Assembly: GCF_005049235.1 (NCBI RefSeq)
Contig: NZ_SUMD01000002.1
Span: 186,001 to 250,000, forward strand
Length of the DNA stretch: 64,000 bases
DNA from: Rhodococcus oryzae
GTDB taxonomy: Bacteria > Actinomycetota > Actinomycetes > Mycobacteriales > Mycobacteriaceae
Direction: 5' to 3'
The notes beneath the pieces are model-generated. The model was not told the origin of the DNA, made no database searches, and saw only the letters and a list, made by a program, of their open reading frames with translations. Positions within the stretch are counted from its first letter, which is position 1. Every line of letters begins with the position of its first letter. Both the position numbers and the translations under genes were made by a program. Shown one piece after another: positions 1 to 64,000 of this stretch.

Positions 1-441
1 TACGAGGAGGCGTTGACCACCCCCACCGCGACCCCGTTCCTGCGGCATCAGCCGGCGTGGGTCTGCGAGACGGTCGAAGAACTCGAGGCGGAGATGGGGC
101 TGCCCGCGGGCACCCTGCAGTCCACCGTCGAGGTCTACAACCGGCACGCCGCGAATGGTGAGGACCCGGTACTCGGCAAGAAGCCGGAATGGGTCAAGCC
201 GATCGGGTCGCCGGTCGCGGCGATCGACCTGCGCGGGTTCACCGGCGGGTTCACCCTGGGCGGGCTGCGCACCAGCGTCGACTCCGAGGTGCTGCACGTG
301 TCGGGTGCGCCGATCCCCGGCCTGTTCGGCGCCGGTCGGTGCACCGCGGGGGTGTCCGCAGGCGGGTATGCGAGCGGTGCGTCGCTCGGCGACGGCAGCT
401 TTTTCGGCCGCCGTGCGGGCCGGTCCGCCGCCAAGGGCTGA
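1..441 (+). CDS. C-terminal part of a Kst4D/KstD-like FAD-dependent steroid dehydrogenase (5' partial)
   Basis: The frame is open to the left edge, so only the last 146 residues are present. They carry the C-terminal half of the FAD_binding_2/fumarate-reductase fold: a short cap-domain stretch (about residues 20-60), the FTLGGLRT segment, and the terminal FAD-binding block PGLFGAGRCTAG followed by GGYASGASLGDGSFFGRRAG. The paired glycines and SLGDG..FGRRAG ending resemble 3-ketosteroid delta4-(5alpha)-dehydrogenases more than classical KstD, from memory of the family. Such enzymes oxidise the steroid A ring in the cytoplasm with an external electron acceptor. The neighbourhood (KstD, ketosteroid isomerase, HsaB-, E-, F- and G-like genes) fits this. 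A perfect hairpin terminator lies 36 nt downstream. The substrate is inferred; a general FAD-dependent fumarate-reductase-type protein is the alternative. A TTG at 13 is an internal codon, not a credible start. Confidence 0.75.
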   Translation, partial: YEEALTTPTATPFLRHQPAWVCETVEELEAEMGLPAGTLQSTVEVYNRHAANGEDPVLGKKPEWVKPIGSPVAAIDLRGFTGGFTLGGLRTSVDSEVLHVSGAPIPGLFGAGRCTAGVSAGGYASGASLGDGSFFGRRAGRSAAKG

Positions 442-476
442 TCCCACTGAACGGACGATAACCGCTGGTCAACCGC

Positions 477-513
477 AAGGGCCCCGGGTCGAGTCAATCG
501 ACCCGGGGCCCTT
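477..513 (+). terminator. Rho-independent terminator after the partial flavoprotein gene
   Basis: A perfect 16-bp inverted repeat (477-492 and 498-513) with a 5-nt loop, very GC-rich in the stem and followed by a short T run (512-514). It sits 36 nt after the stop codon at 441 and separates the flavoprotein from the IclR-esterase pair. Confidence 0.85.
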
Positions 514-551
514 TGCCGTCCCGTGACCGAAAACGAACCACTCGGTCGTGT

Positions 552-581
552 GTGACAGCCGACACAAGCTCGTGCTATCAA
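552..581 (+). promoter_or_regulatory. Possible promoter for the IclR-esterase pair
   Basis: A GTGACA element (552-557) and a TATCAA element (576-581) are spaced 18 nt apart in the locally AT-richer stretch 550-600, about 95 nt before the IclR start. The match to actinobacterial -35/-10 elements is only approximate and no transcript data support it. Confidence 0.25.
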
Positions 582-677
582 TAGTCATATTCCTAATCGA
601 AACACCCCGGTCGGACCCCTAGCCGACCGTCGCACCAACCCGGCGCCCCCAGCCGCCAAGCACTCCCGGAGGACTCC

Positions 678-1541
678 ATGACAACTTTGGTCGACGCCAG
701 CACCCCGAGCGCCGTACTCGATCGCGTCTCGCTCGTTCTGGATGCCTTCGACGGACCGGGCCGGCTGACGCTCGCTCAGGTGGTTCGGCGCACCGGGCTG
801 CCGCGCTCCTCGGCGCACCGGATGCTCGAACGGCTCGTCCACCTCCGCTGGCTGCGCAGGCAGGGTCGCGACTACGAGCTGGGCATGCGCCTGGTGGAGC
901 TCGGCTCCCTCGCGGTGCACCAGGATCGGATGCACCGGGCCGCGCTGCCGTTCCTGCACGAGCTGCACCGGGTGACCGGCCACGTCGTCCACCTGGCGAT
1001 CCTCGACGGCCCCGACGTCGTGTACCTCGAGAAGATCGGTGGCCGGATGGCCGCCGCCATCCCGACCCGCGTCGGCGGCCGCTACCCCGCGCACTGCACC
1101 GGGGTGGGCAAGGCGATCCTCGGGTTCGCGGGCGAGGCCCAGCTCGCGGCTCTCGACGGCGACCTCCTCAGCCGCAAGACCAAGTACTCCATCTCCACCG
1201 GGGCCCAGCTCCGCGCCGAGCTGGCCAAGGTGCGCGAGCAGGGCATCGCCTACGAGCGGGAGGAGTCGCTGCCCGGGTTCGGCTGCGTGGCGGCCCCGAT
1301 CGGAAACATCGGCGAAGCTGTCGCGGCCGTCTCGATCTGCGGTCCGGTCTCGCAGATGAAGCTCGACCACCGACTCGCCGCACCCGTCCGGATGACCGCG
1401 CTGGGAATCTGGCGCAACATCGAGGGTGGCCCGGTCCGGGTCCAGCCGACCCTGCAGCAGCAGCCTCGCCCCATCCTGGGCGGGCCGTCGGCCCACCGCG
1501 CCCGCCCCGCGGCGGCGCCCACGGATCTGCAGTACGCATGA
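678..1541 (+). CDS. IclR-family transcriptional regulator
   Basis: A 287-residue protein with the IclR plan: an N-terminal winged helix-turn-helix (about residues 15-75, with LTLAQVVRRTGLPRSSAHRM as the recognition region) and a C-terminal ligand-binding domain (about 80-255, with GRYPAHCTGVGKAIL and GIAYEREESLPGFGCVAAP typical of the family). IclR proteins bind DNA as dimers or tetramers and respond to small acids, often in aromatic or steroid degradation. The ATG at 678 follows a strong GGAGG at about 8 nt. The stop overlaps the next gene by 4 nt (ATGA), so the two are translationally coupled and the esterase, or the neighbouring steroid genes, are likely targets. The last 30 residues are rich in Arg, Pro and Ala and extend past the usual IclR end. 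Confidence 0.9.
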   Translation: MTTLVDASTPSAVLDRVSLVLDAFDGPGRLTLAQVVRRTGLPRSSAHRMLERLVHLRWLRRQGRDYELGMRLVELGSLAVHQDRMHRAALPFLHELHRVTGHVVHLAILDGPDVVYLEKIGGRMAAAIPTRVGGRYPAHCTGVGKAILGFAGEAQLAALDGDLLSRKTKYSISTGAQLRAELAKVREQGIAYEREESLPGFGCVAAPIGNIGEAVAAVSICGPVSQMKLDHRLAAPVRMTALGIWRNIEGGPVRVQPTLQQQPRPILGGPSAHRARPAAAPTDLQYA

Positions 1542-2470
1542 GCGTCGACGCCGAGGTGGCAGCGATCCTCGACGCGCTGAACGCCGGCTTCCCGAAGGTC
1601 GAGACCATGACCGGCGCGCAGGCGCGCGCCGCCATCCGGGCCAGGCTGGTGCGGCCCGATCAGCCGGAGCAGGTCGCCGAGATCACCGAACGCGTGGTCC
1701 CCGGTCCCTGCTCGGATCTGCCGGTCCGGATCTACCGGCCCGCGGTCACCGCAGGCGCGGAGGTGCCGATCGTCGTGTTCGCGCACGGCGGCGGGTTCGT
1801 GTTCTGTGATCTGGACACCCACGACGGGATCTGTCGGGCGATGGCCAACGGTGTCGGGGCGATCGTGATCTCGGTCGATTACCGGCTGGCCCCGGAGGCG
1901 CGGTGGCCCGCCGCCGCCGAGGACGTCTACGCCGTGGTGGCGTGGGCGGCCGAGCACGCGGCGGAACTCGGTGGCGACGCCGGCCGCATCGTGGTCGGCG
2001 GCGACAGCGCCGGTGGCAACCTGGCCGCGGTGACCGCGTTGATGGCCCGGGATCGGAGCGGCCCCGGCCTCGCGGCGCAGCTGCTGCTGTACCCGGTGAT
2101 CGCCGCGGACTTCGAGACCGATTCCTACCGGGAGTTCGCGACCGGTCACTTCAACACCCGTGCCGCGATGCGGTGGTACTGGGATCAGTACGTCGCGGTC
2201 GAGGACCGGGGACACCCGTACGCCTCTCCCCTGCGCGCGGAGCTCGCCGGCCTACCGCCGGCAGTGGTGGTGACCGCGGGCTGTGACCCGCTCTGCTCGG
2301 AGGGTGACGCCTATGCGAATGCCCTTGCTGCCGAGGGTGTTCAGATCAACCATCGTCGATACGACGGGGCGATCCACGGGTTCATGACCATGGGCATGCT
2401 GGCCCTGGCGCGCACCGCGCAGAAGCAGGCGTGGGCGGACCTGCGGGAGATCCTCGACCCGGCCCGCTAG
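1538..2470 (+). CDS. Alpha/beta hydrolase, hormone-sensitive-lipase family esterase
   Basis: A 310-residue esterase of the HSL (bacterial family IV) type. The oxyanion-hole motif HGGG is at residues 83-86, the nucleophile elbow GDSAGG places Ser157, the acid is the Asp in TAGCDPL and the histidine lies in the IHGFM block near residue 285. Members hydrolyse short-chain or steroid/terpenoid esters in the cytoplasm. There is no signal peptide. It overlaps the IclR stop by 4 nt and so is expressed with it. The role of removing an ester group from a growth substrate is inferred from its position in a steroid-catabolic region; the substrate is unknown. It converges on the PadR gene with only 3 nt between the stops. 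Confidence 0.88.
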   Translation: MSVDAEVAAILDALNAGFPKVETMTGAQARAAIRARLVRPDQPEQVAEITERVVPGPCSDLPVRIYRPAVTAGAEVPIVVFAHGGGFVFCDLDTHDGICRAMANGVGAIVISVDYRLAPEARWPAAAEDVYAVVAWAAEHAAELGGDAGRIVVGGDSAGGNLAAVTALMARDRSGPGLAAQLLLYPVIAADFETDSYREFATGHFNTRAAMRWYWDQYVAVEDRGHPYASPLRAELAGLPPAVVVTAGCDPLCSEGDAYANALAAEGVQINHRRYDGAIHGFMTMGMLALARTAQKQAWADLREILDPAR

Positions 2471-2473
2471 GCC

Positions 2474-3163
2474 TCACTCGAGGTCGGGGTTCTCCGACTC
2501 GGTCTCGACCTCCACCTGGCGCCAGGCACCGGGGGTCGGCTTCGGGAAACCGGCGTCGTCGCCGTCCTTGACCTGTGCGAGGACGGCGTCGGCCTTGTCG
2601 ATGTCTGCGATCAGCTGCTCGGCCAGATCGCGCTCGGCGGCGTAGTACCGCTCGGCCCACCGCAGCACGATCTGGGAGTACGCCCATGCCGGTTCCTTGT
2701 CCGCGCCGGAGGCATCGGCCGCGGCGCGCCGTTCCATCTTCGACACGTACTCGATGTGCTCGCGGAGGATCTCCTTGAGCCGTTCCGGCTTGTTCAGGTG
2801 TCCGAGCCAGATGCGAAGCATCACACCGTGTTTGAGGATGGGCGGGTCGATCGGCGCCTCGTTGGACCAGCGCCCGACCGCGGCGGTGCCCGCCTCGGTG
2901 ATCTTGTAGAGGCGGCGGCCGCGGACGCCGTTGTCGTGCTGCACCCGGGAGGTGACGAAGCCGTGCTTCTCGAGCTTCTTCAGCTCCGTGTAGACCTGGC
3001 TGAACGACGGGCTCCAGTAGAAGAACTTGATGCTCCAGTCGGCCCACTTCTTGAGCTCGTAGCCGGACAGCTCCTCATCGAACGCGAGCATGCCGAGTAC
3101 GGCCCAGCTGGTCGCGGGCAGGTTGGGGAGGTCGGACTCGGAGGCCGGTTCGGTCGGTGCCAC
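2474..3163 (-). CDS. PadR-family transcriptional regulator
   Basis: A 229-residue regulator. Residues about 18-100 form the PadR winged helix (SWAVLGMLAFDEELSGYELK, then FSQVYTELKKLEKHGFV and the GRRLYKITEAG wing). The rest is the alpha-helical Vir_act_alpha dimerisation domain. PadR proteins usually repress a nearby gene and release DNA on binding an aromatic or lipophilic ligand. It is divergent from the HsaB-like flavin reductase, and the 127-bp spacer (3164-3290) probably holds both promoters. The start used is a GTG only 2 nt after a GGA; a slightly later start cannot be excluded. The ligand and target are unknown. Confidence 0.88.
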   Translation of the reverse strand: MAPTEPASESDLPNLPATSWAVLGMLAFDEELSGYELKKWADWSIKFFYWSPSFSQVYTELKKLEKHGFVTSRVQHDNGVRGRRLYKITEAGTAAVGRWSNEAPIDPPILKHGVMLRIWLGHLNKPERLKEILREHIEYVSKMERRAAADASGADKEPAWAYSQIVLRWAERYYAAERDLAEQLIADIDKADAVLAQVKDGDDAGFPKPTPGAWRQVEVETESENPDLE

Positions 3164-3290
3164 TCCGGGAGCCTAACAACTGGACAGATGACCTGGACAA
3201 GGCAAGCTACCACTGACCGGGAACCTGGATGGCGCCACGCACTGGGTGTGGCGATCCTGGTTGTTGCCCGTTTCATCAGGAGGAACCGCA

Positions 3291-3809
3291 ATGAGCGCAG
3301 AGATCACAGCCGTCGCCGAGCAGGATGCTCTCTCGGCTCCCGACGCCGCCACACTGAGAAAGGTGATGGGGCATTTCTGCACCGGGGTCGCGGTGATCGC
3401 CGCCCACGACGGCGACCGACCCCTCGGGTTCGCCTGCCAGTCGGTGGTGTCGGTGTCGCTGGATCCGCCGTACATCTCGTTCTGCCCCGCGAAGACCTCC
3501 ACCAGCTGGCCGCTGCTGCGCGAGGCCGGTTCGTTGTGCATCAACATCCTCGCCCACGATCAGAAGGACGTCTGCTCGACCTTCGCGGTGAGCGGCGGCG
3601 ACAAGTTCGCTCAGGTCGACTGGAGCCCGGCGGGCAACGGTGCCCCGGCGCTCGGCGGCGCGCTCGCGAGGATCGAGGCCACGGTCGAACTCGAGCACGA
3701 CGCAGGCGACCACACCATCGTGCTCGCCCGCATCACCGACCTGACCGCGGATGCCGACGGCAGGCCGCTGCTGTTCTTCAAGGGCGGGTTCGGCGGGTTC
3801 TCGGCGTAG
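3291..3809 (+). CDS. HsaB-like flavin reductase component of a two-component monooxygenase
   Basis: A 172-residue flavin_Reduct domain protein. The segments LRKVMGHFCTGVAVIAAHD, LGFACQSVVSVSLDPP and FCPAKTSTSWPLL are the FMN-binding signature shared with HsaB, the NADH:FMN reductase that feeds the 3-HSA 4-hydroxylase HsaA in cholesterol breakdown. The DHTIVLARI and RPLLFFKGGF blocks complete the fold. The ATG at 3291 has an AGGAGG 7 nt upstream; an in-frame GTG at 3246 lacks this. No HsaA-type oxygenase is in the window, so its partner must be elsewhere. It could serve a different flavin-dependent monooxygenase. It converges on the acyl-CoA synthetase gene. Confidence 0.82.
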   Translation: MSAEITAVAEQDALSAPDAATLRKVMGHFCTGVAVIAAHDGDRPLGFACQSVVSVSLDPPYISFCPAKTSTSWPLLREAGSLCINILAHDQKDVCSTFAVSGGDKFAQVDWSPAGNGAPALGGALARIEATVELEHDAGDHTIVLARITDLTADADGRPLLFFKGGFGGFSA

Positions 3810-3818
3810 CCACCCGAC

Positions 3819-5453
3819 TCAGGCGGTGCCGCGGTGCTCCGCGCGCCGCTGCAGGGCCAGCTCGCGCAGGGCCCGCCGGGACGGCTTACCCGCGGCGATC
3901 CGCGGCATCTCGCTGAGCAGGATCACCTCGGATGGCACCTTGTAGCCGGCGAGCGCATCGCGACAGTGCTCGATCAGCTGCCGTCCGGTCACGCTGTGTC
4001 CGGGGCGCGGGACCGCGTAGGCGATCCCGCGCTCCCCCAGCCGGTCGTCGGGAACCCCGACGACCGCGACCTCGCCGACCGCCGGGTGGCGGCTCAGCAC
4101 GTGTTCCACCTCGGAGGGGTACACGTTGAAGCCGCCGACGATGAACATCTCGCCGATCCGGTCGACGATCCGCAGTTCTCCGTCCTCGAGCACCCCCACG
4201 TCGCCGGTGTGCAGCCAGCCGTCGCCGTCGAGGGCCTTCGCGGTGGCCGACTCGTTCTCGAAATAGCCCGACATCACGTTGTATCCGCGGACCAGGACCT
4301 CGCCCGCGGTGCCGTCCGCGACGGCGTTTCCCTCGGCGTCGACCACGCGCAGCTCCACCCCCGGCAGCGGCGGCGCGGCGAGTGAGACGGTCTGCGGTTC
4401 GGGGTGTCTCGCGGTCACGGTGCCGCTGGCCTCGGTGAGTCCATAGCCGGTGACGATCAGCTGGATGCCCAGCACCCGGCGGATACGGTCGAGCAGCGGG
4501 GCCGCCACCGTCGCCGCGCCGGTGACCGCGAGCCGCGGGGTGTGCGCCCGCGGGTCTCGCTCCGCGGGCGACGCGGCGATCAGGTCGGTGAACAGCGTCG
4601 GCGGACCGGACAACACGGTGATCCGTTCGGTCGCGATCCGGGTGAGCGCGGCCGCCGGGTCGAACACGTCCACGGCGACGTAGCAGCCGCCCGCGGCCAG
4701 CGCCGCCAGCAGGCCGGCGTTGAGTCCGAACGAATGCGACAGTGGGGTCACCCCCAGGATCCGGTCGCCGCTGCCGATCCCCAGCCGCTCGGACAGGGAC
4801 CGGTACACGCGGACCAGTTGTCCGTGCCGGAGCACCACGCCCTTGGCCGGACCGGTCGAGCCGGACGTCGACATGACGTAGGCGAGGTCGTCGGGCCCGG
4901 GCGGACCAGCCCGATGGGCCGCCCGCAGGTCGACGGTGCGTGGCTTCGCCGCGCACCCGAGGAACTGCGCCCAGCTCGTGATGTGCAGGTCCGGCTCACG
5001 GTGGAAATCGATGATCCGATCCAGATCCGGGAGACCGAGCACCGGCCGGTCCGGTCCGGATTCCCCGGCGGCCCCCCGGAGCATCGCGGCGTAGCCGGTG
5101 CCGAGGAACCCGTCGTCCACGAAGAGCACCCGGCTGCGGGTCATGCGCAGCTGATGCGCGGCCTCGACCCCGCGCGCCCTGGTGTTGACCGGCACCACCA
5201 CCGCGCCGATGGAATGGGCGCCGAGAGCGACCACTGCCCATCGGGCGGAGTTCGGTGCCCACAGGGCGATGCGGTCGCCGTGCCGGATCCCGCTGGCGGA
5301 CATCGCCATCCCCGCACGGGAGGCGGCCGCGGCGAGCTGCTCATAGGTGAGCCGCTCCCGCCCGTCCACGACGGCCTCGCGTTCGGGGTGGCGCCGCGCG
5401 GACTCGCTCAGCACCGCCCATATCGTGTCGGGGGAAATGTCGCCGACGGTCAT
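3819..5453 (-). CDS. FadD3-like acyl-CoA synthetase
   Basis: A 544-residue ANL-superfamily ligase. The phosphate-binding loop STSGSTGPAKG is near residue 195, followed by VTGYGLTEASG, GWLHTGDVG and the C-terminal catalytic lysine in RIAAGKPSRRAL. It would activate a carboxylate to the acyl-AMP and then the CoA thioester in the cytoplasm. Details around the acyl pocket (SGPPTLFTDLI, LAVTGAATVAAPLL) resemble FadD3, the HIP-CoA synthetase for steroid C and D rings, but I cannot separate FadD3 from related medium-chain or aromatic acid ligases by eye. It is divergent from the ketosteroid isomerase-KstD operon across a 144-bp spacer, supporting a steroid role. Confidence 0.78.
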   Translation of the reverse strand: MTVGDISPDTIWAVLSESARRHPEREAVVDGRERLTYEQLAAAASRAGMAMSASGIRHGDRIALWAPNSARWAVVALGAHSIGAVVVPVNTRARGVEAAHQLRMTRSRVLFVDDGFLGTGYAAMLRGAAGESGPDRPVLGLPDLDRIIDFHREPDLHITSWAQFLGCAAKPRTVDLRAAHRAGPPGPDDLAYVMSTSGSTGPAKGVVLRHGQLVRVYRSLSERLGIGSGDRILGVTPLSHSFGLNAGLLAALAAGGCYVAVDVFDPAAALTRIATERITVLSGPPTLFTDLIAASPAERDPRAHTPRLAVTGAATVAAPLLDRIRRVLGIQLIVTGYGLTEASGTVTARHPEPQTVSLAAPPLPGVELRVVDAEGNAVADGTAGEVLVRGYNVMSGYFENESATAKALDGDGWLHTGDVGVLEDGELRIVDRIGEMFIVGGFNVYPSEVEHVLSRHPAVGEVAVVGVPDDRLGERGIAYAVPRPGHSVTGRQLIEHCRDALAGYKVPSEVILLSEMPRIAAGKPSRRALRELALQRRAEHRGTA

Positions 5454-5597
5454 AACCGAGGGACCGTACCGGACATCGTCGCACCTCTGTTCCGCTGGTC
5501 GGCGGCCTCCCGCTGGGCGGGAAGGCCGGGGGGCACGTGCGGGCCGTTGTGGCTACCGTCACACGTACAGACCGTACCCATATGCCCGGGAGAGATC

Positions 5598-5969
5598 ATG
5601 GCCTCAGCAGACGACATCCGTTCGACGGTGTCGAAGTACCTCGACGCGGTGGGGGGCGGCACATCGGCCGACGTCGCCGCCCTGTACGCGGACGACGCCA
5701 CCCTCGAGGACCCGGTTGGCACCGAGCCGCTGGTCGGCCGCGAGGCCATCGAGAAGTTCTACAGCGCGCTGGACGCGGTGCAGAACAAGACCGAACTGCT
5801 CTCCATCCGGGTCGCGGGCAACTCGGCCGCCTTCGCGTTCCGGGTGGTCACCGACACCGGCGAGCAGACCATCACGATCGAACCGATCGACGTCATGACC
5901 TTCGACGACCAGGCGCGGATCACCAGCATGCGCGCGTTCTGGTCGCAGGACGACATCAGCTTCGGCTGA
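5598..5969 (+). CDS. Delta5-3-ketosteroid isomerase (SnoaL/NTF2-like fold)
   Basis: A 123-residue protein that lines up with the Comamonas/Pseudomonas ketosteroid isomerase along its full length. The catalytic set is present at the same numbering: Tyr14 (KYLDAV), Asp38 (ADDATLEDPVG) and Asp98 (EPIDVMTF, the Asp99 equivalent). The enzyme moves the C5-C6 double bond to C4-C5 in 3-ketosteroids by proton abstraction through Asp38, with Tyr14 and Asp98 in the oxyanion hole. The ATG at 5598 follows GGGAGAGA. KstD starts 20 nt downstream, so the two form an operon that converts a delta5-3-ketone to the 4-ene and then the 1,4-diene. The longer in-frame upstream extension is antisense to the acyl-CoA synthetase and is not real. 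Confidence 0.9.
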   Translation: MASADDIRSTVSKYLDAVGGGTSADVAALYADDATLEDPVGTEPLVGREAIEKFYSALDAVQNKTELLSIRVAGNSAAFAFRVVTDTGEQTITIEPIDVMTFDDQARITSMRAFWSQDDISFG

Positions 5970-5989
5970 GTATCACCAGAGAGAGAACT

Positions 5990-7654
5990 ATGTCTGCAAG
6001 CGAACAATCCTGGGACCATGAGGTCGATTTCGTCGTGGTCGGCAGCGGTTGCGGCGGCCTGACCGGCGCCCTTTCCGCGGCCGACCGGGGCCTGGACACC
6101 CTGGTAATCGAGAAGGCCGCCGTGTACGGCGGCACGACCGCACTGTCCGGCGGCGGCATCTGGGTGCCCAACAACCCGCTGCTCGTCCGTGAGGGACTCG
6201 GCGACTCGCGCGCGGACGTGCGCACCTACCTCGATGCCGTCGTCGGGGACCGGGTGCCCTCGAAGAACCTCGACGCGTTCATCGACGAAGGCCCCCGCAC
6301 CCTCGAGTTCCTGGAGACCTCGAGCCCGCACATGCGGTTCCAGTGGTGCACCGGCTACTCCGACTATCACCCCGAGCAGCCGGGTGGCCGCCCCAACGGC
6401 CGCACGATCGAGCCGCTCCCGGTGAACCTCAAGGAGCTCGGCGAGGACGAGGACCTGCTGCGTCCGGCCGCACTGGCGACGCCTCCGGGGCTGTTCATCA
6501 CCTCGAAGGACTTCGTGCAGCTCAACATGGTGACGCGGACCTGGAAGGCCAAGTGGACCGCGCTGCTCACCGGGCTGCGGGCCGTCAAGGCCATCGTCCT
6601 CCGTCGGCACATGGACACCCTCGGCCGCGCGCTCATCGCCCGGCTGCGGCTGGCGCTCAAGGATGCCGGTGTCCCGCTGTGGCTGAACACCGCGCTGCAG
6701 TCCCTGGTCACCGACGAGTCCGGCGCCGTCACCGGCGTGGTCGCCGAGCGCAACGGCAAGCAGGTGCGGATCCGCGCCCGCCGCGGCGTGCTGCTTGCCA
6801 GTGGCGGCTTCGAGTACAACGAGGAGATGCGCAAGCGCTACCTGCGCGAGGGCGGCAAGGACAACTTCAGCGCGGCCGCGGTGGAGAACACCGGTGACGG
6901 CATCATCGCGGGCGAGAAGCTCGGCGCCGCCTTGGATCTCATGGACGACGCGTGGTGGATGCCGTCCTTCCGGCGCCCCGACGGCATCAACCAGGTGCTG
7001 GTCTCGGAGCGCTCGATCCCGCGCTCGATCATCGTCGACCAGCACGGCAAGCGCTTCACGAACGAGGCGTCGCCGTACGTGACGTTCGTGCACGATCAGC
7101 TCGCGGGCGGACACGAGCCCACCTGGTTCGTCTTCGATCACAAGGCCAAGGGCCGCTACCCGATCGGTGGCATCATGCCCGGCCAGAAGTTCCCGAAGTC
7201 CTGGCTGGAGAGCGGTCTCATCCAGACCGCCGAGACCGTCGAAGAGCTCGCGGAGAAGATCGACGTCCCCGTGGCCGCGCTCGCCGACACCGTCAAGCGG
7301 TACAACGGATTTGCCAGGGCCGGCCGGGATGAGGACTTCAACCGGGGCGCCAGCGCATACGACAACTACTACGGCGACCCGACCCTGGCGCAGCCCACGC
7401 TGGACGTGCTGGACCAGGGGCCGTACTACGCGCTGCGTACCAGGGCCGGCGACCTCGGCACCAAGGGCGGACTGGTCTACAACGAGAAGGCGCAGGTGCT
7501 CCGCGCCGACGGTGAGGCCATCACGGGCCTCTACGCCACCGGCAACACCTCGGCTGCGGTGATGGGCAACGACTACGCCGGTGCCGGCGCGACCATCGGT
7601 CCGGCAATGGTGTTCGGCTACATCGGCGCGCGGCACGCCGCCGGCGTCAACTAG
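5990..7654 (+). CDS. kstD: 3-Ketosteroid delta1-dehydrogenase
   Basis: A 554-residue flavoprotein, close to the usual KstD length of about 510-570. The FAD dinucleotide motif VVVGSGCGGLTGA begins at residue 15, with EKAAVYGGTTALSGGGIWVP following. The cap domain lies in the middle. The C-terminal block PYYALRTRAGDLGTKGGL contains the tyrosine and glycine that in Rhodococcus KstD1 (Tyr487/Gly491) bind and enolise the 3-keto group. It introduces the C1-C2 double bond into 3-ketosteroids, after which ring B opens once C9 is hydroxylated. It follows the isomerase by 20 nt (RBS AGAGAGAA) and precedes a small CxxC protein by 14 nt, so all three are one transcript. Confidence 0.92.
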   Translation: MSASEQSWDHEVDFVVVGSGCGGLTGALSAADRGLDTLVIEKAAVYGGTTALSGGGIWVPNNPLLVREGLGDSRADVRTYLDAVVGDRVPSKNLDAFIDEGPRTLEFLETSSPHMRFQWCTGYSDYHPEQPGGRPNGRTIEPLPVNLKELGEDEDLLRPAALATPPGLFITSKDFVQLNMVTRTWKAKWTALLTGLRAVKAIVLRRHMDTLGRALIARLRLALKDAGVPLWLNTALQSLVTDESGAVTGVVAERNGKQVRIRARRGVLLASGGFEYNEEMRKRYLREGGKDNFSAAAVENTGDGIIAGEKLGAALDLMDDAWWMPSFRRPDGINQVLVSERSIPRSIIVDQHGKRFTNEASPYVTFVHDQLAGGHEPTWFVFDHKAKGRYPIGGIMPGQKFPKSWLESGLIQTAETVEELAEKIDVPVAALADTVKRYNGFARAGRDEDFNRGASAYDNYYGDPTLAQPTLDVLDQGPYYALRTRAGDLGTKGGLVYNEKAQVLRADGEAITGLYATGNTSAAVMGNDYAGAGATIGPAMVFGYIGARHAAGVN

Positions 7655-7668
7655 GAGACGAGGCGACC

Positions 7669-7926
7669 ATGCAGGAACTGAGCTGCACCAGCTGCGGGAA
7701 CCGGGTGTTGGTGGAGAAATACAGCCCCACCCACACCAGCATCCAGTGGCTGGCGGACGCGGAGGTGTCCTGCCCCGAGTTCGCACGGCAGGCCGCGCTC
7801 GGCGTGGACAGCAAGTGGATCCCCACCTGCACGGCGCTGCGTGACTCGATCGAGGAGGCCGCGATGAAGGGTGTGCTCGAGACCGACGCGCTCCGCAGCT
7901 ATCCGGTTCCCGGTCGCCTGGACTGA
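7669..7926 (+). CDS. Small cysteine-containing protein in the kstD operon (unknown function)
   Basis: An 85-residue protein beginning 14 nt after kstD with an RBS-like GGAGACGAGG. I do not recognise the family. It has a CxxC pair at residues 6-9 (LSCTSCGNRV) and further cysteines near 35 (VSCPEF) and 54 (PTCTAL), which could bind zinc or an iron-sulfur centre, and an amphipathic helix (RDSIEEAAMKGV). The N-terminus looks like a minimal zinc ribbon or ferredoxin-like knuckle. There is no signal peptide or membrane segment. Its place in the operon suggests a role as an electron carrier or accessory factor for KstD or an oxygenase, but this is inference. A large palindrome ends the transcript just downstream. 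Confidence 0.75.
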   Translation: MQELSCTSCGNRVLVEKYSPTHTSIQWLADAEVSCPEFARQAALGVDSKWIPTCTALRDSIEEAAMKGVLETDALRSYPVPGRLD

Positions 7927-7942
7927 TCCGAGCCAAACCCGT

Positions 7943-7995
7943 TGACCCAATGTCACATTCGTTCTGTTCGACCGAACGAGTGTGACATTGGGTCA
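7943..7995. terminator. Long bidirectional hairpin between convergent genes
   Basis: A 22-bp inverted repeat (7943-7964 and 7974-7995) with one mismatch and a 9-nt loop. It begins 17 nt after the small-protein stop and ends 17 nt before the stop of the opposing hydrolase gene. There is no T tract, as is common in high-GC actinobacterial terminators. The position between convergent genes makes bidirectional termination the likely role. Confidence 0.75.
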
Positions 7996-8011
7996 CGGTC
8001 GTTTTCGGGGC

Positions 8012-8860
8012 CTAGCGCCCGAGGAACTCCAGGGTGAGGCGCTCGAAGTCCGTCTTGCGCTCGATCTGCGCCCAGTGCCCGCAGCGCGAGAACACGTGCA
8101 GTTCCGCGTTCGGCATCTGCCGGAACGGGAACAGGCTGCCCTCGTAGGGCAGCATTCGGTCGTCCCGGCCCCAGACGAGCAGCGTCTCCTGCTGCACCTG
8201 GGCCGCCCTGGCCCACAGCTGCGGCCGGTCCGCGAACCGCGGATCCGAGAACGTCTGAAAGATCTTGAAGGTGTTGGCGATCGCGCCCGGCGCAAGGGCG
8301 TTCGCGAGCCGCTGGTCGATCAGTTCGTCGGTGACCACCGCGGGGTTGCCGACCATCGTGTCCACCCACGCGACCATGCCCTCGCGCGTCGGGTTCGCCA
8401 GGAACTCGAACAGCCGGCGTGAGCCCTCGCTCACCGGCGGCGCGAAACTGTTGACCGCGAGCCCGCCGGGGCCCATCAGCACCATCCGACGCACCCGCTC
8501 CGGGTGGGCCAGGGCGAATTCCGTACCGACGTTGCCGCCCATGGAGTTTCCGACGATGTCGACGCTCTCGATGCCGAGCTCGTCGAGGAAGAAGCGGATC
8601 GCGTCGGCGGCCACCCTCGGGTACACGTCGTTCCACTCCAGCGCCGGGCTGCGTCCGAATCCGGGCATGTCCAGGACGATCGTGCGGTGGTGCTCGGCGA
8701 ACACGGGGAGGTTCCCCGCGAAATTCGACCAGCCGCTCACCCCGGGGCCGGAGCCGTGCAGCATCAGCAGCACCGGCCCGGTACCCGCCTCGTGATAATG
8801 CAGCTCGTACTCGCCGGTGATGGTCCTGCTGGTGCTCTCGAAACTAAGGGTGGCCGTCAT
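8012..8860 (-). CDS. Meta-cleavage-product hydrolase (alpha/beta fold, HsaD/BphD type)
   Basis: A 282-residue C-C bond hydrolase. LHGSGPGVSGW gives the oxyanion loop seen in BphD/HsaD, Ser106 sits in the elbow GNSMGG, the acid is in LLVWGRDDRMLP and the histidine in CGHWAQIE. This family cleaves the dienoic acid left after extradiol ring opening, releasing 2-hydroxypenta-2,4-dienoate, the substrate of the HsaE-type hydratase encoded nearby. The start is taken at ATG 8860 because AAGGAG lies 6 nt upstream; an in-frame start 9 codons earlier has no such site. It is divergent from the MFS transporter. A second paralogue lies at 10999-11877, so the two may serve different substrates. Confidence 0.85.
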   Translation of the reverse strand: MTATLSFESTSRTITGEYELHYHEAGTGPVLLMLHGSGPGVSGWSNFAGNLPVFAEHHRTIVLDMPGFGRSPALEWNDVYPRVAADAIRFFLDELGIESVDIVGNSMGGNVGTEFALAHPERVRRMVLMGPGGLAVNSFAPPVSEGSRRLFEFLANPTREGMVAWVDTMVGNPAVVTDELIDQRLANALAPGAIANTFKIFQTFSDPRFADRPQLWARAAQVQQETLLVWGRDDRMLPYEGSLFPFRQMPNAELHVFSRCGHWAQIERKTDFERLTLEFLGR

Positions 8861-9281
8861 GGAACTCCTTCTGGTGGTCGACATCACATCTTCAGCTCCA
8901 AGGTAGCCAGCGCGCGTGGCGTGCGCGGCGATCTCGTACCGCTCATCGGGAGATACGGACGCGGTCGCGGGTGGCGCTGCCCTACGCTGCCCGGCCCCGT
9001 GGTGAGGTCCGTGACGATGGTCTCGTGGCGGGCGGCGGCGGACAGTGCTACACGCCCGATTTGCCTATTTACCTCTGCATTTCGGTCCGAATCGACGCGC
9101 AAACCGCTCGGATCTCCCGCTGGGCGGAACAACGGATGGTGCTGGGAGGGCCTCACGAACTGTGATGTCGATTACACATTCAGTCGGCAAGCACCTGGTG
9201 AATGTGAACACCCACCACATGCCCGGCTCGAATCCTCGTCGGTCTCCGACACCGAGTTCGCGGAACACCCGAAAGGACCCG
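8861..9281. other. 421-bp divergent intergenic region
   Basis: This spacer separates the hydrolase (minus) from the MFS transporter (plus) and must hold both promoters. I see no convincing gene: a possible 64-codon frame at 8971-9165 lacks an RBS and family features. An in-frame ATG at 9165 could extend the transporter by 39 residues, but that extension is polar, repetitive in Pro, Ser and Thr, and has no RBS. No clear KstR-type (AACnnGTT core) operator was found. Confidence 0.5.
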
Positions 9282-10805
9282 ATGATGGTCGCTCCAGCTC
9301 AACCCGGCGGATCTGTCCCGCCGCAGGTTCAGGACGCACTCCCGCAGCGGTGGACGCCGCGCCTGATCTTCTCCCTGGCCTCGATCGTGCTCGTCCTCGA
9401 GATGCTCGCGATCAGCTACATGATGATCTCGATGGCCATCCCGGCGATCTCGGGGCATTACCAGACCACGCAGGGTGCCTGGCTGCTCACCTCGTTCCTG
9501 CTCGTCGGTGCGATGACCGCGCCCCTGATCGGCAAGCTCGCCGACATGTACGGCAAGCGCAAGATGCTGCTCGCCTGCATCGCGGTCGCCGCGCTGGGAT
9601 CGTTCATCTCCGCCATCGCGGGCAGCTTCGCGGTGTTGATCGCCGGCCGTGCGCTGTCCGGCCTGCTGGTGCCCTGCCTGTTCCTGAGCTACTCACTGAT
9701 CCGTGACGTGTTCCCGGCCAAGACGATCGCGCTCGCCGTCAGCATCGCGACCAGCGGCATGGGCCTGATCGCCATCCCCGCGCCGTTCATCACCGGATGG
9801 CTGATCGACAACCACGGCTTCCGCAGCATCTTCTGGTTCTTCGTGATCGGCCTCGTCATCCTGGGCGGAATGATCTTCGTGAGCACCGACGAGTCCACCG
9901 TGCGGCTGCGCTCGCGCCTGGACTTCCTCGGCGCCCTGCTGCTCGGCGGCGGTATCGCCGGCATCCTGATCGGCATCAGCTTCGGCCCGACCTGGGGTTG
10001 GAAGTCGGGCTCGACCCTGGCGTACCTGTTCGGCGGCATCGCGCTTGTCGTCGCGTGGCTGGTCACCGCCGGCATCGTCAAGGAGCCGCTGATCGACCTC
10101 AAGGTGCTGCGTCGTCGCCCCGTCATCCTGACCGCCATCGCGGCCGGGTTCATCTACGGCGTCAGCGGCCTGTACACCATGCTGCTCCCGATGATGGCCA
10201 TGACGCCCGAGATCATGGGCCTCGGCTACGGATTCGGTGTCGACGCCGAGGGCTTCGCGCTCTTCCAGGCGCCGATCGGTGCCATGACCGTGATCGGCGG
10301 CCTGATCGTCGGTGTGCTGGTGGGTCGCCACGTCAAGCCGCGGCCGCTGCTGGCCATTGGCATGGTCTCCGCCGCCATCGGTTGCACCCTGACCGCCTAC
10401 TCGCACGACACCAAGGGCATGCTGATCGTGTTCGCAGGCCTGGTCGGTCTCGGCATGGGCATGGGCTACGCGGCGATCCCGAACCTGCTGATCGAGGCGG
10501 TGCCGCCGCAGCTGCAGGCATCCACCGCGAGCATCGTCGGTGTGTTCCAGAGCGTGTTCCCGGCCGCGCTGCCGGTGATCGCGTTCACCGTCATGAACAA
10601 CTCGCACATCGCGCCGATCCCGCTGGAGATGACGGGTGGCATGGCGTTCTACACCGACAAGGGCTTCCAGATCGCCTTCCTCATCGCGGCGGCCGCCGCG
10701 GTGGCGGGCCTGGTCGCGGGTCTGCTGCTGCCGCGCCGCATCGAGCAGGTGGCGGTGCCCACCTCCGCGGCAGCGGGCGAGCCCGCGATGGCCACGGTCG
10801 ACTAG
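9282..10805 (+). CDS. MFS transporter (DHA2-like), probable substrate uptake or efflux in the catabolic region
   Basis: A 507-residue integral membrane protein of about 12-14 helices. After a Pro/Gln-rich cytoplasmic tail, helix 1 runs over about residues 30-50. The MFS motif A is GKLADMYGKRKMLL in the loop after helix 2, and a motif C-like glycine-rich segment (SIATSGMGLIAIPAPFITGW) follows in helix 5. ATG 9282 (or 9285) has GAAAGGA 5-8 nt upstream. Being placed between two meta-cleavage hydrolases, it may import the growth substrate or export an intermediate; this is inferred from position. A strong hairpin ends the transcript 26 nt downstream. Confidence 0.85.
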   Translation: MMVAPAQPGGSVPPQVQDALPQRWTPRLIFSLASIVLVLEMLAISYMMISMAIPAISGHYQTTQGAWLLTSFLLVGAMTAPLIGKLADMYGKRKMLLACIAVAALGSFISAIAGSFAVLIAGRALSGLLVPCLFLSYSLIRDVFPAKTIALAVSIATSGMGLIAIPAPFITGWLIDNHGFRSIFWFFVIGLVILGGMIFVSTDESTVRLRSRLDFLGALLLGGGIAGILIGISFGPTWGWKSGSTLAYLFGGIALVVAWLVTAGIVKEPLIDLKVLRRRPVILTAIAAGFIYGVSGLYTMLLPMMAMTPEIMGLGYGFGVDAEGFALFQAPIGAMTVIGGLIVGVLVGRHVKPRPLLAIGMVSAAIGCTLTAYSHDTKGMLIVFAGLVGLGMGMGYAAIPNLLIEAVPPQLQASTASIVGVFQSVFPAALPVIAFTVMNNSHIAPIPLEMTGGMAFYTDKGFQIAFLIAAAAAVAGLVAGLLLPRRIEQVAVPTSAAAGEPAMATVD

Positions 10806-10831
10806 TCGCCCGCAGGCGACATCTCGCCAAG

Positions 10832-10878
10832 GTGAAGGGCACTCCCGTCCGGTCCGACCGGATGGGGGTGCCCTTCAC
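10832..10878 (+). terminator. Hairpin terminator after the MFS gene
   Basis: A 21-bp inverted repeat (10832-10852 and 10858-10878) with a 5-nt loop. The two differences between the arms are both G-U compatible in RNA. It begins 26 nt after the transporter stop. Confidence 0.8.
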
Positions 10879-10998
10879 GCATGTCCGGGCACGGGTTGCC
10901 CACTGACCGGAACGGCACCTGGGAGCGGGGCCGCGGCGGTGGCAGCGTGGCGGGTAATCAGCGGGCTGACGTACCGCTTCTTGAGACGGAGGTAGGCG

Positions 10999-11877
10999 AT
11001 GACATCGGACCTGAGCTACGAGGGCACCCTGCGGGAGGTCACCACCGACGCGGGCGTCCTGCGCTATCACGAGGCGGGCGACGGTCCCCCACTGTTGCTG
11101 TTGCACGGGTCGGGCCCCGGCGTCACCGGGTGGCGTAACTACCGGGGCAACCTCGGCTTCTTCGCCGAGCACTTCCGTTGTCTCGTACTGGAATTCCCGG
11201 GCTTCGGCGTCAGCGATGACTTCGGCGGCCACCCGATGGTCACCGCGCTGCAGTCGGTTGAGGTGTTCGTCGACGCGCTCGGGCTCGACAGCGTCGACAT
11301 CATCGGCAACTCGATGGGCGGCGGCGTCGGCATCAGCTACGCGATCAACCACCCCGACAAGGTGCGCCGGCTCGTGACCATCGGCGGCATCGGTAAGAAC
11401 ATCTTCAGCCCCGGCCCTGGCGAGGGCATCAAGCTGCTCCAGGAGTTCACCGAGGCGCCGACCCGCGAGCGCCTCATTCAGTGGCTGCACTCGATGGTCT
11501 ACGACCCGTCGATGGTGACCGAGGAACTCATCGAGGAGCGCTGGACCCAGGCCACCGATCCGGAGACCCTCGACAGCGCCCGCCGGATGTACGGCAAGGC
11601 CGCGTTCGCGCAGATGGTGAAGATGATGGAGGCCTCCGATGCGCCGCCGCCGTGGGCGATGATGCACAAGGTCAAGGCGCCGACGCTGCTGACGTGGGGC
11701 CGCGACGACCGGGTCAGCCCGCTGGACATGGCGCTGATCCCGATGCGCACCATCCCCAATGCCGAGCTGCACGTGTTCCCCAACTGTGGGCACTGGGCGA
11801 TGATCGAGCAGAAGGAGGCGTTCGAGTCCGCCGTCCTCGCTTTCCTGCTGCGCAAGGACGCGGCCGGCAGGCCCTGA
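10999..11877 (+). CDS. Second meta-cleavage-product hydrolase (alpha/beta fold)
   Basis: A 292-residue paralogue of the hydrolase at 8012-8860. Shared features are LLLHGSGPGVTGW, nucleophile Ser105 in GNSMGGG, LTWGRDDRVSP for the acid and CGHWAMIEQ for the histidine. A lid of about 60 residues lies between FSPGPGEGI and APPPWAMM. ATG 10999 follows GGAGGTAGGCG at good spacing. The product side of the reaction, 2-hydroxypenta-2,4-dienoate, is handled by the hydratase-aldolase-dehydrogenase operon immediately downstream on the other strand. HsaD of cholesterol degradation has the same role, but whether this copy or the other is the HsaD orthologue cannot be decided by eye. Confidence 0.86.
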   Translation: MTSDLSYEGTLREVTTDAGVLRYHEAGDGPPLLLLHGSGPGVTGWRNYRGNLGFFAEHFRCLVLEFPGFGVSDDFGGHPMVTALQSVEVFVDALGLDSVDIIGNSMGGGVGISYAINHPDKVRRLVTIGGIGKNIFSPGPGEGIKLLQEFTEAPTRERLIQWLHSMVYDPSMVTEELIEERWTQATDPETLDSARRMYGKAAFAQMVKMMEASDAPPPWAMMHKVKAPTLLTWGRDDRVSPLDMALIPMRTIPNAELHVFPNCGHWAMIEQKEAFESAVLAFLLRKDAAGRP

Positions 11878-11902
11878 CGCTACCGTCGCCTGGGAACACC
11901 AA

Positions 11903-11933
11903 GGGGGCTGTGACCTTTCCGGTCACAGCCCCC
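11903..11933. terminator. Bidirectional hairpin between convergent catabolic genes
   Basis: A perfect 13-bp inverted repeat (11903-11915 and 11921-11933) with a 5-nt loop, lying between the hydrolase stop (11877) and the aldolase stop (11949). Confidence 0.85.
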
Positions 11934-11948
11934 CTGTCGTACCTGAGG

Positions 11949-12983
11949 TCAGGCGCTGGCGCCCTTGCCCTCGCGCTCCGCAACCAGGTTCAGAGCGATG
12001 TCGACGAGCATGTCCTCCTGGCCGCCGACCAGCTTGCGCTTGCCGGCCTCGAGCAGCAGAGTGCGGACGTCGATGCCGTAGCGGGCCGACGCCGTCTCCG
12101 CGTGCCGCAGGAAGCTCGAGTACACACCGGCGTAGCCGAGGGTCAGGGTCTCGCGGTCGACGCGCACCGGCCGGTCCTGCAGCGGACGGACGATGTCGTC
12201 GGCGGCGTCCTGCAGGGCGAACACATCGCAGCCGTGCTTCCACTCGTACAGGTCGGCGACCGCGATGAACGGCTCGATCGGGCAGTTGCCCGCGCCCGCA
12301 CCGTGCCCGGCGAGGGACGCGTCGACGCGGTAAACACCCTCCTCGACGGCGACGACGCTGTTCGCCACCGACAGCGAGAGGTTCTCGTGGGCGTGGATGC
12401 CGATCTCGGTGCCCTCGTTGAGGACCTCGCGGTAGGCGCGGACCCGGTCGCGGACCCCACCCATGGTCAGGCGTCCACCCGAGTCGGTGACGTAGACGCA
12501 GTGCGCGCCATACGATTCCATCAGCTTGGCCTGCTTGGCGAGCTCCTCGGCGGGTGCCATGTGGCTCATCATCAGGAAGCCGGAGACGTCCATGCCGATT
12601 TCGCGGGCGGTCTCGATGTGCTGGGCGGAGACGTCGGCCTCGGTGCAGTGCGTCGCGATGCGCACCGACCGCACGCCCAGCTTGTAGGCGTGCTTGAGCT
12701 CCTCGATGGTGCCGACACCGGGCAGCAGCAGCGTGGTCAGGCGGGCGTTCTGGATGGACTCCGCCGCGGCCTCGATCCACTCCCAGTCGGTGTGCGAGCC
12801 GGGACCGTAGTTCACGGACCCGCCGGCGAGACCGTCACCGTGGGCGACCTCGATGGCGTCGACGCCGGCGGCGTCGAGGGCCGACACGATGCGCTTGACG
12901 TCCTCCGGCGAGATCCGGTGGCGCACCGCGTGCATGCCGTCCCGGAGGGTGACGTCCTGGACGAAGATGGTGGGGTTGCTCAT
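11949..12983 (-). CDS. hsaF: 4-Hydroxy-2-oxovalerate aldolase (HsaF/DmpG/BphI type)
   Basis: A 344-residue class II aldolase of the DmpG family. The N-terminal metal and substrate motif [13 protein letters not shown] holds Arg14 and Asp15; the metal-binding histidines lie in [11 protein letters not shown], with [10 protein letters not shown] and [14 protein letters not shown] also typical. The C-terminal helical part ([17 protein letters not shown]) forms the contact with the partner dehydrogenase. It splits 4-hydroxy-2-oxoacids into pyruvate and an aldehyde, which is channelled to the acylating dehydrogenase. The ATG overlaps the hsaG stop by 4 nt (ATGA). It is the last gene of the operon. 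Confidence 0.93.
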
Positions 12984-13924
12984 CGGGTGGCTTCCTTCTT
13001 CTGTGCGATCCGCTCCGCGATCTGCTGTCCGGCGGAGGTCATGATGTCGAGGTTGCCGGCGTAGGCGGGCAGGTAGTGTCCGGCGCCCTCGACCTCGAGG
13101 AAGATCGACACCTGGTGGGTCGGTCGGTTGCCGTCGACGACCAGGGTCTCGACCGGCTGGTCTGCGGGGATCTCGGTGATCTGAACCTGCTGCTTGAGGC
13201 GGTATCCGGGGACGTAGGCCGAGACGTCGCCTACCATCTTCTCGATCGACTGGCGGATCTCGTCGTGGGTGGCCGGGTCCGGCGCGTCGACGAGGCAGAA
13301 GACCGTGTCGCGCATGATGAGCGGCGGCTCGGCGGGGTTGAGGATGATGATGGCCTTGCCGCGCCTGGCGCCGCCGACCGACACGATCGCCGCGGACGTG
13401 GTCTCGGTGAACTCGTCGATGTTGGCGCGGGTACCGGGGCCCGCCGACTTCGACGCGATCGACGCGACGATCTCGGCGTACGCCACCGGGACCACCCGTG
13501 AGACGGCCGCGACCATCGGGATGGTGGCCTGGCCACCACACGTCACCATGTTCACGTTCGGCGCGTCGAGGTGGTCGTCGCCGTTGACCGCTGGGATCAC
13601 ATACGGCCCGATGGCGGCCGGGGTGAGGTCGATCATGCGCTTGCCGAGCGGGGCCAGACGCGCGTTGTTCGCGACGTGCGCCTTCGCCGACGTGGCGTCG
13701 AAGACGATCTCGATCTCGTCGAAGTTCGGCAGCGCGACGAGGCCCTCGACGCCCTCAGCGGTGATCGGCACGCCGAGCTTCGCCGCCCGTGCCAGACCGT
13801 CGGAGGCGGGGTCGATACCGACCATCGCGCCCATTTCCAGGTGCTCCGAATGGTTGAGCACCTTGATCATCAGATCGGTGCCGATGTTGCCCGATCCGAT
13901 GATCGCGACCTTGACTTTGCTCAT
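12980..13924 (-). CDS. hsaG: Acylating acetaldehyde/propionaldehyde dehydrogenase (HsaG/DmpF/BphJ type)
   Basis: A 314-residue enzyme with NAD-binding [11 protein letters not shown] at residues 8-18 and catalytic Cys129 in [12 protein letters not shown]. It oxidises the aldehyde released by HsaF to acetyl-CoA or propionyl-CoA within the aldolase-dehydrogenase complex. It overlaps both neighbours by 4 nt (ATGA on each side), so the three proteins are translated in a coupled way, as expected for a channeling complex. In cholesterol degradation the HsaF/HsaG pair yields pyruvate and propionyl-CoA; on simple aromatics the DmpFG-type pair yields acetyl-CoA. Both remain possible here. Confidence 0.93.
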
Positions 13925-14745
13925 GCTTCCTTCTCTCCCACGAAACTGGCGGTCACGGTGCCGAGACCGGACACGGTGACGGTGACGGTGTTGCCGGCGG
14001 CGACGGTCGCCATCGGGCCGAGGGCGCCGGACAGGATGACCTGACCGGCGAGCAGCGGCTGGCCGAGGTCGCGCGCCGCGCGGGCGAGCCACACCACGGC
14101 CTCGATCGGGTCGCCGAGGCAGGCGGCGCCGTTTCCGGAGGAGACCTCCTGGCCGTCGACGGCCATCGACATGACGACGTCCACCGGATTGATCTCGTCG
14201 AGCGTGCGCCGCTCGGATCCGAGGACGTAGACACCGGACGATGCGTTGTCGGCGACGGTGTCGCCGAAGCGGATGTCCCAGTTCTCGATGCGGCTGTCGC
14301 AGATCTCCAGTGCGGCGACGGCGTACTCGATCGCGCCGCGGACCTGGGCCGCGTCCAGCGGGCCGTCGGCCAGGTCGGCGCCGAGCACGAACGCGACCTC
14401 GCCCTCGATCTTCGGCTGGATCAGCAGGCTCATCGGGATGTCGGCGCCATTGGCGTACGCCATGTTGTCGAACAGGACGCCGAGGTCGGGCTGGTCGACG
14501 CCGAGCTGCTGCTGGACGGCGACCGAGGTCAGGCCGATCTTGCGGCCCACGACTGTGGCGCCGGCCTGCCGCCGGAGGTCGTTGACGCGCTGCTGGACGG
14601 CGTAGGCGGCGGCGAGGTCGTCGGCGCCGATCAGATCCCGCACCGGCGAGCAGGGCACACCGGCCGCGGCGGCGGACGCGAGGCGGTCCGCGGCGGTGGC
14701 GATGTCGGACTCGCTCGCCGCGATGGAGTTCGTGGGCTGGCTCAT
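13921..14745 (-). CDS. hsaE: 2-Hydroxypenta-2,4-dienoate hydratase (HsaE/MhpD type)
   Basis: A 274-residue member of the fumarylacetoacetase-fold hydratases. The blocks [36 protein letters not shown] and the [18 protein letters not shown] segment are characteristic. It adds water to 2-hydroxypenta-2,4-dienoate to give 4-hydroxy-2-oxovalerate, the substrate of HsaF. It is the first gene of hsaE-hsaG-hsaF, with a 4-nt overlap to hsaG, and is divergent from an IclR gene across 66 bp. The ATG at 14745 follows an AGGGGCC segment. The order E-G-F is as in the Mycobacterium tuberculosis cholesterol cluster. Confidence 0.92.
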
Positions 14746-14802
14746 GGCCCCTACTGTTACGGGATCCGTGCGGCCGAACCAGCCCTTCGTCTCACTCAGC
14801 GA

Positions 14803-14808
14803 TACGCT
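14803..14808 (+). promoter_or_regulatory. Possible -10 element of a leaderless IclR transcript
   Basis: TACGCT fits the actinobacterial TANNNT -10 pattern and ends 6 nt before the second ATG of the IclR gene (14815). No Shine-Dalgarno sequence precedes either ATG, so transcription may begin at the start codon itself. Based only on spacing. Confidence 0.3.
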
Positions 14809-14811
14809 CGA

Positions 14812-15576
14812 ATGATGACGGGCGCCGCGGACCTCGATACCGTGCTCGGCAAGGCGGTGACGATCCTGCGCGCCTTCCGGGCAGAGGATCAGGTGCTCAC
14901 CCTCGCCGACCTGGTCCGACGCACGGGGCTGCACAAGGCGACCGTGCATCGACTCGCCGGTGATCTGGTCGCGAACCGACTGCTCGACCGCGTCGACGGC
15001 GGCTACCGCCTCAGCGGCGGCCTCTTCGAACTCGGGATGCGGGCATCGGTCGAACGCAGCCTGCTCGAGGTCGCGATGCCCTTTCTGCAGGACCTGTACG
15101 AGCGAACCCACGAGACCGTGCATCTCGGCGTCCGGGAGGGTCACGACGTCGTCTACATCGCGAAGATCGGCGGTCACCGTCAGGCGAAGTCGCCGTCGCG
15201 GACGGGTGGACGAAATCCGTTGCACTGCACCGCGATCGGCAAGGCACTCCTGGCGCATGCGGGTCCGGACATCCAGCGGGAGGTGCTCTCGTCGCCGATG
15301 ACCCGGCGTACCGCTCACACGGTGGTGGCGCCAGGACTGCTGCGCCGTCAGCTGACGAGGATCGTGGAGACGGGCGTGGCCTTCGAACACGAGGAATCCG
15401 CCCTCGGTCTCACCTGTGTCGCGGCGCCGGTGCTCGGGCAGGGCGAGGAGCCCCTCGCCGCCATCAGCGTCACCGGCCCGACCGGGCGGTTTCGACCGGA
15501 GAGCCAGGTCGGGGCCGTGCGTGCGGCGGCCGCGGGGCTGGGGAGTACCTTGGCGCGGCGCGAGCGCCTCCGGTAG
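14812..15576 (+). CDS. IclR-family transcriptional regulator next to hsaEGF
   Basis: A 254-residue IclR protein. The winged HTH covers about residues 8-65 (LTLADLVRRTGLHKATVHRL as recognition helix), and the effector domain follows (NPLHCTAIGKALLAH, GVAFEHEESALGLTCVAAPV). It is divergent from hsaE with only 66 bp between, the classic layout of a local repressor or activator of a catabolic operon. It resembles the IclR at 678-1541 in both domains, and the two may respond to successive intermediates. Two ATGs occur in a row (14812, 14815) without an RBS; a leaderless start is possible. Confidence 0.9.
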   Translation: MMTGAADLDTVLGKAVTILRAFRAEDQVLTLADLVRRTGLHKATVHRLAGDLVANRLLDRVDGGYRLSGGLFELGMRASVERSLLEVAMPFLQDLYERTHETVHLGVREGHDVVYIAKIGGHRQAKSPSRTGGRNPLHCTAIGKALLAHAGPDIQREVLSSPMTRRTAHTVVAPGLLRRQLTRIVETGVAFEHEESALGLTCVAAPVLGQGEEPLAAISVTGPTGRFRPESQVGAVRAAAAGLGSTLARRERLR

Positions 15577-15704
15577 GACCGGCCGACGGCGTCCGGGGGC
15601 GCACCCTCGGTCGTATGTAGAGTGCACATCGCACGCATGACGCTCCGTGCACCAGGACCGTTGCCCTCGTGCCCGGTGTCGACTTCCCGCACTAGTGAGG
15701 CACT

Positions 15705-16382
15705 GTGACTGACTCGATCGCTCACCAACAACAGCTCTACGTCGCGGACGGACTGTCCGACGAGGAGATCGCGCAGCAGGCGGACCTGTACGGGCCGCTG
15801 ACCGACAGCGTCAGGGAGCTGATCGAGATCGCGCTGCTGACCGAGGTCGACGACCCGGAGGTGCGCGCCGCGATGGAGCACATCGAGTCCGCCAAGCAGT
15901 TGCTGCGGAAGCAGATGATCCCCGGACCGTACGGCGTGCGCTGGGGCGCCTCGGGTCAGAAGCGGGCCTGGGGCAATGCCGCGGCCGGGCTGCGCAATGC
16001 GATCGCGCCGCCGTTGGTCATCGACTGCGACCCCGACGGGCGCGCGTCGACCGACTTCCACCTGGGGTCGGCCTACGAGGGTCCCGCCGGTCTCACGCAC
16101 GGTGGTGTGTCCGCTCTGGTGCTCGATCAGGTGCTCGGTGCGGCGGCTGAGGCGGGCGGTGCGCCCGGCATGACCGGGACGCTGACCCTGCGTTACCGCC
16201 GCCCCACCCCGCTCGGCGCGCTGCACGCCGAGGCGCGCATCGATCGCCTCGAGGGCGTCAAGACCATCGTCGTCGGGCATCTTGCCGGGCCGGACGGTGT
16301 CTGCGTGGAGGCGGAGGGGGTCTTCATCCTGCCGCGCTGGGTTCGGGACAGGAACAGCGCAACGGTGTCCGATCCGGTCTGA
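15705..16382 (+). CDS. Hotdog-fold (PaaI/4HBT) acyl-CoA thioesterase-like protein
   Basis: A 225-residue protein with about 100 N-terminal residues that are acidic and helical (repeated Glu/Asp, no recognised motif) followed by a single hotdog domain (about 110-215). The helix segment GPAGLTHGGVSALVLDQVLG is the PaaI-type catalytic region, and TGTLTLRYRRPTPLG is the central strand. Such enzymes hydrolyse CoA thioesters to free CoA in catabolic routes. GTG at 15705 is the assumed start; the RBS is weak (GTGAGG). It lies downstream of the IclR gene with a 128-bp gap, so it may have its own promoter. Substrate unknown. Confidence 0.8.
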   Translation: MTDSIAHQQQLYVADGLSDEEIAQQADLYGPLTDSVRELIEIALLTEVDDPEVRAAMEHIESAKQLLRKQMIPGPYGVRWGASGQKRAWGNAAAGLRNAIAPPLVIDCDPDGRASTDFHLGSAYEGPAGLTHGGVSALVLDQVLGAAAEAGGAPGMTGTLTLRYRRPTPLGALHAEARIDRLEGVKTIVVGHLAGPDGVCVEAEGVFILPRWVRDRNSATVSDPV

Positions 16383-16505
16383 CCGATCATCGCTGCCCTC
16401 GAGCGGGTGGCAAAAGGTGCACAACAAGATCGTCACCACGAGCCCGTCCTGATCTGCCGGGGGTAGCGTAAAACGCATCGAATCCCGGCGAGACGAGGGG
16501 ACGTT

Positions 16506-18875
16506 GTGACGACCTCCGTGAAGGACAAGCCCGGAAACCTGCCTGCGGAGTTGACCAGTTTCGTCGGTCGGCGCCACGAGATCGCCGAGGCAAGGCGCTT
16601 GCAGTCCACCTCGCGGTTGGTCACGCTGGCCGGCATCGGTGGCGTCGGCAAGACCAGGCTGGCCGTGCGGGTCGCCGAGGATTCGCGGCGTGCGTTCGCC
16701 GGCGGGGTCTGGCTGGTCGCGCTCGGCGAGTTGCGCGATCCTGCCCTGTTGGCGGAGACCGTCGCCGCTGCGCTCGGCCTGCCGGATCAGCCGGGACGTT
16801 CGGTGTCCAGTGTGCTGGTCGACCACCTCTCCGCCAGGCAGATCTTGTTGGTGCTCGACAATTGCGAGCACCTGCTCGGGGCGGTCGCGGAGTTTGGCGA
16901 GGCGCTGCTGCGCGCATGTCCAGAGCTACGGATCCTGGCGACGAGCCGCGAGCTCCTCGGGGTGGACGGGGAGCGGGTGCTCCGGGTGCCGCCGTTGACG
17001 GTTCCGGACGTGGAGCAGACCCCACCACTCGAGGCGATGTCGCGGTACGAGGCGGTGGCGCTGTTCGTCGCACGTGCCACGGCCTGCCTGCCGGAGTTTG
17101 TGCTCACCGAGGCCAATTGCGCTGCGGTGGCGGGAATCTGCGGCAGGCTGGACGGCCTGCCGTTGGCGATCGAGCTGGCGGCGGTGCGGATCCGGGCGAT
17201 GTCCGCCGAACAGATCATGGAACGCCTGACCGACCGGTACCGGCTGCTGACCGTCGGTTCCCGGGTCGCACCGACTCGGCAGCAGACGTTGCGATCGTGC
17301 GTGGACTGGAGCTACGAGCTGTGCGCCGCGAAAGAGCAGCAGCTGTGGGCGTGGCTCTCGGTGTTCGTGGGCGGTTTCGAGCTGGATGCGGCCGAGGGAG
17401 TCTGCCCCGAGGAGCTGGTAGACGACGATTTTCTGGACGCGGTGGCCTCACTCGTGGACAAGTCGATCCTGGTCCGCGAGGAGTGTGGGGAGATCGTGCG
17501 CCTGAGCATGGCCGAGACGATCCGTGCGTACGGCTCGGAGAAGTTGCGTGAATCCGGCGACTTTCCCAGGGCTCAGCGACGCCACCTCGCGTGGCACGAG
17601 CAGCTCGTCGAGCTGGCCGGGTCGGAGTGGCTCGGCCCCCGCCAGGTGCACTGGATCGGCCGACTCGATCGGGAGCAGTCGAACCTGCGGGAGGCCCTGG
17701 CGTTCAGCATGACCGCGTCGGTGATCGACACCGAGCCAGATGCCACCGCGCGCTTCGTCAACGGCATGTACACGTTCTGGTCGTCGTGCCGGGGCCAGTG
17801 GGGGGAAGCCAGGCATTGGATGGGCCGTTGCCTGACAACCGCCGATGCCGCGCGGGCCGAGGAACGCGTGCTGATGTTGTACTTCGACAGCGTATCGGCG
17901 GAAATGCAGGCCAAACTCGACGAGGCCGCGGCGCGGGTGGCGCAATGCCGCGAGCTCGCAGAGCAATTGGGGGATCCGGAGTCGCTCGAGGCCGCGAACT
18001 ACGCGAGCGGCTATCTGGCCGTATTCAGTGGAGATCCCGCCGCCGCGGTCGAACCGTTCCGGGCCGCAATCGCCAGCGCAGGCGCACGGTCGGCGACCGG
18101 GTCCGCCCCGAGTCGAAGTGTGTCCCGAGTCGGCCGACAGGTGGGTGGGCTTCTAGGCCTGGCAGCGGCGAGCGGACTATCGGGGGACGAGGAGACGGCC
18201 GTCGCCTGCCACGAGCAGATCCTTGCGATCACCACCCCGCGAGGCGAGCACCACTTCCGTGCGTACTCGTCCTGGACTCTCGGACATACAGCGCTCCAGG
18301 TGGGCGAGACCGATCGAGCAGCAACCCTGACGGAGCAGGCGTTGCGGCTGATCCGGCAGATCAACGACCCGGTCATGGCGGGCTGGTGCCTGGAGTCGTT
18401 TGCCTGGATCGCGATACGCGAGGACGAGCCGACGCGTGCGGCCGTCCTGATGGGTGCCGCGGAGGCGCTCGCGCGGACGGCGGGGAGCGCCACGGTGACC
18501 CTTCCCTACCTACTTGTCCACCACGACGAGTGTGAGCGACTCACTCGCGACGCGCTCGGGATTCGCGGCTATGGCGAGGCGTTTCGGACCGGTGCCGGGA
18601 TGGGTGTCGACGACGCTGTCGCGTACGCACTCGGGGACCGCCGCACCGAGGAGCCCCGGAAGGCGCCGGTCGCACCGGTGCTGACTCGTCGAGAAGCCGA
18701 GGTGGCCGACCTCGTCGCGGAGGGACTGACCAACAAGGAGATCGCCTCCGTGCTTGTGATCTCGCCCCGCACCGCTCAGGGTCACGTCGAGCACGTCCTG
18801 TCCAAGCTCGGGTTCACCTCGCGGACACAGATCGCGGCCTGGGTTGCGGAGAACCACAAGAATCGACAGCCCTGA
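16506..18875 (+). CDS. STAND-type LuxR transcriptional regulator (NB-ARC-like ATPase plus TPR-like region plus LuxR HTH)
   Basis: A 789-residue regulator. Walker A is GIGGVGKT at residues 43-50, Walker B LLVLDNCEH near 118, and the ILATSRELLGV and GLPLAIELAA motifs mark an NB-ARC/AP-ATPase module. A helical repeat region of about 350 residues follows. The C-terminal LuxR HTH occupies about 725-785 (LTRREAEVADLVAEGLTNKEIA then SPRTAQGHVEHVLSKLG). Proteins of this plan bind ATP and a signal and activate promoters as oligomers. GTG at 16506 is used, with GAGGGGAC just upstream. No obvious target lies next to it: the following gene converges on it. Confidence 0.88.
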   Translation: MTTSVKDKPGNLPAELTSFVGRRHEIAEARRLQSTSRLVTLAGIGGVGKTRLAVRVAEDSRRAFAGGVWLVALGELRDPALLAETVAAALGLPDQPGRSVSSVLVDHLSARQILLVLDNCEHLLGAVAEFGEALLRACPELRILATSRELLGVDGERVLRVPPLTVPDVEQTPPLEAMSRYEAVALFVARATACLPEFVLTEANCAAVAGICGRLDGLPLAIELAAVRIRAMSAEQIMERLTDRYRLLTVGSRVAPTRQQTLRSCVDWSYELCAAKEQQLWAWLSVFVGGFELDAAEGVCPEELVDDDFLDAVASLVDKSILVREECGEIVRLSMAETIRAYGSEKLRESGDFPRAQRRHLAWHEQLVELAGSEWLGPRQVHWIGRLDREQSNLREALAFSMTASVIDTEPDATARFVNGMYTFWSSCRGQWGEARHWMGRCLTTADAARAEERVLMLYFDSVSAEMQAKLDEAAARVAQCRELAEQLGDPESLEAANYASGYLAVFSGDPAAAVEPFRAAIASAGARSATGSAPSRSVSRVGRQVGGLLGLAAASGLSGDEETAVACHEQILAITTPRGEHHFRAYSSWTLGHTALQVGETDRAATLTEQALRLIRQINDPVMAGWCLESFAWIAIREDEPTRAAVLMGAAEALARTAGSATVTLPYLLVHHDECERLTRDALGIRGYGEAFRTGAGMGVDDAVAYALGDRRTEEPRKAPVAPVLTRREAEVADLVAEGLTNKEIASVLVISPRTAQGHVEHVLSKLGFTSRTQIAAWVAENHKNRQP

Positions 18876-18953
18876 TCCGAATCCAGGGAACGAGCCCTGC
18901 TCGGGTCGGTCGCGCTGTCGGCGGGTCGGGGTGCCCTACCAAGCGATCCGCTG

Positions 18954-20474
18954 TCACGGCTCTTCGCCATCGCCCGTTTTGCCGCCGCTGTGTGGCGTTC
19001 CTCGCACCCGGCCACGTCGTCGGACGTGGATTTCGTTGTGTTCCATCGCTGTTCGACGAGCGCGGTCGAGGAGTTCCCCAGGATGGTGGCGGTGGTTGAC
19101 CTTCGGCCGCTTCTGCGGGTCGATGTGCGGTGGTGGGGTCCATTGGGTGCGCCCGGCGAAGGCGGTGCCGTCGGGGGCGATGCCGGTCTGCCAGCCACCG
19201 GGCCCGTCGTGGATGAGGGCGTGGCAGGCGTCGCAGCCCAATGTCAGCTCGTCGATGTCGGTGTTGCCGCCCTTGCGCCAGTCGTGGACATGATGGACCG
19301 CGGTCATGGTGGCGGGGGCGTCGCAGCCGGGCCGGGAGCAGCCGCCTTCGGCGGCGATCAACGCGAGACGTTGGTCGGCGGAGGCGAGCCGTTTGACGCG
19401 CCCAAGATGTAGCGGGCGGCCGTTGTGATCGAATAGCGCCAGCACAGGGTGGGATCGTTCGGCCATCCGGAGTGCGTCCTTGATCGGGACCGCGCCTCCG
19501 GAGGCCGTGGTGACCACGCCGGTGGCGTGTTCCAGCTGATCGAGGCGCATCGTGATGATCGTCGTGACCGGCAGCCCGCGGTGGTTGCCGAGCGCTCCGG
19601 ACCCCAGTAGCCCTCGCAGGACCTGCTTGAGGGCGTCGTGATTTCGTTGTGCGGCGGTGCGGGTATCTCGGGCGGCTGCCCGACCGAGCTCGTTCCGATC
19701 GATGCTCGCGGATTCTGCATCCCCACAAGGTGATTGGGGGGCGTCGGGATTGTTCATCCCCGGTCGGGCGAGTTTGGCCAGCACCGGATCGAGCAGTGCC
19801 CTGGTTTCCGGATCCAGCCACCCGGACACGGGCGTCATGAGGTCGGAATCCTGGCGTCCGAGTCGGAGCCCCCGGCGGCGGGCGCGATCCTTGTCGTCGG
19901 TGAGTTTGCCGTCTGGGTTCAGGTAGGCCAGTAGTCGTTGGCCTGCCCTCGCCACGTCCTCGGGCGTACCGCGCCGGGCCAACTCCGCCAGGACCCGCTC
20001 GGCGGTCTCGACCTCAGGGGTGGGGGTGGCGCGGGGGATCTTATGGACCACCTCGCGCACCGCCGCGGCGTGCTCGGCGCCGATGTCGCCGTCGCGTTGT
20101 GCGGCGGCGGTCGCCGGGAGGGTCGCCGGTAGCTCCTCGCCCGACAGGGTGCGCCAAGTGCCGAGCTTCCTCGCGGCGGTCACCCTCCTGCTCGCATCCC
20201 CCGCGGAGATCCGCAGCACTTCGATCAGGAGCTTGTTGACCGACGCGCAGCCGTTCTTTCCAGGGAGTCCACGCTCGACCGATTCGACGATCAGGCGGTG
20301 CCCGACCGCGGCGGCGGAGCGTAGCGCGGCCTCCATCCCACGCAGCGCTCCCAGGACGTCGGAGTCCGGCAGTCTGGTGAGATCATCCGTGCAAAGTCCG
20401 TCGACCGCAGCGGCCAGTCCCGCCAGGTGCTCTGCGACCTGCTCGGATTCTCCACCACACGCGCTCGAACGCAT
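18954..20474 (-). CDS. DUF222 / HNH endonuclease domain protein (13E12-repeat family)
   Basis: A 506-residue member of the DUF222-HNH family that is abundant in actinobacteria (the 13E12 repeat proteins of mycobacteria). The N-terminal DUF222 part is helical (about 20-330, including SAGDASRRVTAARKLGTW and TPEVETAERVLAELARRG). A C-terminal HNH domain (about 390-450) holds CSRPGCDAPATMTAVHHV and CDACHALIHDGPGGW, with zinc-type cysteine pairs and the HH catalytic pair. The function in vivo is not known; association with mobile DNA has been suggested for family members. No inverted repeats or target duplication were seen around it. Confidence 0.85.
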   Translation of the reverse strand: MRSSACGGESEQVAEHLAGLAAAVDGLCTDDLTRLPDSDVLGALRGMEAALRSAAAVGHRLIVESVERGLPGKNGCASVNKLLIEVLRISAGDASRRVTAARKLGTWRTLSGEELPATLPATAAAQRDGDIGAEHAAAVREVVHKIPRATPTPEVETAERVLAELARRGTPEDVARAGQRLLAYLNPDGKLTDDKDRARRRGLRLGRQDSDLMTPVSGWLDPETRALLDPVLAKLARPGMNNPDAPQSPCGDAESASIDRNELGRAAARDTRTAAQRNHDALKQVLRGLLGSGALGNHRGLPVTTIITMRLDQLEHATGVVTTASGGAVPIKDALRMAERSHPVLALFDHNGRPLHLGRVKRLASADQRLALIAAEGGCSRPGCDAPATMTAVHHVHDWRKGGNTDIDELTLGCDACHALIHDGPGGWQTGIAPDGTAFAGRTQWTPPPHIDPQKRPKVNHRHHPGELLDRARRTAMEHNEIHVRRRGRVRGTPHSGGKTGDGEEP

Positions 20475-20591
20475 GTGCTAATTCTAGCGAGGGGGTCCGA
20501 CACTTCCCCTGCGTCGATACAACGCGCGAATCGATCCGAGCTGCCACCGGTGAAGCGACACCGGAGCCGCCGCGGCGTCTGGTGGGACGTC

Positions 20592-21269
20592 CTACCGTGC
20601 GATCGGGCGCAGGATGACCTCGGTCGGGTGTCCGTCGCGCGGAGTCTCGATCGCGGCCCGTACCGCGCCCGCGACAGTGCCTGCCTTGAGGAACTCGTCC
20701 GGGTCGTACGCGCCGCCCTCGGCCGTGATGATGTCGCGCTGCATGTCGGTGTCGATCCGTCCCGGGTGGATCGAGGTCACCCGCAGCGCGGGCTCCTCCA
20801 GCCGCAGCGCATCACCGAACGCGCGCAGGGCGAACTTACTGGCCGCGTAGGCGCCCCAGCCGGCGTTGGCGCGGAGCCCGGCGCCCGAATTGATCAGCAC
20901 CACATGCCCGTTCGCCGCGCGCAGGGCGGGCAGCAGCAGCCGGGTCAGCTCCGCGACGGCCACCACGTTCACCTCGAACGTCCGGCGCCACACCTCGGCG
21001 GGGATCTCGGCGACCGGGCCGAGCTCGGCCACACCCGCGTTGTGCACCAGGACATCGAGGCGCTCGATTCCCGCGACCGCGGCTGCGACCGCGGCGTGGT
21101 CGGTGAGGTCCGCCGGCCAGCCGACGGCACCGGGCAGCTCCGCGAGTATCGGCTGCAGGGATTCGGGGCGGCGCGCCCCCAGCAGCAGGTCGTGGGTGGG
21201 CGCGAGCTCGCGGGCGATGGCGGCGCCGAGCCCGCGGCTCGCCCCCGTGATCAGTGCAGTCGGACGCAT
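20592..21269 (-). CDS. Short-chain dehydrogenase/reductase (SDR)
   Basis: A 225-residue classical SDR. The cofactor motif TGASRGLGAAIA is at residues 8-19, NAG (HNAGVAELG) follows near 80, and the active site is Ser in LINSGAG with Tyr-x-x-x-Lys as YAASKFAL near 143-147. It would reduce or oxidise a carbonyl/alcohol with NAD(P)H. The arginine pair in the region after strand 2 (ARRPES) favours NADP. It stands alone on the minus strand, between the DUF222 gene and the DrrAB-type exporter, so context gives no substrate. Confidence 0.87.
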   Translation of the reverse strand: MRPTALITGASRGLGAAIARELAPTHDLLLGARRPESLQPILAELPGAVGWPADLTDHAAVAAAVAGIERLDVLVHNAGVAELGPVAEIPAEVWRRTFEVNVVAVAELTRLLLPALRAANGHVVLINSGAGLRANAGWGAYAASKFALRAFGDALRLEEPALRVTSIHPGRIDTDMQRDIITAEGGAYDPDEFLKAGTVAGAVRAAIETPRDGHPTEVILRPIAR

Positions 21270-21302
21270 GGAGTCGAGGCTAGCCGAACCGGCGGGGCGC
21301 CC

Positions 21303-22064
21303 CTACGCGTTCTCCTTGGCGAAGGTGCGGGCCCCGATCAGGCCCAGCACCAGCGCGAGGCTGACGGTGACGAGGGTCCCGATGTAGACGTCGGAGGACC
21401 CGAAGTCGCCGCGGAACAGGGCGCGGGCGGCATCGACGGTGTGCGAGAGCGGGTTGAGCCGCGCCAGCGTCTGCAGCCACCCGGGACCGAGGGTCATCGG
21501 CAGCAGGATTCCCGAGAGCAGCAGCAGCGGAACCGAAACCATGTTCAGCACGGAGGCCAGCGAATCCTCGGACCGCGTTGCAAGGGCGAGCGCGTATGAG
21601 GCGGAGGACATCCCGGCCGCGATGATGGCGACCAGGATCAGCGTCAGCACGAAGCCGAGCGGGTTGGGCCGCAGGTCGAAGAGCAGTACCGCGACCAGGG
21701 TCAGGATGCTGGCCTGGACCATGAGCACCACCATGTCCTTGAGCACCCGGCCGAGCAACAGCGCCCCGCGGCTGGCCGGGGTGACCCGCTGGCGTTCGAT
21801 GATCCCGGCGCGCAGTTCGTAGACCATCGCGAAGCCGGCGAACATCGAGCCGAACAGTCCGATCTGCATGATCAGTCCGGGCGTGAACACCAGCCAGGGG
21901 TCGGTGCCCGCGCCCATCGAGCCGGCGACGCCCTCGAGCAGCGGGCCGAACAGCACCAGGTAGAGGATCGGCTGGGTCAGTCCGATCAGGACCCACAGCG
22001 GGTTGCGCAGGTTCGCGCGCAGATGCGCCCAGAAGATCAGGCCGGTCTCGTTGAGGAAGCTCAT
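21303..22064 (-). CDS. ABC-2 type exporter permease (DrrB family)
   Basis: A 253-residue membrane protein with six predicted helices and the ABC-2 signature region (ELRAGIIERQRVTPASRGALLLGR after helix 2; NMVSVPLLLLSGILLPM near helix 5). With its ATPase it would pump a lipophilic compound out of the cell, or a membrane component to the outer leaflet. The start codon overlaps the ATPase stop by 4 nt (ATGA), giving a two-gene operon as in drrAB. The substrate is not evident from neighbours. Confidence 0.88.
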   Translation of the reverse strand: MSFLNETGLIFWAHLRANLRNPLWVLIGLTQPILYLVLFGPLLEGVAGSMGAGTDPWLVFTPGLIMQIGLFGSMFAGFAMVYELRAGIIERQRVTPASRGALLLGRVLKDMVVLMVQASILTLVAVLLFDLRPNPLGFVLTLILVAIIAAGMSSASYALALATRSEDSLASVLNMVSVPLLLLSGILLPMTLGPGWLQTLARLNPLSHTVDAARALFRGDFGSSDVYIGTLVTVSLALVLGLIGARTFAKENA

Positions 22065-23029
22065 GCTCGGTCTCCGTCCCGAAGGGATCGTCCGGTCACG
22101 GTCAGGAACACGTCGTCGAGGCTGGGTCGCTTCACGGTGAGCGAGCCCGGCACGATGCCTGCCCCCTGCAGCGCGTGCAACAGCGGGATGACCGCGGCGT
22201 CGCCGTGCTCGACGGTCAGGTGCACGTGATGGCCCTCGGTCAGCTGCGAGCGCAGGTCGAGCGCGTCGTCGGCGACCGCGATCGCGCGTGCCGCCAGCTC
22301 GGGCGCGATCTCGAGGCTGATCACGTCGCCCGAGATGCGTCGCTTGAGCTCGTCCGGGGTTCCCTCCGCGACGATCTCCCCGTGGTCCATCACCAGGATG
22401 CGGTCGCAGAGGGCGTCGGCCTCGTCGAGGTAGTGCGTGGTGAGCACGATGGTGGTGCCGCGGTCGCGCAACGAGCGGATGTGGTCCCAGAGGTTGGCGC
22501 GGCTCTGCGGGTCGAGGCCGGTGGTCGGCTCGTCGAGGTAGATGAGGTTCGGCTGGTGCACGAGTCCGAGCGCGATGTCCACCCGTCGGCGTTGACCGCC
22601 CGAGAGCTGCTTACACTTTCGGCCGCCGAGGCCGTCCAGGTCGAGGGCGCCGAGCAGCGCCACGGCGTTCGCGACGGCGGCCGCCTTGCTCAGCCCGAAC
22701 AGCCTGGCCTGCAGGATCAGCTCGTCGAGGACCAGCTCCTCCTCGTTGGTCGACCCGCCCTGCGCGACGTATCCGATCCGGGAACGGACCCCGCGTGGAT
22801 CACGGCGCAGGTCCGCGCCGGAGACCGTGGCCTCGCCCGCGGTCGGGTTGATGAGGGTGCTGATCATGCGCAGCGTGGTCGTCTTGCCCGCACCGTTGGG
22901 ACCGAGCAGTCCGAGGATCTCGCCCTCGTACACCTGGAAGTCGATGCCCTTGACGGCCTCGACGGGTCCGGTCTTGGTCGTGAACGTGCGCGCGAGCCCC
23001 GAGACGCTGATCATGGCTGGGATGCTCAT
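22061..23029 (-). CDS. ABC exporter ATP-binding protein (DrrA family)
   Basis: A 322-residue ATPase. Walker A is [12 protein letters not shown] near residue 40, the signature is LSGGQRRRVDIAL, Walker B LIYLDEPTTGLD, followed by VLTTHYLDEADALCDR. The C-terminal 100 residues form the DrrA extension that regulates the partner permease. It is the first gene of the pair and overlaps the permease by 4 nt. The ATG at 23029 is used; an in-frame ATG 5 codons later (MISVSG) is equally possible because neither has a clear RBS. Confidence 0.9.
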   Translation of the reverse strand: MSIPAMISVSGLARTFTTKTGPVEAVKGIDFQVYEGEILGLLGPNGAGKTTTLRMISTLINPTAGEATVSGADLRRDPRGVRSRIGYVAQGGSTNEEELVLDELILQARLFGLSKAAAVANAVALLGALDLDGLGGRKCKQLSGGQRRRVDIALGLVHQPNLIYLDEPTTGLDPQSRANLWDHIRSLRDRGTTIVLTTHYLDEADALCDRILVMDHGEIVAEGTPDELKRRISGDVISLEIAPELAARAIAVADDALDLRSQLTEGHHVHLTVEHGDAAVIPLLHALQGAGIVPGSLTVKRPSLDDVFLTVTGRSLRDGDRA

Positions 23030-23068
23030 GGGCTCACGATAAGCAGACCCACCGACATCCGCGACCGA

Positions 23069-24211
23069 TTAGATGTCCGTCGGACGCGCGGTCGGGGCCA
23101 GCGCCGGATGCAGCTCCATCTCCTGCGTCTTGACGACGAAGTAGACGTGCTGCCCCGGGGCGAGGTCGAGGTCGGCGACCGCGGCCGCCGTGACATCGGC
23201 GGCGGGTCCGGTGCTGCCGTCCGGGTGGTCCACTCCCCTGACCCGGACGGTGGCCCCGTGCACGTCCAGCTCCGCGATGGTCACCGCGATCACGTTGCGG
23301 GGGCTGGCGTGTGGCGGCGGCTCGAGGTGCACGGCGACCGCGCCCGGCCGGAACAGGGCGACGGCATCGGACCCGACCGCGGCCTCGCCGATCCCGGACA
23401 GCGTTGTGCTCCAGGATGTCCGGAGAATTCCCGGCTCCTCGATCGTCCCGGACACCAGGTTGACCCCCGCCATCCGGGCGGCGAAGGCGCTGCGCGGAGA
23501 GGTCAGCACCTCGCGCACGCTCCCCCGTTCGACGATCCGCCCGGACTCGAGGACGATCACGCGGTCGGCGAGCGCGAGGGCGTCGAGCAGGTCGTGGGTG
23601 ACGAGCACGGCGGTGCGCTGCTCCTCCCGCAGGATCCGGCGCAGCAGTCGGCGCACCGCAGGAGCCGAGCCGACATCGAGGGCCGCCATCGGTTCGTCCA
23701 GCAGCAGCAGTCGCGGGTCGGCGGCGAGGGCGCGGGCGATCGCGACGCGCTGGGCCTGGCCGCCGGACAGCTGCGTCGGCCGCCTGCTCGCGAGCTCGTC
23801 CGCCTCCACCTCGCGGAGCCATTGCTCGGCGATCCCGCGTGCAGCGGAACGGGTTTCGCCCCGGCTGCGCGGCGCGAACGCGACGTTCTCGGCGACGCTC
23901 AGGTGCGGGAACAGCAACGCCTGCTGCGACAGCATCGCCACGCCGCGCGCGTGGGCCGGTACGAACTCCCCCGACGCCGTGTCGGTGAGCACCCGTCCCT
24001 CGAGTTCGACGCGTCCCCGGTCGGGCCGGACCAGCCCGGCGATCAGCGAGAGCAGCGTCGACTTGCCTGCCCCGTTCGGGCCGAGGACGGCGAGCACCTG
24101 CCCGGGCTCGAGGTCCAGGTCGAGGTCGACGTCGCGATGGTCGAGGCGGGCATGGACCCGGAGCCCGTCGCGGCCCGTCGCCCGGGCCGTGGTCTCGGCG
24201 GCCCGGTTCAC
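23069..24211 (-). CDS. modC: Molybdate ABC transporter ATP-binding protein
   Basis: A 380-residue ATPase: Walker [17 protein letters not shown] near residue 40, signature [15 protein letters not shown], Walker [14 protein letters not shown]-loop [16 protein letters not shown], and a C-terminal TOBE-like domain (about 300-375, [19 protein letters not shown]) that binds molybdate and regulates ModC. GTG at 24211 overlaps the modB stop (GTGA), so the four mod genes are translationally coupled. Longer in-frame upstream sequence is the shadow of modB. The N-terminal [17 protein letters not shown] is short and typical. Confidence 0.9.
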
Positions 24212-25047
24212 AGCACACCGCCGGACCGGCGCCTGCTGGTGCCGATCACGATCAGCGCGGCGACAAGGACGAGCAGCAGCGACAGCGCCACCGCGGCCTC
24301 CGGATCGGTCTCGCGCTGCAGGTAGATCTCCAGGGGCAGGGTCCGGGTGACACCCTGCAGCGAGCCCGCGAAGGTGAGGGTGGCGCCGAACTCTCCGAGA
24401 GAGCGCGCGAAGGCCAGCACGGCGCCGGAGATCAGTCCGGGCAGCACGAGCGGGAGGGTGACCCGGCGCAACACGGTGGTGGGCCGGGCGCCGAGGGTGG
24501 CGGCCACGGTCTCGTAGCGCCTGCCGGCCGTGCGCAGCGCGCCCTCGAGGCTGACGACGAGAAACGGCAGCGCGACGAAGGTCTGCGCGAGGACCACCGC
24601 GGTGGTGGTGAACGCGATCCGGACCCCGAACGCCTCGAGTTGTTGCCCGAGCAGGCCCTGGCGGCCGAAGGTGTAGAGCAGCGCGATGCCGCCGACGACG
24701 GGTGGCAGCACGAGCGGCAGCAAGACGAACGATCGCAGTACCGACTGGCCGGGAAAGCTGCTGCGGGCCAAGACGAGCGCCATCGGGACCCCGATGAGCA
24801 CGCACAGGACCGTGCTCGCTGTTGCGGTCTTCAGGCTCAGCAGCAGTGCGGCCCTGGATGATTCGGAGGTGACCAGCGGCACGAAGTGGGCCCAGTCGAT
24901 CTCCAGCAGCATCGCCACCAGGGGCAGGATCACGAAGCAGGCGCCCAGCAGCGCCGGGAGGTACACCCATCGGGGCAGTCCCACCGCGACCTCGCCCCCT
25001 GGTCCCCGGGAGCGGGTCACGGTGCGGAGCACCCCGATGGGAGTCAC
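24208..25047 (-). CDS. modB: Molybdate ABC transporter permease
   Basis: A 279-residue inner-membrane permease with about six helices. The EAA-type coupling loop is [20 protein letters not shown], and [20 protein letters not shown] is the characteristic ModB signature after it. It forms the oxyanion channel with ModC. Start GTG 25047 overlaps the modA stop by 4 nt (GTGA) and its own stop overlaps the modC start in the same manner, which decides the start choice. Confidence 0.92.
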
Positions 25048-25865
25048 GGTGCGGCGAATCCCGCCCCGGCGAGCACCTGACGGCCGGTGGGCCCGGTGAC
25101 GAGTTCGACGAACTCTGCTGCGGCGGGGCTGTTCTCGGAGCTCTTGAGCTCGGCGATCGGGTAGGTGTTCACGGCGCCAGCGGACTCGGGGAACGGGACC
25201 GTGGCGACGGCGGCGCCGGCGCCCGCGGCGTCGGTGACGTAGACCAGCCCGGCATCCGCCTGACCGGAGGTGACCTTCCCGAGCACATCGGTGACCGAGG
25301 ACTCCTCGCTGACCGGCGTGATGTCGGTGCCGGTCGTCTCCTCGATCTTCTGGGTCGCCGCCCCGCACGGCACCTGCGGCGCGCACACGACCACCTGGTT
25401 GCCCGGGTTCGCGAGGTCGGCGAAGGTGGCGATGTGCTTCGGGTTGCCGGGCGGGGTCACGATGGTGAGCGTATTGGTGGCGAAGTTCACCGGGGCGGTC
25501 GCGGTGAGCCCGGCGTCGACGGCCTTGGTCATGTTCTTGGTGTCGGCGGAGGCGAACACATCCGCGGGCGCGCCCTGGGTGAGCTGGGCGACCAGGTCGG
25601 ACGAGCCTGCGAAGCTGAACTCGACGTTGGTGCCGGGGTGCTCGGCCTCGAACTTCTCGCCGAGCTCGGTGAACGTCTTCTTCAGCGAGGCCGCGGCGAA
25701 GACGGTGATGTCGCCGCTGACCGGGGAGGCCGCCGCGGACGTGGTGGTGTCCCCGGCCGGCGCGGAGTCCGAGCTCGAGCAGCCGGCGACGAGGGTGGCG
25801 GCGGTCAACGCGGCGAGCGCCACGGCCGTCGGGCCGATGCGCATCGCGCGGGAAGTGCGGGTCAC
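25044..25865 (-). CDS. modA: Molybdate-binding lipoprotein
   Basis: A 273-residue substrate-binding protein. The signal peptide has the basic n-region [11 protein letters not shown] and a lipobox ending LVAGC, making Cys29 the lipidated residue. The mature protein has the ModA motifs [34 protein letters not shown] and [15 protein letters not shown], with Ser residues for oxyanion binding. It delivers molybdate (or tungstate) to ModBC. The GTG start at 25865 overlaps the stop of the upstream HTH-TOBE gene (GTGA). Molybdenum would serve molybdopterin enzymes, none of which are in the window. Confidence 0.93.
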
Positions 25866-26266
25866 GACATTCCTCCTGGGGTTTCGACGATCACGGTGGT
25901 CGCCTTGACCACCGCCACGGCGACCTTCCCGGGCTCGAGCCCGAGTTCGGCCGCGGATTCACTGCTCATCAGCGAGACGACGGTGAAGGGGCCGCACTGC
26001 ATCTGCACCTCGGCCATCACCTTGTCGGCGGTCACCTTGGTGACCAGGCCGACCAGGCGGTTGCGGGCGGAGCTGCCCACGCCGAGCGGGTCCGGCGGGG
26101 GCGTCGCGTGCTCGCGGGCGAAGTCGGCGAGGACCTTGCCGTCGATGACCTTGCGGCCCGACGCGTCCTTGGTGGCGGCGAGGCTGCCGCCGTCGATCCA
26201 GCGACGGACGGTGTCATCGCTGACCCCGAGCAGCGCGGCCGCGTCCTTGATTCGTATCGACGACAT
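25862..26266 (-). CDS. HTH-TOBE molybdate-responsive regulator or molbindin
   Basis: A 134-residue protein with two parts. Residues about 3-50 are a MerR/excisionase-type HTH ([20 protein letters not shown], then a [13 protein letters not shown] wing). Residues about 65-133 are a single TOBE/Mop domain ([20 protein letters not shown] and [16 protein letters not shown]), the molybdate-binding fold of molbindins and ModE. It leads the mod operon, coupled to modA by a GTGA overlap, so it is the probable molybdenum sensor that controls the operon, replacing the larger ModE. ATG 26266 is preferred because GGGA lies 6 nt upstream; another ATG is 2 codons earlier. Confidence 0.85.
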
Positions 26267-26303
26267 GAGCATTCCCGTCTGTGTTTCTTATCTGCGTCCT
26301 CAA

Positions 26304-26324
26304 ATTCACTCTAGATCGGTGAAT
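26304..26324. promoter_or_regulatory. Candidate palindromic operator upstream of the mod operon
   Basis: ATTCAC and GTGAAT form a perfect 6-bp inverted repeat around a 9-bp spacer in the AT-richer segment 38-58 bp before the HTH-TOBE start. It sits where a repressor of the mod operon would bind. No similarity to the E. coli ModE site is claimed. Confidence 0.35.
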
Positions 26325-26497
26325 GCGGAAATGCAGCCCAAGATCATCCGTGTTTGCGTATCCCTCGCTTCAGTGCTGGGCGGGGAGAATCCCGGATTCT
26401 TCAAAGGCTGTGGTGTCGGCTCCGGTATTCCTAGACTGGACGGTGCGGTGAGACGTCCGTCGCGCCGCGGTGGCACGACCGAGGTCGAGGAGCACCC

Positions 26498-28135
26498 GTG
26501 GCTGGAGAAACCGCGTCGGAGCAGGCTGGCGTGAAACAAGACGTGTTCAACTACGTCATCGTCGGGGCGGGTAGCGCCGGATGCGTGTTGGCGGCCCGCC
26601 TGACGGAGGACCCGAGTGTCTCAGTGCTGCTGCTCGAGGCGGGTGGCGAGGACGACGCCGACGAGATCAAGATCCCGGCGGCCTTCCCGACCCTGTTCAA
26701 GACCAAGTGGGACTGGAATTACGAGACCACCCCGCAGAAGCACCTGGACGAGCGCCGCGCGTACTGGCCGCGGATGAAGGCGCTGGGTGGCTGCTCGTCG
26801 ATGAACGCGATGATCTACATCCGGGGCAACCGCGCCGACTACGACGGCTGGCGAGATCAGCACGGTGCGCTGGGCTGGGGATACCAGGATGTGCTGCCAT
26901 ACTTTGTTCGCGCGGAACACAATTCGCGCCTGTCGGGCCCGTATCACGGCACCGACGGCCCGCAGCGGGTGGAGGACCGCCGCTACACGCACGAGCTGAC
27001 CGACGCCTGGGTCGCCGCCGCGGTGTCGGCGGGGATCAAGCCGACCGAGGACTTCAACGGCGCCGAACAGGAGGGGGCGGGCCGATACCAGGTCACCTGC
27101 CACAAGGGCAGGCGCTGGTCCACCGCCGACGGCTACCTCAGGCCCGCGCTCGGGCGGCCGAACCTCACCGTGCGTACCGGCGCCCACACCACGCGGGTGC
27201 TGCTGCGAGGAGACCGCGCCGTCGGCGTCCGTTACCTGCGCGGCGGTGTCGAGGGCACCGCCCATGCGTCCGTCGAGGTGATCCTGAGCGGCGGGGCCAT
27301 CAACAGCCCACAGCTGCTGATGCTCTCCGGCATCGGCCCCGCCGGGCACCTGCGTGAACTGGGCATCGACGTGGCGGTGAACCTGGCGGGGGTCGGGGAG
27401 AACCTGCAGGACCACCCGGTCACCCCGATGCTGTGGAACACCAGGAACACCACCGATCTGGCCGACTTCTCCACCCCGCTTCGGCTCGCGCAGTGGCAGG
27501 CCACCGGGCGCGGACCGCTGGCGTCCAATGTCGGCGAGGGCGGTGCCTTTTTCGCCAGCCGCGACGGTCTCCCGGCGCCGGACCTGCAGATCCTGGTGGC
27601 GGCCTCGGGCTTCTACGACAACGGCCTCCGGGAACCGGTGGGCAAGAGGTTCACGGCCGGGGTCACCCTGGTGGACGTCGCGAGCCGCGGCCGGCTGCGG
27701 CTACGTTCGGCGGACCCGCTGTGGCGGCCCCAGATGGATCCCGCGTACTTCGAGGAGCAGGCCGACATGGATGCGATGCTGGCCGGCTGCAGGCGCGCCG
27801 TCGACATCGCCGGTGAGTCCGCCATCGCGGCGTTTCTCGAGGGGCCGAGTCTGCCGATCCGGATGGACAGCGACAGCGATCTGGCCGATCACATCCGCGC
27901 CTGGTGTCAGACCCTCTACCACCCCGTTGGCACCTGCGCGATGGGCGACGGCGAGGACTCCGTGGTGGATTCGCAGCTGCGCGTGCACGGGGTCGAGGGG
28001 CTGCGGGTGGTCGATGCCTCCGTGATGCCGACCGTGCCCCGCGGCAACACCAACGCCCCCACGATCATGGTCGCCGAGAAGGCCGCGGACCTGATCCTCG
28101 GCAAGCCCCCGATCGGCACACCGCTTCCGCGATGA
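26498..28135 (+). CDS. GMC-family FAD-dependent oxidoreductase (choline/alcohol dehydrogenase-like)
   Basis: A 545-residue GMC oxidoreductase. The FAD motif is [16 protein letters not shown] at residues 19-34, GMC signature 1 covers [18 protein letters not shown], signature 2 is [16 protein letters not shown], and the catalytic His is in [11 protein letters not shown] near 475, with the final His/Asn partner as Asn in [11 protein letters not shown]. It oxidises a primary or secondary alcohol to the aldehyde or ketone. The GTG at 26498 follows GAGGAG. An aldehyde dehydrogenase follows after 34 nt, so the pair converts an alcohol to an acid. Choline is possible but betaine-specific neighbours (BetI, BetT) are absent; alkanol or polyethylene glycol oxidation is equally plausible. 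Confidence 0.88.
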
Positions 28136-28169
28136 CCATCTCTCCCACAACCAGATTCGAGGACACCAC

Positions 28170-29669
28170 ATGACCACGCTCGAGACCGACCCCACGACCG
28201 ATGCGGGCGCCACCTTCGACTCGTTGAATCCCGGGACGGGTGAGGTCGTCGGCACCTATCCCGTGCAGGACGCGGAGGCGGTCGCCGCGACGGTCGAGCG
28301 CGCGCGGGCCGCGGCGAAGTGGTGGTCCGGGCTGAGCTTCGCGCAGCGCCGGACCCACCTGGACGCGTGGGCCGGAGTGCTCACCCGCCGGATCGCCCAG
28401 CTGGCCGAGGTGATGCACGCCGAGACCGGCAAGCCGCATTCCGATGCCCAGCTGGAGGCCGTGATGGCCATCGGCCATCTCGCCTGGGCGGCCAAGAACG
28501 CACCGAAGGTGCTGGGGCGCAAGCGTGTTCCGTCGGGCCTTGAGATGATCGACCACGCCGCGAGCGTGGAGTACCTCCCGCTCGGGGTGGTCGGCGTGAT
28601 CGGGCCGTGGAACTATCCCGCGTTCACGCCGATGGGCTCGATCGCCTACGCGCTCGCGGCGGGCAACGCGGTGGTCTTCAAGCCCAGCGAGTTCACCCCG
28701 GGTGTCGGGGCCTGGCTCGTCGACACCTTCACGCAGGTGGTTCCGGATCAGCCGGTGCTGCAGCTGGTCACGGGCCTCGGACCGACCGGGGAGGCGCTGT
28801 GCCGCTCCGGGGTCGACAAGCTCGCCTTCACCGGATCGACCGCCACCGGCAAGAAGGTGATGGCCGCCTGCGCGGACACCCTCACGCCCGTGGTCATCGA
28901 GGCGGGCGGCAAGGACGCACTGCTGGTGGACGCCGATGCGGACCTCGATGCAGCCGCCGACGCGGCGCTGTGGAGCGGGATGTCGAACGCGGGGCAGACC
29001 TGCGTCGGCACCGAGCGGGTGTACGTGCACGAGCGGGTGTACGAGCCGTTCCTGGCCAAGCTCGTCGCGCTCGCCGATGGCGTGCGGGCGGGCACCGATC
29101 CCGAGGCGAAGATCGGCCCGATGACCATGCCGACCCAGTCCGCGGTGGTACGCAGCCACGTGCTCGATGCCATCAAGCGGGGCGGCCGCGCGGTGGTCGG
29201 TGGCCCGGACTCGGTGGGAGACAGGCTGGTCCAGCCGACCATCCTCGTCGATGTCCCGGAGGACTCGATCGCGGTCACCGAGGAGACCTTCGGCCCGACG
29301 CTGACGGTCGCCAGGGTGCGCGACATGGACGAGGCGATCGAGCTCACCAACGCCTCGCGTTACGGCCTGGGATCGGCGGTGTTCAGCAAGCGCCGCGGCA
29401 CCGAGCTCGCCCGCCGGATCCGGTCGGGGATGACGGCGGTGAACTCGGTGATCGCGTTCGCGGCGATCCCCTCGCTGCCGTTCGGCGGGGTCGGCCAGTC
29501 CGGCTTCGGTCGCATCCACGGCCCGGACGGGCTCAAGGAGTTCACCTACGCGAAGGCCGTCGCCCGCAGGCGGATGCCCGCGCTGATGGCGCTGACCAGC
29601 TTCACCCGCACCGCCAAGACCGACAAGATCCTCGCCACCATCGTGTCGTTGCGGCACGGACGCGGGTGA
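28170..29669 (+). CDS. NAD(P)-dependent aldehyde dehydrogenase
   Basis: A 499-residue ALDH-superfamily enzyme. The cofactor region has [20 protein letters not shown] and [12 protein letters not shown], the general base Glu is in [11 protein letters not shown] near 250, and the catalytic Cys in [12 protein letters not shown] near 283. [13 protein letters not shown] and [13 protein letters not shown] complete the fold. It is cytoplasmic, oxidising an aldehyde to the acid. It lies 34 nt after the GMC oxidoreductase in the same direction, and the two probably act in sequence. The family branch resembles succinate-semialdehyde or long-chain aldehyde dehydrogenases, but the substrate cannot be set from sequence. 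A hairpin terminator follows. Confidence 0.88.
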
Positions 29670-29687
29670 GATGAACCGCCGTTCACG

Positions 29688-29713
29688 CCCCTGAAGGGTT
29701 ACCCCTTCAGGGG
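29688..29713. terminator. Bidirectional terminator that includes the opposing stop codon
   Basis: A perfect 11-bp inverted repeat (29688-29698 and 29703-29713) with a 4-nt loop, 18 nt after the aldehyde dehydrogenase stop. The minus-strand MFS gene ends at 29707, so its stop codon lies inside the right arm. Confidence 0.8.
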
Positions 29714-31218
29714 TGCTGAGCGGGTACGTCCACCGGTGCGGTGGCTGTGTCTGCCTCGCCGCCTGTCGGTTCCACCGAGTCCGCCGGCTTGCGAACGAAG
29801 AGGCATACCGCGATCAGCACGAACGACAGGATCCCGGCGACGAGAAAGACCGCCCGCACACCCTCGACGATGGCCTCGGGTGAATCGGCTGGGTCGACGG
29901 ATCGCGAGGAAACCACCGTCATCACTGTGACGAACAATGCCGTACCTGCGGCACCGGCAACCTGCTGGAACGTGCCAACAACTGCCGAACCGTGCGCGTA
30001 GAGGTGGGGGGCCACCGATCCCAATCCCGATGTCATGAGCGGTGTGAACGTCGCCGACAGACCAAGGCACAGAGCCATGTTCGACAACAGCAGCCACCAC
30101 AGCGAGGTCGAAGTGCTCACCGCCGTCAGCATCCACACGCCGATGCTGACGAGGATCGATCCGGGGATGACCAGCACGAGTGGACCCCGCCGGTCGTAGA
30201 TGCGGCCCACGATCGGTCCGGCGACACCCATGAGAAGGCCGCCGGGGAGGGTGATGAGACCCGTTTCGAACGGGTCGAGGTGAATCACCGACTGCGCGAA
30301 GTACGGGACGATGATGAAGGTGCCCATCATGGTTCCCATGCCGACCAGCATCGCGACAACAGAGATGGTGAACTGGCGGGATCCGAACACGCGTAGGTCC
30401 AGCAGGGCGCGGTCTTCGCGTTGCAGCCTGGACTGTCGGGCGATGAAGCCGAACATCGCGCCCGCACCGATGAGGAAGGGCAACCACACCGGGGTCGTCG
30501 AGGACCCTTGCGCCGATTCACCGATGCTCACCAGGCCGTACACGAGTCCACCGAATCCGAGTACCGCGAGTGGGACCGACAAGAGGTCGATGCGCGCCAT
30601 CGTCGTCTCGGACACCGAAACGACGAATCGTGCGCCGATGACCAGCGTCGCCAACGCGAACGGGGCCACGAATCCGAAGATCCAACGCCACCCGAAGTGG
30701 TCGAGTATGAATCCCGACACCGTGGGGCCGAGGGCAGGCGCAACCGCGATCACGATGGAGATGTTGCCCATCATCGCCCCCCGGCGAGCAGGCGGTACGA
30801 GCGTCATGATCGTCGTCATCAGCAGTGGCAACATGATCGCCGTACCTGATGCCTGCACGATGCGGGCGATCAGCAGCACACCGAAGCCGGGTGCGGCGAA
30901 CGCGATGAGAGTTCCCGCCGTGAACAGCGACATGGCGAGCGTGAACAGGGTGCGGGTGGGGATGCGCTGGATGAGATAGCCGGTGAGAGGGATGATCACC
31001 GCCATCGTGAGCATGAACGCGGTCGTGAGCCACTGCCCCACGCTCGGAGGTACGCCCAGTTCGACCTGCAGGACCGGGATGGCGATGGTCATCACCGTCT
31101 CGTTGAGGATCACCACGAAGGTGGCTACCAACAGGACACCGATCACCTGGAGGTGGCGCCGTTCGATTCGGTCGCCGACGACGACGCCATCGGTCTCGAG
31201 ACGGGTGGACTCGGTCAC
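29707..31218 (-). CDS. MFS exporter, DHA2 (EmrB/QacA) family
   Basis: A 503-residue protein with about 14 predicted helices. Motif A-like GYLIQRIPTRTLFTLAMSLF follows helix 2; motif C region is IVIAVAPALGPTVSGFILDHFGWRW in helix 5, which marks the drug:proton antiporters of this family. GTG at 31218 has GAAAGG 7 nt upstream. It lies 135 bp downstream of, and in the same direction as, the thioesterase-PKS cluster, so it is a candidate exporter of that product, though the gap leaves room for its own promoter. General multidrug efflux is the alternative. Confidence 0.88.
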   Translation of the reverse strand: MTESTRLETDGVVVGDRIERRHLQVIGVLLVATFVVILNETVMTIAIPVLQVELGVPPSVGQWLTTAFMLTMAVIIPLTGYLIQRIPTRTLFTLAMSLFTAGTLIAFAAPGFGVLLIARIVQASGTAIMLPLLMTTIMTLVPPARRGAMMGNISIVIAVAPALGPTVSGFILDHFGWRWIFGFVAPFALATLVIGARFVVSVSETTMARIDLLSVPLAVLGFGGLVYGLVSIGESAQGSSTTPVWLPFLIGAGAMFGFIARQSRLQREDRALLDLRVFGSRQFTISVVAMLVGMGTMMGTFIIVPYFAQSVIHLDPFETGLITLPGGLLMGVAGPIVGRIYDRRGPLVLVIPGSILVSIGVWMLTAVSTSTSLWWLLLSNMALCLGLSATFTPLMTSGLGSVAPHLYAHGSAVVGTFQQVAGAAGTALFVTVMTVVSSRSVDPADSPEAIVEGVRAVFLVAGILSFVLIAVCLFVRKPADSVEPTGGEADTATAPVDVPAQHP

Positions 31219-31353
31219 GGTGGACCTTTCGGATGGTGGGAACTGGGGTCACCCCGGCGGCCGACGGAACAGGGTGGGGTGGTTATCGAACTTACTGGTC
31301 CGTCACGCTGCCTGCCACTCGATTTCGGTGCGTGATTCGTGACCATGATTCGA

Positions 31354-32133
31354 TCATTCCTTGCGATCGGCGGAGGCGGCGCGCGCGTAGCCGCGGAGCA
31401 GCGGCCGCAGCAGGCGGAACAGCTCGTCGGGTGACTCGTCGAGGTAGAAATGATCGCCCTCGAGGATCTGCGGGTCGGTCGGGTGGGTCGTGTGCCGGCT
31501 CCAGGCGCGGAGGTCGAGCTCGCCGACCAGCGGATCCGCATCGGCCCCGAACAGGTGCATCGGGCAGGCCAGCGGCGCCTCGCCGGGATCCCGGTGGTCC
31601 GCGCACATCCGGACGTCGTCCCGGATCACCGGCAGCGCCGCCTCCAGCCAGGCGGGCCATCCGAGGATCTCGGCGGGCAGCCCACCGATGGCGGTGAGGA
31701 ACCGCGCGAGCAGGGCGTCGTCCAGATGGTCGATCGGCGGTAGCGGCGCAGGGAGGTGCGGGGCCGCGTACGCCGAGAGCAGCAGCGCCTCGGGCCGCCG
31801 ATGGCCGCCCGCATCGCGACGCCGTGCCAGCCGGTACGCGACGAGTGCGCCCATGCTGTGCCCGAAGAACACGTATGGGCCAGAGAGGTGTTCGGCGAGA
31901 TGGTGTTCGAGATCGTCCAGGAGCAGGTCGAGGTCGACGAACCGTTCGTGTTCCGCGCGTCTGCCCCGTCCCGGCAGGTGCACGGGCACGACGGTGACGT
32001 GCGGGCCGAGGGCGCGATGCCACGCCCGGTACATCGACGATTCGCCGCCCGCGTGATGGAAGCAGAACATCCGCAGCGCCGTGTCGGATCCGACCCCGTC
32101 CTCGAGATACGGCGTCAGGGGCGCGGTCTCCAT
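31354..32133 (-). CDS. Type II thioesterase of the PKS cluster
   Basis: A 259-residue alpha/beta hydrolase of the TEII (GrsT) type. MFCFHHAGGESSMYRAW is the N-terminal oxyanion segment, the nucleophile Ser is in FFGHSMGAL near residue 94, the acid is in FGADADPLV and the His in EGDHFYL. TEII enzymes act in trans to clear misprimed or stalled acyl chains from carrier proteins. The start codon lies 2 nt after the PKS stop, so it belongs to the same operon. Because chain release is expected from the PKS C-terminal oxoamine synthase, this enzyme is more likely for editing than for release. Confidence 0.88.
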   Translation of the reverse strand: METAPLTPYLEDGVGSDTALRMFCFHHAGGESSMYRAWHRALGPHVTVVPVHLPGRGRRAEHERFVDLDLLLDDLEHHLAEHLSGPYVFFGHSMGALVAYRLARRRDAGGHRRPEALLLSAYAAPHLPAPLPPIDHLDDALLARFLTAIGGLPAEILGWPAWLEAALPVIRDDVRMCADHRDPGEAPLACPMHLFGADADPLVGELDLRAWSRHTTHPTDPQILEGDHFYLDESPDELFRLLRPLLRGYARAASADRKE

Positions 32134-32135
32134 GA

Positions 32136-35100
32136 TCAGTGCCCCTCTTCCAGCAGGGCGAGCTCCTCGGCCGTGGTCTTCACGGTGTAGCGGATCTGAT
32201 CCTCGGTGTGGCAGGACGTCACGAAGAAGCGCAGCCGAGCCTGATCCTCCGGCACCGCCGGATACAGGATCGGGTTGACGTTGATCCCCCGGGTGAGCAG
32301 CGCGTTGGACAGCTTCAGGGTCTTGATCGAATCGCCCACGATGCAGGGGATTATCGGGGTGTCGCAGCTGTCACCGGTGTCGAGCCCGGCCTCGACGGCC
32401 TGGGTCAGGAAGAGCCGGGAATGTCGGTGCAGGCGCTCGAAAAGCTCTGGCTCGTTACGCATCTGCCGCAGGGCGGCCAGCGAGGCGGCGGCGTTCGACG
32501 GTGTCATGCCGACGCTGTAGATGAACCCGGGGGTGGTGTATTTGAGGTACTGGATCAACGCGCGGCTGCCGGCCACGTAACCCCCGCACCCCGCCAGGGC
32601 CTTCGACATCGTGCCGGACCACAGCTCGACGTCGGCGCGGTCGACGGCGAAGTGTTCGCCGATACCGCCGCCGGTGGCCCCCAGCACCCCGATGCTGTGT
32701 GCCTCGTCGATCATCAGCAGGGCGTGATGCTTGCGCTTGACCGCGATCACGGCGGGCAGATCCGGGATGTCCCCGTCCTGGCTGTACACACCCTCGATGA
32801 GGATCAGCACTCGGCGGAACCGCGGCCGGATCTCGGTGAGGATGGCGTCGAGGGCAGCGTGATCGTTGTGCGGGAACGATCTTCGGGTGGCACCGGAGAG
32901 TTTGCAGCCCTGCAGGATGCTGTCGTGGGCCAGGCTGTCGTGGATGACGAGGTCGCCCTCGCCGACGAGGTGACCGATCACGGTCACGTTGGTGGCGTGG
33001 CCGCTGACGAGCGCGATGGCGTCCTCCGTGCCGAGCAGCCCGGCGAGCTCCGCCTCGAGTTGCCCGTGCAGGGGCTTCTCCCCGGAGATCAGCCGGCTGG
33101 CCGAGCAGGAGCTGCCGTAACGGGCGACCGCGTCCTGTACCGCGGAGACGACGCGTGGGTGGCCGGACATGCCGAGGTAGTTGTAGCTGGAGAAGTTGAG
33201 GACCTCCTGCCCGTCGATGATCGAGGTGTCCCTGGTGATCCCGTCGTTGACCAGGAAGTACGGGTTGGACAGGCCGTTGGCCTCGCCGAGAGTCAATCGC
33301 TCGGCGATCTCCCTGACCTCGGGGAACTGCTCGATGAGGTAGGTCTCGGTCGCGATCTCGTCAGTTGCCGCGTTCGGTGGGACGACGGGACGTGCGGACC
33401 CGGTATCAGCCGCCTTGTCCGGCGCCGCCGGGGCGGGCGCAGCGCCGAGCTGCGCGGACACCATGGCCACCAGATCACCGACTGTGCTGGTCGGCGAGAA
33501 CCAGGCGGGCTCGGCGGTGAGTTCGGGGAACCTGCGCGCCAGCCCGGACACCAGGTCGGCCACCATGATCGAGTCGAACCCGAGCTCACCGGACATCGTC
33601 TGGGAGGACCGCAGCGTGTCGGCGGAATAGCCTGCGATCCGGGCGATCTCGGCGCTGACCACGGCGGTGACGGTGTCGGAGGTGACCTCGCGTGCCGGAG
33701 TCACGGCGCTCGCCTGCGGCCGGATCGCCGCGGCGGCGGTCACGGTGTCGGGCGCGGCGCCCGGTGCCGCCGGGCCGGACTGGGCGGCGAGCAGTGCGGT
33801 CTGCTCACGGAAGAGGGAGATCAGGTTGTCCATGGTGGTGTCCTCGCTGCGTACGGATATGGGGGCATCGGCGGGTGACTCTTGTTCCGGTGCTGTCGAA
33901 TTCGTCAATGAAACGGACGCGCCGGGCGTCCAGTAGCGGTGGGTGGTGTCGAAGTCGTAGCCGCCGAGCGCCGTACGAACCCGCTGTGCCGGTTCGTACA
34001 GGGCATCCCAGTTCGGGTTGTGGCCGTCCCGGTACAGGGCCGCGACGACCTCCGTGAGCTCGCGCCCCGTCGCCGCCGGACCCGGGCAGGGAACGAGGCA
34101 GGTGAGTTCGGGGTTGGCGCGGGCGACCATCGGTGCGAGTACGCGCCTCGGTCCGAGCTCGATCAGGTGGGTGGGGCCGCTTTCCAGCCCGGCCGCCAAC
34201 GCATCGCCGAACCGGACCGTCCCGCGGATGTGCTCGGTCCAGTAGTCGGCGTCCATCGGATCGCCGAGGTCGAGGAGGCCCCCGCGCAGGGTCGAGTAGA
34301 CCGGGATGCGGGGCGGCTCGAAGGTGCAGTCCGCGGCGACGGCGCCGAACGCGGCCACCATCGGCTCCATCAACGGGGAATGGAACGCGTGGGAGACGGA
34401 CAGCGTCCGGACGGATACGGAGCGGGCGGTGAGTTCCTCGGCGATCCGCGCGAGGGTCTCGGCGGCGCCCGAGAGCACCAGCTCGCGTTGGCCGTTGACG
34501 GCGGCGACCGCCGCCATGGGCTCGTCCGCGAGGAGGTCGGCGACCTCCGAAGCGGCGGCGCGGACGGCGAGCATGGCGCCGCCGGCGGGGAGCTGCTGCA
34601 TGAGCCGTCCCCGGGCGACGACCAGCCGGCAGGCGTCGTCCAGACCGAACACCCCGGCGAGCGTCGCGGCCGCGTACTCGCCGATGCTGTGGCCGATGAC
34701 CCACGACGGTTCGACTCCGGAATCGGTGAGTGTGCGTGCCAGCGCGTACTGCACCGCGAAGATTGCCGGCTGTGCGTGCTCGGTCCGGTCGAGGTCCTCC
34801 CCGCCCAGCACCAGGTCGCGGATCGACCGGCCCAGGTGCGTCGTCATCCGCTCGTCCACCTCGGCGAGCGCGCGCCGGTAGCTCCCGGACTCCGCATACA
34901 GCGGGCCGGACATGCCCCGGTACTGCGATCCCTGGCCGGTGAACAGCCACCCGGTGCTCACTCCCCCGGCCAGGCCCGCCGCGGCGGCGAACCGGCCGTC
35001 GTCGGTGACCAACTCGCGTAGGTCCGAGATCGCCTGGTCGCGGTCCCGCACCGGCAAGGCCAGGCGATGGCGCCCGGACGACTTGACCTCGTTGCTGGAC

Positions 35101-36509
35101 CAGCACATCTGCGCCAGTCGTCCATCGGGCAGTCCGGCGAGATCATCGGCCATCCGGGCCACGTTGCGCCGCAACCCGTCCCGGCTCGCCGAGGACACGG
35201 TCAGCACGCCCCCACCGGGGCATTCGGACGCCGGTGCGCGTTCGGGCGCGCTACCCAGCAGCAGGTGTGCGTTGGTGCCGCCGATGCCGAAGCTGCTCAC
35301 GCCGCCGTAGACCGTGCCCTCGGGCAGGGGCAGCGCCTCGGTGAGCAGGCGGAGGCCGTGGTCGGTGAGGCGGAGGCGTGGATTCTCCTGTGCGGCAAAT
35401 CGACTGGGTGGCACCATGCGGCGGTGCAGGCTCAGTGCCGCCTTGATCAGTCCGGCGACACCGGCGGCGCCCTCGGTGTGGCCGAGGTTGCCCTTGATCG
35501 AGCCGACCGCGCAGGGCTGTGACCGCGGCACCGCATGCAGATGGCCGAGTGCCTTGGCCTCGATCATGTCGCCGAGCACGGTCCCCGTGCCGTGGGCCTC
35601 GACGAAGGCGACCTGCTCGGGTCGCACGCCCGCGCGCCGGTACGCCTCGCCGACGACCTGCTGTTGCGCCCAGCGGTTCGGCGCGGTGATCCCGTTGCTG
35701 CGGCCGTCGGAGTTGACCGCGCTGCCCTTGATCACCGCATAGATCGGAAGTCCCTCGCGCCGAGCGTCATCCAGGCGTCGCAGCACGAGCACGGCGACAC
35801 CCTCGCCTCGGCCGATGCCATCGGCGTTCTCGCTGAACGGCTTGCAGCGCCCGTCGGGTGCGGAGAGCCCGGCTTGGGCGTAGAAGACGTTGAGGGTGGG
35901 TGTGAGGATGATGTTGACACCCCCCGCGAGGGCCTGATCGCACTCGCCTGCCCGGAGGGCCGCGCAGGCCATGTGGACGGCGACCAGCGAGGACGAGCAG
36001 GCGGTGTCGACCGCCACGCTCGGTCCCCGCAGGTCCAGTTGGTAGGAGATCCGGTTTGCGGTCATGAAATATCCATTGCCGGAACCGAGTTGGGGTGTGA
36101 TCTTCGCGTAGTCGCTCAGGTGCAGGTTCGCCCATTCGTTCGCCATCACACCGACGTACACACCGGTGTTCGAGCCGGCTTGGGCGCGCGGATCGAGCGT
36201 GGCGTCCTCGAACGCGCGCCAGGCGGCCTGCAGCAGCAGTCGCTGCTGCGGATCCATCGCCTCGGCCTCGCGCGGGGGGATGCTGAAGAACTCGGGGTCG
36301 AAGGCGTCGGCGTCGCTCAGGAAGCCGCCGCTCGTGTTGTTGACCCTGCCGGGGCCGCCCTTCGGGTCGTAGAAGTCGTCGGCGTGCCACCGCTGGGCCG
36401 GGACCTCGGTGATGCCGTCCCCGCCGTCCATCAGCAACGCCCACAACGCTTCCGCGTTCGGGGCCTGCGGGAATCGGCAGTCGAGTCCGACGATCGCGAT
36501 GTCGGTCAT
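32136..36509 (-). CDS. Polyketide synthase KS-AT-ACP fused to an alpha-oxoamine synthase (PLP-dependent release domain)
   Basis: A 1457-residue single-module enzyme. KS (about 1-425): Cys171 in DTACSSSL, His306 in EAHGTGT, His344 in GNLGHTEG. AT (about 520-830): Ser608 in GHSIGEY and HAFH at 707-710, the malonyl-CoA signature. ACP (about 945-1020): Ser980 in ELGFDSIM for phosphopantetheine. No KR, DH, ER or TE domain is visible. The last part (about 1055-1457) is an AONS/KBL-like alpha-oxoamine synthase with ASRLISGEKPLHGQLE, Asp1268 in MIDEAHS and PLP lysine Lys1303 in GTMSKALAGCGGY. It would extend an acyl-ACP by one malonate and release the beta-ketoacyl chain by decarboxylative condensation with an amino acid. 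ATG 36509 overlaps the ACP stop by 4 nt, which fixes the start. The amino acid used is unknown. Confidence 0.9.
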   Translation of the reverse strand: MTDIAIVGLDCRFPQAPNAEALWALLMDGGDGITEVPAQRWHADDFYDPKGGPGRVNNTSGGFLSDADAFDPEFFSIPPREAEAMDPQQRLLLQAAWRAFEDATLDPRAQAGSNTGVYVGVMANEWANLHLSDYAKITPQLGSGNGYFMTANRISYQLDLRGPSVAVDTACSSSLVAVHMACAALRAGECDQALAGGVNIILTPTLNVFYAQAGLSAPDGRCKPFSENADGIGRGEGVAVLVLRRLDDARREGLPIYAVIKGSAVNSDGRSNGITAPNRWAQQQVVGEAYRRAGVRPEQVAFVEAHGTGTVLGDMIEAKALGHLHAVPRSQPCAVGSIKGNLGHTEGAAGVAGLIKAALSLHRRMVPPSRFAAQENPRLRLTDHGLRLLTEALPLPEGTVYGGVSSFGIGGTNAHLLLGSAPERAPASECPGGGVLTVSSASRDGLRRNVARMADDLAGLPDGRLAQMCWSSNEVKSSGRHRLALPVRDRDQAISDLRELVTDDGRFAAAAGLAGGVSTGWLFTGQGSQYRGMSGPLYAESGSYRRALAEVDERMTTHLGRSIRDLVLGGEDLDRTEHAQPAIFAVQYALARTLTDSGVEPSWVIGHSIGEYAAATLAGVFGLDDACRLVVARGRLMQQLPAGGAMLAVRAAASEVADLLADEPMAAVAAVNGQRELVLSGAAETLARIAEELTARSVSVRTLSVSHAFHSPLMEPMVAAFGAVAADCTFEPPRIPVYSTLRGGLLDLGDPMDADYWTEHIRGTVRFGDALAAGLESGPTHLIELGPRRVLAPMVARANPELTCLVPCPGPAATGRELTEVVAALYRDGHNPNWDALYEPAQRVRTALGGYDFDTTHRYWTPGASVSLTNSTAPEQESPADAPISVRSEDTTMDNLISLFREQTALLAAQSGPAAPGAAPDTVTAAAAIRPQASAVTPAREVTSDTVTAVVSAEIARIAGYSADTLRSSQTMSGELGFDSIMVADLVSGLARRFPELTAEPAWFSPTSTVGDLVAMVSAQLGAAPAPAAPDKAADTGSARPVVPPNAATDEIATETYLIEQFPEVREIAERLTLGEANGLSNPYFLVNDGITRDTSIIDGQEVLNFSSYNYLGMSGHPRVVSAVQDAVARYGSSCSASRLISGEKPLHGQLEAELAGLLGTEDAIALVSGHATNVTVIGHLVGEGDLVIHDSLAHDSILQGCKLSGATRRSFPHNDHAALDAILTEIRPRFRRVLILIEGVYSQDGDIPDLPAVIAVKRKHHALLMIDEAHSIGVLGATGGGIGEHFAVDRADVELWSGTMSKALAGCGGYVAGSRALIQYLKYTTPGFIYSVGMTPSNAAASLAALRQMRNEPELFERLHRHSRLFLTQAVEAGLDTGDSCDTPIIPCIVGDSIKTLKLSNALLTRGINVNPILYPAVPEDQARLRFFVTSCHTEDQIRYTVKTTAEELALLEEGH

Positions 36510-36793
36510 GATGCCGCTGCTTCCGGCGCGAGCTCGCTCGCGAGGTATCCGGCGATCTCCGCGATCGTGGGGTAGTCGAAGACCAGGGTGGCGTCCGCGG
36601 GGATCCGCCACCTTTCCTCGACCTCGCCGCACAGGCTCAGCGCGGATACCGAATCGATCCCGATCTCGGCGAGGGGCGTCGTCGGATCGATGTCCGGGGC
36701 GGGGACGTCGAGGTAGCCGGCGACCCGCTCGACGAGCCAGCGCGTTATCGGCGCGAGAGCGGCGGCGGTGGGGGTGGAGATTGTGGTGGACAT
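36506..36793 (-). CDS. Free-standing acyl carrier protein
   Basis: A 95-residue ACP with the phosphopantetheine serine at Ser48 in LAEIGIDSVSAL, preceded by the usual DPTTP turn and followed by VFDYPTIAEIAGYL. It lies between the acyl-AMP ligase gene and the PKS gene and overlaps the PKS start (ATGA). It probably accepts the fatty acyl group from the ligase and passes it to the KS. No phosphopantetheinyl transferase is encoded in the window. Confidence 0.9.
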   Translation of the reverse strand: MSTTISTPTAAALAPITRWLVERVAGYLDVPAPDIDPTTPLAEIGIDSVSALSLCGEVEERWRIPADATLVFDYPTIAEIAGYLASELAPEAAAS

Positions 36794-36839
36794 GGGGGTA
36801 CTCCTCGTGGTTCCGGGGGTGGGTGGCAGCGGACAGCGT

Positions 36840-38576
36840 TTACGCGGCGCCGCGCAGCCGTTGCACGGTGGTGGCGATGTCTTCGTGGAGCAGCGCGTGG
36901 ATCCTGTTCTCCAGGAATGACTTGCGCATCAGGCGGCGCTGAACCTTGCCGCTGGTGGTGCGGTGCACCCCGCGGCGATCGACCAGGACCACATCGGGTG
37001 CGGGCACCTCGAAGTGTCGGGACACCGCGACCTTGATCAGCGACGTGACCTCGGCGAGGGTGATGCCGTCGAGCAGCGCGGTCCTGACCTCCTGGATCAC
37101 CAGTAGCCGCTCCTGCCGTCCGGCGTCGATCGAGAGCGCCACCCCGGCGGTCCCGGCGAGCGCGGGGTGAACGTCGCGGACGACCTCCTCGATGTCCTGG
37201 GGATAGAGGTTGCGCCCGTTGATGATCAGGAGATCCTTCAGCCGGCCGGTGACGAATATGTGGCAGTGGTGGCGCAGGCCGAGATCCCCGGTACGCAGGT
37301 ACGTCCCCTCCCCCGCCAGCTCGGCCCCGAACGTCTCCGCGGTCTCCTCCGGGCGGTTCCAGTAGCCGGCGGTGACGCTCGCGCCCCGAACCCAGATCTC
37401 GCCGACTCGATTGTCCGGCAGCGCTATTCCGGTGTCGGGGTCGACGATGCGGATATCGAGATCCCGCGGGGGTCCGCTGCTGACCAGCCGGACGCCGGTG
37501 CCGTCGGTGGTCAGTACGGCCACATTGCGTTCCAGGGCCGCCGCGTCGACGTCGATGCGGACCGGTGGTTCGCCGGCCCGGCTCGCGGTGGCGAGCAGCG
37601 TCACCTCGGCCATGCCGTATCCAGTGACGAACGCGTGCGGCGGGAAGCCAGCGGTCCCGAGCCGCTCGATCACGGCGTCGAGGGTGCGGGATCGGATCGG
37701 CTCCGCACCGTTGAGGGCAACCCGGAGCGAGGACAGGTCGAGGCCGGCCAACTGCTCGTCGGTCGCGCGCCGGGCGACCAGCTCGTAGGCGAAGTTCGGC
37801 GCGACGGTGAACTCGGCGCGGTACCGGTCGATCAACTCCAGCCAGCGGACCGGGCGCTTGAGGAAGGCCAGTGGGGAAATGAATGCGGCATCGGCCCCGG
37901 CATAGAGGGGCAGCAGCATCGAGATCAGGCCCATGTCGTGGAAGTGCGGAAGCCAGCTGACCCCGGTCGCGGCGTCGTCGAAGCCGACCGTCGCCGAGAT
38001 GGTCGCCTCGTTGTGCAGCAGGTTGCCGTGGGTCACCATGACGCCCTTGGGTTCACTCGTCGAGCCGGACGTGTACTGCAGGAAGGCAACCGTGCGTCCG
38101 TCGAGATCGGGCATCCGCCACGCGTCGGCGTCGCCCAACTCATCGGCGTCGGTGCTCACGCAGGACACCGTCTCTGCGCGGCCGTTGTCGGCGATCCACG
38201 CGGTCAGGAGCTCGGCGTAGGCGGAGGTGGTGAGGACGAGGCCGATGTCAGCGTCGTCCAGCACCCCGGCCACCCGCTGCGTGCTCTGCTGGTCGTGTGG
38301 CAACGGGGCGGGCACGGCGACGACCCCCGCGTACAGGCAGCCGAGGAAGGCGGGCAGGAAATCAATGCTGTCCAGGTAGAGCAGCAGGACCGGCCGGTCG
38401 GCCTCCGGGCGCTGCGACAGCCAGGCTGCCGTTGCCCTGGCCCTGCGGTCGATCTCGCGAAAGCTGAGAACCTCCTCGACCAGGTCGAGCCCGACCTCGC
38501 GGTGGTAGGTGTAGGAGCGGGTGTCGCCGTGGGCGCCGACCTGGGCGCGGACGTGTGAAACGAAATCGGGGTACAC
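36840..38576 (-). CDS. Fatty acyl-AMP ligase (FAAL) loading the PKS
   Basis: A 578-residue ANL-family enzyme of the FAAL (FadD32/FadD26-like) branch: FLQYTSGSTSEPKGVMVTHGNL, VSWLPHFHDMGLI, VTGYGMAEVTL, YLRTGDLG, and the extended KDLLIINGRNLYPQDIE block. The DMGLI segment and the loop before the C-terminal subdomain are typical of FAALs, which make acyl-AMP and load it on an ACP rather than CoA. GTG 38576 has GAGGAAAG 7 nt upstream and is preferred over the in-frame GTG 8 codons earlier. It is the first gene of the FAAL-ACP-PKS-TE operon and is divergent from glucosylglycerate hydrolase. The C-terminal Lys region TTSGKVQRRLM is intact. Confidence 0.9.
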   Translation of the reverse strand: MYPDFVSHVRAQVGAHGDTRSYTYHREVGLDLVEEVLSFREIDRRARATAAWLSQRPEADRPVLLLYLDSIDFLPAFLGCLYAGVVAVPAPLPHDQQSTQRVAGVLDDADIGLVLTTSAYAELLTAWIADNGRAETVSCVSTDADELGDADAWRMPDLDGRTVAFLQYTSGSTSEPKGVMVTHGNLLHNEATISATVGFDDAATGVSWLPHFHDMGLISMLLPLYAGADAAFISPLAFLKRPVRWLELIDRYRAEFTVAPNFAYELVARRATDEQLAGLDLSSLRVALNGAEPIRSRTLDAVIERLGTAGFPPHAFVTGYGMAEVTLLATASRAGEPPVRIDVDAAALERNVAVLTTDGTGVRLVSSGPPRDLDIRIVDPDTGIALPDNRVGEIWVRGASVTAGYWNRPEETAETFGAELAGEGTYLRTGDLGLRHHCHIFVTGRLKDLLIINGRNLYPQDIEEVVRDVHPALAGTAGVALSIDAGRQERLLVIQEVRTALLDGITLAEVTSLIKVAVSRHFEVPAPDVVLVDRRGVHRTTSGKVQRRLMRKSFLENRIHALLHEDIATTVQRLRGAA

Positions 38577-38786
38577 GGGGGCTCTTTCCTCGGGGTGCAC
38601 GATGCGGTCGAACGACGAGTTCGGGGTGCGCTGGGAACGTCCTCAACACTTGTTGGCCGCGGCTCCGGTGACTACGGACCCTTGGGGTGGTGCGACGGAC
38701 CCCCGGGTGTGGGCATTTCTCACCAAGGAAGGCCCGAGACGTCACCCCGACGGGCGCAATCGGCGCGGCGGACGCAAACTAGGACG

Positions 38787-40127
38787 ATGGCCGCCGATCC
38801 CGGATTCATCCCGACCCAGCTCGCGGCCCGGGCCGCATACCTGCTGCGCGGCAACGACCTGGGCACCATGACCAGTGCGGCGCCGCGCCTGTACCCGCAC
38901 ATGTGGAGCTGGGACGCGGCGTTCGTCGCGGTCGGGCTGGCGCCGCTGAGCGTGGAGCGGGCCGTCGTCGAGCTGGACACGCTGTTGTCCGCGCAGTGGG
39001 GCAACGGGATGATCCCGCACATCGTGTTCGCGAACGGCGTCGACGGGTACTTCCCCGGGCCCGCGCGGTGGGCCTGCGGCGAGCTGGCGGCGACGGCCCC
39101 CGTCGTCCCCCAGACCTCGGGCATCACCCAGCCGCCGGTGCACGCGATCGCGGTCCAGCGCATCCTCGACCACTCCCGCAGGCACGGTCGCAGCACCCGG
39201 GCGGTGGCCGAGGAGTTCCTCGACCGGCGCTGGGGCGATCTGGTGCGCTGGCACCGGTGGCTCGCGACCGCCCGCGACCCGAAGGACAACGGACGGATCA
39301 GCCTGTACCACGGCTGGGAGTCCGGCATGGACAACTCGCCGCGCTGGGATGCCGCGTACGCGAACGTCGTTCCCGGACAGGTGCCGCCCTACCTGCGCGA
39401 GGACACCGCGATCATCTCCGACCCCACGCAGCGGCCGTCGAACGCCGAGTACGACCGCTACCTGTGGCTGCTCGAGGAGATGAAGCTGGCGCGCTACGAC
39501 GACGCCGAGCTGGCCTCCACGATGAGCTTCGCCGTCGAGGACGTGTTCGTCAGCGCCGTGTTCTCGCTCGCCTGCGACGTTCTCGCCACCATCGGCGAGG
39601 AGCATTCGGCGCCGAAGTCCGACGTCCGGGACCTGCGGTACTGGGCCGAGAAGTTCCAGCGGGGCACCATCGCGACCACGGACCCGCGGTCGGGCGCCGC
39701 CCGCGACTTCGACCTGCGGTCGGGGCGCTGGATCCCCACCGAGACGCTCGCCATGTTCGCCCCACTGCTGTGCGGCGGGCTGGACCGCGACGCCGAGCGC
39801 GCGCTGGTGCGGATCTTCGAGGGACCGCGGTTCTGCGGTCATCCGGATCTTCGGTACGCGGTGCCGCCGTCGACCTCGCCGGTCTCGGGCGACTTCCGGC
39901 CGCGCGAGTACTGGCGCGGCCCGGTGTGGCCGGTGATGACCTGGCTGTTCTCCTGGGCGTTCGCCCGCCGCGGGTGGGCCGAGCGGGCCCGGCACCTGCG
40001 GGCGGAGGGTCTGAGGCAGGCCGCCGACGGCAGCTTCGCCGAGTACTACGAGCCGTTCACCGGCGCGCCGCTGGGGAGCATGCAGCAGTCCTGGACCGCG
40101 GCCGCGGTGCTGGACTGGCTCGGCTGA
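38787..40127 (+). CDS. Glucosylglycerate hydrolase (GH63-like)
   Basis: A 446-residue (alpha/alpha)6-barrel enzyme that matches Mycolicibacterium hassiacum GgH almost throughout, as I recall that sequence and its length of 446. The three residues known to be essential there are present at identical positions: Asp43 (SWDAAF), Asp182 (SGMDNSPRWD) and Glu419 (SFAEYYEP). It hydrolyses glucosylglycerate to glucose and glycerate in the cytoplasm, releasing stored compatible solute after nitrogen limitation ends. ATG 38787 lies after AGGAC; the longer in-frame frame back to 38595 is shadow of the FAAL spacer. There is no signal peptide. The gene is monocistronic and ends in a hairpin. Confidence 0.93.
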   Translation: MAADPGFIPTQLAARAAYLLRGNDLGTMTSAAPRLYPHMWSWDAAFVAVGLAPLSVERAVVELDTLLSAQWGNGMIPHIVFANGVDGYFPGPARWACGELAATAPVVPQTSGITQPPVHAIAVQRILDHSRRHGRSTRAVAEEFLDRRWGDLVRWHRWLATARDPKDNGRISLYHGWESGMDNSPRWDAAYANVVPGQVPPYLREDTAIISDPTQRPSNAEYDRYLWLLEEMKLARYDDAELASTMSFAVEDVFVSAVFSLACDVLATIGEEHSAPKSDVRDLRYWAEKFQRGTIATTDPRSGAARDFDLRSGRWIPTETLAMFAPLLCGGLDRDAERALVRIFEGPRFCGHPDLRYAVPPSTSPVSGDFRPREYWRGPVWPVMTWLFSWAFARRGWAERARHLRAEGLRQAADGSFAEYYEPFTGAPLGSMQQSWTAAAVLDWLG

Positions 40128-40140
40128 ACCCTCCAGCCGA
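40120..40140 (+). terminator. Hairpin overlapping the glucosylglycerate hydrolase stop
   Basis: A 7-bp perfect inverted repeat (40120-40126 and 40134-40140) around a 7-nt loop, followed by TTTCGTCT. The stop codon lies at the loop edge. Confidence 0.5.
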
Positions 40141-40233
40141 TTTCGTCTCGCTGGGCGGGAGGTCGGGATTCGGTACCCCGGGTGCGTCGGGTCAGGTATG
40201 ACGTAGACCACACCGGACCGAAGGAGCAGGGCT

Positions 40234-41109
40234 GTGCGATTCACCTATGCCGAGGCCATGACCGACCCGGCCTTCTATGTGCCGCTCGCGCAGGCGGCGG
40301 AGGAAGCCGGCTATCACGGGATGTCGATCGCGGACAGCCTCTGCTATCCGAAGGAATCCGATTCGGTCTATCCCTACACGCCCGACGGAAGCCGGGAGTT
40401 CCTCGAGAACAAGGCGTTCGTCGAGGCGTTCGTCCTCGCCACCGCGCTCGGGATGGCGACGACCACGCTGCGGTTCACCACCTTCGTGCTGAAGCTGCCG
40501 ATCCGTCCCCCGGTCCTCGTCGCCAAGCAGGCCACCTCGGTGGCCTACATGATCAACAACCGGCTGAGCCTCGGCATCGGACTGAGCCCGTGGCCGGACG
40601 ACTTCGAGGTGCTCGGCGTGCCATGGGAGCGGCGCGGCAAGCGGACGAACGAGGCGATCGACATCCTTCGCGGTCTGGTGAGCGGTGACTACTTCGAGTA
40701 CCACGGCGAGATCTTCGACCTGCCCGCGATCAAGCTGAGCCCGGTGCCGAGCGAGCCCATCCCGATCCTCGTCGGCGGGCACAGCGACGCCGCGCTCCGG
40801 CGCGCGGTGGTCCGGGGCGACGGGTGGATGCACGCGGGCGGCGGTGACGAGGAACTCGACGTCCTGCTCGCGAAGCTGCAGCGGATGCGCCGGGAGGAGG
40901 GCACGGAGAACAGCCCGTTCGAGATCCACGTGATCTCGCCGCAGGCCTACACGGTCGACGGGATCAGGCGACTCGAGGACAAGGGCGTGACCGACGTGAT
41001 CGTCGGCTTCCGCGACCCGTACAGCGTCGCGCAGGACACGGAGCCGCTGGACCAGAAGGTCGCAGCCCTGACGCAGTACGCCGAGGCCGTGATGTCGAAC
41101 TGCGGGTGA
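40234..41109 (+). CDS. LLM-class flavin- or F420-dependent oxidoreductase
   Basis: A 291-residue TIM-barrel enzyme of the luciferase-like monooxygenase class. RFTYAEAMTDPAFYVPLAQA begins strand 1, LRFTTFVLKLPIRPPVLVAKQ is the central nonprolyl-type segment, SLGIGLSPWPDDFEVLGVPW the substrate loop, and ILVGGHSDAALRRAVVRGDGW the cofactor phosphate loop. In this order of bacteria many such proteins use F420. GTG 40234 has AAGGAGCAGG upstream. It is monocistronic. Substrate unknown. Confidence 0.85.
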   Translation: MRFTYAEAMTDPAFYVPLAQAAEEAGYHGMSIADSLCYPKESDSVYPYTPDGSREFLENKAFVEAFVLATALGMATTTLRFTTFVLKLPIRPPVLVAKQATSVAYMINNRLSLGIGLSPWPDDFEVLGVPWERRGKRTNEAIDILRGLVSGDYFEYHGEIFDLPAIKLSPVPSEPIPILVGGHSDAALRRAVVRGDGWMHAGGGDEELDVLLAKLQRMRREEGTENSPFEIHVISPQAYTVDGIRRLEDKGVTDVIVGFRDPYSVAQDTEPLDQKVAALTQYAEAVMSNCG

Positions 41110-41183
41110 CGCGCGCGGGCCGACGCCTAAAGTTCATCCTCGGTTTCGTGGTCGTGCCCGAAATATCGGTTTAGTCTCGGGCG

Positions 41184-41927
41184 ATGACGTCGTCGAGTCG
41201 TAAGCGTGTCCGAGCCGTCACCCGCCTGGTCCCGGTGCTGATGGCCGGTGCCCTCGCCTTCGCCGTGCCTGGCACCGCGAGCGCCGAGCCGTACAACGGT
41301 CCCGACGTCGCCTCGTGGCAACACCCGGGCGGGTCGGGCATCGACTGGTTCGCCGTCCGCGCCTCCGGCCACGAGTTCGCGATGGTCAAGGCCACCGAGG
41401 GTCTCTGGTACGTCAACCCGTTCTTCGTGCAGGACGGGATCGGCATGCGCGCGGCCGGGATGTCCCGCGGCGCCTACCACTACGCCGACGTCCGGGAGTC
41501 GCCCGAGGCGCAGGCCGCGTTCTTCGCATCGACGTCGTTCCCGGTGATCGGGGGCGACGGACTGCCACCGGTGCTCGACATCGAGGACGCCAAGGGCCTG
41601 CCGCCCGCCGCGGTGATCGACTGGACGCGCCGCTACCTCAACTCCGTCCAGGCGCTCACCGGCAAGCAGCCGATCATCTACACGTACCCGAACTTCTGGC
41701 GCACCGCGATGGCGAACACCACGGAGTTCTCCAACTACCCGCTCTGGATCGCCGACTACAACGGCAGGAGTGAGCCCGGCCCGCTGCCCGGCGGCTGGCG
41801 GCACTGGACGTTCTGGCAGTACACCAGCACGGGCCGGATCCCCGGCGTGAACGGCAACGTGGACCTCAACATCTACGGCGGCGGCCTCGGCGACTTCGGC
41901 AGCTCGGCCAATCCGTTCGGTTCCTGA
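41184..41927 (+). CDS. Secreted GH25 (Chalaropsis-type) lysozyme
   Basis: A 247-residue protein with a Sec signal peptide (basic MTSSSRKRVRAVTR, hydrophobic LVPVLMAGALAFAV, cleavage after TASA at residue 34). The mature enzyme is a single GH25 beta/alpha barrel: GPDVASWQHP with the nucleophile-region Asp41, MVKATEG, GAYHYAD, PVLDIED with the acidic pair, YTYPNFW, WIADYN, WQYTS and VDLN. It cuts the beta-1,4 bond between N-acetylmuramic acid and N-acetylglucosamine in peptidoglycan and could act in cell-wall turnover. The C-terminus ends in NPFGS, whose codons start a tandem repeat that runs past the stop. Confidence 0.9.
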   Translation: MTSSSRKRVRAVTRLVPVLMAGALAFAVPGTASAEPYNGPDVASWQHPGGSGIDWFAVRASGHEFAMVKATEGLWYVNPFFVQDGIGMRAAGMSRGAYHYADVRESPEAQAAFFASTSFPVIGGDGLPPVLDIEDAKGLPPAAVIDWTRRYLNSVQALTGKQPIIYTYPNFWRTAMANTTEFSNYPLWIADYNGRSEPGPLPGGWRHWTFWQYTSTGRIPGVNGNVDLNIYGGGLGDFGSSANPFGS

Positions 41928-41989
41928 GGTCCCGTTCGGTTCCTGAGGTCCCGTTCGGCTCTGAGGCCCCCGTTCGGCTCCCGAGGTCA
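41914..41989 (+). repeat. Four tandem copies of a 19-bp unit spanning the lysozyme stop codon
   Basis: Copies lie at 41914-41932, 41933-41951, 41952-41970 and 41971-41989. The first two are identical (CGTTCGGTTCCTGAGGTCC); the third and fourth carry a few changes. Copy one contains the last codons and the stop TGA of the lysozyme gene. Confidence 0.9.
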
Positions 41990-42055
41990 CGGATAAGCCA
42001 TCCGCGCAGCGCGATCGGCGGGTCCACCCAGTTCCCCCCGCTGACCGGGGGCGGA

Positions 42056-43168
42056 TCAGCCGCAGATGGCCGCGTCCACGATCCCGTACACGGCGTCCTC
42101 GGAGTCGGGGCCGAGCCCGTTGGTCACCGACGCCTCCATCCGCCTGCTGCCGTCGAGGGTGGTGAAGGCGAGGGTGGTGTAGCCGGGGATGCCGCCGCTG
42201 TGACCCCACGCCGTCAACCCGCACGGGGTGTTCCTGGACTGGGCGCCCAGCCCGTATCCGTGCCCGTCGGTGATGGACCGGGCGGAGGTCAGCTCGGCGA
42301 GCTGGGCGGGTCGCAGGAGTCGCCCGTCGACCAGCGCGGTCAGGAAGAGGTCCAGGTCGGAGGTGGTGGAGATCATCTCACCGGCGGCGCCGCCCCAGCT
42401 CGGGTCGAGTTCGGTGGTGTCCACGGGCACCCCCGCGACCGGATGGTAGCCGCGGGCGTGCGGTGCGGGGATGAACACGCTGCCGTGCGGGGCGCTGGTC
42501 GCGAGCATCCCGAGCGGCGTGGTGATCCGAGTGGCGACCTCGGTGTCCCAGGATCGCCCGGTCACCTTCTCGATCAGCATGCCCGCCGCGATGTAGTTGG
42601 TGTTGGAGTACGCCCAGTCGGTGCCGGGCGCGAAGTCCAGAGGCTTGCTCGTCGACAGGTCCACCAGCTCTTGCGGGGTGTAGGGCCGGAACCGGATGCC
42701 GAGGAACTCGCCGTCGTCCAGCGGGAGGGAATCGGTGTAGTTGTACAGCCCGCTGGTGTGCTGCAACAGCATCCGGACGGTGATGGTGTCGCCGTCGGGC
42801 AGCAGGCCGGGCAGGTACCGCGTCACCGGCGCGTCCAGCTCGACCCGTTCCTCCTCCACCAGCTGCAGCAGCACGGTGGCGATGAACATCTTGGTCACGC
42901 TGCCGATCCGGAACCGGCCGTCGTCGGGAACCGCCCACGGCGTGCCGAGCACACTCGAACCGGCGGTGGCGGTCGCGGTCCGTCCGTCCCACGTCGTCCG
43001 GACCTGCACCCCGACCGCGCCGTTCGCGAGGATTCGGTCCATCGCCTGCTGCACCGCCGCGCCGTCGGCGGTAGCGGGTGCCTGGGGCTGCGCGAGCGCG
43101 GGCGTCGCGCCGACGAGCAGCGCGGTGACCGCGGCGGCGAGCCCGGAGGCTACGAGTCTGCTTCTCAT
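42056..43168 (-). CDS. Secreted serine hydrolase, beta-lactamase/DD-carboxypeptidase (class C) family
   Basis: A 370-residue protein with a signal peptide (MRSRLVASGL basic start, cleavage after ALA at residue 26). The three penicillin-recognising motifs are present: S-x-x-K in RIGSVTKMF, Y-x-N in AYSNTNY, and H-x-G as AWGHSGGIPGY in place of KTG. This is the pattern of beta-lactamase-related esterases and DD-carboxypeptidases (S12 family), so the reaction could be peptidoglycan trimming or hydrolysis of small esters or amides. ATG 43168 has GAGGAG about 8 nt upstream. It is monocistronic. Confidence 0.86.
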   Translation of the reverse strand: MRSRLVASGLAAAVTALLVGATPALAQPQAPATADGAAVQQAMDRILANGAVGVQVRTTWDGRTATATAGSSVLGTPWAVPDDGRFRIGSVTKMFIATVLLQLVEEERVELDAPVTRYLPGLLPDGDTITVRMLLQHTSGLYNYTDSLPLDDGEFLGIRFRPYTPQELVDLSTSKPLDFAPGTDWAYSNTNYIAAGMLIEKVTGRSWDTEVATRITTPLGMLATSAPHGSVFIPAPHARGYHPVAGVPVDTTELDPSWGGAAGEMISTTSDLDLFLTALVDGRLLRPAQLAELTSARSITDGHGYGLGAQSRNTPCGLTAWGHSGGIPGYTTLAFTTLDGSRRMEASVTNGLGPDSEDAVYGIVDAAICG

Positions 43169-43292
43169 GGTGGGGTTCTCCTCGATTGTCGCCCGATAAC
43201 TCTCGGCACCGACGCTATTGACGCGCGACGGGTGCGACGATCCCCCTGACTACCGGATCTGAGGTACAGCCTGCCCCACCTCGGACACGAAA

Positions 43293-43322
43293 GGGCGCCC
43301 TCCGGAGAACCGGAGGGCGCCC
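43293..43322 (-). terminator. Hairpin terminator of the PhoX gene
   Basis: A perfect 13-bp inverted repeat (43293-43305 and 43310-43322) with a 4-nt loop, 14 nt beyond the minus-strand stop at 43337. Confidence 0.85.
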
Positions 43323-43336
43323 AGGATTCGCGAGGG

Positions 43337-45418
43337 TCAGATACCGACCCGTCCGCCGCCCGACTTCCAGGCCGCGACGACCGAGGGCCGGGGCTGGCTG
43401 GTGCCGCCGTCGGGCCAGTGCGAGGCCGGCTTGTCGGCGTTGGCCCCGTCGAGCTCGCCCGGGTGCTGCACGCAGACCACGACGCGGGACTCGCCGATGA
43501 TCGGTCCGCAGGTCTCGCCGCCCTTCGGCACGGTGAGGAACTGCTTGGTCTCGCCGCGCCGGTCGCCGTCGAGCACCACGCTGAACAGGCCGTCGTTCGA
43601 CTTCAGCGCGTTGCCGTCGGTGGAGATCCACAGGTTGCCGTGCGGGTCGAACGCCAGGTTGTCGGGGCAGGAGATCGGGCTGACCTGCGTCTTGTCGAAC
43701 CCGCCGAAGTAGGTGTCGGCGGCCGCGGGATCGCCGCAGACCAGCAGCAGGTTCCACGTGAAACCGGTCCCGGCGTGCTCGTCCTCGATCTCGAGGACCT
43801 GCCCGTTCTTGTTGTTGTTGCGGGGGTTCGGCTCGTCGGCGGCGGGCTTGCCCTCCTCGCCACGCTTGGTGTTGTTGGTCAGCGCGACGTACACCTTGCC
43901 GGTCTTCGGGTTCGGTTCGAAGTCCTCGGGGCGGTCCATCTTGGTGGCGCCCACCTTGTCGCCCGCGAGCCGGGTGAACACCGCGACCTCCTCCGCGCTC
44001 ATCCCGTCGACCAGGGACTCGGCCTTGCCGTCCTCGCCGGTGCGCAGCAGCGGGATCCACTCACCCTTGCCTGCGAAGCGCCCGGAAGAGGGCAGCTTGC
44101 CGGAGCCGTCGATCTGGTCCGGCTCGTCGCCGGTCAGCTTGGCGACGTACAGCGTCCCGGCATCGAGGATGGTCAGGTTGTGCCGCATGCTGGATTGGCC
44201 GTTGCCGGGCATCATCTTTCGCGCGGACACGAACTTGTACATGTAGTCGAACCGCTCGTCGTCGCCGCTGTAGGCGACCACGGTGCCGTCATCGGTCACG
44301 TAGATGGTCGCGGCCTCGTGCTTGAACCGGCCCATCGCGGTGTGCTTGATCGGGGTGGACGCCGGATCCCACGGGTTCACCTCGACGACATAACCGAAAC
44401 GGTTCGCCTCGTTCGGCTCCTGCACGAGGTCGAAGCGGGGATCGAAGCGCTCCCACTTCCGCTCGCTCGCCCCGCCCTCGATGCCGTACCGCTTCAGCCT
44501 GGCCGCGACGGTCGGATCGGTGACCTGGTCGGCGTTGGCGAAGTACTGGTTGAAGTTCTCCTCGCCGGAGAGCACCGTGCCCCATGGGGTGACGCCACCG
44601 GAACAGTTGTTGAGCGTCCCGGTCACCCGGGTGCCGGTGGGGTCGGCGGTGGTCTTGAGGAGGTCGCTGCCCGCGGCGGGCCCGGTGACCAGGAACTCCG
44701 AGTTTGCGGTGATGCGGCGGTTGTTCGGGCCGAATTCCGGTGTGAGCCTACCGGTTCCGGTCTCACCCTTGACCTGGACGACGGACAGGCCGTGCGCGGC
44801 GATCGCGGTCTGGAACTGCTCGAGGGTGGGGTTCTCGGGGTCGTAGCCGGTGAACATAAAGGGCTCGGTGGTGTACTCGTGGTTGACCACCAGCAGGTAG
44901 GTGTTCGGCTGGCCCTCGACGGGGAGCAGGCCGGCGAAGTCGTTGTTGAAGCCGAACTGCATCTCCTGCGCCTGCGGCGTCTGGTTGGCGAAGTCGAACG
45001 CGGGCGCGCCGGGCAGCACCGGGTCGCCCCAGCGGATCACGACGGCCTGCTCGTAGCCCTCGGGGACCACGACGGCGTCCTCGGTGTTCGGCGCGACCGC
45101 GGTGAACGAGGTGCCGGCCGGGGCCGCGCCGCCGCCCGCCGTCGCCGTCGTGGAGCCCCCGGCCGACCCGCTGCCGGAGTCGTCGGAGCACGCGACCAGC
45201 GCGCCGCCCGCACCGACCGCGAGCACCGCGACGGCGCCGGACTTGAGCAGCCCGCGCCGCGACATCGCGGCGCGCACGATGTCGCCGAAGTACTCACCGC
45301 CGGAGGTGTTGGGCACCTCGTGCGAGCAGGCATTGCCGCACTTGTACTGGCAGGTGATCGATGCCCGCGATGATTTGCCGTCGTGATTGACAAACAGCGC
45401 GAGGGGCTTCAGCTTCAC
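43337..45418 (-). CDS. phoX: PhoX-family alkaline phosphatase (DUF839), Tat lipoprotein
   Basis: A 693-residue protein. The N-terminal 50 residues contain the cysteine cluster TCQYKCGNACSHEVPN (Cys23, 27, 31) seen in actinobacterial PhoX proteins. It is followed by a Tat signal at SRRGLLKSGAVAVLAVG (53-69) and a lipobox with Cys77 in LVACSDD. The mature DUF839 beta-propeller has NHEYTTEPFM, CSGGVTPWGTVLSGEENF, the EVNPWDPASTPIKHTAMGRF segment and YVALTNNT, which in PhoX bind calcium and iron. It releases phosphate from organic phosphate esters outside the membrane. GTG 45418 has AGGAG upstream. A repeat resembling a Pho-type box lies just upstream. Confidence 0.85.
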   Translation of the reverse strand: MKLKPLALFVNHDGKSSRASITCQYKCGNACSHEVPNTSGGEYFGDIVRAAMSRRGLLKSGAVAVLAVGAGGALVACSDDSGSGSAGGSTTATAGGGAAPAGTSFTAVAPNTEDAVVVPEGYEQAVVIRWGDPVLPGAPAFDFANQTPQAQEMQFGFNNDFAGLLPVEGQPNTYLLVVNHEYTTEPFMFTGYDPENPTLEQFQTAIAAHGLSVVQVKGETGTGRLTPEFGPNNRRITANSEFLVTGPAAGSDLLKTTADPTGTRVTGTLNNCSGGVTPWGTVLSGEENFNQYFANADQVTDPTVAARLKRYGIEGGASERKWERFDPRFDLVQEPNEANRFGYVVEVNPWDPASTPIKHTAMGRFKHEAATIYVTDDGTVVAYSGDDERFDYMYKFVSARKMMPGNGQSSMRHNLTILDAGTLYVAKLTGDEPDQIDGSGKLPSSGRFAGKGEWIPLLRTGEDGKAESLVDGMSAEEVAVFTRLAGDKVGATKMDRPEDFEPNPKTGKVYVALTNNTKRGEEGKPAADEPNPRNNNKNGQVLEIEDEHAGTGFTWNLLLVCGDPAAADTYFGGFDKTQVSPISCPDNLAFDPHGNLWISTDGNALKSNDGLFSVVLDGDRRGETKQFLTVPKGGETCGPIIGESRVVVCVQHPGELDGANADKPASHWPDGGTSQPRPSVVAAWKSGGGRVGI

Positions 45419-45472
45419 GTGGTTCTCCTGGTCGAAGGTTCAACTCGGGAGACCGTAGAAGCAGTAAGCGAG

Positions 45473-45496
45473 GGCAAAGGAACGGCAAAGTGAACG
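45473..45496 (-). promoter_or_regulatory. Candidate phosphate-regulator direct repeat upstream of phoX
   Basis: Read on the minus strand, two units CGTTCACTTTGC and CGTTCCTTTGCC follow each other, 12 bp apart, 55-78 bp before the PhoX start. Actinobacterial PhoP/RegX3-type sites are tandem GTTCAC-like units about 11 bp apart. The period here is 12, so the assignment is tentative. Confidence 0.4.
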
Positions 45497-45525
45497 ACCG
45501 GACAATGAGCCGACCCTTAGTGCGG

Positions 45526-46275
45526 CTACAGCACCTGGGAGAGGAAGGCCTGCAGGCGCTCGGTCTGAGGGTCGTCGAAGAGCGCCTCCGGTTTGCCGGT
45601 CTCCACCACGACCCCGCGGTCCATGAACAGCACGGTGTCGGAAACCGAACGGGCAAAACCCATCTCGTGCGTGACGACGACCATTGACATGCCGCCGGAC
45701 GCCAGGTCCGTCATCAGCGCCAGCACGCCCTTGACGAGCTCCGGATCCAGCGCGGAGGTGGCCTCGTCGAAGAACATGATCTCCGGCTTCATCGCCAGGG
45801 CCCGGGCGATCGCGACCCGCTGCTGCTGGCCGCCGGACAGGTTGCCCGGCCGGGACTGCGCCTTCTCCGCCAGACCCACCAGCTCGAGCTGTTCGAGGGC
45901 GACCGCGCGCGCCTGCTCCTTCGACAGCCCTCGCAGCTTTCGGGGACCGAGGGCGATGTTGTCGAGCACGGTGCGGTGCGGGAACAGGTTGAAGTGCTGG
46001 AACACCATGCCGATCCGCTGCCGCAGGGTGTCCGGGTTGTCGCGGAGCACCGACCGGCCGTCGAGCAGGATGTCGCCCTGTTCGGGCTCGTGCAGGCGGT
46101 TGAGCACCCGCAGCAGTGTCGACTTGCCGGAGCCGGACGGGCCGATGACCGAGGTGGTCTTGCCTGCGTCGACGTGGATGTCGACGCCGCGCAGCACCTT
46201 GTTCGTGCCGAAGGACAGGTGCAGGTCGGTGCCGGTGAGCGTCCCGGAGGTGGCTGGGGTTGTCGGTTCTGTCAC
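45526..46275 (-). CDS. Polar amino acid ABC transporter ATP-binding protein
   Basis: A 249-residue ATPase of the GlnQ/GluA type: Walker [16 protein letters not shown]-loop [12 protein letters not shown], signature [15 protein letters not shown], Walker [16 protein letters not shown] and H-loop [18 protein letters not shown] 46275 lies 3 nt after the permease stop. It drives uptake of a polar amino acid with the permease and binding protein encoded directly upstream. Confidence 0.92.
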
Positions 46276-46278
46276 GGG

Positions 46279-47052
46279 TCAGGACCTCTCCACGACGATC
46301 GACTGGTCCACCGGGTCGAGGGGATCGAGGGTGCCGGAGACGTCGGTTTTGCCGGTGCGCATGCGGTGGTCGACGTAGTTGACCAGGTGGGTGAGCGGAA
46401 TGGTCAGCAGCAGGTAGAACACACCCGCCGCGAGGAGGGGTGAGAGGTTGCCGGTCTGCGCGGCGGTGTCCTGACCGACCCGGAACAGCTCACGCTGGGA
46501 CGCGAGCAGGCCGAGGAAGTAGATCAGCGACGAATCCTTGATCAGCGAGATGAACTGGTTCATCAGCGCGGGCAGCACCCGCCGGACGCCCTGCGGGATC
46601 ACCACCAGGGTCATCGCCCGGCGGTAGCTGAAGCCGATCGCGCGGGCCGCCTCCAGCTGCCCCGGCTCCACGCTCTGGATGCCGGAACGGAAGATCTCGC
46701 CCATGTACGCGGCCGCCATCAGGGACAGGGCCAGGATGCCCAGCGGGAACGGGCTTCGGTTGCCGGTGAGGTCGGTGATCGTCGGCCCGAGCCCGAGCCC
46801 GATGAGCAGGATCACGACGGCGGCGGGCAGCCCGCGGAAGACATCGGTGTAGGCCCGGGCGGGCCACCGGAGCCAGCGGGAGCGGGAGATCCCCGCCACC
46901 GCCAGCCCGAGCCCCAGGACGGTCCCGATCGCGCCGGACGAGCCGGCCAGGATCAGCGTGTTCGGCAGTCCGACCGTCAGTAGCTTGGGGACCGTCTCCC
47001 AGATCAGTTCCCAGTTGAAGAAGGTGTCGTAGAGCTGCGACAGATCGCTCAT
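46279..47052 (-). CDS. Polar amino acid ABC transporter permease
   Basis: A 257-residue membrane protein with about five to six helices and the HisM/GlnP signature: TLILAGSSGAIGTVLGLGLA at the start and the coupling loop LEAARAIGFSYRRAMTLVVI. GVRRVLPALMNQFISLIKDSSL follows, typical of the family. It overlaps the binding-protein stop by 4 nt (ATGA), making a three-gene operon. Confidence 0.92.
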   Translation of the reverse strand: MSDLSQLYDTFFNWELIWETVPKLLTVGLPNTLILAGSSGAIGTVLGLGLAVAGISRSRWLRWPARAYTDVFRGLPAAVVILLIGLGLGPTITDLTGNRSPFPLGILALSLMAAAYMGEIFRSGIQSVEPGQLEAARAIGFSYRRAMTLVVIPQGVRRVLPALMNQFISLIKDSSLIYFLGLLASQRELFRVGQDTAAQTGNLSPLLAAGVFYLLLTIPLTHLVNYVDHRMRTGKTDVSGTLDPLDPVDQSIVVERS

Positions 47053-47987
47053 GCCGTCGGCAGCACCGAAGCCTTGCTACCGGGCTTCCAGTTCTCGGGG
47101 AGGGGGCGGTCCGGGTACCACTGCTTTTCGAGCGTGCCCCAGGTGCCGTCCGCGACGACTGCGTCCAGGCCGGAGTTCAGTGCGTCGATCAGCGGCTGGT
47201 TGTTCTTGGCGACCGCGTAGGCAGTGAAGTTGGTGGTGTTGATGGTGGTTTCGAGGATGGCGACGCCGTCCTCGGGCTTGACCTGACCGCTGGCCTGCTG
47301 GGAGGGGGCCACCCATGCGTCGACCTGGCCGGACTTCACGTTCGCGTAGGCGGTGTTGTAGTCCGGGAACCGGACCGGCTCGATGCCGAGGGTGTTGGTG
47401 ACGTAGTCGTCCTGGACGGTGCCCTGCACGACGGCGATCCGCTGATCAGCCTTGAGGTCGGCGATCTTGGTGGTCGGCGAGTCGGTCTTGGCGACCAGCG
47501 CCATCTCGCCGAAGTCGTATCCGTTGGTGAAGCCGACGTTCTGGCGGCGCGCATCGGTGGTCGAGATCGAGGACGATCCGGCGTCGTACACCTTGTTGTT
47601 CACCGAGGCGAGCAGGCTGGCGAACTCGGTGGCCGCGAACTCGACCTTGAGGCCGAGCTTGCCGCCGATGGCCTTGAGCAGCTCGTTGTCGAAGCCGGTG
47701 AAGTTGCCGCTGGCGTCGATGAAGATGTTCGGCGGCGCGTCGGACAGCGTTCCGACGTACAGGGTGTCCGGCTTGATCAGGCCAAGCTTGCTCTTGTCGA
47801 TCTGATCGAGCGGGGTGACGTCGGCGGTCGTGTACTTGTCGGTCGAGGCCAGGTCCGAGCCCTCCAGTGCGTTTTCGCCGGTACCGCCGGAGCTGTTGTC
47901 GGAGGAGCAGGCGGCCACGCCGAGCATCAGAGCGAGGGATGCGGCGACCGCGGCGAGCGCGCGGCCTCTGAATCGGCGACTGGTCAA
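47049..47987 (-). CDS. Amino acid-binding lipoprotein (SBP family 3)
   Basis: A 312-residue solute-binding protein. The signal peptide ends in a lipobox LGVAAC with Cys27. Mature motifs are GNFTGFDNELLKAIGGKLGL, GSSSISTTDARRQNVGFT and the ARRQ-type ligand loop, as in glutamate/glutamine/arginine binders. The first gene of the operon, it begins at a TTG codon with AGGAGGAAC 5 nt upstream, an unusual start supported by that RBS and by the signal peptide beginning exactly there. The specific amino acid is not determinable. Confidence 0.9.
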   Translation of the reverse strand: MTSRRFRGRALAAVAASLALMLGVAACSSDNSSGGTGENALEGSDLASTDKYTTADVTPLDQIDKSKLGLIKPDTLYVGTLSDAPPNIFIDASGNFTGFDNELLKAIGGKLGLKVEFAATEFASLLASVNNKVYDAGSSSISTTDARRQNVGFTNGYDFGEMALVAKTDSPTTKIADLKADQRIAVVQGTVQDDYVTNTLGIEPVRFPDYNTAYANVKSGQVDAWVAPSQQASGQVKPEDGVAILETTINTTNFTAYAVAKNNQPLIDALNSGLDAVVADGTWGTLEKQWYPDRPLPENWKPGSKASVLPTA

Positions 47988-48139
47988 GACCGTTCCTCCT
48001 GGTGCTGCCCCGCTGGATGTCAGGGACCGTTTTGCCCGGTTCGGAGGTGACCCGAACCGGGCCGGACGATTTTCGTCCCATGCAGGTTATCGCGCTCGGC
48101 GGTGCGGAACCGAGATTGTTTGCGGATTTGTAAATGGGG

Positions 48140-48934
48140 TCAGGCCAGGCCCTCGATCGGCTCGGGCATCCGGTCGGCGCGCCAGCGCAGCGCCTCCAGG
48201 ACCGTGGACAGGTCGTAGTCGGGTCCGCCGGTACCGACGGTGAAGAGGGTGACGCCCGCGTCGAGAAAATCCTGCGCGGCCTCCGGGCCGGGCCAGGCGA
48301 CCGACCGCTCGATCCGCGCGGGTTCGCGGCCGACGGCCGCGCAGTGCTCGGCCAGCACCTGCGACTTGTGCCGCAACGCGTCGAGGTCGGCGAAGCTGTG
48401 CCACACGTCGGCGTACTCGGCGACCAGGCGCAGCGTCTTGCGTTCGCCGCCGCCGCCGATGAGGATCGGGATGTGCCGGGTGGGGGCCGGGTTGAGCTTG
48501 TCCAGCCGTGCCGAGATCCGCGACAGGGTCTCGCCGAGCAGCTTCAGACGGTGCCCCGCGGTGCCGAACTCGTAGCCGTACTCGTCGTAGTCCTTCTCGA
48601 ACCAGCCCGCCCCGATGCCGAGGATGAGCCGCCCGTCGCTGATGTGGTCGACCGTGCGGGCCATGTCCGCGAGCAGGTCCGGGTTCCGGTAGCCGCCGCC
48701 GCTGACCAGCGCGCCGATCTCCACCCGCTCGGTCTGCTCCGCAAAGGCGGCGAGCATCGTCCAGCACTCGAAGTGGGCGCCGTCGGGGTCGCCGTAGAGC
48801 GGATAGAAGTGGTCCCAGGTGAAGACGATGTCGACGCCCGCGTCCTCGGACCGCAGCACCGCGTCGCGGATCAGGCCGTAGTCGGGCGCGTGTTGCGGCT
48901 GGAGCTGGACGCCGATGCGAAATCCGTGGGTCAT
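48140..48934 (-). CDS. LLM-class F420-dependent oxidoreductase
   Basis: A 264-residue member of the luciferase-like fold. FRIGVQLQPQHAPDYGLI opens the barrel, TWDHFYPLYG is a typical F420-binding loop, LVSGGGYRNPDLLADMARTV the central part and ILIGGGGERKTLRLVAEYAD the phosphate loop. ATG 48934 is chosen since AGGAG lies 5 nt before it; an in-frame GTG two codons earlier overlaps that site. It stands alone and differs clearly in sequence from the LLM protein at 40234. The substrate is not known. Confidence 0.85.
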   Translation of the reverse strand: MTHGFRIGVQLQPQHAPDYGLIRDAVLRSEDAGVDIVFTWDHFYPLYGDPDGAHFECWTMLAAFAEQTERVEIGALVSGGGYRNPDLLADMARTVDHISDGRLILGIGAGWFEKDYDEYGYEFGTAGHRLKLLGETLSRISARLDKLNPAPTRHIPILIGGGGERKTLRLVAEYADVWHSFADLDALRHKSQVLAEHCAAVGREPARIERSVAWPGPEAAQDFLDAGVTLFTVGTGGPDYDLSTVLEALRWRADRMPEPIEGLA

Positions 48935-49027
48935 CTGCACTCCTGACTCGTCGAGGAAGGCCGGATCCCACGGTAGTCCGTAAGGGGCCGACCCCGCAGT
49001 CCTCCGCGACCGTTCGTGCGCAGCGCG

Positions 49028-50239
49028 TCAGAGCTGCGTTTCGCGCCGCGCCATCCGTGGCAGGCGAAGGAGCGGGAGCGACCGGTGGGTGGTGACGATC
49101 CAGGCCTCGTATCCGTTCAGCGCGAGCAGGACCGCGAGGACCAGCGCGGCGGTGGCGATGGCGGGCAGGAGCGGCGCCGCCACCGCGATCGCGCAGCAGG
49201 CGAGGGCCGCGGCGGACCGCTGCCCGGTGGCCGCCCCGAACATCCGCCACCGGGCGTAGCAGAACCCGAACAGGTACAGCGCCACGCCGGGCGCGAGCAG
49301 CAGCTCGGGGAACGAGTGCGGCACGGCCAGCGGATAGGCGAGTAGTTTCTTCAGGCCCACGGCGATCATGATGATCGCGGTGACGTAGATGAGGTGGGCG
49401 TAGCTGAAGACATCGGTGACGATGCGAGCCTGCTCGGGACTGTGCTCCAGGCTGTGGCGGACGGCGGGGGCCCCGTAGTGGAAGTACGTCCACCACAGCA
49501 GGACGATGATGAGGAACGCGAGCGCGAAGGCGGCGTAGGTGGGCCCGTCGAGGTCGATCCCGGCGGCCTGGCCGCCGACCGCGACCACCGTCTCGCCCAG
49601 CGCGATGATCAGGAACAGCCCGAACCGCTCCGGCAGGTGCGCGGTCTCGATGCGGAGGTGGTTCAGACCCGCGGGCAGCACCCGCGGGGCGATCAGCTCG
49701 ATCAGGGCGGCCGCGGTCCACGCGGCGATCCGCCATGGCCCCTCGAGGAAGGCGCCGAGCAGGAACAGCGGAGCGGCGACGAAGGCCGCCACGGCGAAGG
49801 GCTCCAACCGGAGTCGGGCGGACCCGCCGGGAAGTCGGCAGGAGAAGGCCCACAACAGCAGTCGGAGCACGACATACCCGGCGGCGAAGACCAGGGCACG
49901 GTCGCCGAACGCGTCTCCCACGGCCACCGACATCAGGAGCCCGCAGCCGGCGACGCTGAAGAGCGCCACCCGGCCCAGCGCCCGATCCACGAGGTCACCC
50001 GCCCGGTTCGCCAGCAGCGTCGCGCCAACCCACCCCCACCACAGCGGCATGAACAGCAGCATCAGGCGAGCCGCCTCGCCGATGTCGTGGGCGCCGGCCA
50101 GGGCCGTGGCGATCTGGGTGACCGCGAAGACCCAGATCAGGTCGAAGAACAGCTCGGCCCACGCGACCCGCTGCTCGTGTGGAGGTTCGGTTGGAGCGTC
50201 GGCCACCGAATCGGCGCCGTCGAGTGCTGGCTGGTCCAC
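49028..50239 (-). CDS. Low temperature requirement protein A (LtrA) family membrane protein
   Basis: A 403-residue integral membrane protein with about ten to eleven helices. RVAWAELFFDLIWVFAVTQIA is the family hallmark at the N-terminus, and RFGLFLIIALGETVVAVGG is the second conserved block near residue 205. LtrA was named for cold growth in Listeria; the biochemical role is not established. It starts at a GTG and is divergent from a serine hydrolase gene across about 150 bp. It has no operon partner. Confidence 0.88.
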   Translation of the reverse strand: MDQPALDGADSVADAPTEPPHEQRVAWAELFFDLIWVFAVTQIATALAGAHDIGEAARLMLLFMPLWWGWVGATLLANRAGDLVDRALGRVALFSVAGCGLLMSVAVGDAFGDRALVFAAGYVVLRLLLWAFSCRLPGGSARLRLEPFAVAAFVAAPLFLLGAFLEGPWRIAAWTAAALIELIAPRVLPAGLNHLRIETAHLPERFGLFLIIALGETVVAVGGQAAGIDLDGPTYAAFALAFLIIVLLWWTYFHYGAPAVRHSLEHSPEQARIVTDVFSYAHLIYVTAIIMIAVGLKKLLAYPLAVPHSFPELLLAPGVALYLFGFCYARWRMFGAATGQRSAAALACCAIAVAAPLLPAIATAALVLAVLLALNGYEAWIVTTHRSLPLLRLPRMARRETQL

Positions 50240-50393
50240 GCGGTCTCCCCCATCGCCGACTGGTACGGCGACGAAGTTTAGGTGCCACTCATCCTGGGCG
50301 GCAACGGCACTCCGATTTGGCGGCGGACGCCTACTGTGTCGGGATCAGCACGGGCGGGCGATGATCGTGTCCGCAACCGATGGGGAGGTCACA

Positions 50394-51266
50394 GTGAACA
50401 CGGAGCGTGTCGAGTTTCGCGCGGAGGACGGCACCAGCCTGGTGGGAATCCTGCGTCGCCCGGCGGGGGCGACCAGGGCGGTGACGTTCACCGGCCCGTT
50501 CACCGGGGTGAAGGAACAGGTCGTCGGCACGTACGCCGACGCCCTCGCGCGCGCCGGATTCGCCACGCTGGCCTTCGACCATCGGAACTACGGCGAGTCG
50601 GGTGGTGCGATCCGCAGGCACGAGGACGCCGCGGGCAAGCTGACCGACCTGCGCGCGGCCGTCGGACACCTGGGCGCGCTGGGATTTCAACGGATCGGTC
50701 TGACGGGCGTGTGCCTGGGCGGCGGGTACGCACTCAAGGCCGCCGCCCAGGATCCCCGGGTGGCCGCGCTGGCCTGCGTGGCGGGCGCGTACCCCGGTGC
50801 CCCGGGCAGCTTCGCCCATCGCGGTGGCGCCTACCGAGAAGCGTTGCGGGACATCTGGGATCACGCATGGACCGAGGACGGACAGCCGGTCTATCAGAAG
50901 GCGGTGACCGATGACGGAGGGCCCGCGGCGATGATGGGGGCGGAGCCGTTCGAGTACTACGGCACGGAACGCTCCTACAGCCCGCACTGGGAGAACTCCG
51001 TCACCGTCGCGTCGGGGTATCAGACGATGACGGTCGACACCCTCGCCGCCGCCGACCTGATCTCCCCCACCCCGCTGCTCGTGGTGCACGGCACCACCGA
51101 TGAGTTCTGCAGTCCCGAGGGCGCCAAGGCGGTATACGACAGGGCCGGTGAGCCGAAGAAGATCGTCTGGCTGCCGACCACGAACCACATCGACCTCTAT
51201 GACGTCCCGGAATTCGTGCACCAGGCCGTCGACGAGCTCACCGCCTTCTTCTCCGAACACCTCTGA
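50394..51266 (+). CDS. Alpha/beta hydrolase (dienelactone hydrolase/acyl-CoA-thioesterase-like)
   Basis: A 290-residue alpha/beta hydrolase. FDHRNYGESGG and the nucleophile elbow LTGVCLGGGYA suggest a Cys at the nucleophile position, as in dienelactone hydrolases, near residue 111. The acid and base are in VVHGTTDEFCSPEG and PTTNHIDLYD. It has no signal peptide. The GTG at 50394 follows GGGGAGG and is preferred to an ATG 11 codons earlier. The substrate is unknown. It converges on the two small minus-strand genes that follow. Confidence 0.8.
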   Translation: MNTERVEFRAEDGTSLVGILRRPAGATRAVTFTGPFTGVKEQVVGTYADALARAGFATLAFDHRNYGESGGAIRRHEDAAGKLTDLRAAVGHLGALGFQRIGLTGVCLGGGYALKAAAQDPRVAALACVAGAYPGAPGSFAHRGGAYREALRDIWDHAWTEDGQPVYQKAVTDDGGPAAMMGAEPFEYYGTERSYSPHWENSVTVASGYQTMTVDTLAAADLISPTPLLVVHGTTDEFCSPEGAKAVYDRAGEPKKIVWLPTTNHIDLYDVPEFVHQAVDELTAFFSEHL

Positions 51267-51297
51267 CGCCAGGGGTCAGTGTGCGGCTCAGGCCTTG

Positions 51298-51717
51298 TCA
51301 GGTACCTGCGCTTTCCACAGCGTCGAAGTCGGGGAACGAATGGTGTTCGTGGGCGATGACCCAGCCGCCGTTCTCGCGGCGCAGCCCCATCGTCACCCGC
51401 AGGCGGTTCTCGGGGCGTTCGGCGAGTTCCTGCGGCAGTCCGCAGCGCAGCAGTGCGTGCGCGAACGCGACGTCCTCCCCCGCGGTGACGTCGAGGGAGA
51501 CGATCTCGAAAACCGCTCCCCTGGACTGCCACTCGAAGAACTGCGGCCAGGTCTCCCGGTAGGCGGGGAGGCCGCGGACGCCCTCGCACGGCGGCGGCAC
51601 GTCGAACATGACGATGTCCTCGCTGTGGGCGGCGAGGACACCGCCGAGGTCCCCGTCGTGCACCGCGACCGCCCAGCGTTCGATCAGGCCTCGGATCTGT
51701 TCGGTGTCATCGGTCAT
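51298..51717 (-). CDS. SnoaL/NTF2-like polyketide-cyclase or isomerase family protein
   Basis: A 139-residue single-domain protein of the SnoaL-like/DUF4440 type. The helix EQIRGLIERWAVAVHDGDLGG, MFDVPPPCEGVRGLPAYRE and a beta-sheet ending in GGWVIAHEHHSFP define the cone fold. The Asp of classical ketosteroid isomerases (present at 5598-5969) is here a different residue set, so it is unlikely to be a steroid isomerase. It follows the DinB-like gene by 2 nt and forms a pair with it. No function is assigned. Confidence 0.8.
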   Translation of the reverse strand: MTDDTEQIRGLIERWAVAVHDGDLGGVLAAHSEDIVMFDVPPPCEGVRGLPAYRETWPQFFEWQSRGAVFEIVSLDVTAGEDVAFAHALLRCGLPQELAERPENRLRVTMGLRRENGGWVIAHEHHSFPDFDAVESAGT

Positions 51718-51719
51718 GA

Positions 51720-52376
51720 TCAGTCCTTCCCGTTGAACCGCTGTGTGAACCGCGGTGCCTGCTCGCCCAGCAGCCGATCGTGTGGGAGCTTCCGTCCGCA
51801 GAGGGTGAGGAGGATGTCCTGTGCGTGTCCGGTGACGGGCGTCCCCGACCCGATGGCGAAGTCCAGGTCGGTTGCCCGCAGCTCGACACCGTGCAGGTCG
51901 GTGCCGAAGTACTTCAGGTTCTTGGTCGACAGGTCGCCCAGGACGACGCGCAGACGGTCGGCGGGCACGGTGCGGTCGAGCCCGAGCGCGGTGGTGATGT
52001 CGAGGCCGTGGATCACGTCATGCGACAACGCTCCCTCGTAGCCGCCACCCGGCGGCTTCCATGGATGGTCCACGTTTTCGCGGAGCGACGCCACGAGTTG
52101 CCCTGAGGTCAGCTCCGCCGCGTCCTTCCGTGCCGCCCGGTCGGCCATCCGGTTGAAGTTGCCGCCCGCCTTGGCGATCCCGAACACCACCCGCAGCATC
52201 GAATACCGGTACGCCATGGTCATGTGCGAGACGACCTCGCGGACCCGCCAGCCCGCGCAGAGCGTCGGGGAGTCCCAGGCCGCCTCGGGCAGCCCCGCCA
52301 GCAGGTCCGCCAGCTCCGTCCGCTCCGCCGCGATCATCGGGCGGATCTGCTCCTGCGTCAGGTGGCCACCGGTCAT
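51720..52376 (-). CDS. Maleylpyruvate-isomerase-family/DinB-like mycothiol-dependent protein
   Basis: A 218-residue helical-bundle protein. The N-terminal DinB-like part contains RTELADLLAGLPEAAWDSPTLCAGW, the widely shared WRVREVVSHM motif with a metal-binding His, and a second His in GALSHDVIHGLDI. Such proteins use mycothiol in isomerisation or conjugation, though many have no known substrate. ATG 52376 has CAGGAG 9 nt upstream. It is the first gene of a pair with the SnoaL-like gene and divergent from the sugar ABC ATPase. Identification rests on the WRVREVVSHM and HDVIHG blocks. Confidence 0.82.
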   Translation of the reverse strand: MTGGHLTQEQIRPMIAAERTELADLLAGLPEAAWDSPTLCAGWRVREVVSHMTMAYRYSMLRVVFGIAKAGGNFNRMADRAARKDAAELTSGQLVASLRENVDHPWKPPGGGYEGALSHDVIHGLDITTALGLDRTVPADRLRVVLGDLSTKNLKYFGTDLHGVELRATDLDFAIGSGTPVTGHAQDILLTLCGRKLPHDRLLGEQAPRFTQRFNGKD

Positions 52377-52533
52377 CGCACAATCTCCTGCCATCGGGCC
52401 CGTCGGGCGTGTGAACAGGTAGACCCGCCTCGACGGCGGAACTCATCGGCGCGCTCTGCGATACTGGCCGCGCACCACCCTCAACTCGGATCGTCCGGCA
52501 CGTTCCTGCCGGTGAAGGGATCGATCGACACCC

Positions 52534-53607
52534 ATGGCGACAGTCACCTACGACTCCACCAGCTGCGTGTTCCCCGGCACCACCACGCCGGCCGTGGACA
52601 AGCTGAACCTGCACATCGAGGACGGCGAGTTCCTCGTCCTGGTCGGCCCGTCCGGCTGTGGCAAGTCCACCTCGCTGCGCATGCTCGCGGGACTGGAGGA
52701 GGTCGACTCCGGCCGCATCCTGATCGGCAACAAGGACGTCACTGGCACCGAGCCGAAGGACCGGGACATCGCGATGGTGTTCCAGAACTACGCGCTGTAC
52801 CCGCACATGTCGGTCGCCGAGAACATGGGCTTCGCGCTGAAGCTGGCGGGCACCCCGAAGGCGGAGATCCGCCAGCGGGTGGAGGAGACCGCGAAGCTCC
52901 TCGACCTGTCGCAGTACCTCGACCGCAAGCCGAAGGCGCTGTCCGGTGGCCAGCGTCAGCGCGTCGCGATGGGCCGCGCGATCGTGCGCCAGCCGCAGGT
53001 GTTCCTCATGGACGAGCCGCTCTCCAACCTGGACGCGAAGCTGCGCGTGCAGACCCGCACCCAGATCGCGCAGCTGCAGCGCCGCCTCGGCACCACCACC
53101 GTCTACGTCACCCACGATCAGGTCGAGGCGATGACGATGGGAGATCGGGTCGCGGTGCTCAAGGACGGACTGCTGCAGCAGTGCGCCTCGCCGCGCGAGC
53201 TGTACTCCCGGCCCGCCAACATGTTCGTGGCCGGCTTCATGGGCTCGCCCTCGATGAACCTGTTCACCCTGCCCGTCACCGACGGCGGCGTGCTGTTCGG
53301 CGAGACCGTGATCCCGGTACCGCGCGGCGCCCTCGCCCTTGCGCACGAGCCGGAGGTGGTGCTCGGCATCCGCCCCGAGCACCTGGAGCTCTCCGACCGG
53401 GGCATCCCGATGGAGGTGGACGTGGTCGAGGAGCTCGGCTCGGACGCCTACATCTACGGCCGCACCACCCTCGCGGGCGCCCCGCGCGAGGTCGTCGCCC
53501 GCGCCGACTGGCGCAACCCGCCGCAGAAGGGCCAGCAGGTCCGGCTGCACGTCGACCCCTCCGAGCTGCACTTGTTCTCCGCTGCGGACGGCCGCAGGCT
53601 CGACTAG
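52534..53607 (+). CDS. Sugar ABC transporter ATP-binding protein (SugC/MsmK/UgpC type)
   Basis: A 357-residue ATPase. Walker A VGPSGCGKSTSLRML, Q-loop MVFQNYALYPHM, signature LSGGQRQRVAMGRAI, Walker B VFLMDEPLSNLDAKL and H-loop YVTHDQVEAMTMGD are followed by a C-terminal TOBE-like regulatory part (about 240-357). This is the type that powers CUT1 sugar importers such as trehalose LpqY-SugABC. It precedes the binding-protein and permease genes by 146 bp, so it may have its own transcript. ATG 52534 is used; a purine-rich AAGGGATC lies upstream. Confidence 0.92.
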   Translation: MATVTYDSTSCVFPGTTTPAVDKLNLHIEDGEFLVLVGPSGCGKSTSLRMLAGLEEVDSGRILIGNKDVTGTEPKDRDIAMVFQNYALYPHMSVAENMGFALKLAGTPKAEIRQRVEETAKLLDLSQYLDRKPKALSGGQRQRVAMGRAIVRQPQVFLMDEPLSNLDAKLRVQTRTQIAQLQRRLGTTTVYVTHDQVEAMTMGDRVAVLKDGLLQQCASPRELYSRPANMFVAGFMGSPSMNLFTLPVTDGGVLFGETVIPVPRGALALAHEPEVVLGIRPEHLELSDRGIPMEVDVVEELGSDAYIYGRTTLAGAPREVVARADWRNPPQKGQQVRLHVDPSELHLFSAADGRRLD

Positions 53608-53753
53608 ATTCCTGACCGATTCAGGTTCGACGTAATGTCTCGGTTCGGCGGTGTTCCGTGCCACAGTAGGCAACGACACGGGCATCGGCGTCGCGCGTTT
53701 CGTGCTGCGCCGGACCGACCGATCCGATCCACCGACTACCGGGGAGATACTCC

Positions 53754-55031
53754 ATGGTTCTGAATACGAAGGCGGTCCGCCGTGCGGCGGTCGCGGCAAC
53801 CGCCGCATCGCTGCTCGCGATCACCGGTTGTTCGAGCGACAGCGGCTCCGGCTCCGGCGACGCCTCGGCTGAGAACACCGGCGGCCGTGGTCCGATCTCG
53901 TTCGCGATGGGCAAGAACGACACGGACAAGCTCACCCCGGTCATCGCGAGCTGGAACGCCGCGCACCCGGACGAGAAGGTCGAGCTCAAGGAACTCCCCG
54001 GCGAGGCCGACGACCAGCGCGACAAGCTGGTCCAGTCGCTGCAGGCCGGCAACTCCGACTACGACGTGATGGCGCTCGATGTCACCTGGACCGCCGAGTT
54101 CGCCGCCAACGGCTGGCTGCAGCCGCTCGAGGGTGACCTGGCGATCGAGACGTCCGGCCTGCTGCCCGCCACCGTCGCCAGCGCGACCTACCGCGACAAG
54201 CTGGTCGCGGCCCCGCAGAACACCAACGCGCAGCTGCTCTACTACCGCACCGATCTGATGCCGACGGCGCCTGCGAACTGGCAGGCGCTCACCGACAGCT
54301 GCGCCGCGGCCACCGCCAAGTCCGTTGACTGCCTGGTCACCCAGCTCAAGCAGTACGAGGGCCTGACCGTGAACACCACGCAGGCGATCAACTCGTGGGG
54401 CGGCTCGGTCGTCGGCCCCGACGGCCAGACCCCCGAGGTCGAGTCGCCGGAGGCCAAGGCGGGCCTGCAGTCGCTCGTCGACGCCTACGCGAAGGGCCAG
54501 ATCGCCAAGCGCTCCACCGGCTTCACCGAGGAGGAGACCAACCTCGCGTTCGTCGGTGGCGAGTCCATGTACGCCTACAACTGGCCGTACATGTACACGA
54601 ACGCCGAGAAGGACAGCTCCAAGGTCAAGGGCGACGTCGCGGTCGCGCCGATCGTCGGCCCCACCGGCCCCGGCGCGTCCACCCTGGGCGGCTACAACAA
54701 CGGCATCAACGTGAACTCGAAGAGCAAGCAGACCGCTCGCGACTTCGTCGCGTTCGTGCAGAACCCCGAGAACCAGCAGTCCTTCGCGGACGCGTCGTTC
54801 CCGCCGGTGCTCGCGTCCGTGTACGACGACGCCGCGCTGATCGCCAAGTACCCGTACCTGCCCGCGCTCAAGGCCGCGCTGGAGAACGCCGTGCCGCGCC
54901 CCGTCACGCCGTTCTACAACGCCGTCACCAAGGCGATCCAGGACAACGCGTACGCCGCCATCACCGGCAAGATGAGCGTCGACCAGGCCACCGCGGACAT
55001 GTCCGCGGCGATCTCGGCCGCGTCCAAGTAG
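53754..55031 (+). CDS. CUT1 sugar-binding lipoprotein (LpqY/ThuE-like)
   Basis: A 425-residue solute-binding protein with a lipobox LAITGC (Cys26). Mature motifs SFAMGKNDTDKLTPVIASWN, DYDVMALDVTWTAEFAANGWL, LVAAPQNTNAQLLYYRTDLM and AFVGGESMYAYNWPYMY are typical of family 1 binding proteins such as those for trehalose and maltose. ATG 53754 follows GGGGAGATACTCC. The gene is followed by a stem-loop (55041-55065) before the permease, a layout that commonly allows higher expression of the binding protein. The sugar is not identified by sequence, but trehalose is the leading candidate from resemblance to ThuE/LpqY. Confidence 0.9.
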   Translation: MVLNTKAVRRAAVAATAASLLAITGCSSDSGSGSGDASAENTGGRGPISFAMGKNDTDKLTPVIASWNAAHPDEKVELKELPGEADDQRDKLVQSLQAGNSDYDVMALDVTWTAEFAANGWLQPLEGDLAIETSGLLPATVASATYRDKLVAAPQNTNAQLLYYRTDLMPTAPANWQALTDSCAAATAKSVDCLVTQLKQYEGLTVNTTQAINSWGGSVVGPDGQTPEVESPEAKAGLQSLVDAYAKGQIAKRSTGFTEEETNLAFVGGESMYAYNWPYMYTNAEKDSSKVKGDVAVAPIVGPTGPGASTLGGYNNGINVNSKSKQTARDFVAFVQNPENQQSFADASFPPVLASVYDDAALIAKYPYLPALKAALENAVPRPVTPFYNAVTKAIQDNAYAAITGKMSVDQATADMSAAISAASK

Positions 55032-55040
55032 GTCAATAAG

Positions 55041-55065
55041 GCCAGGACCCGGCTCGGGCCCTGGC
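55041..55065 (+). terminator. Intercistronic stem-loop between binding protein and permease
   Basis: A 10-bp inverted repeat (55041-55050 and 55056-55065) with one mismatch and a 5-nt loop, without a T tract. It lies 9 nt after the binding-protein stop inside an operon, where it would reduce read-through or protect the upstream mRNA. Confidence 0.6.
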
Positions 55066-55099
55066 AGTTCGAACACGAAGAGAACCAGGTACACCAACG

Positions 55100-56185
55100 A
55101 TGGCTGACTCTGCTGGGCCACGGCAGGCAGACGAGGCCCGCGCCGCGGCCGGAGTCCTCACCGACTCCGGCCGCGACGTCAGCGCCTCCGGGCGCGAGGT
55201 ACCCGACAGCGGGTATCCGGGTCGCGACGACGTAGCACCCCCACCGCGCAAGCGAGATCTGCGGGCGGTGTGGCTGATCGCGCCGACGATGGTGATCCTG
55301 GCGATCGTCATCCTGTACCCGGTCCTGCGGGCCATCTGGCTCTCGTTCCAGGCCGACAAGGGCCTCGACCCGGTGACCGGCACGTTCACCAAGGGCGGCT
55401 TCGCCGGCTTCGACCACTACCTGATGTGGCTGACCCAGAACTGTGGTTCCGGGATGGGGTCCTGCCCGCCCGGCACCCTGGGCGCCGACTTCTGGCCGTC
55501 CGTCGGGATCACCTTCTTCTTCGCGGCCGTCACCGTCACCATCGAGGTCCTGCTGGGCCTGTGGATGGCGACGATCATGGGCCGCACCTTCTTCGGCCGT
55601 TCGCTGCTGCGGGCCGCGGTGCTGATCCCGTGGGCCATCCCGACGGCGGTCACCGCCAAGCTGTGGTTCTTCATCTTCGCGGAGAACGGCATCGCCAACA
55701 AGATCCTCGGGACCGACATCGCGTGGACGACGGATCCGTGGGCATCCCGGTTCGCGGTGATCGTCGCCGACGTCTGGAAGACCACGCCGTTCATGGCGCT
55801 GCTCATCCTGGCCGGTCTGCAGATGATCCCGCAGGACGTCTACGAGGCCGCCAAGGTGGACGGCGCCAGCGCCTGGCAGCGGTTCACCCAGATCACGCTG
55901 CCGCTGGTCAAGCCCGCGCTGATGGTGGCGGTCCTGTTCCGTACCCTCGACGTGCTGCGCATGTACGACCTGCCCGCGATCCTCAACGGCGACAGCGGCG
56001 CCACCCCGACCACCACGATGTCGATCCTGGTGGTCGCGGACATCCGCAACGGCAACTTCAACAGCGCGTCCGCGCTGTCGACGCTGGTGTTCCTGATGAT
56101 CTTCGCGGTGGCCTTCATCATGGTGAAGTTCCTCGGCGCCAATGCGGTGCGCACGCAGGACGAACAGCGCAAGGGAGACAAGTAG
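55100..56185 (+). CDS. Sugar ABC transporter permease 1 (SugA type)
   Basis: A 361-residue permease with about six helices and the coupling loop EAAKVDGASAWQRFTQITLP. The first 50 residues form a hydrophilic cytoplasmic tail rich in Ser, Asp and Arg (DEARAAAGVLTDSGRDVSAS), longer than in most MalF-type proteins. The next helix starts at AVWLIAPTMVILAIVILYPV. It pairs with the second permease, which starts 2 nt after its stop. RBS candidate GAAGAGAACCAGG. Confidence 0.9.
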   Translation: MADSAGPRQADEARAAAGVLTDSGRDVSASGREVPDSGYPGRDDVAPPPRKRDLRAVWLIAPTMVILAIVILYPVLRAIWLSFQADKGLDPVTGTFTKGGFAGFDHYLMWLTQNCGSGMGSCPPGTLGADFWPSVGITFFFAAVTVTIEVLLGLWMATIMGRTFFGRSLLRAAVLIPWAIPTAVTAKLWFFIFAENGIANKILGTDIAWTTDPWASRFAVIVADVWKTTPFMALLILAGLQMIPQDVYEAAKVDGASAWQRFTQITLPLVKPALMVAVLFRTLDVLRMYDLPAILNGDSGATPTTTMSILVVADIRNGNFNSASALSTLVFLMIFAVAFIMVKFLGANAVRTQDEQRKGDK

Positions 56186-56187
56186 TG

Positions 56188-57138
56188 ATGGCGGGACGGC
56201 ACCGCAGCGACGAGCTGGCGAAGTCGCCCTTCGGTCGCGGCGACGCGCTTGCGAAGTCGCCCATCGGGCGGGGCCCCGAACAGGCCGCGCCGATCGCGCG
56301 TCGCCGGCGGTCCCCCTGGCCGAGCGTGCGCACCTACATGGGCGCGGCCATCATCCTGATCTGGGGGCTGGCCCCGTTCTACTGGATGGTCATCACCGCC
56401 TTCCGGGATGTCGATCACACCTTCGACACCACCCCGTGGCCGACCTACGTCACGCTCGACAACTTCCGGGACGCGCTGGCCACCGACAAGGGCAACGACT
56501 TCCTCGGCGCCATCGTCAACAGCCTCATCATCGGCGCCGCAACCACCGCGGTCGCGATGATGCTCGGCATCTTCACCGCGTACGCGCTGGCGCGGATCGA
56601 GTTCCGCGGCAAGTACGTCGTGACCGGCATCATCCTGGCGGCCTCGATGTTCCCCGGCGTCGCCCTGGTGACGCCGCTGTTCCAGCTGTTCGGTGACATC
56701 GGCTGGATCGGCCACTACCAGGCGCTGATCGTCCCGAACATCTCGTTCGTGCTGCCGCTGACCATCTACACGCTGACCTCCTTCCTCGGCGACCTGCCGT
56801 GGGAGCTCGAGGAGGCGGCCCGGGTCGACGGCGCCTCGCGGGGGCAGGCCTTCCGGAAGGTGATCCTGCCGCTGGCCGCGCCGGCCTTGTTCACCACCGC
56901 GATCCTCGCCTTCATCGCGACGTGGAACGAGTACATGCTGGCGAACATGCTCTCCACCCGCGCGACCGAGCCGGTGACGGTGGCGATCGCCCGGTTCGAG
57001 GGCCCGGACTCCTTCTCGCAGCCGTACACCGCGGTGATGGCGGCAGGCACGTTGGTGACTGTCCCGCTCGTGATCATGGTGCTGATCTTCCAGCGCCGGA
57101 TCGTGTCGGGTCTGACCGCGGGCGGCGTCAAGTCGTGA
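56188..57138 (+). CDS. Sugar ABC transporter permease 2 (SugB type) with a repeated N-terminal tail
   Basis: A 316-residue permease with six helices and coupling loop EEAARVDGASRGQAFRKVIL. An unusual N-terminal tail contains ELAKSPFGRG and ALAKSPIGRG, two near-identical repeats, followed by a poly-Arg region (IARRRRSPW). ATG 56188 lies 2 nt after the previous stop, with AAGGGAGA upstream. It forms the channel with the SugA-like protein. Confidence 0.9.
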   Translation: MAGRHRSDELAKSPFGRGDALAKSPIGRGPEQAAPIARRRRSPWPSVRTYMGAAIILIWGLAPFYWMVITAFRDVDHTFDTTPWPTYVTLDNFRDALATDKGNDFLGAIVNSLIIGAATTAVAMMLGIFTAYALARIEFRGKYVVTGIILAASMFPGVALVTPLFQLFGDIGWIGHYQALIVPNISFVLPLTIYTLTSFLGDLPWELEEAARVDGASRGQAFRKVILPLAAPALFTTAILAFIATWNEYMLANMLSTRATEPVTVAIARFEGPDSFSQPYTAVMAAGTLVTVPLVIMVLIFQRRIVSGLTAGGVKS

Positions 57139-57148
57139 GCCGCGCCTC

Positions 57149-57343
57149 GTGAAGAACAGGGCGCGGCGCCGACAGCAGGTCGAGATGCTGATCGGGATCC
57201 TCGGGTTCTTCACGGTCATGGCGTTCATCGCGGCGGCGGCCGGGATCGTGCGCGGTGAGGCCGGGGTCACCGAATCGCTGGTGCTCGCCGGCTGTGCGGT
57301 GTTGCTCGGGTTGGCCGTCGCGGTGTGGCGACGGGTGCGCTGA
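57149..57343 (+). CDS. Small two-helix membrane protein
   Basis: A 64-residue protein starting at a GTG 10 nt after the permease stop. A basic N-terminus (KNRARRRQQ) is followed by two hydrophobic stretches, about 12-33 (EMLIGILGFFTVMAFIAAAAG) and 42-59 (SLVLAGCAVLLGLAVAVW), and a basic end. The topology would be both termini inside. I do not recognise it. Its position right after the sugar importer suggests co-transcription, but codon usage and the short length leave some doubt. Confidence 0.55.
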   Translation: MKNRARRRQQVEMLIGILGFFTVMAFIAAAAGIVRGEAGVTESLVLAGCAVLLGLAVAVWRRVR

Positions 57344-57477
57344 CCCTCATCCGTCGCGGGTGAATCTGGTGACCCGTCCAGTTCGGGGCGGCGTAGTTGT
57401 GGCGCGTCGATGGCCACGCCTGTTTACGAATGTCAGGATGCAGGGAAGACTCGGTCTCCCAGACAGGAATCCTGCAT

Positions 57478-59700
57478 GTGAGCTCGCCCACCAGCAATGC
57501 CCCGACGACCCCGCCTCCGCCCGAAGGACCGGGTGGTGGCGACCCGCCGGGTGGTGAGCCCACTCCCCCGAAGCGGAGCAGGCGCCGCCTGTTCCTTGGG
57601 ATCGCGGCCGGGCTCGTCACGCTGTTGCTGGTCGTGCCCGCCGCGGTGTTCGCGGTCGGCTACTGGCAGGCCGAGGTGCCGCATCCCTCGGACATGCGCA
57701 CCAACCAGGTGGCGACGATCTTCGCCACCGACGGTTCGACGATCACGAAGGTCGTGCCGCCGGAGGGCAACCGCACCGATGTGGAGCTCGCGCAGATCCC
57801 CGAGCACGTCCGGCAGGCGGTCCTGTCCGCCGAGGATCGGGACTTCTACACCAACCCCGGGTTCTCCGTGTCCGGCTTCGCCAGGGCGGCGCGCGACAAC
57901 ATCCTCGGCAAGGCAAGCGCGGGCGGCGGTTCGACGATCACCCAGCAGTACGTCAAGAACACCCTCGTCGGCGCGGACCGGAATGTCGTCCGCAAGATGC
58001 GTGAGCTGGTCATCTCCTCGAAGATGGCCCGCCAGTGGTCCAAGGACGACATCCTCGCCGCCTACCTGAACACCATCTACTTCGGTCGCGGCGCGTACGG
58101 CATCGCGGCCGCGTCGAAGGCCTACTTCAACAAGCCGGTCGAGGAGCTCACGGTCGAGGAGGGCGCCGTGCTCGCCTCTGTCATCCAGAGCCCGTCCAGC
58201 CTCGACCCCGAGACCAACCGCGCCAGGCTCGAGTCACGCTGGCGGTACGTGCTCGACGGGATGGTCAGCCAGGGCCAGCTGTCGAAGGAGGAGCGGTCCG
58301 CGGCGCTGTTCCCGGCGGTGGTGCCGTCGAGTCAGCTGGTGGATGCGAACGCGGCGCGCGGACCGGAGGGGCTGATCCGGGCGCAGGTGCTCGCCGAGTT
58401 GGCCGCGGCCGGGATCAGCGAGCAACAGCTGAACACCGAGGGACTGCAGATCACGACGACCATCGACCCGAAGGCGCAGGACGCGGCGCTGGAGTCTGTG
58501 CGCGAGACGATGGAGGGTGAACCCCCGGAGTTGCGCGCGGCGGTGGTGTCCATCGATCCGCGCAGCGGCGCGGTCCGCGCGTACTACGGCGGATTCGACG
58601 GGGCCGGTTTCGATTTCGCACAGTCGCCGCTGCAGACCGGATCCGCGTTCAAGGTGTTCGGGTTGGCCGCCCTGCTCAAGGAGGGCAAGGGTCTGCAGAC
58701 GATGTTCAATAGTGCCCCGCTCACCGTCGGTCAGGTGGAGATCACGAACGTGGGCGGCGACGGCTGCGGGACCTGCACCATTGCGCAGGCGCTCAAGCAG
58801 TCGCTGAACACCAGCTTCTATCGGCTCACGCTGTCGATGGAGAACGGCTCGCAGAAGATCGCCGACGTCGCGCACGAGGCCGGCATCCCGAAGCAGATCC
58901 CCGGCGTCGAGGGCGAGAGCCTGACCCAGAACGGTGGCCCGCCGGAGAACGGAATCGTGTTGGGGCAGTATCAGTCCCGTCCGATCGACATGGCCTCCGC
59001 GTATGCGACGCTGGCCGCGTCCGGGATCTACCATCAGCCCTATTTCGTGCAGCGGGTGGTGACCGCGGACGGCGCGGTGCTGCTGGATCATCCTGCGCCG
59101 CAGGGAGAACGGCGGCTCGACGCGGCGGTGGCCGACAATGTCACCCAGGCGATGCTGCCGATCGCGGTCTACTCGAACGGGCACGCCCTGTACGGCGGCA
59201 GGCCGTCGGCAGCCAAGACCGGGACCGCGCAGTTCGGCGACACCGGGATGAACAAGGATGCGTGGATGGTCGGCTACACGCCGTCGCTGTCCACCGCGGT
59301 CTGGATCGGTACCGAGCAGTCGCAGGCGATCGTGAACCAGTGGGGCGGATCGATTTACGGGTCCGGACTGCCCTCGGACATCTGGAAGGGCACGATGGAC
59401 GGCGCTCTGGAGGGCAGCGACTGGGAGACCTTCCCGTGGCCGCAGCCCATCGGTGGCCAGTCGGGTGTGCCCGCGTACTCGGGTGGCGGCACCGGCGACG
59501 GCTCCCGCATCAACACGGGCGGCTCGGCACAGCAGGCGCCGCTGCCGCAGGCCCCGGCGGCCCCGCCTGTCCCGGAGGGTGCACCCCCGGCCGAGGCCCC
59601 GGCCCCGCCGGTGTTCGTGCCGCCCGCCCCGCTTCCGCCGCCGCCCCCGCCGCGGAACGTGGAGATCCTGCCGGGCATCGTCATCCCGCTGCCGGGCTGA
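57478..59700 (+). CDS. Class A penicillin-binding protein (bifunctional glycosyltransferase/transpeptidase)
   Basis: A 740-residue PonA-type enzyme. A Pro-rich cytoplasmic tail (about 1-35) precedes one transmembrane helix (about 37-61). The GT51 domain has SAEDRDFYTNPGFSVSG and STITQQYVKNTL motifs. The transpeptidase has S-x-x-K in GSAFKVF, S-x-N in SLNTSFY and KTG in SAAKTGTAQF. The C-terminus is Pro/Ala-rich with long Pro runs, as in mycobacterial PonA1. It polymerises lipid II and crosslinks peptidoglycan at the outer membrane face. The start is taken as GTG 57478, with AGGA 10 nt upstream; the longer in-frame frame contains no family sequence. It converges on the TIR-STAND gene with 17 nt between stops. 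Confidence 0.9.
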   Translation: MSSPTSNAPTTPPPPEGPGGGDPPGGEPTPPKRSRRRLFLGIAAGLVTLLLVVPAAVFAVGYWQAEVPHPSDMRTNQVATIFATDGSTITKVVPPEGNRTDVELAQIPEHVRQAVLSAEDRDFYTNPGFSVSGFARAARDNILGKASAGGGSTITQQYVKNTLVGADRNVVRKMRELVISSKMARQWSKDDILAAYLNTIYFGRGAYGIAAASKAYFNKPVEELTVEEGAVLASVIQSPSSLDPETNRARLESRWRYVLDGMVSQGQLSKEERSAALFPAVVPSSQLVDANAARGPEGLIRAQVLAELAAAGISEQQLNTEGLQITTTIDPKAQDAALESVRETMEGEPPELRAAVVSIDPRSGAVRAYYGGFDGAGFDFAQSPLQTGSAFKVFGLAALLKEGKGLQTMFNSAPLTVGQVEITNVGGDGCGTCTIAQALKQSLNTSFYRLTLSMENGSQKIADVAHEAGIPKQIPGVEGESLTQNGGPPENGIVLGQYQSRPIDMASAYATLAASGIYHQPYFVQRVVTADGAVLLDHPAPQGERRLDAAVADNVTQAMLPIAVYSNGHALYGGRPSAAKTGTAQFGDTGMNKDAWMVGYTPSLSTAVWIGTEQSQAIVNQWGGSIYGSGLPSDIWKGTMDGALEGSDWETFPWPQPIGGQSGVPAYSGGGTGDGSRINTGGSAQQAPLPQAPAAPPVPEGAPPAEAPAPPVFVPPAPLPPPPPPRNVEILPGIVIPLPG

Positions 59701-59717
59701 CTCGGCCTGGCCCAGGG

Positions 59718-62700
59718 TCAGCCGGTTCCGCCGCCGTCGGGGACCGGAAGATCGGGACAGGTCGCGGCGTAGTCGGCATCAGGTGAGATCCAGGCCTCCC
59801 ACTCGGCCTCGCTCATATTGCGAGTGAGCTTGTCGCACAGGGCGTCCGGCCACTCGGAGGGGTCGAGTGGCGGCACCGACCAAAGTCGGACGGTATGGTC
59901 CGCGCCACCCGAGACGACCGAGCGTCCGTCGGGGCTGAAGTCGACCGACAAGGCCTGGCCTATGTGTCCTCTCATCGGCTCCCCGATCGGTTCCCCGGTA
60001 TCGGCGTTCCACAATCGGATGCCGTCGGCTCCCGCGGAGGCGAGGCGGCGGCTGTCGGGGCTGAAATCAATATTGGCGGTCCAGCCCTGGGTCGGCATCT
60101 CCCCCAGCAGCTCACCGGTCTGGGCGTCCCAGCGGCGCACAGTGGCGTCGAACCCGTAGGAGGCGATGGTGCGGCCGTCGGGGCTGTACTCCACGTATAT
60201 CGAACCCTGGTGCCCGGTCATGGGTTCGCCGAGGGCCTGACCGCTCTCTGCATCCCACCTGCGGACGGTGCCGACATCGTCGCCGGTGGCGATGGCCCGC
60301 CCGTCCGGGCTGAAATCCGCCGATATCGCGGGTGCCTTGGGGTTCACCGCCATCGGTTCTCCGAGGCTCTTCCCGGTTGCCGCATCCCAACGACGCAGCG
60401 TTCGATCGAGGCTGCCGGTGACGACCATTCGGCTGTCGGGGCTGAAGCCGACCAGGTTCACCTTGGCTGTGTGCGCGTCCAGTTGCTCGCTGACCTGCTT
60501 GCCGGTTCGAGCGTCCCAACGTCGCACAGCGCCATCCTCGCCACCGGTGACGATCCACTTGCCGTCGAGACTGACATCCAGGCTCGCCAGACCGGGGCTG
60601 ATGATCGGATCGCCGAGGGGGAGCCCGGAAGAATCCCAACGAAGGAGGGTCCCGTCTTTACCGCCGATCACGACCAGCTGCGAATCGCGGCTCCAAGCAA
60701 CCGCGACAGGGAAACCTAGGCCTGCCATGAATCCTGCTGGCGTTCCCGTGTCCGCATCCCACAGCCGGGCCCCGTCCAGGCTCGCGGTGGAAATCCGGCT
60801 GCCGTCCTCATTGAATCGAACGCTGTATACGCCCAAACCCCCGCCGTAGTGGCCGGTCATCCCCACCGCTGTCTTCGCATCCCAGATCCGCATGGTGGTA
60901 TCTGCACTGGAGGAGAGCAACCGACTGCCGTCGCGGCTGAACCCGACGCTCGTCACCATTCCCCGGTGGCCGACCAGGGGTGTGCTGGCGGGATGACCGG
61001 TAGCCACGTCCCAGACGCGGATGGTGCCCGCGAGATCACCGGAGATGATCCGTTGGCCGTCGGGGCTGAATGCCACGCTGGTGACCGGCGCCTCGTGGCC
61101 CTCCATCGGCGCGCCGATGGAGGTGTGACTGTGCGCATCCCACAACCGCACGGTGCCGTCGGCGCTTCCGGAGGCAATCTGACCGCTGTTGGGGCTGAAA
61201 GCGATGCTGTGGGCTACACCCTGGTGGCCGGCCAAGACGTCGTCTACCAGCGTGTACTCGGGTGTCGACAGGTCCGCCAGCCGAATACTGTTGTCCTCAC
61301 TGCCCAGAGCGAGCCATCGTCCATCGGGGCTGAAGGCCACACTCATCACTCTTCCGCCGCGCAGTCTTTCGACCGGATCGCTGTCCAGCTTTCCGGTCGC
61401 GGTGTCCCACCACCGGAGAGTGCCGTCGAATGTGGCTGAGACGATTCGTCCGCCGTCGGCCTTGAACCCCATCCCCAGCACGGCGCTCGGATCTGCGATG
61501 TCCGGCTCATTCAGCGGCTTCTGGGTGGCCGTCTCCCAAAGCCGAACGACTCCATCGCTTCCGCTGGCTGCGATGGTCCCGCCGTCGGGGCTGAACGCAA
61601 CGTGGCTCACGCCGCCGCGATCGGCCGGCATCGGTGCGCCCTCGGGCTGCCCCGTGTGCGCGTTCCACAGCCGCACCGTTCCGTCGGAGCCGCCGGACAC
61701 GATCCGATCGCCGTCTCGATCGAACGCGGCGCTCCCGACCAGATCAGGCGTGCCGATGATCTTGACGACATCGCGCCTCGCGACCAATGCGCCGAGCATG
61801 GCGTCGTTGTCGGTTTTGGGGGCGATGTGTGGCGCCGCGAGCAACTCACCGAGGGCGCGGAACTCGCCTTCCGGCCGCGCGCCCGCGAGCATCGCCTGGG
61901 CTTCCGAGTTCAGCTGCGCGGCCAATGATTCGCGGGCGCTGTCGCGCTCCTGGAAGTAGTAGAAGACGGCGACCATCGCCGCGACCAGCGTCACCGCCAG
62001 CACCGCCCGCAGCGCCCGCGCCCGTTTGCGCAGCGCCGCCGTGTGGGCCTGCGCCTGCTCCTTGGCCTCCGTCTCCGCCTCGGCGAGGGCCTCCGCCGCC
62101 TGCTGCTTGTCCTTGGCGGCCTGCAGTTCTGCCTCCCGGCGACGCTTCTCCTCCTCGGTCCGGGCGGTCTCCCGCTCCCGCGAGGCCAGCAGGAAACCCC
62201 GCGTCGGCTGCAGTCGATCGATGAAATCCGTTTTGGCCGAGAGGACTTCGGCGTCCTCCAGTCGCGTCCCCTGTAGGAGCCAGTCCTCGTCCCGGTCGCG
62301 GCGCTCCCATTCGGTGGCTGCACCCTCGAGGCGATCCGCTGCCTTGAGGTCCTCGGCCTCGGACCGCAGCCACCCGGCCAGTTCGTCCCACTGGCGCAGC
62401 AGGCTCTCCAAGGCCACCTCGACCACCGTCTCCCCGCCGCGCTCGTCCTTGACCAGCAGGCGCTTGGCCACCAGCACGTCGATCAGTGGTCGGCTCTCGG
62501 CCGGGATGTCGGACCAGCGCGCGACGCGGCGCATCGGCTGGTCGCTGTCCGGATTGATCGTCGCCAGCCAGGGGATGAAGGCCCTGCGCAGTAGCTCGAG
62601 CTGTCGCTGCCGTTCGCCGGGGTCGGCCGAGAGAGCCGAGTCGATCTCGGTCTGCACCACGCGCGACATCCCGCCCATCGCCGTGTACTCATCCAGGGTC

Positions 62701-64000
62701 AGGTCGGCGTCGCCGCCGTAGTCCCGGTACAGCCGCGACAGGGTCAGCGACAGTAGTGGCAGCGTGTCTGCGCCCTGCCCGCATTCCTCCAGCAATCGGT
62801 CCACCAGCGCAGGCTCAACCCGAAGCCGGTGGCCGGTCTCGCCTGCGCGCCGGACGGGACCGACGACGACCTCCTTGAACTGGGTCGGCGGCATGGGCTT
62901 CAGTTCGCCGAACACCGCGCTCTTCAGGCCGGCCAGTTCCGGCGCCGTCTGCCACGCCTCGTAGAGGTCGGCGCGGATCGTCAGCACGACGAACATCGAC
63001 ACCCGATCGCCGTTCGCATCCCGCATCAGGCGCGCGAGCAGCGAAAGAAGTTGGCGGGCTTGCGGTCCCGCATCGACGCCGAACAGTTCCTCAGCCTGGT
63101 CAACCGGCAGGATCAGCGCGGGCGCAGGCGCATCGGGGGGCAGGTCCAGTACGCGCGCCCTGGCGGCCTGCTGCGCCTCGAGCAGCCACTCACGGAGTCG
63201 GTCGACGCCGTCGGGGCAGGCGGCCTTGATCTCCCCGAGCGTCGGTCGGGTGAGTCCCAGGCGAACGCGCATCGCGTGAATCGACTGGGCCAAGCCGGAA
63301 TCGCCGGTGAGCGCGTTGCGTTCGGGCCGAACGATGTCGAGCAGCAGGTAGTTCCGGTCGTCGCGGCGCAGCCGTGGCAGGAGTCCGGCCCGCAGGAACG
63401 AGGACTTGCCGACCCCGGACGGTCCGAGAATCACGAACAGCGACTCCACCCCGGTGTTGCTTATGCCACGTAGGCGGTCGAGCCCGTCGAGGATCTGCGC
63501 GTCCCGCCCGAAATAGACGGCGGCATCGACCTCTTCGAACGGTTCCCAGCCCCGATAGGGCGCCCGGTTCGGGTCACCCGGGGGCGGCCAGGGGAAGTAC
63601 TCCGCGCCGACTCCGGTCGCGCGCAGCCCGGTGCGCAGCCGTTCCAGTCCGTCGGTGAGGAACACGACCGGCTCCGACCCGTCGCCGAGCGAGATCTCGG
63701 TCTGTGGTCCGTCGCCGAACAGATCGCAGCGCTGCCATTCTCGGGTGATCTCGCCGCTCTCCATCGGCTCCAGCCGGACGACGAAGACCGGCTTGTTCAG
63801 GTCCTCCGCATGGCGGTACTCGAGCTTGCACTCGTGCGAGCTCTCCCAGGTCGAGGAGAGCAGGACGACGACCGCCTCGCACCGGTCCTTCGCCTTTCGC
63901 AGTGCGTCCTTCCACCGGATACCCAGCGGGAGGCCGGTATCGACGTCGACGTCGAGGAAGATCTCGCGCGCCAGGCCCGGCTCTCGCTCCGCCAGCCATC
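59718..64000 (-). CDS. TIR - STAND NTPase - WD40 repeat protein (5' partial)
   Basis: The minus-strand frame runs off the right edge; at least 1,426 residues remain. From the edge to about 63765 it encodes a TIR-like region (IFLDVDVDTGLPLGIRWKDA, then EAVVVLLSSTWESSHECKLE). An nSTAND1-type NTPase follows: EPFEEVDAAVYFGRDAQILD, Walker A GPSGVGKSSF, Walker B-like LILPVDQAEELFG. A helical linker, a coiled coil rich in Glu/Ala/Gln and one membrane-like helix (AVLAVTLVAAMVAVFYYF) precede 15 WD40 repeats, probably two propellers. The C-terminal end (LTRNMSEAEWEAW...ATCPDLP) is typical of the family. Related STAND proteins sense a trigger and activate an effector; here TIR, which in many bacteria degrades NAD. 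The immune role is inferred. ATG 63764 is internal, not the start. Confidence 0.88.
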   Translation of the reverse strand, partial: WLAEREPGLAREIFLDVDVDTGLPLGIRWKDALRKAKDRCEAVVVLLSSTWESSHECKLEYRHAEDLNKPVFVVRLEPMESGEITREWQRCDLFGDGPQTEISLGDGSEPVVFLTDGLERLRTGLRATGVGAEYFPWPPPGDPNRAPYRGWEPFEEVDAAVYFGRDAQILDGLDRLRGISNTGVESLFVILGPSGVGKSSFLRAGLLPRLRRDDRNYLLLDIVRPERNALTGDSGLAQSIHAMRVRLGLTRPTLGEIKAACPDGVDRLREWLLEAQQAARARVLDLPPDAPAPALILPVDQAEELFGVDAGPQARQLLSLLARLMRDANGDRVSMFVVLTIRADLYEAWQTAPELAGLKSAVFGELKPMPPTQFKEVVVGPVRRAGETGHRLRVEPALVDRLLEECGQGADTLPLLSLTLSRLYRDYGGDADLTLDEYTAMGGMSRVVQTEIDSALSADPGERQRQLELLRRAFIPWLATINPDSDQPMRRVARWSDIPAESRPLIDVLVAKRLLVKDERGGETVVEVALESLLRQWDELAGWLRSEAEDLKAADRLEGAATEWERRDRDEDWLLQGTRLEDAEVLSAKTDFIDRLQPTRGFLLASRERETARTEEEKRRREAELQAAKDKQQAAEALAEAETEAKEQAQAHTAALRKRARALRAVLAVTLVAAMVAVFYYFQERDSARESLAAQLNSEAQAMLAGARPEGEFRALGELLAAPHIAPKTDNDAMLGALVARRDVVKIIGTPDLVGSAAFDRDGDRIVSGGSDGTVRLWNAHTGQPEGAPMPADRGGVSHVAFSPDGGTIAASGSDGVVRLWETATQKPLNEPDIADPSAVLGMGFKADGGRIVSATFDGTLRWWDTATGKLDSDPVERLRGGRVMSVAFSPDGRWLALGSEDNSIRLADLSTPEYTLVDDVLAGHQGVAHSIAFSPNSGQIASGSADGTVRLWDAHSHTSIGAPMEGHEAPVTSVAFSPDGQRIISGDLAGTIRVWDVATGHPASTPLVGHRGMVTSVGFSRDGSRLLSSSADTTMRIWDAKTAVGMTGHYGGGLGVYSVRFNEDGSRISTASLDGARLWDADTGTPAGFMAGLGFPVAVAWSRDSQLVVIGGKDGTLLRWDSSGLPLGDPIISPGLASLDVSLDGKWIVTGGEDGAVRRWDARTGKQVSEQLDAHTAKVNLVGFSPDSRMVVTGSLDRTLRRWDAATGKSLGEPMAVNPKAPAISADFSPDGRAIATGDDVGTVRRWDAESGQALGEPMTGHQGSIYVEYSPDGRTIASYGFDATVRRWDAQTGELLGEMPTQGWTANIDFSPDSRRLASAGADGIRLWNADTGEPIGEPMRGHIGQALSVDFSPDGRSVVSGGADHTVRLWSVPPLDPSEWPDALCDKLTRNMSEAEWEAWISPDADYAATCPDLPVPDGGGTG

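Follow-up and report, generated by a model that had tools for sequence, protein, structure and literature searches.

In undecylprodigiosin biosynthesis, RedL adds malonate to a loaded acyl chain and then uses glycine to form 4-keto-2-undecylpyrroline, according to the accessible portions of PMC11188435 and PMC12654105. The hand-over between RedJ and RedL is covered in the available part of PMC4147253, and an A-CP-KS-AT-PLP protein of S. griseoviridis in that of PMC3870968. RedN/PigH-type alpha-oxoamine synthases (AOS), which act in the formation of prodiginine ring B, use an amino acid to release a beta-ketoacyl chain from its carrier thioester (PMC11188435, same portions). The SgaA/SgaB system of P. 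fluorescens MYb115 combines an iterative polyketide synthase (PKS), a separate AOS with demonstrated serine palmitoyltransferase (SPT) activity and an SDR reductase, as given in the excerpted text of PMC12134224.

The window analyzed here is a 64,000-nucleotide stretch of the Rhodococcus oryzae genome (5.37 Mb, 31 contigs; in the same family as Rhodococcus, Nocardia and Mycobacterium). It encodes a fatty acyl-AMP ligase (FAAL), a free ACP, a PKS fused to an AOS domain and a type II thioesterase (TEII) (Table 1). Pfam and NCBIfam models and the sequence itself bear out this order, which an earlier note had read from the DNA together with intact motifs: KS Cys171, the AT motif HAFH, ACP Ser48 and Ser980, PLP Lys1303 and the FAAL lysine. 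Cys171, HAFH, Ser980 and Lys1303 are correctly located there. The description as a complete minimal assembly line without a reductive domain also holds, as a Pfam scan of the window PKS gave no match for KR, DH, ER or MT. The genes are tightly packed: the PKS start overlaps the ACP stop and only 2 bases separate the PKS from the TEII gene.

Table 1 Features of the cassette and its borders in the window (positions count from the first base of the window).
Feature	Position	Strand	Description
FAAL	36840-38600	-	586 aa; Pfam AMP-binding 3.1e-62
Free ACP	36506-36793	-	95 aa; Ser48 in GIDSV; Pfam PP-binding 3.6e-15
PKS-AOS	32136-36509	-	1,457 aa; KS-AT-ACP-AOS; from Pfam, NCBIfam and translation
KS domain	35250-36506	-	residues 2-420, KS match at about 2-369; Cys171, His306, His344
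AT domain	34071-34949	-	residues 521-813; GHSIGE; HAFH at 707-710
Internal ACP	33459-33659	-	residues 951-1017; Ser980
AOS domain	32172-33266	-	residues about 1082-1446; PLP Lys1303
TEII	31354-32133	-	Pfam Thioesterase 1.1e-37; GHSMG
DHA2-type MFS efflux gene	29707-31218	-	flanking; TIGR00711 over cut-off
Divergent gap	38601-38786	.	FAAL to glucosylglycerate hydrolase, whose inferred start is at about 38787

The top NCBIfam matches of the ligase, a putative FAAL as opposed to a CoA-ligase, are fatty-acid--AMP ligase models, every one under its cut-off, and family membership suggests a role in activating a fatty acid and passing it to the free ACP. The HAFH motif of the AT is presumably of the malonyl type. 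The C-terminal domain matches Pfam Aminotran_1_2 and, under the respective NCBIfam cut-offs, bioF (1.1e-104), serine palmitoyltransferase and glycine C-acetyltransferase (KBL); its nearest solved structures are serine palmitoyltransferases (PDB SPT 3a2b, 4e-72). The features of the AOS family are present, namely a fold-type I PLP domain (the fold judged by sequence only), the catalytic Lys1303, the stacking histidine (HDS) and GTxSK, and the domain is predicted to off-load the chain with an amino acid. A promoter scan of the divergent gap yielded no sigma-70-like site, and the alignments of five congeners in this region start at 38733, 38745, 38770, 38794 and 38794. As had been stated before, there is no adjacent regulator: none was found among nine genes scanned between 26.5 and 41.1 kb of the window, and the closest HTH gene among those scanned (25862-26272) adjoins ABC-uptake genes.

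For comparison with RedL we ran a RedH model over 295 Streptomyces-type genomes, which gave 12 carriers, all over cut-off; ten of them (L114, L131-L139) form the comparison set. All ten RedH-adjacent loci show the order ligase-ACP-KS-AT-ACP-AOS, then a RedK-type NAD-epimerase and a thioesterase (TE). The free-ACP match was absent in L134 and L135 and the internal-ACP match in L138, L139 and L114. The window proteins are 41-42% (FAAL), 40-43% (KS-AT), 50-54% (AOS) and 37-42% (TE) identical to those of L131-L139, and 42%, 41%, 52% and 41% identical to those of L114. In L114, Pfam places the ligase, two ACP stretches, KS, AT, AOS and epimerase on one 3,170-residue frame. L116, from G635, a genome of the same order as R. 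oryzae, carries a fused RedL-like form of 2,489 residues. The earlier note knew of no characterized actinobacterial pathway with this fusion and loading; that view is not supported, as RedL/RedJ has the same order of domains and steps in the portions of the papers cited above. Since both the RedL reaction and the RedJ-RedL hand-over have been described, the fusion and loading seen in the window represent known chemistry. The literature examined, mostly non-subscription papers and these in part, held no description of the cassette or its product, and PMC4035055 and PMC5550956 mention neither an aminotransferase nor oxononanoate. The earlier expectation of conserved synteny without a characterized product therefore stands for gene order and, within that literature, for the product.

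The five other genomes of the genus gave no full-length PKS match and no AOS match at 1e-60, and an AOS of at least 73% identity and near full length occurs in 22 of 301 family genomes, that of R. oryzae included. Two further family genomes hold partial AOS matches of 205-213 residues at 79-80%. FAAL, ACP, KS-AT, internal ACP and AOS occur together in 20 of 21 loci fetched from other genomes (L059-L079), the sole exception, L073, stopping at a contig end; in L063 the FAAL match spans 360 residues, and a TE match is present in 10 of the 21. A scan of named genomes, taken to the best 80 of 323 loci, contained 44 loci of the orthologous type (L140-L183; 72-82% identity) from Nocardia, Rhodococcus, Prescottella, Antrihabitans, Skermania, Smaragdicoccus, Mycobacterium, Mycolicibacterium and one Nocardiaceae MAG. 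FAAL and free-ACP matches were obtained in 43 of these 44 (not in L173), with the free-ACP match of L175 and L183 lying upstream on the opposite strand; an internal-ACP match was obtained in 43 (not in L171) and a TE match in 13. As these sets overlap, their counts are not summed. The surroundings vary by locus and include histidine-biosynthesis genes, a glycogen branching enzyme, a lipase and ABC transporter genes. The cassette is self-contained and set in differing gene contexts across genera.

The catalytic residues, whose loss the earlier note would have counted against its reading, are retained in the orthologues. Among the window and the 44 orthologues drawn from the best 80 of 323 loci (n = 45), KS Cys171, His306 and His344, AT Ser608 and PLP Lys1303 are each conserved in 45/45, the first histidine of HAFH and ACP Ser980 in 44/45. 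The lysine motif TTSGK is found in 43/43 ligases; this census leaves out L173, which has no FAAL match, and L171, where the frame is broken off at the start of the match.

A module of the RedL type could serve as a branch of a larger pathway, for a prodiginine or another product, that is finished elsewhere in the genome. Two observations point that way. G635 has a prodiginine-like cluster around its fused RedL-like protein, with RedH-like (1,006 bits; cut-off 1,350), RedW-like and PigJ-like neighbors, all under cut-off, and a RedN-like AOS; and a prodigiosin BGC is given for N. salmonicida in the accessible part of PMC12153302. We nevertheless regard this as very improbable for the cassette. 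RedK, searched with a query from L114, is present in 10/10 RedL loci but in 0/44 orthologous loci (fetched flanks, best 80 of 323), nor is it found in the window or in L116. The RedH family has no match in the window genome, where a loose scan gave zero candidates, as opposed to weak sub-cut-off paralogues in 14/14 control genomes, a contrast that calls for some caution with this negative. Of the 44 cassette genomes (best 80 of 323), 0 attain the 1,350 bits set for RedH; weaker matches of 343-386 bits in 14 of the 44 are taken as paralogues. Membership in a prodiginine pathway was rejected on these grounds, no RedH over cut-off and no RedK in the window or the 44 loci. We class the cassette as a putative split form of the RedL module that stands on its own, RedL-like in its working and not part of prodiginine formation.

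Trees were built on chosen locus subsets (AOS 60, KS 42, FAAL 25 and TE 26 rows); they are quick trees with long branches. In the AOS tree the window clade comprises 17 rows (SH-aLRT 99) and its neighbor (88) is a FAAL-less KS-AT-ACP-AOS family from Streptomyces and relatives. Both fall with RedL into one 46-row clade (SH-aLRT 100), from which RedN-type AOS, SPT, KBL and ThAOS stand apart. The motifs GH(A/S)TN, HDS and DEAHS are common to the window and RedL AOS, while the RedN, SPT, KBL and ThAOS rows compared lack them. The FAAL tree unites the window and RedL ligases (SH-aLRT 87). The KS tree leaves RedL, the window clade and modular KS unsorted and assigns the FAAL-less family to a different KS group; the TE tree has two groups only and no outgroup and so tests nothing.

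Within the AOS domain, one alignment column, which we take to match ALAS Thr83 and presume to lie near the amino-acid site, holds Thr in RedL and Ser in the window clade, as in SPT and RedN. The corresponding motifs, SASRL in the window and SATPL in RedL, may reflect a different amino acid. In AOS identity the window is closer to the FAAL-less Streptomyces/Kibdelosporangium family (61-66%) and to myxobacterial MAGs (58-59%) than to RedL (50-54%), and its co-substrate may thus be other than glycine. This Ser, and the SPTs as closest solved structures, would also fit a sphingoid-base route in which a saturated chain is the substrate of an AOS with serine palmitoyltransferase activity, SgaA/SgaB-like, to give 3-ketosphinganine-like lipids; a PKS with a separate AOS does yield sphingolipids in the excerpted text of PMC12134224. 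We consider that route unlikely. SgaA products are saturated, which would imply a reducing system, but the window PKS has no reductive domain match; its AOS falls among PKS-fused AOS in the tree, away from SPT; and the SDR reductase of the SgaAB cluster, as described in the same excerpt, has no counterpart recurring across genera next to the cassette in the 24 loci clustered.

None of the four FAAL-less family proteins scanned (L106, L184, L185, L200) has a reductive domain. Pfam gives the order KS-AT-ACP-AOS in L106, L184 and L200, and KS-AT-AOS in L185, where the ACP was seen by tblastn only. No FAAL of at least 30% identity was found beside proteins of this family in the fetched DNA. A phosphopantetheinyl transferase adjoins the PKS-AOS of L106 and L108, and an MmpL gene adjoins that of L106. 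The myxobacterial L207, a single chain of 2,358 residues, has KR and DH matches that separate its ACP from its AOS.

Neighboring genes were clustered for 24 loci (the window and L059-L081, excluding the 44 orthologous loci L140-L183). Families present in at least three of these loci are common to six Rhodococcus-genus or three Nocardia-genus loci, i.e. to close kin. This set shows no reductase that recurs next to the cassette in different genera, and the exception that does cross genera is an MmpL family. A query with that MmpL matches 8 of the 44 orthologous loci at 55-88%; several loci have short flanks, so that its absence there may be only apparent. The gene follows the PKS or TE directly in seven and lies upstream in L178, and Pfam MMPL agrees. 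Such a neighbor suggests a lipid product and speaks against a diffusible signal, by which the aminodiketone would act like the alpha-aminoketone/alpha-hydroxyketone autoinducers made by CqsA-type AOS. The small size of the cassette, its lack of tailoring genes and an under-cut-off match of the CqsA-type model NF005526 to the AOS (2.3e-44) are in line with signaling. With neither receptor nor regulator among the window neighbors scanned, however, we think this role quite unlikely.

The site varies between congeners, and the cassette is accessory. In G003 the genes that flank the cassette in the window are about 480 bases apart, compared with about 9.1 kb in the window (29670-38745). In the sister species G001 the GMC, ALDH and MFS genes match the window at 89% DNA identity; no full-length PKS match and no AOS match at 1e-60 was found there. 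Two frames without a Pfam match, then type I restriction genes, occupy the site in G001 on two contig ends, and we infer that these contigs adjoin there. The earlier note pointed to an MFS exporter just downstream. The gene is real, but a conserved partnership with the cassette is not seen: no MFS above 26% identity occurs in the 44 orthologous loci (best 80 of 323), and the homologue in G001, where no cassette was found, is 95% identical. A role as dedicated exporter is not supported, and the MFS gene probably lies outside the functional unit. G003 lacks both the cassette and the MFS gene, which would also fit a joint arrival, contrary to the reading of the MFS as a flanking gene.

The best explanation, to which we assign a probability of roughly 0.7, is that the cassette is a stand-alone, split assembly line of the RedL type. 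By analogy with its family, the FAAL would turn a fatty acid into acyl-AMP and load the free ACP. The KS would accept this acyl chain, the AT would put malonate on the internal ACP, and one decarboxylative condensation, presumably a single round, would give a beta-ketoacyl-ACP that should stay unreduced because KR, DH and ER are absent. The fused AOS, with PLP on Lys1303, would then join the thioester to a small amino acid under loss of CO2; glycine, as in RedL, and serine or alanine are the candidate co-substrates. As judged from RedL, the release product would be an alpha-amino-diketone, R-CO-CH2-CO-CH(NH2)R', in which attack of the amine on the distal ketone could close a 2-alkyl-4-oxo-pyrroline comparable to 4-keto-2-undecylpyrroline. 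Since no RedK lies beside the cassette, it would hold no enzyme for alkylpyrrole formation. TEII may free or clean acyl-ACP, either RedJ-like or as an editing enzyme, and in some relatives the adjacent MmpL may carry what is made out to the envelope. An alkyl aminodiketone, or the 2-alkyl-4-pyrrolinone that would form from it by closure, is the likeliest product.

A broader proposal, which we put forward tentatively and at somewhat less than even odds, is that such cassettes make a widespread new lipid class in mycolic-acid actinobacteria: alkyl aminodiketones or 2-alkyl-4-pyrrolinones from a stand-alone RedL-like cassette, built with a non-glycine amino acid and placed in the envelope by MmpL. 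If true, the chemistry of one pigment step would also run as a lipid pathway of its own in a number of Nocardia and Rhodococcus genomes and in some mycobacterial ones, and the mass of its product could be tested directly. Genome-mining tools might then label such loci 'prodigiosin' by RedL similarity alone.

Overall, the cassette shares with RedL a FAAL-like ligase, ACP, KS, AT, ACP and AOS in the same order, a TE nearby, the absence of reductive PKS domains and the AOS signatures. It differs in that RedL-type proteins form a single chain in L114 and L116 whereas FAAL, ACP and PKS-AOS are three genes in the window, in the missing RedK and RedH context, in ligase, KS-AT and AOS identities of 40-54%, and in the motif close to the presumed amino-acid site, SASRL here and SATPL in RedL. 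RedN/PigH-type AOS resemble the predicted window activity in that an amino acid serves to release a carrier-bound beta-ketoacyl thioester, but they belong to a separate tree group and have no KS-AT on the same chain. In SgaA/SgaB an AOS likewise releases a PKS chain, as predicted for the window; there, as far as the excerpt describes it, the AOS is separate, the PKS iterative and an SDR reductase part of the cluster, whereas the window AOS is fused. The FAAL-less family (L106, L184, L185, L200) also carries KS-AT-ACP-AOS on one chain and has the closest AOS besides the orthologues, yet its KS-AT is only 32-41% identical to the window by best segment and falls in another KS clade. The mycobacterial PDIM and sulfolipid routes are FAAL-PKS-MmpL lipid pathways. 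They share FAAL loading, PKS extension and, in some cassette carriers, a nearby MmpL with the system studied here, while the predicted AOS release with an amino acid sets the cassette apart from them.

Comparison of three fetched loci (L230, L231 and L232) identifies window 31.3-38.7 kb as a variable site, which in the window is occupied by the PKS cassette. In the nearest species (genome G001), type I restriction genes lie at the corresponding contig ends, while another member of the genus (G003) has about 480 bases at the matching site. The cassette is flanked by a glucosylglycerate hydrolase gene that is present in all six genus genomes, the window's own included, and whose real start is probably at about 38787 rather than at 38595.

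Features and comparison loci (L-numbers) of the PKS-AOS analysis; percentages are identities to the window's protein.
Feature	Location	Evidence
Glucosylglycerate hydrolase	window 38595-40127	NF047898, 759 bits, above cut-off
FAAL-less PKS-AOS family	L106, L108, L184-L206, L208, L209, L213-L215, L217, L219	AOS 61-66%
Myxobacterial MAG loci	L207, L212, L216, L218	FAAL (34-36%), then 2,340-2,370-residue frame

Within the window's taxonomic family, two members (L080 and L081) encode a PKS-AOS with an AOS domain of 56-58% identity, and their FAAL sits downstream, not upstream. At L084 and L085, in two relatives (genomes G229 and G203), the AOS domain is represented by just some half of its length, at 79-80% identity and next to a TE; 4-6 kb of other DNA separates it from the next ACP-like stretch, and these are apparently disrupted copies.

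A large family of PKS-AOS proteins lacking a FAAL occurs in Streptomyces, Kibdelosporangium and their kin. None of the four such proteins scanned contains a reductive domain. A PPTase gene adjoins the PKS-AOS in both loci inspected, as does MmpL at L106. Of L196 and L197, one is recorded as Rhodococcus rhodnii NRRL B-16535 and the other as Kibdelosporangium aridum DSM 43828, yet their match coordinates are near-identical; one of the records may be mislabelled. The long myxobacterial frame at L207 reads KS-AT-ACP-KR-DH-AOS and is a reducing PKS-AOS.

A prodiginine-like cluster was found at L116, in a genome (G635) of the same taxonomic order as the window's. It encodes RedH-like, RedW-like and PigJ-like proteins, all scoring below cut-off, as well as a RedN-like AOS and a fused RedL-like protein; RedK had no match at this locus. 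The cassette itself is present in N. salmonicida NBRC 13393 (L164), in whose genome the RedH family had no match at 1e-100. According to a 2025 paper (PMC12153302), two genomes of N. salmonicida carry a prodigiosin BGC, the strains not necessarily including NBRC 13393.
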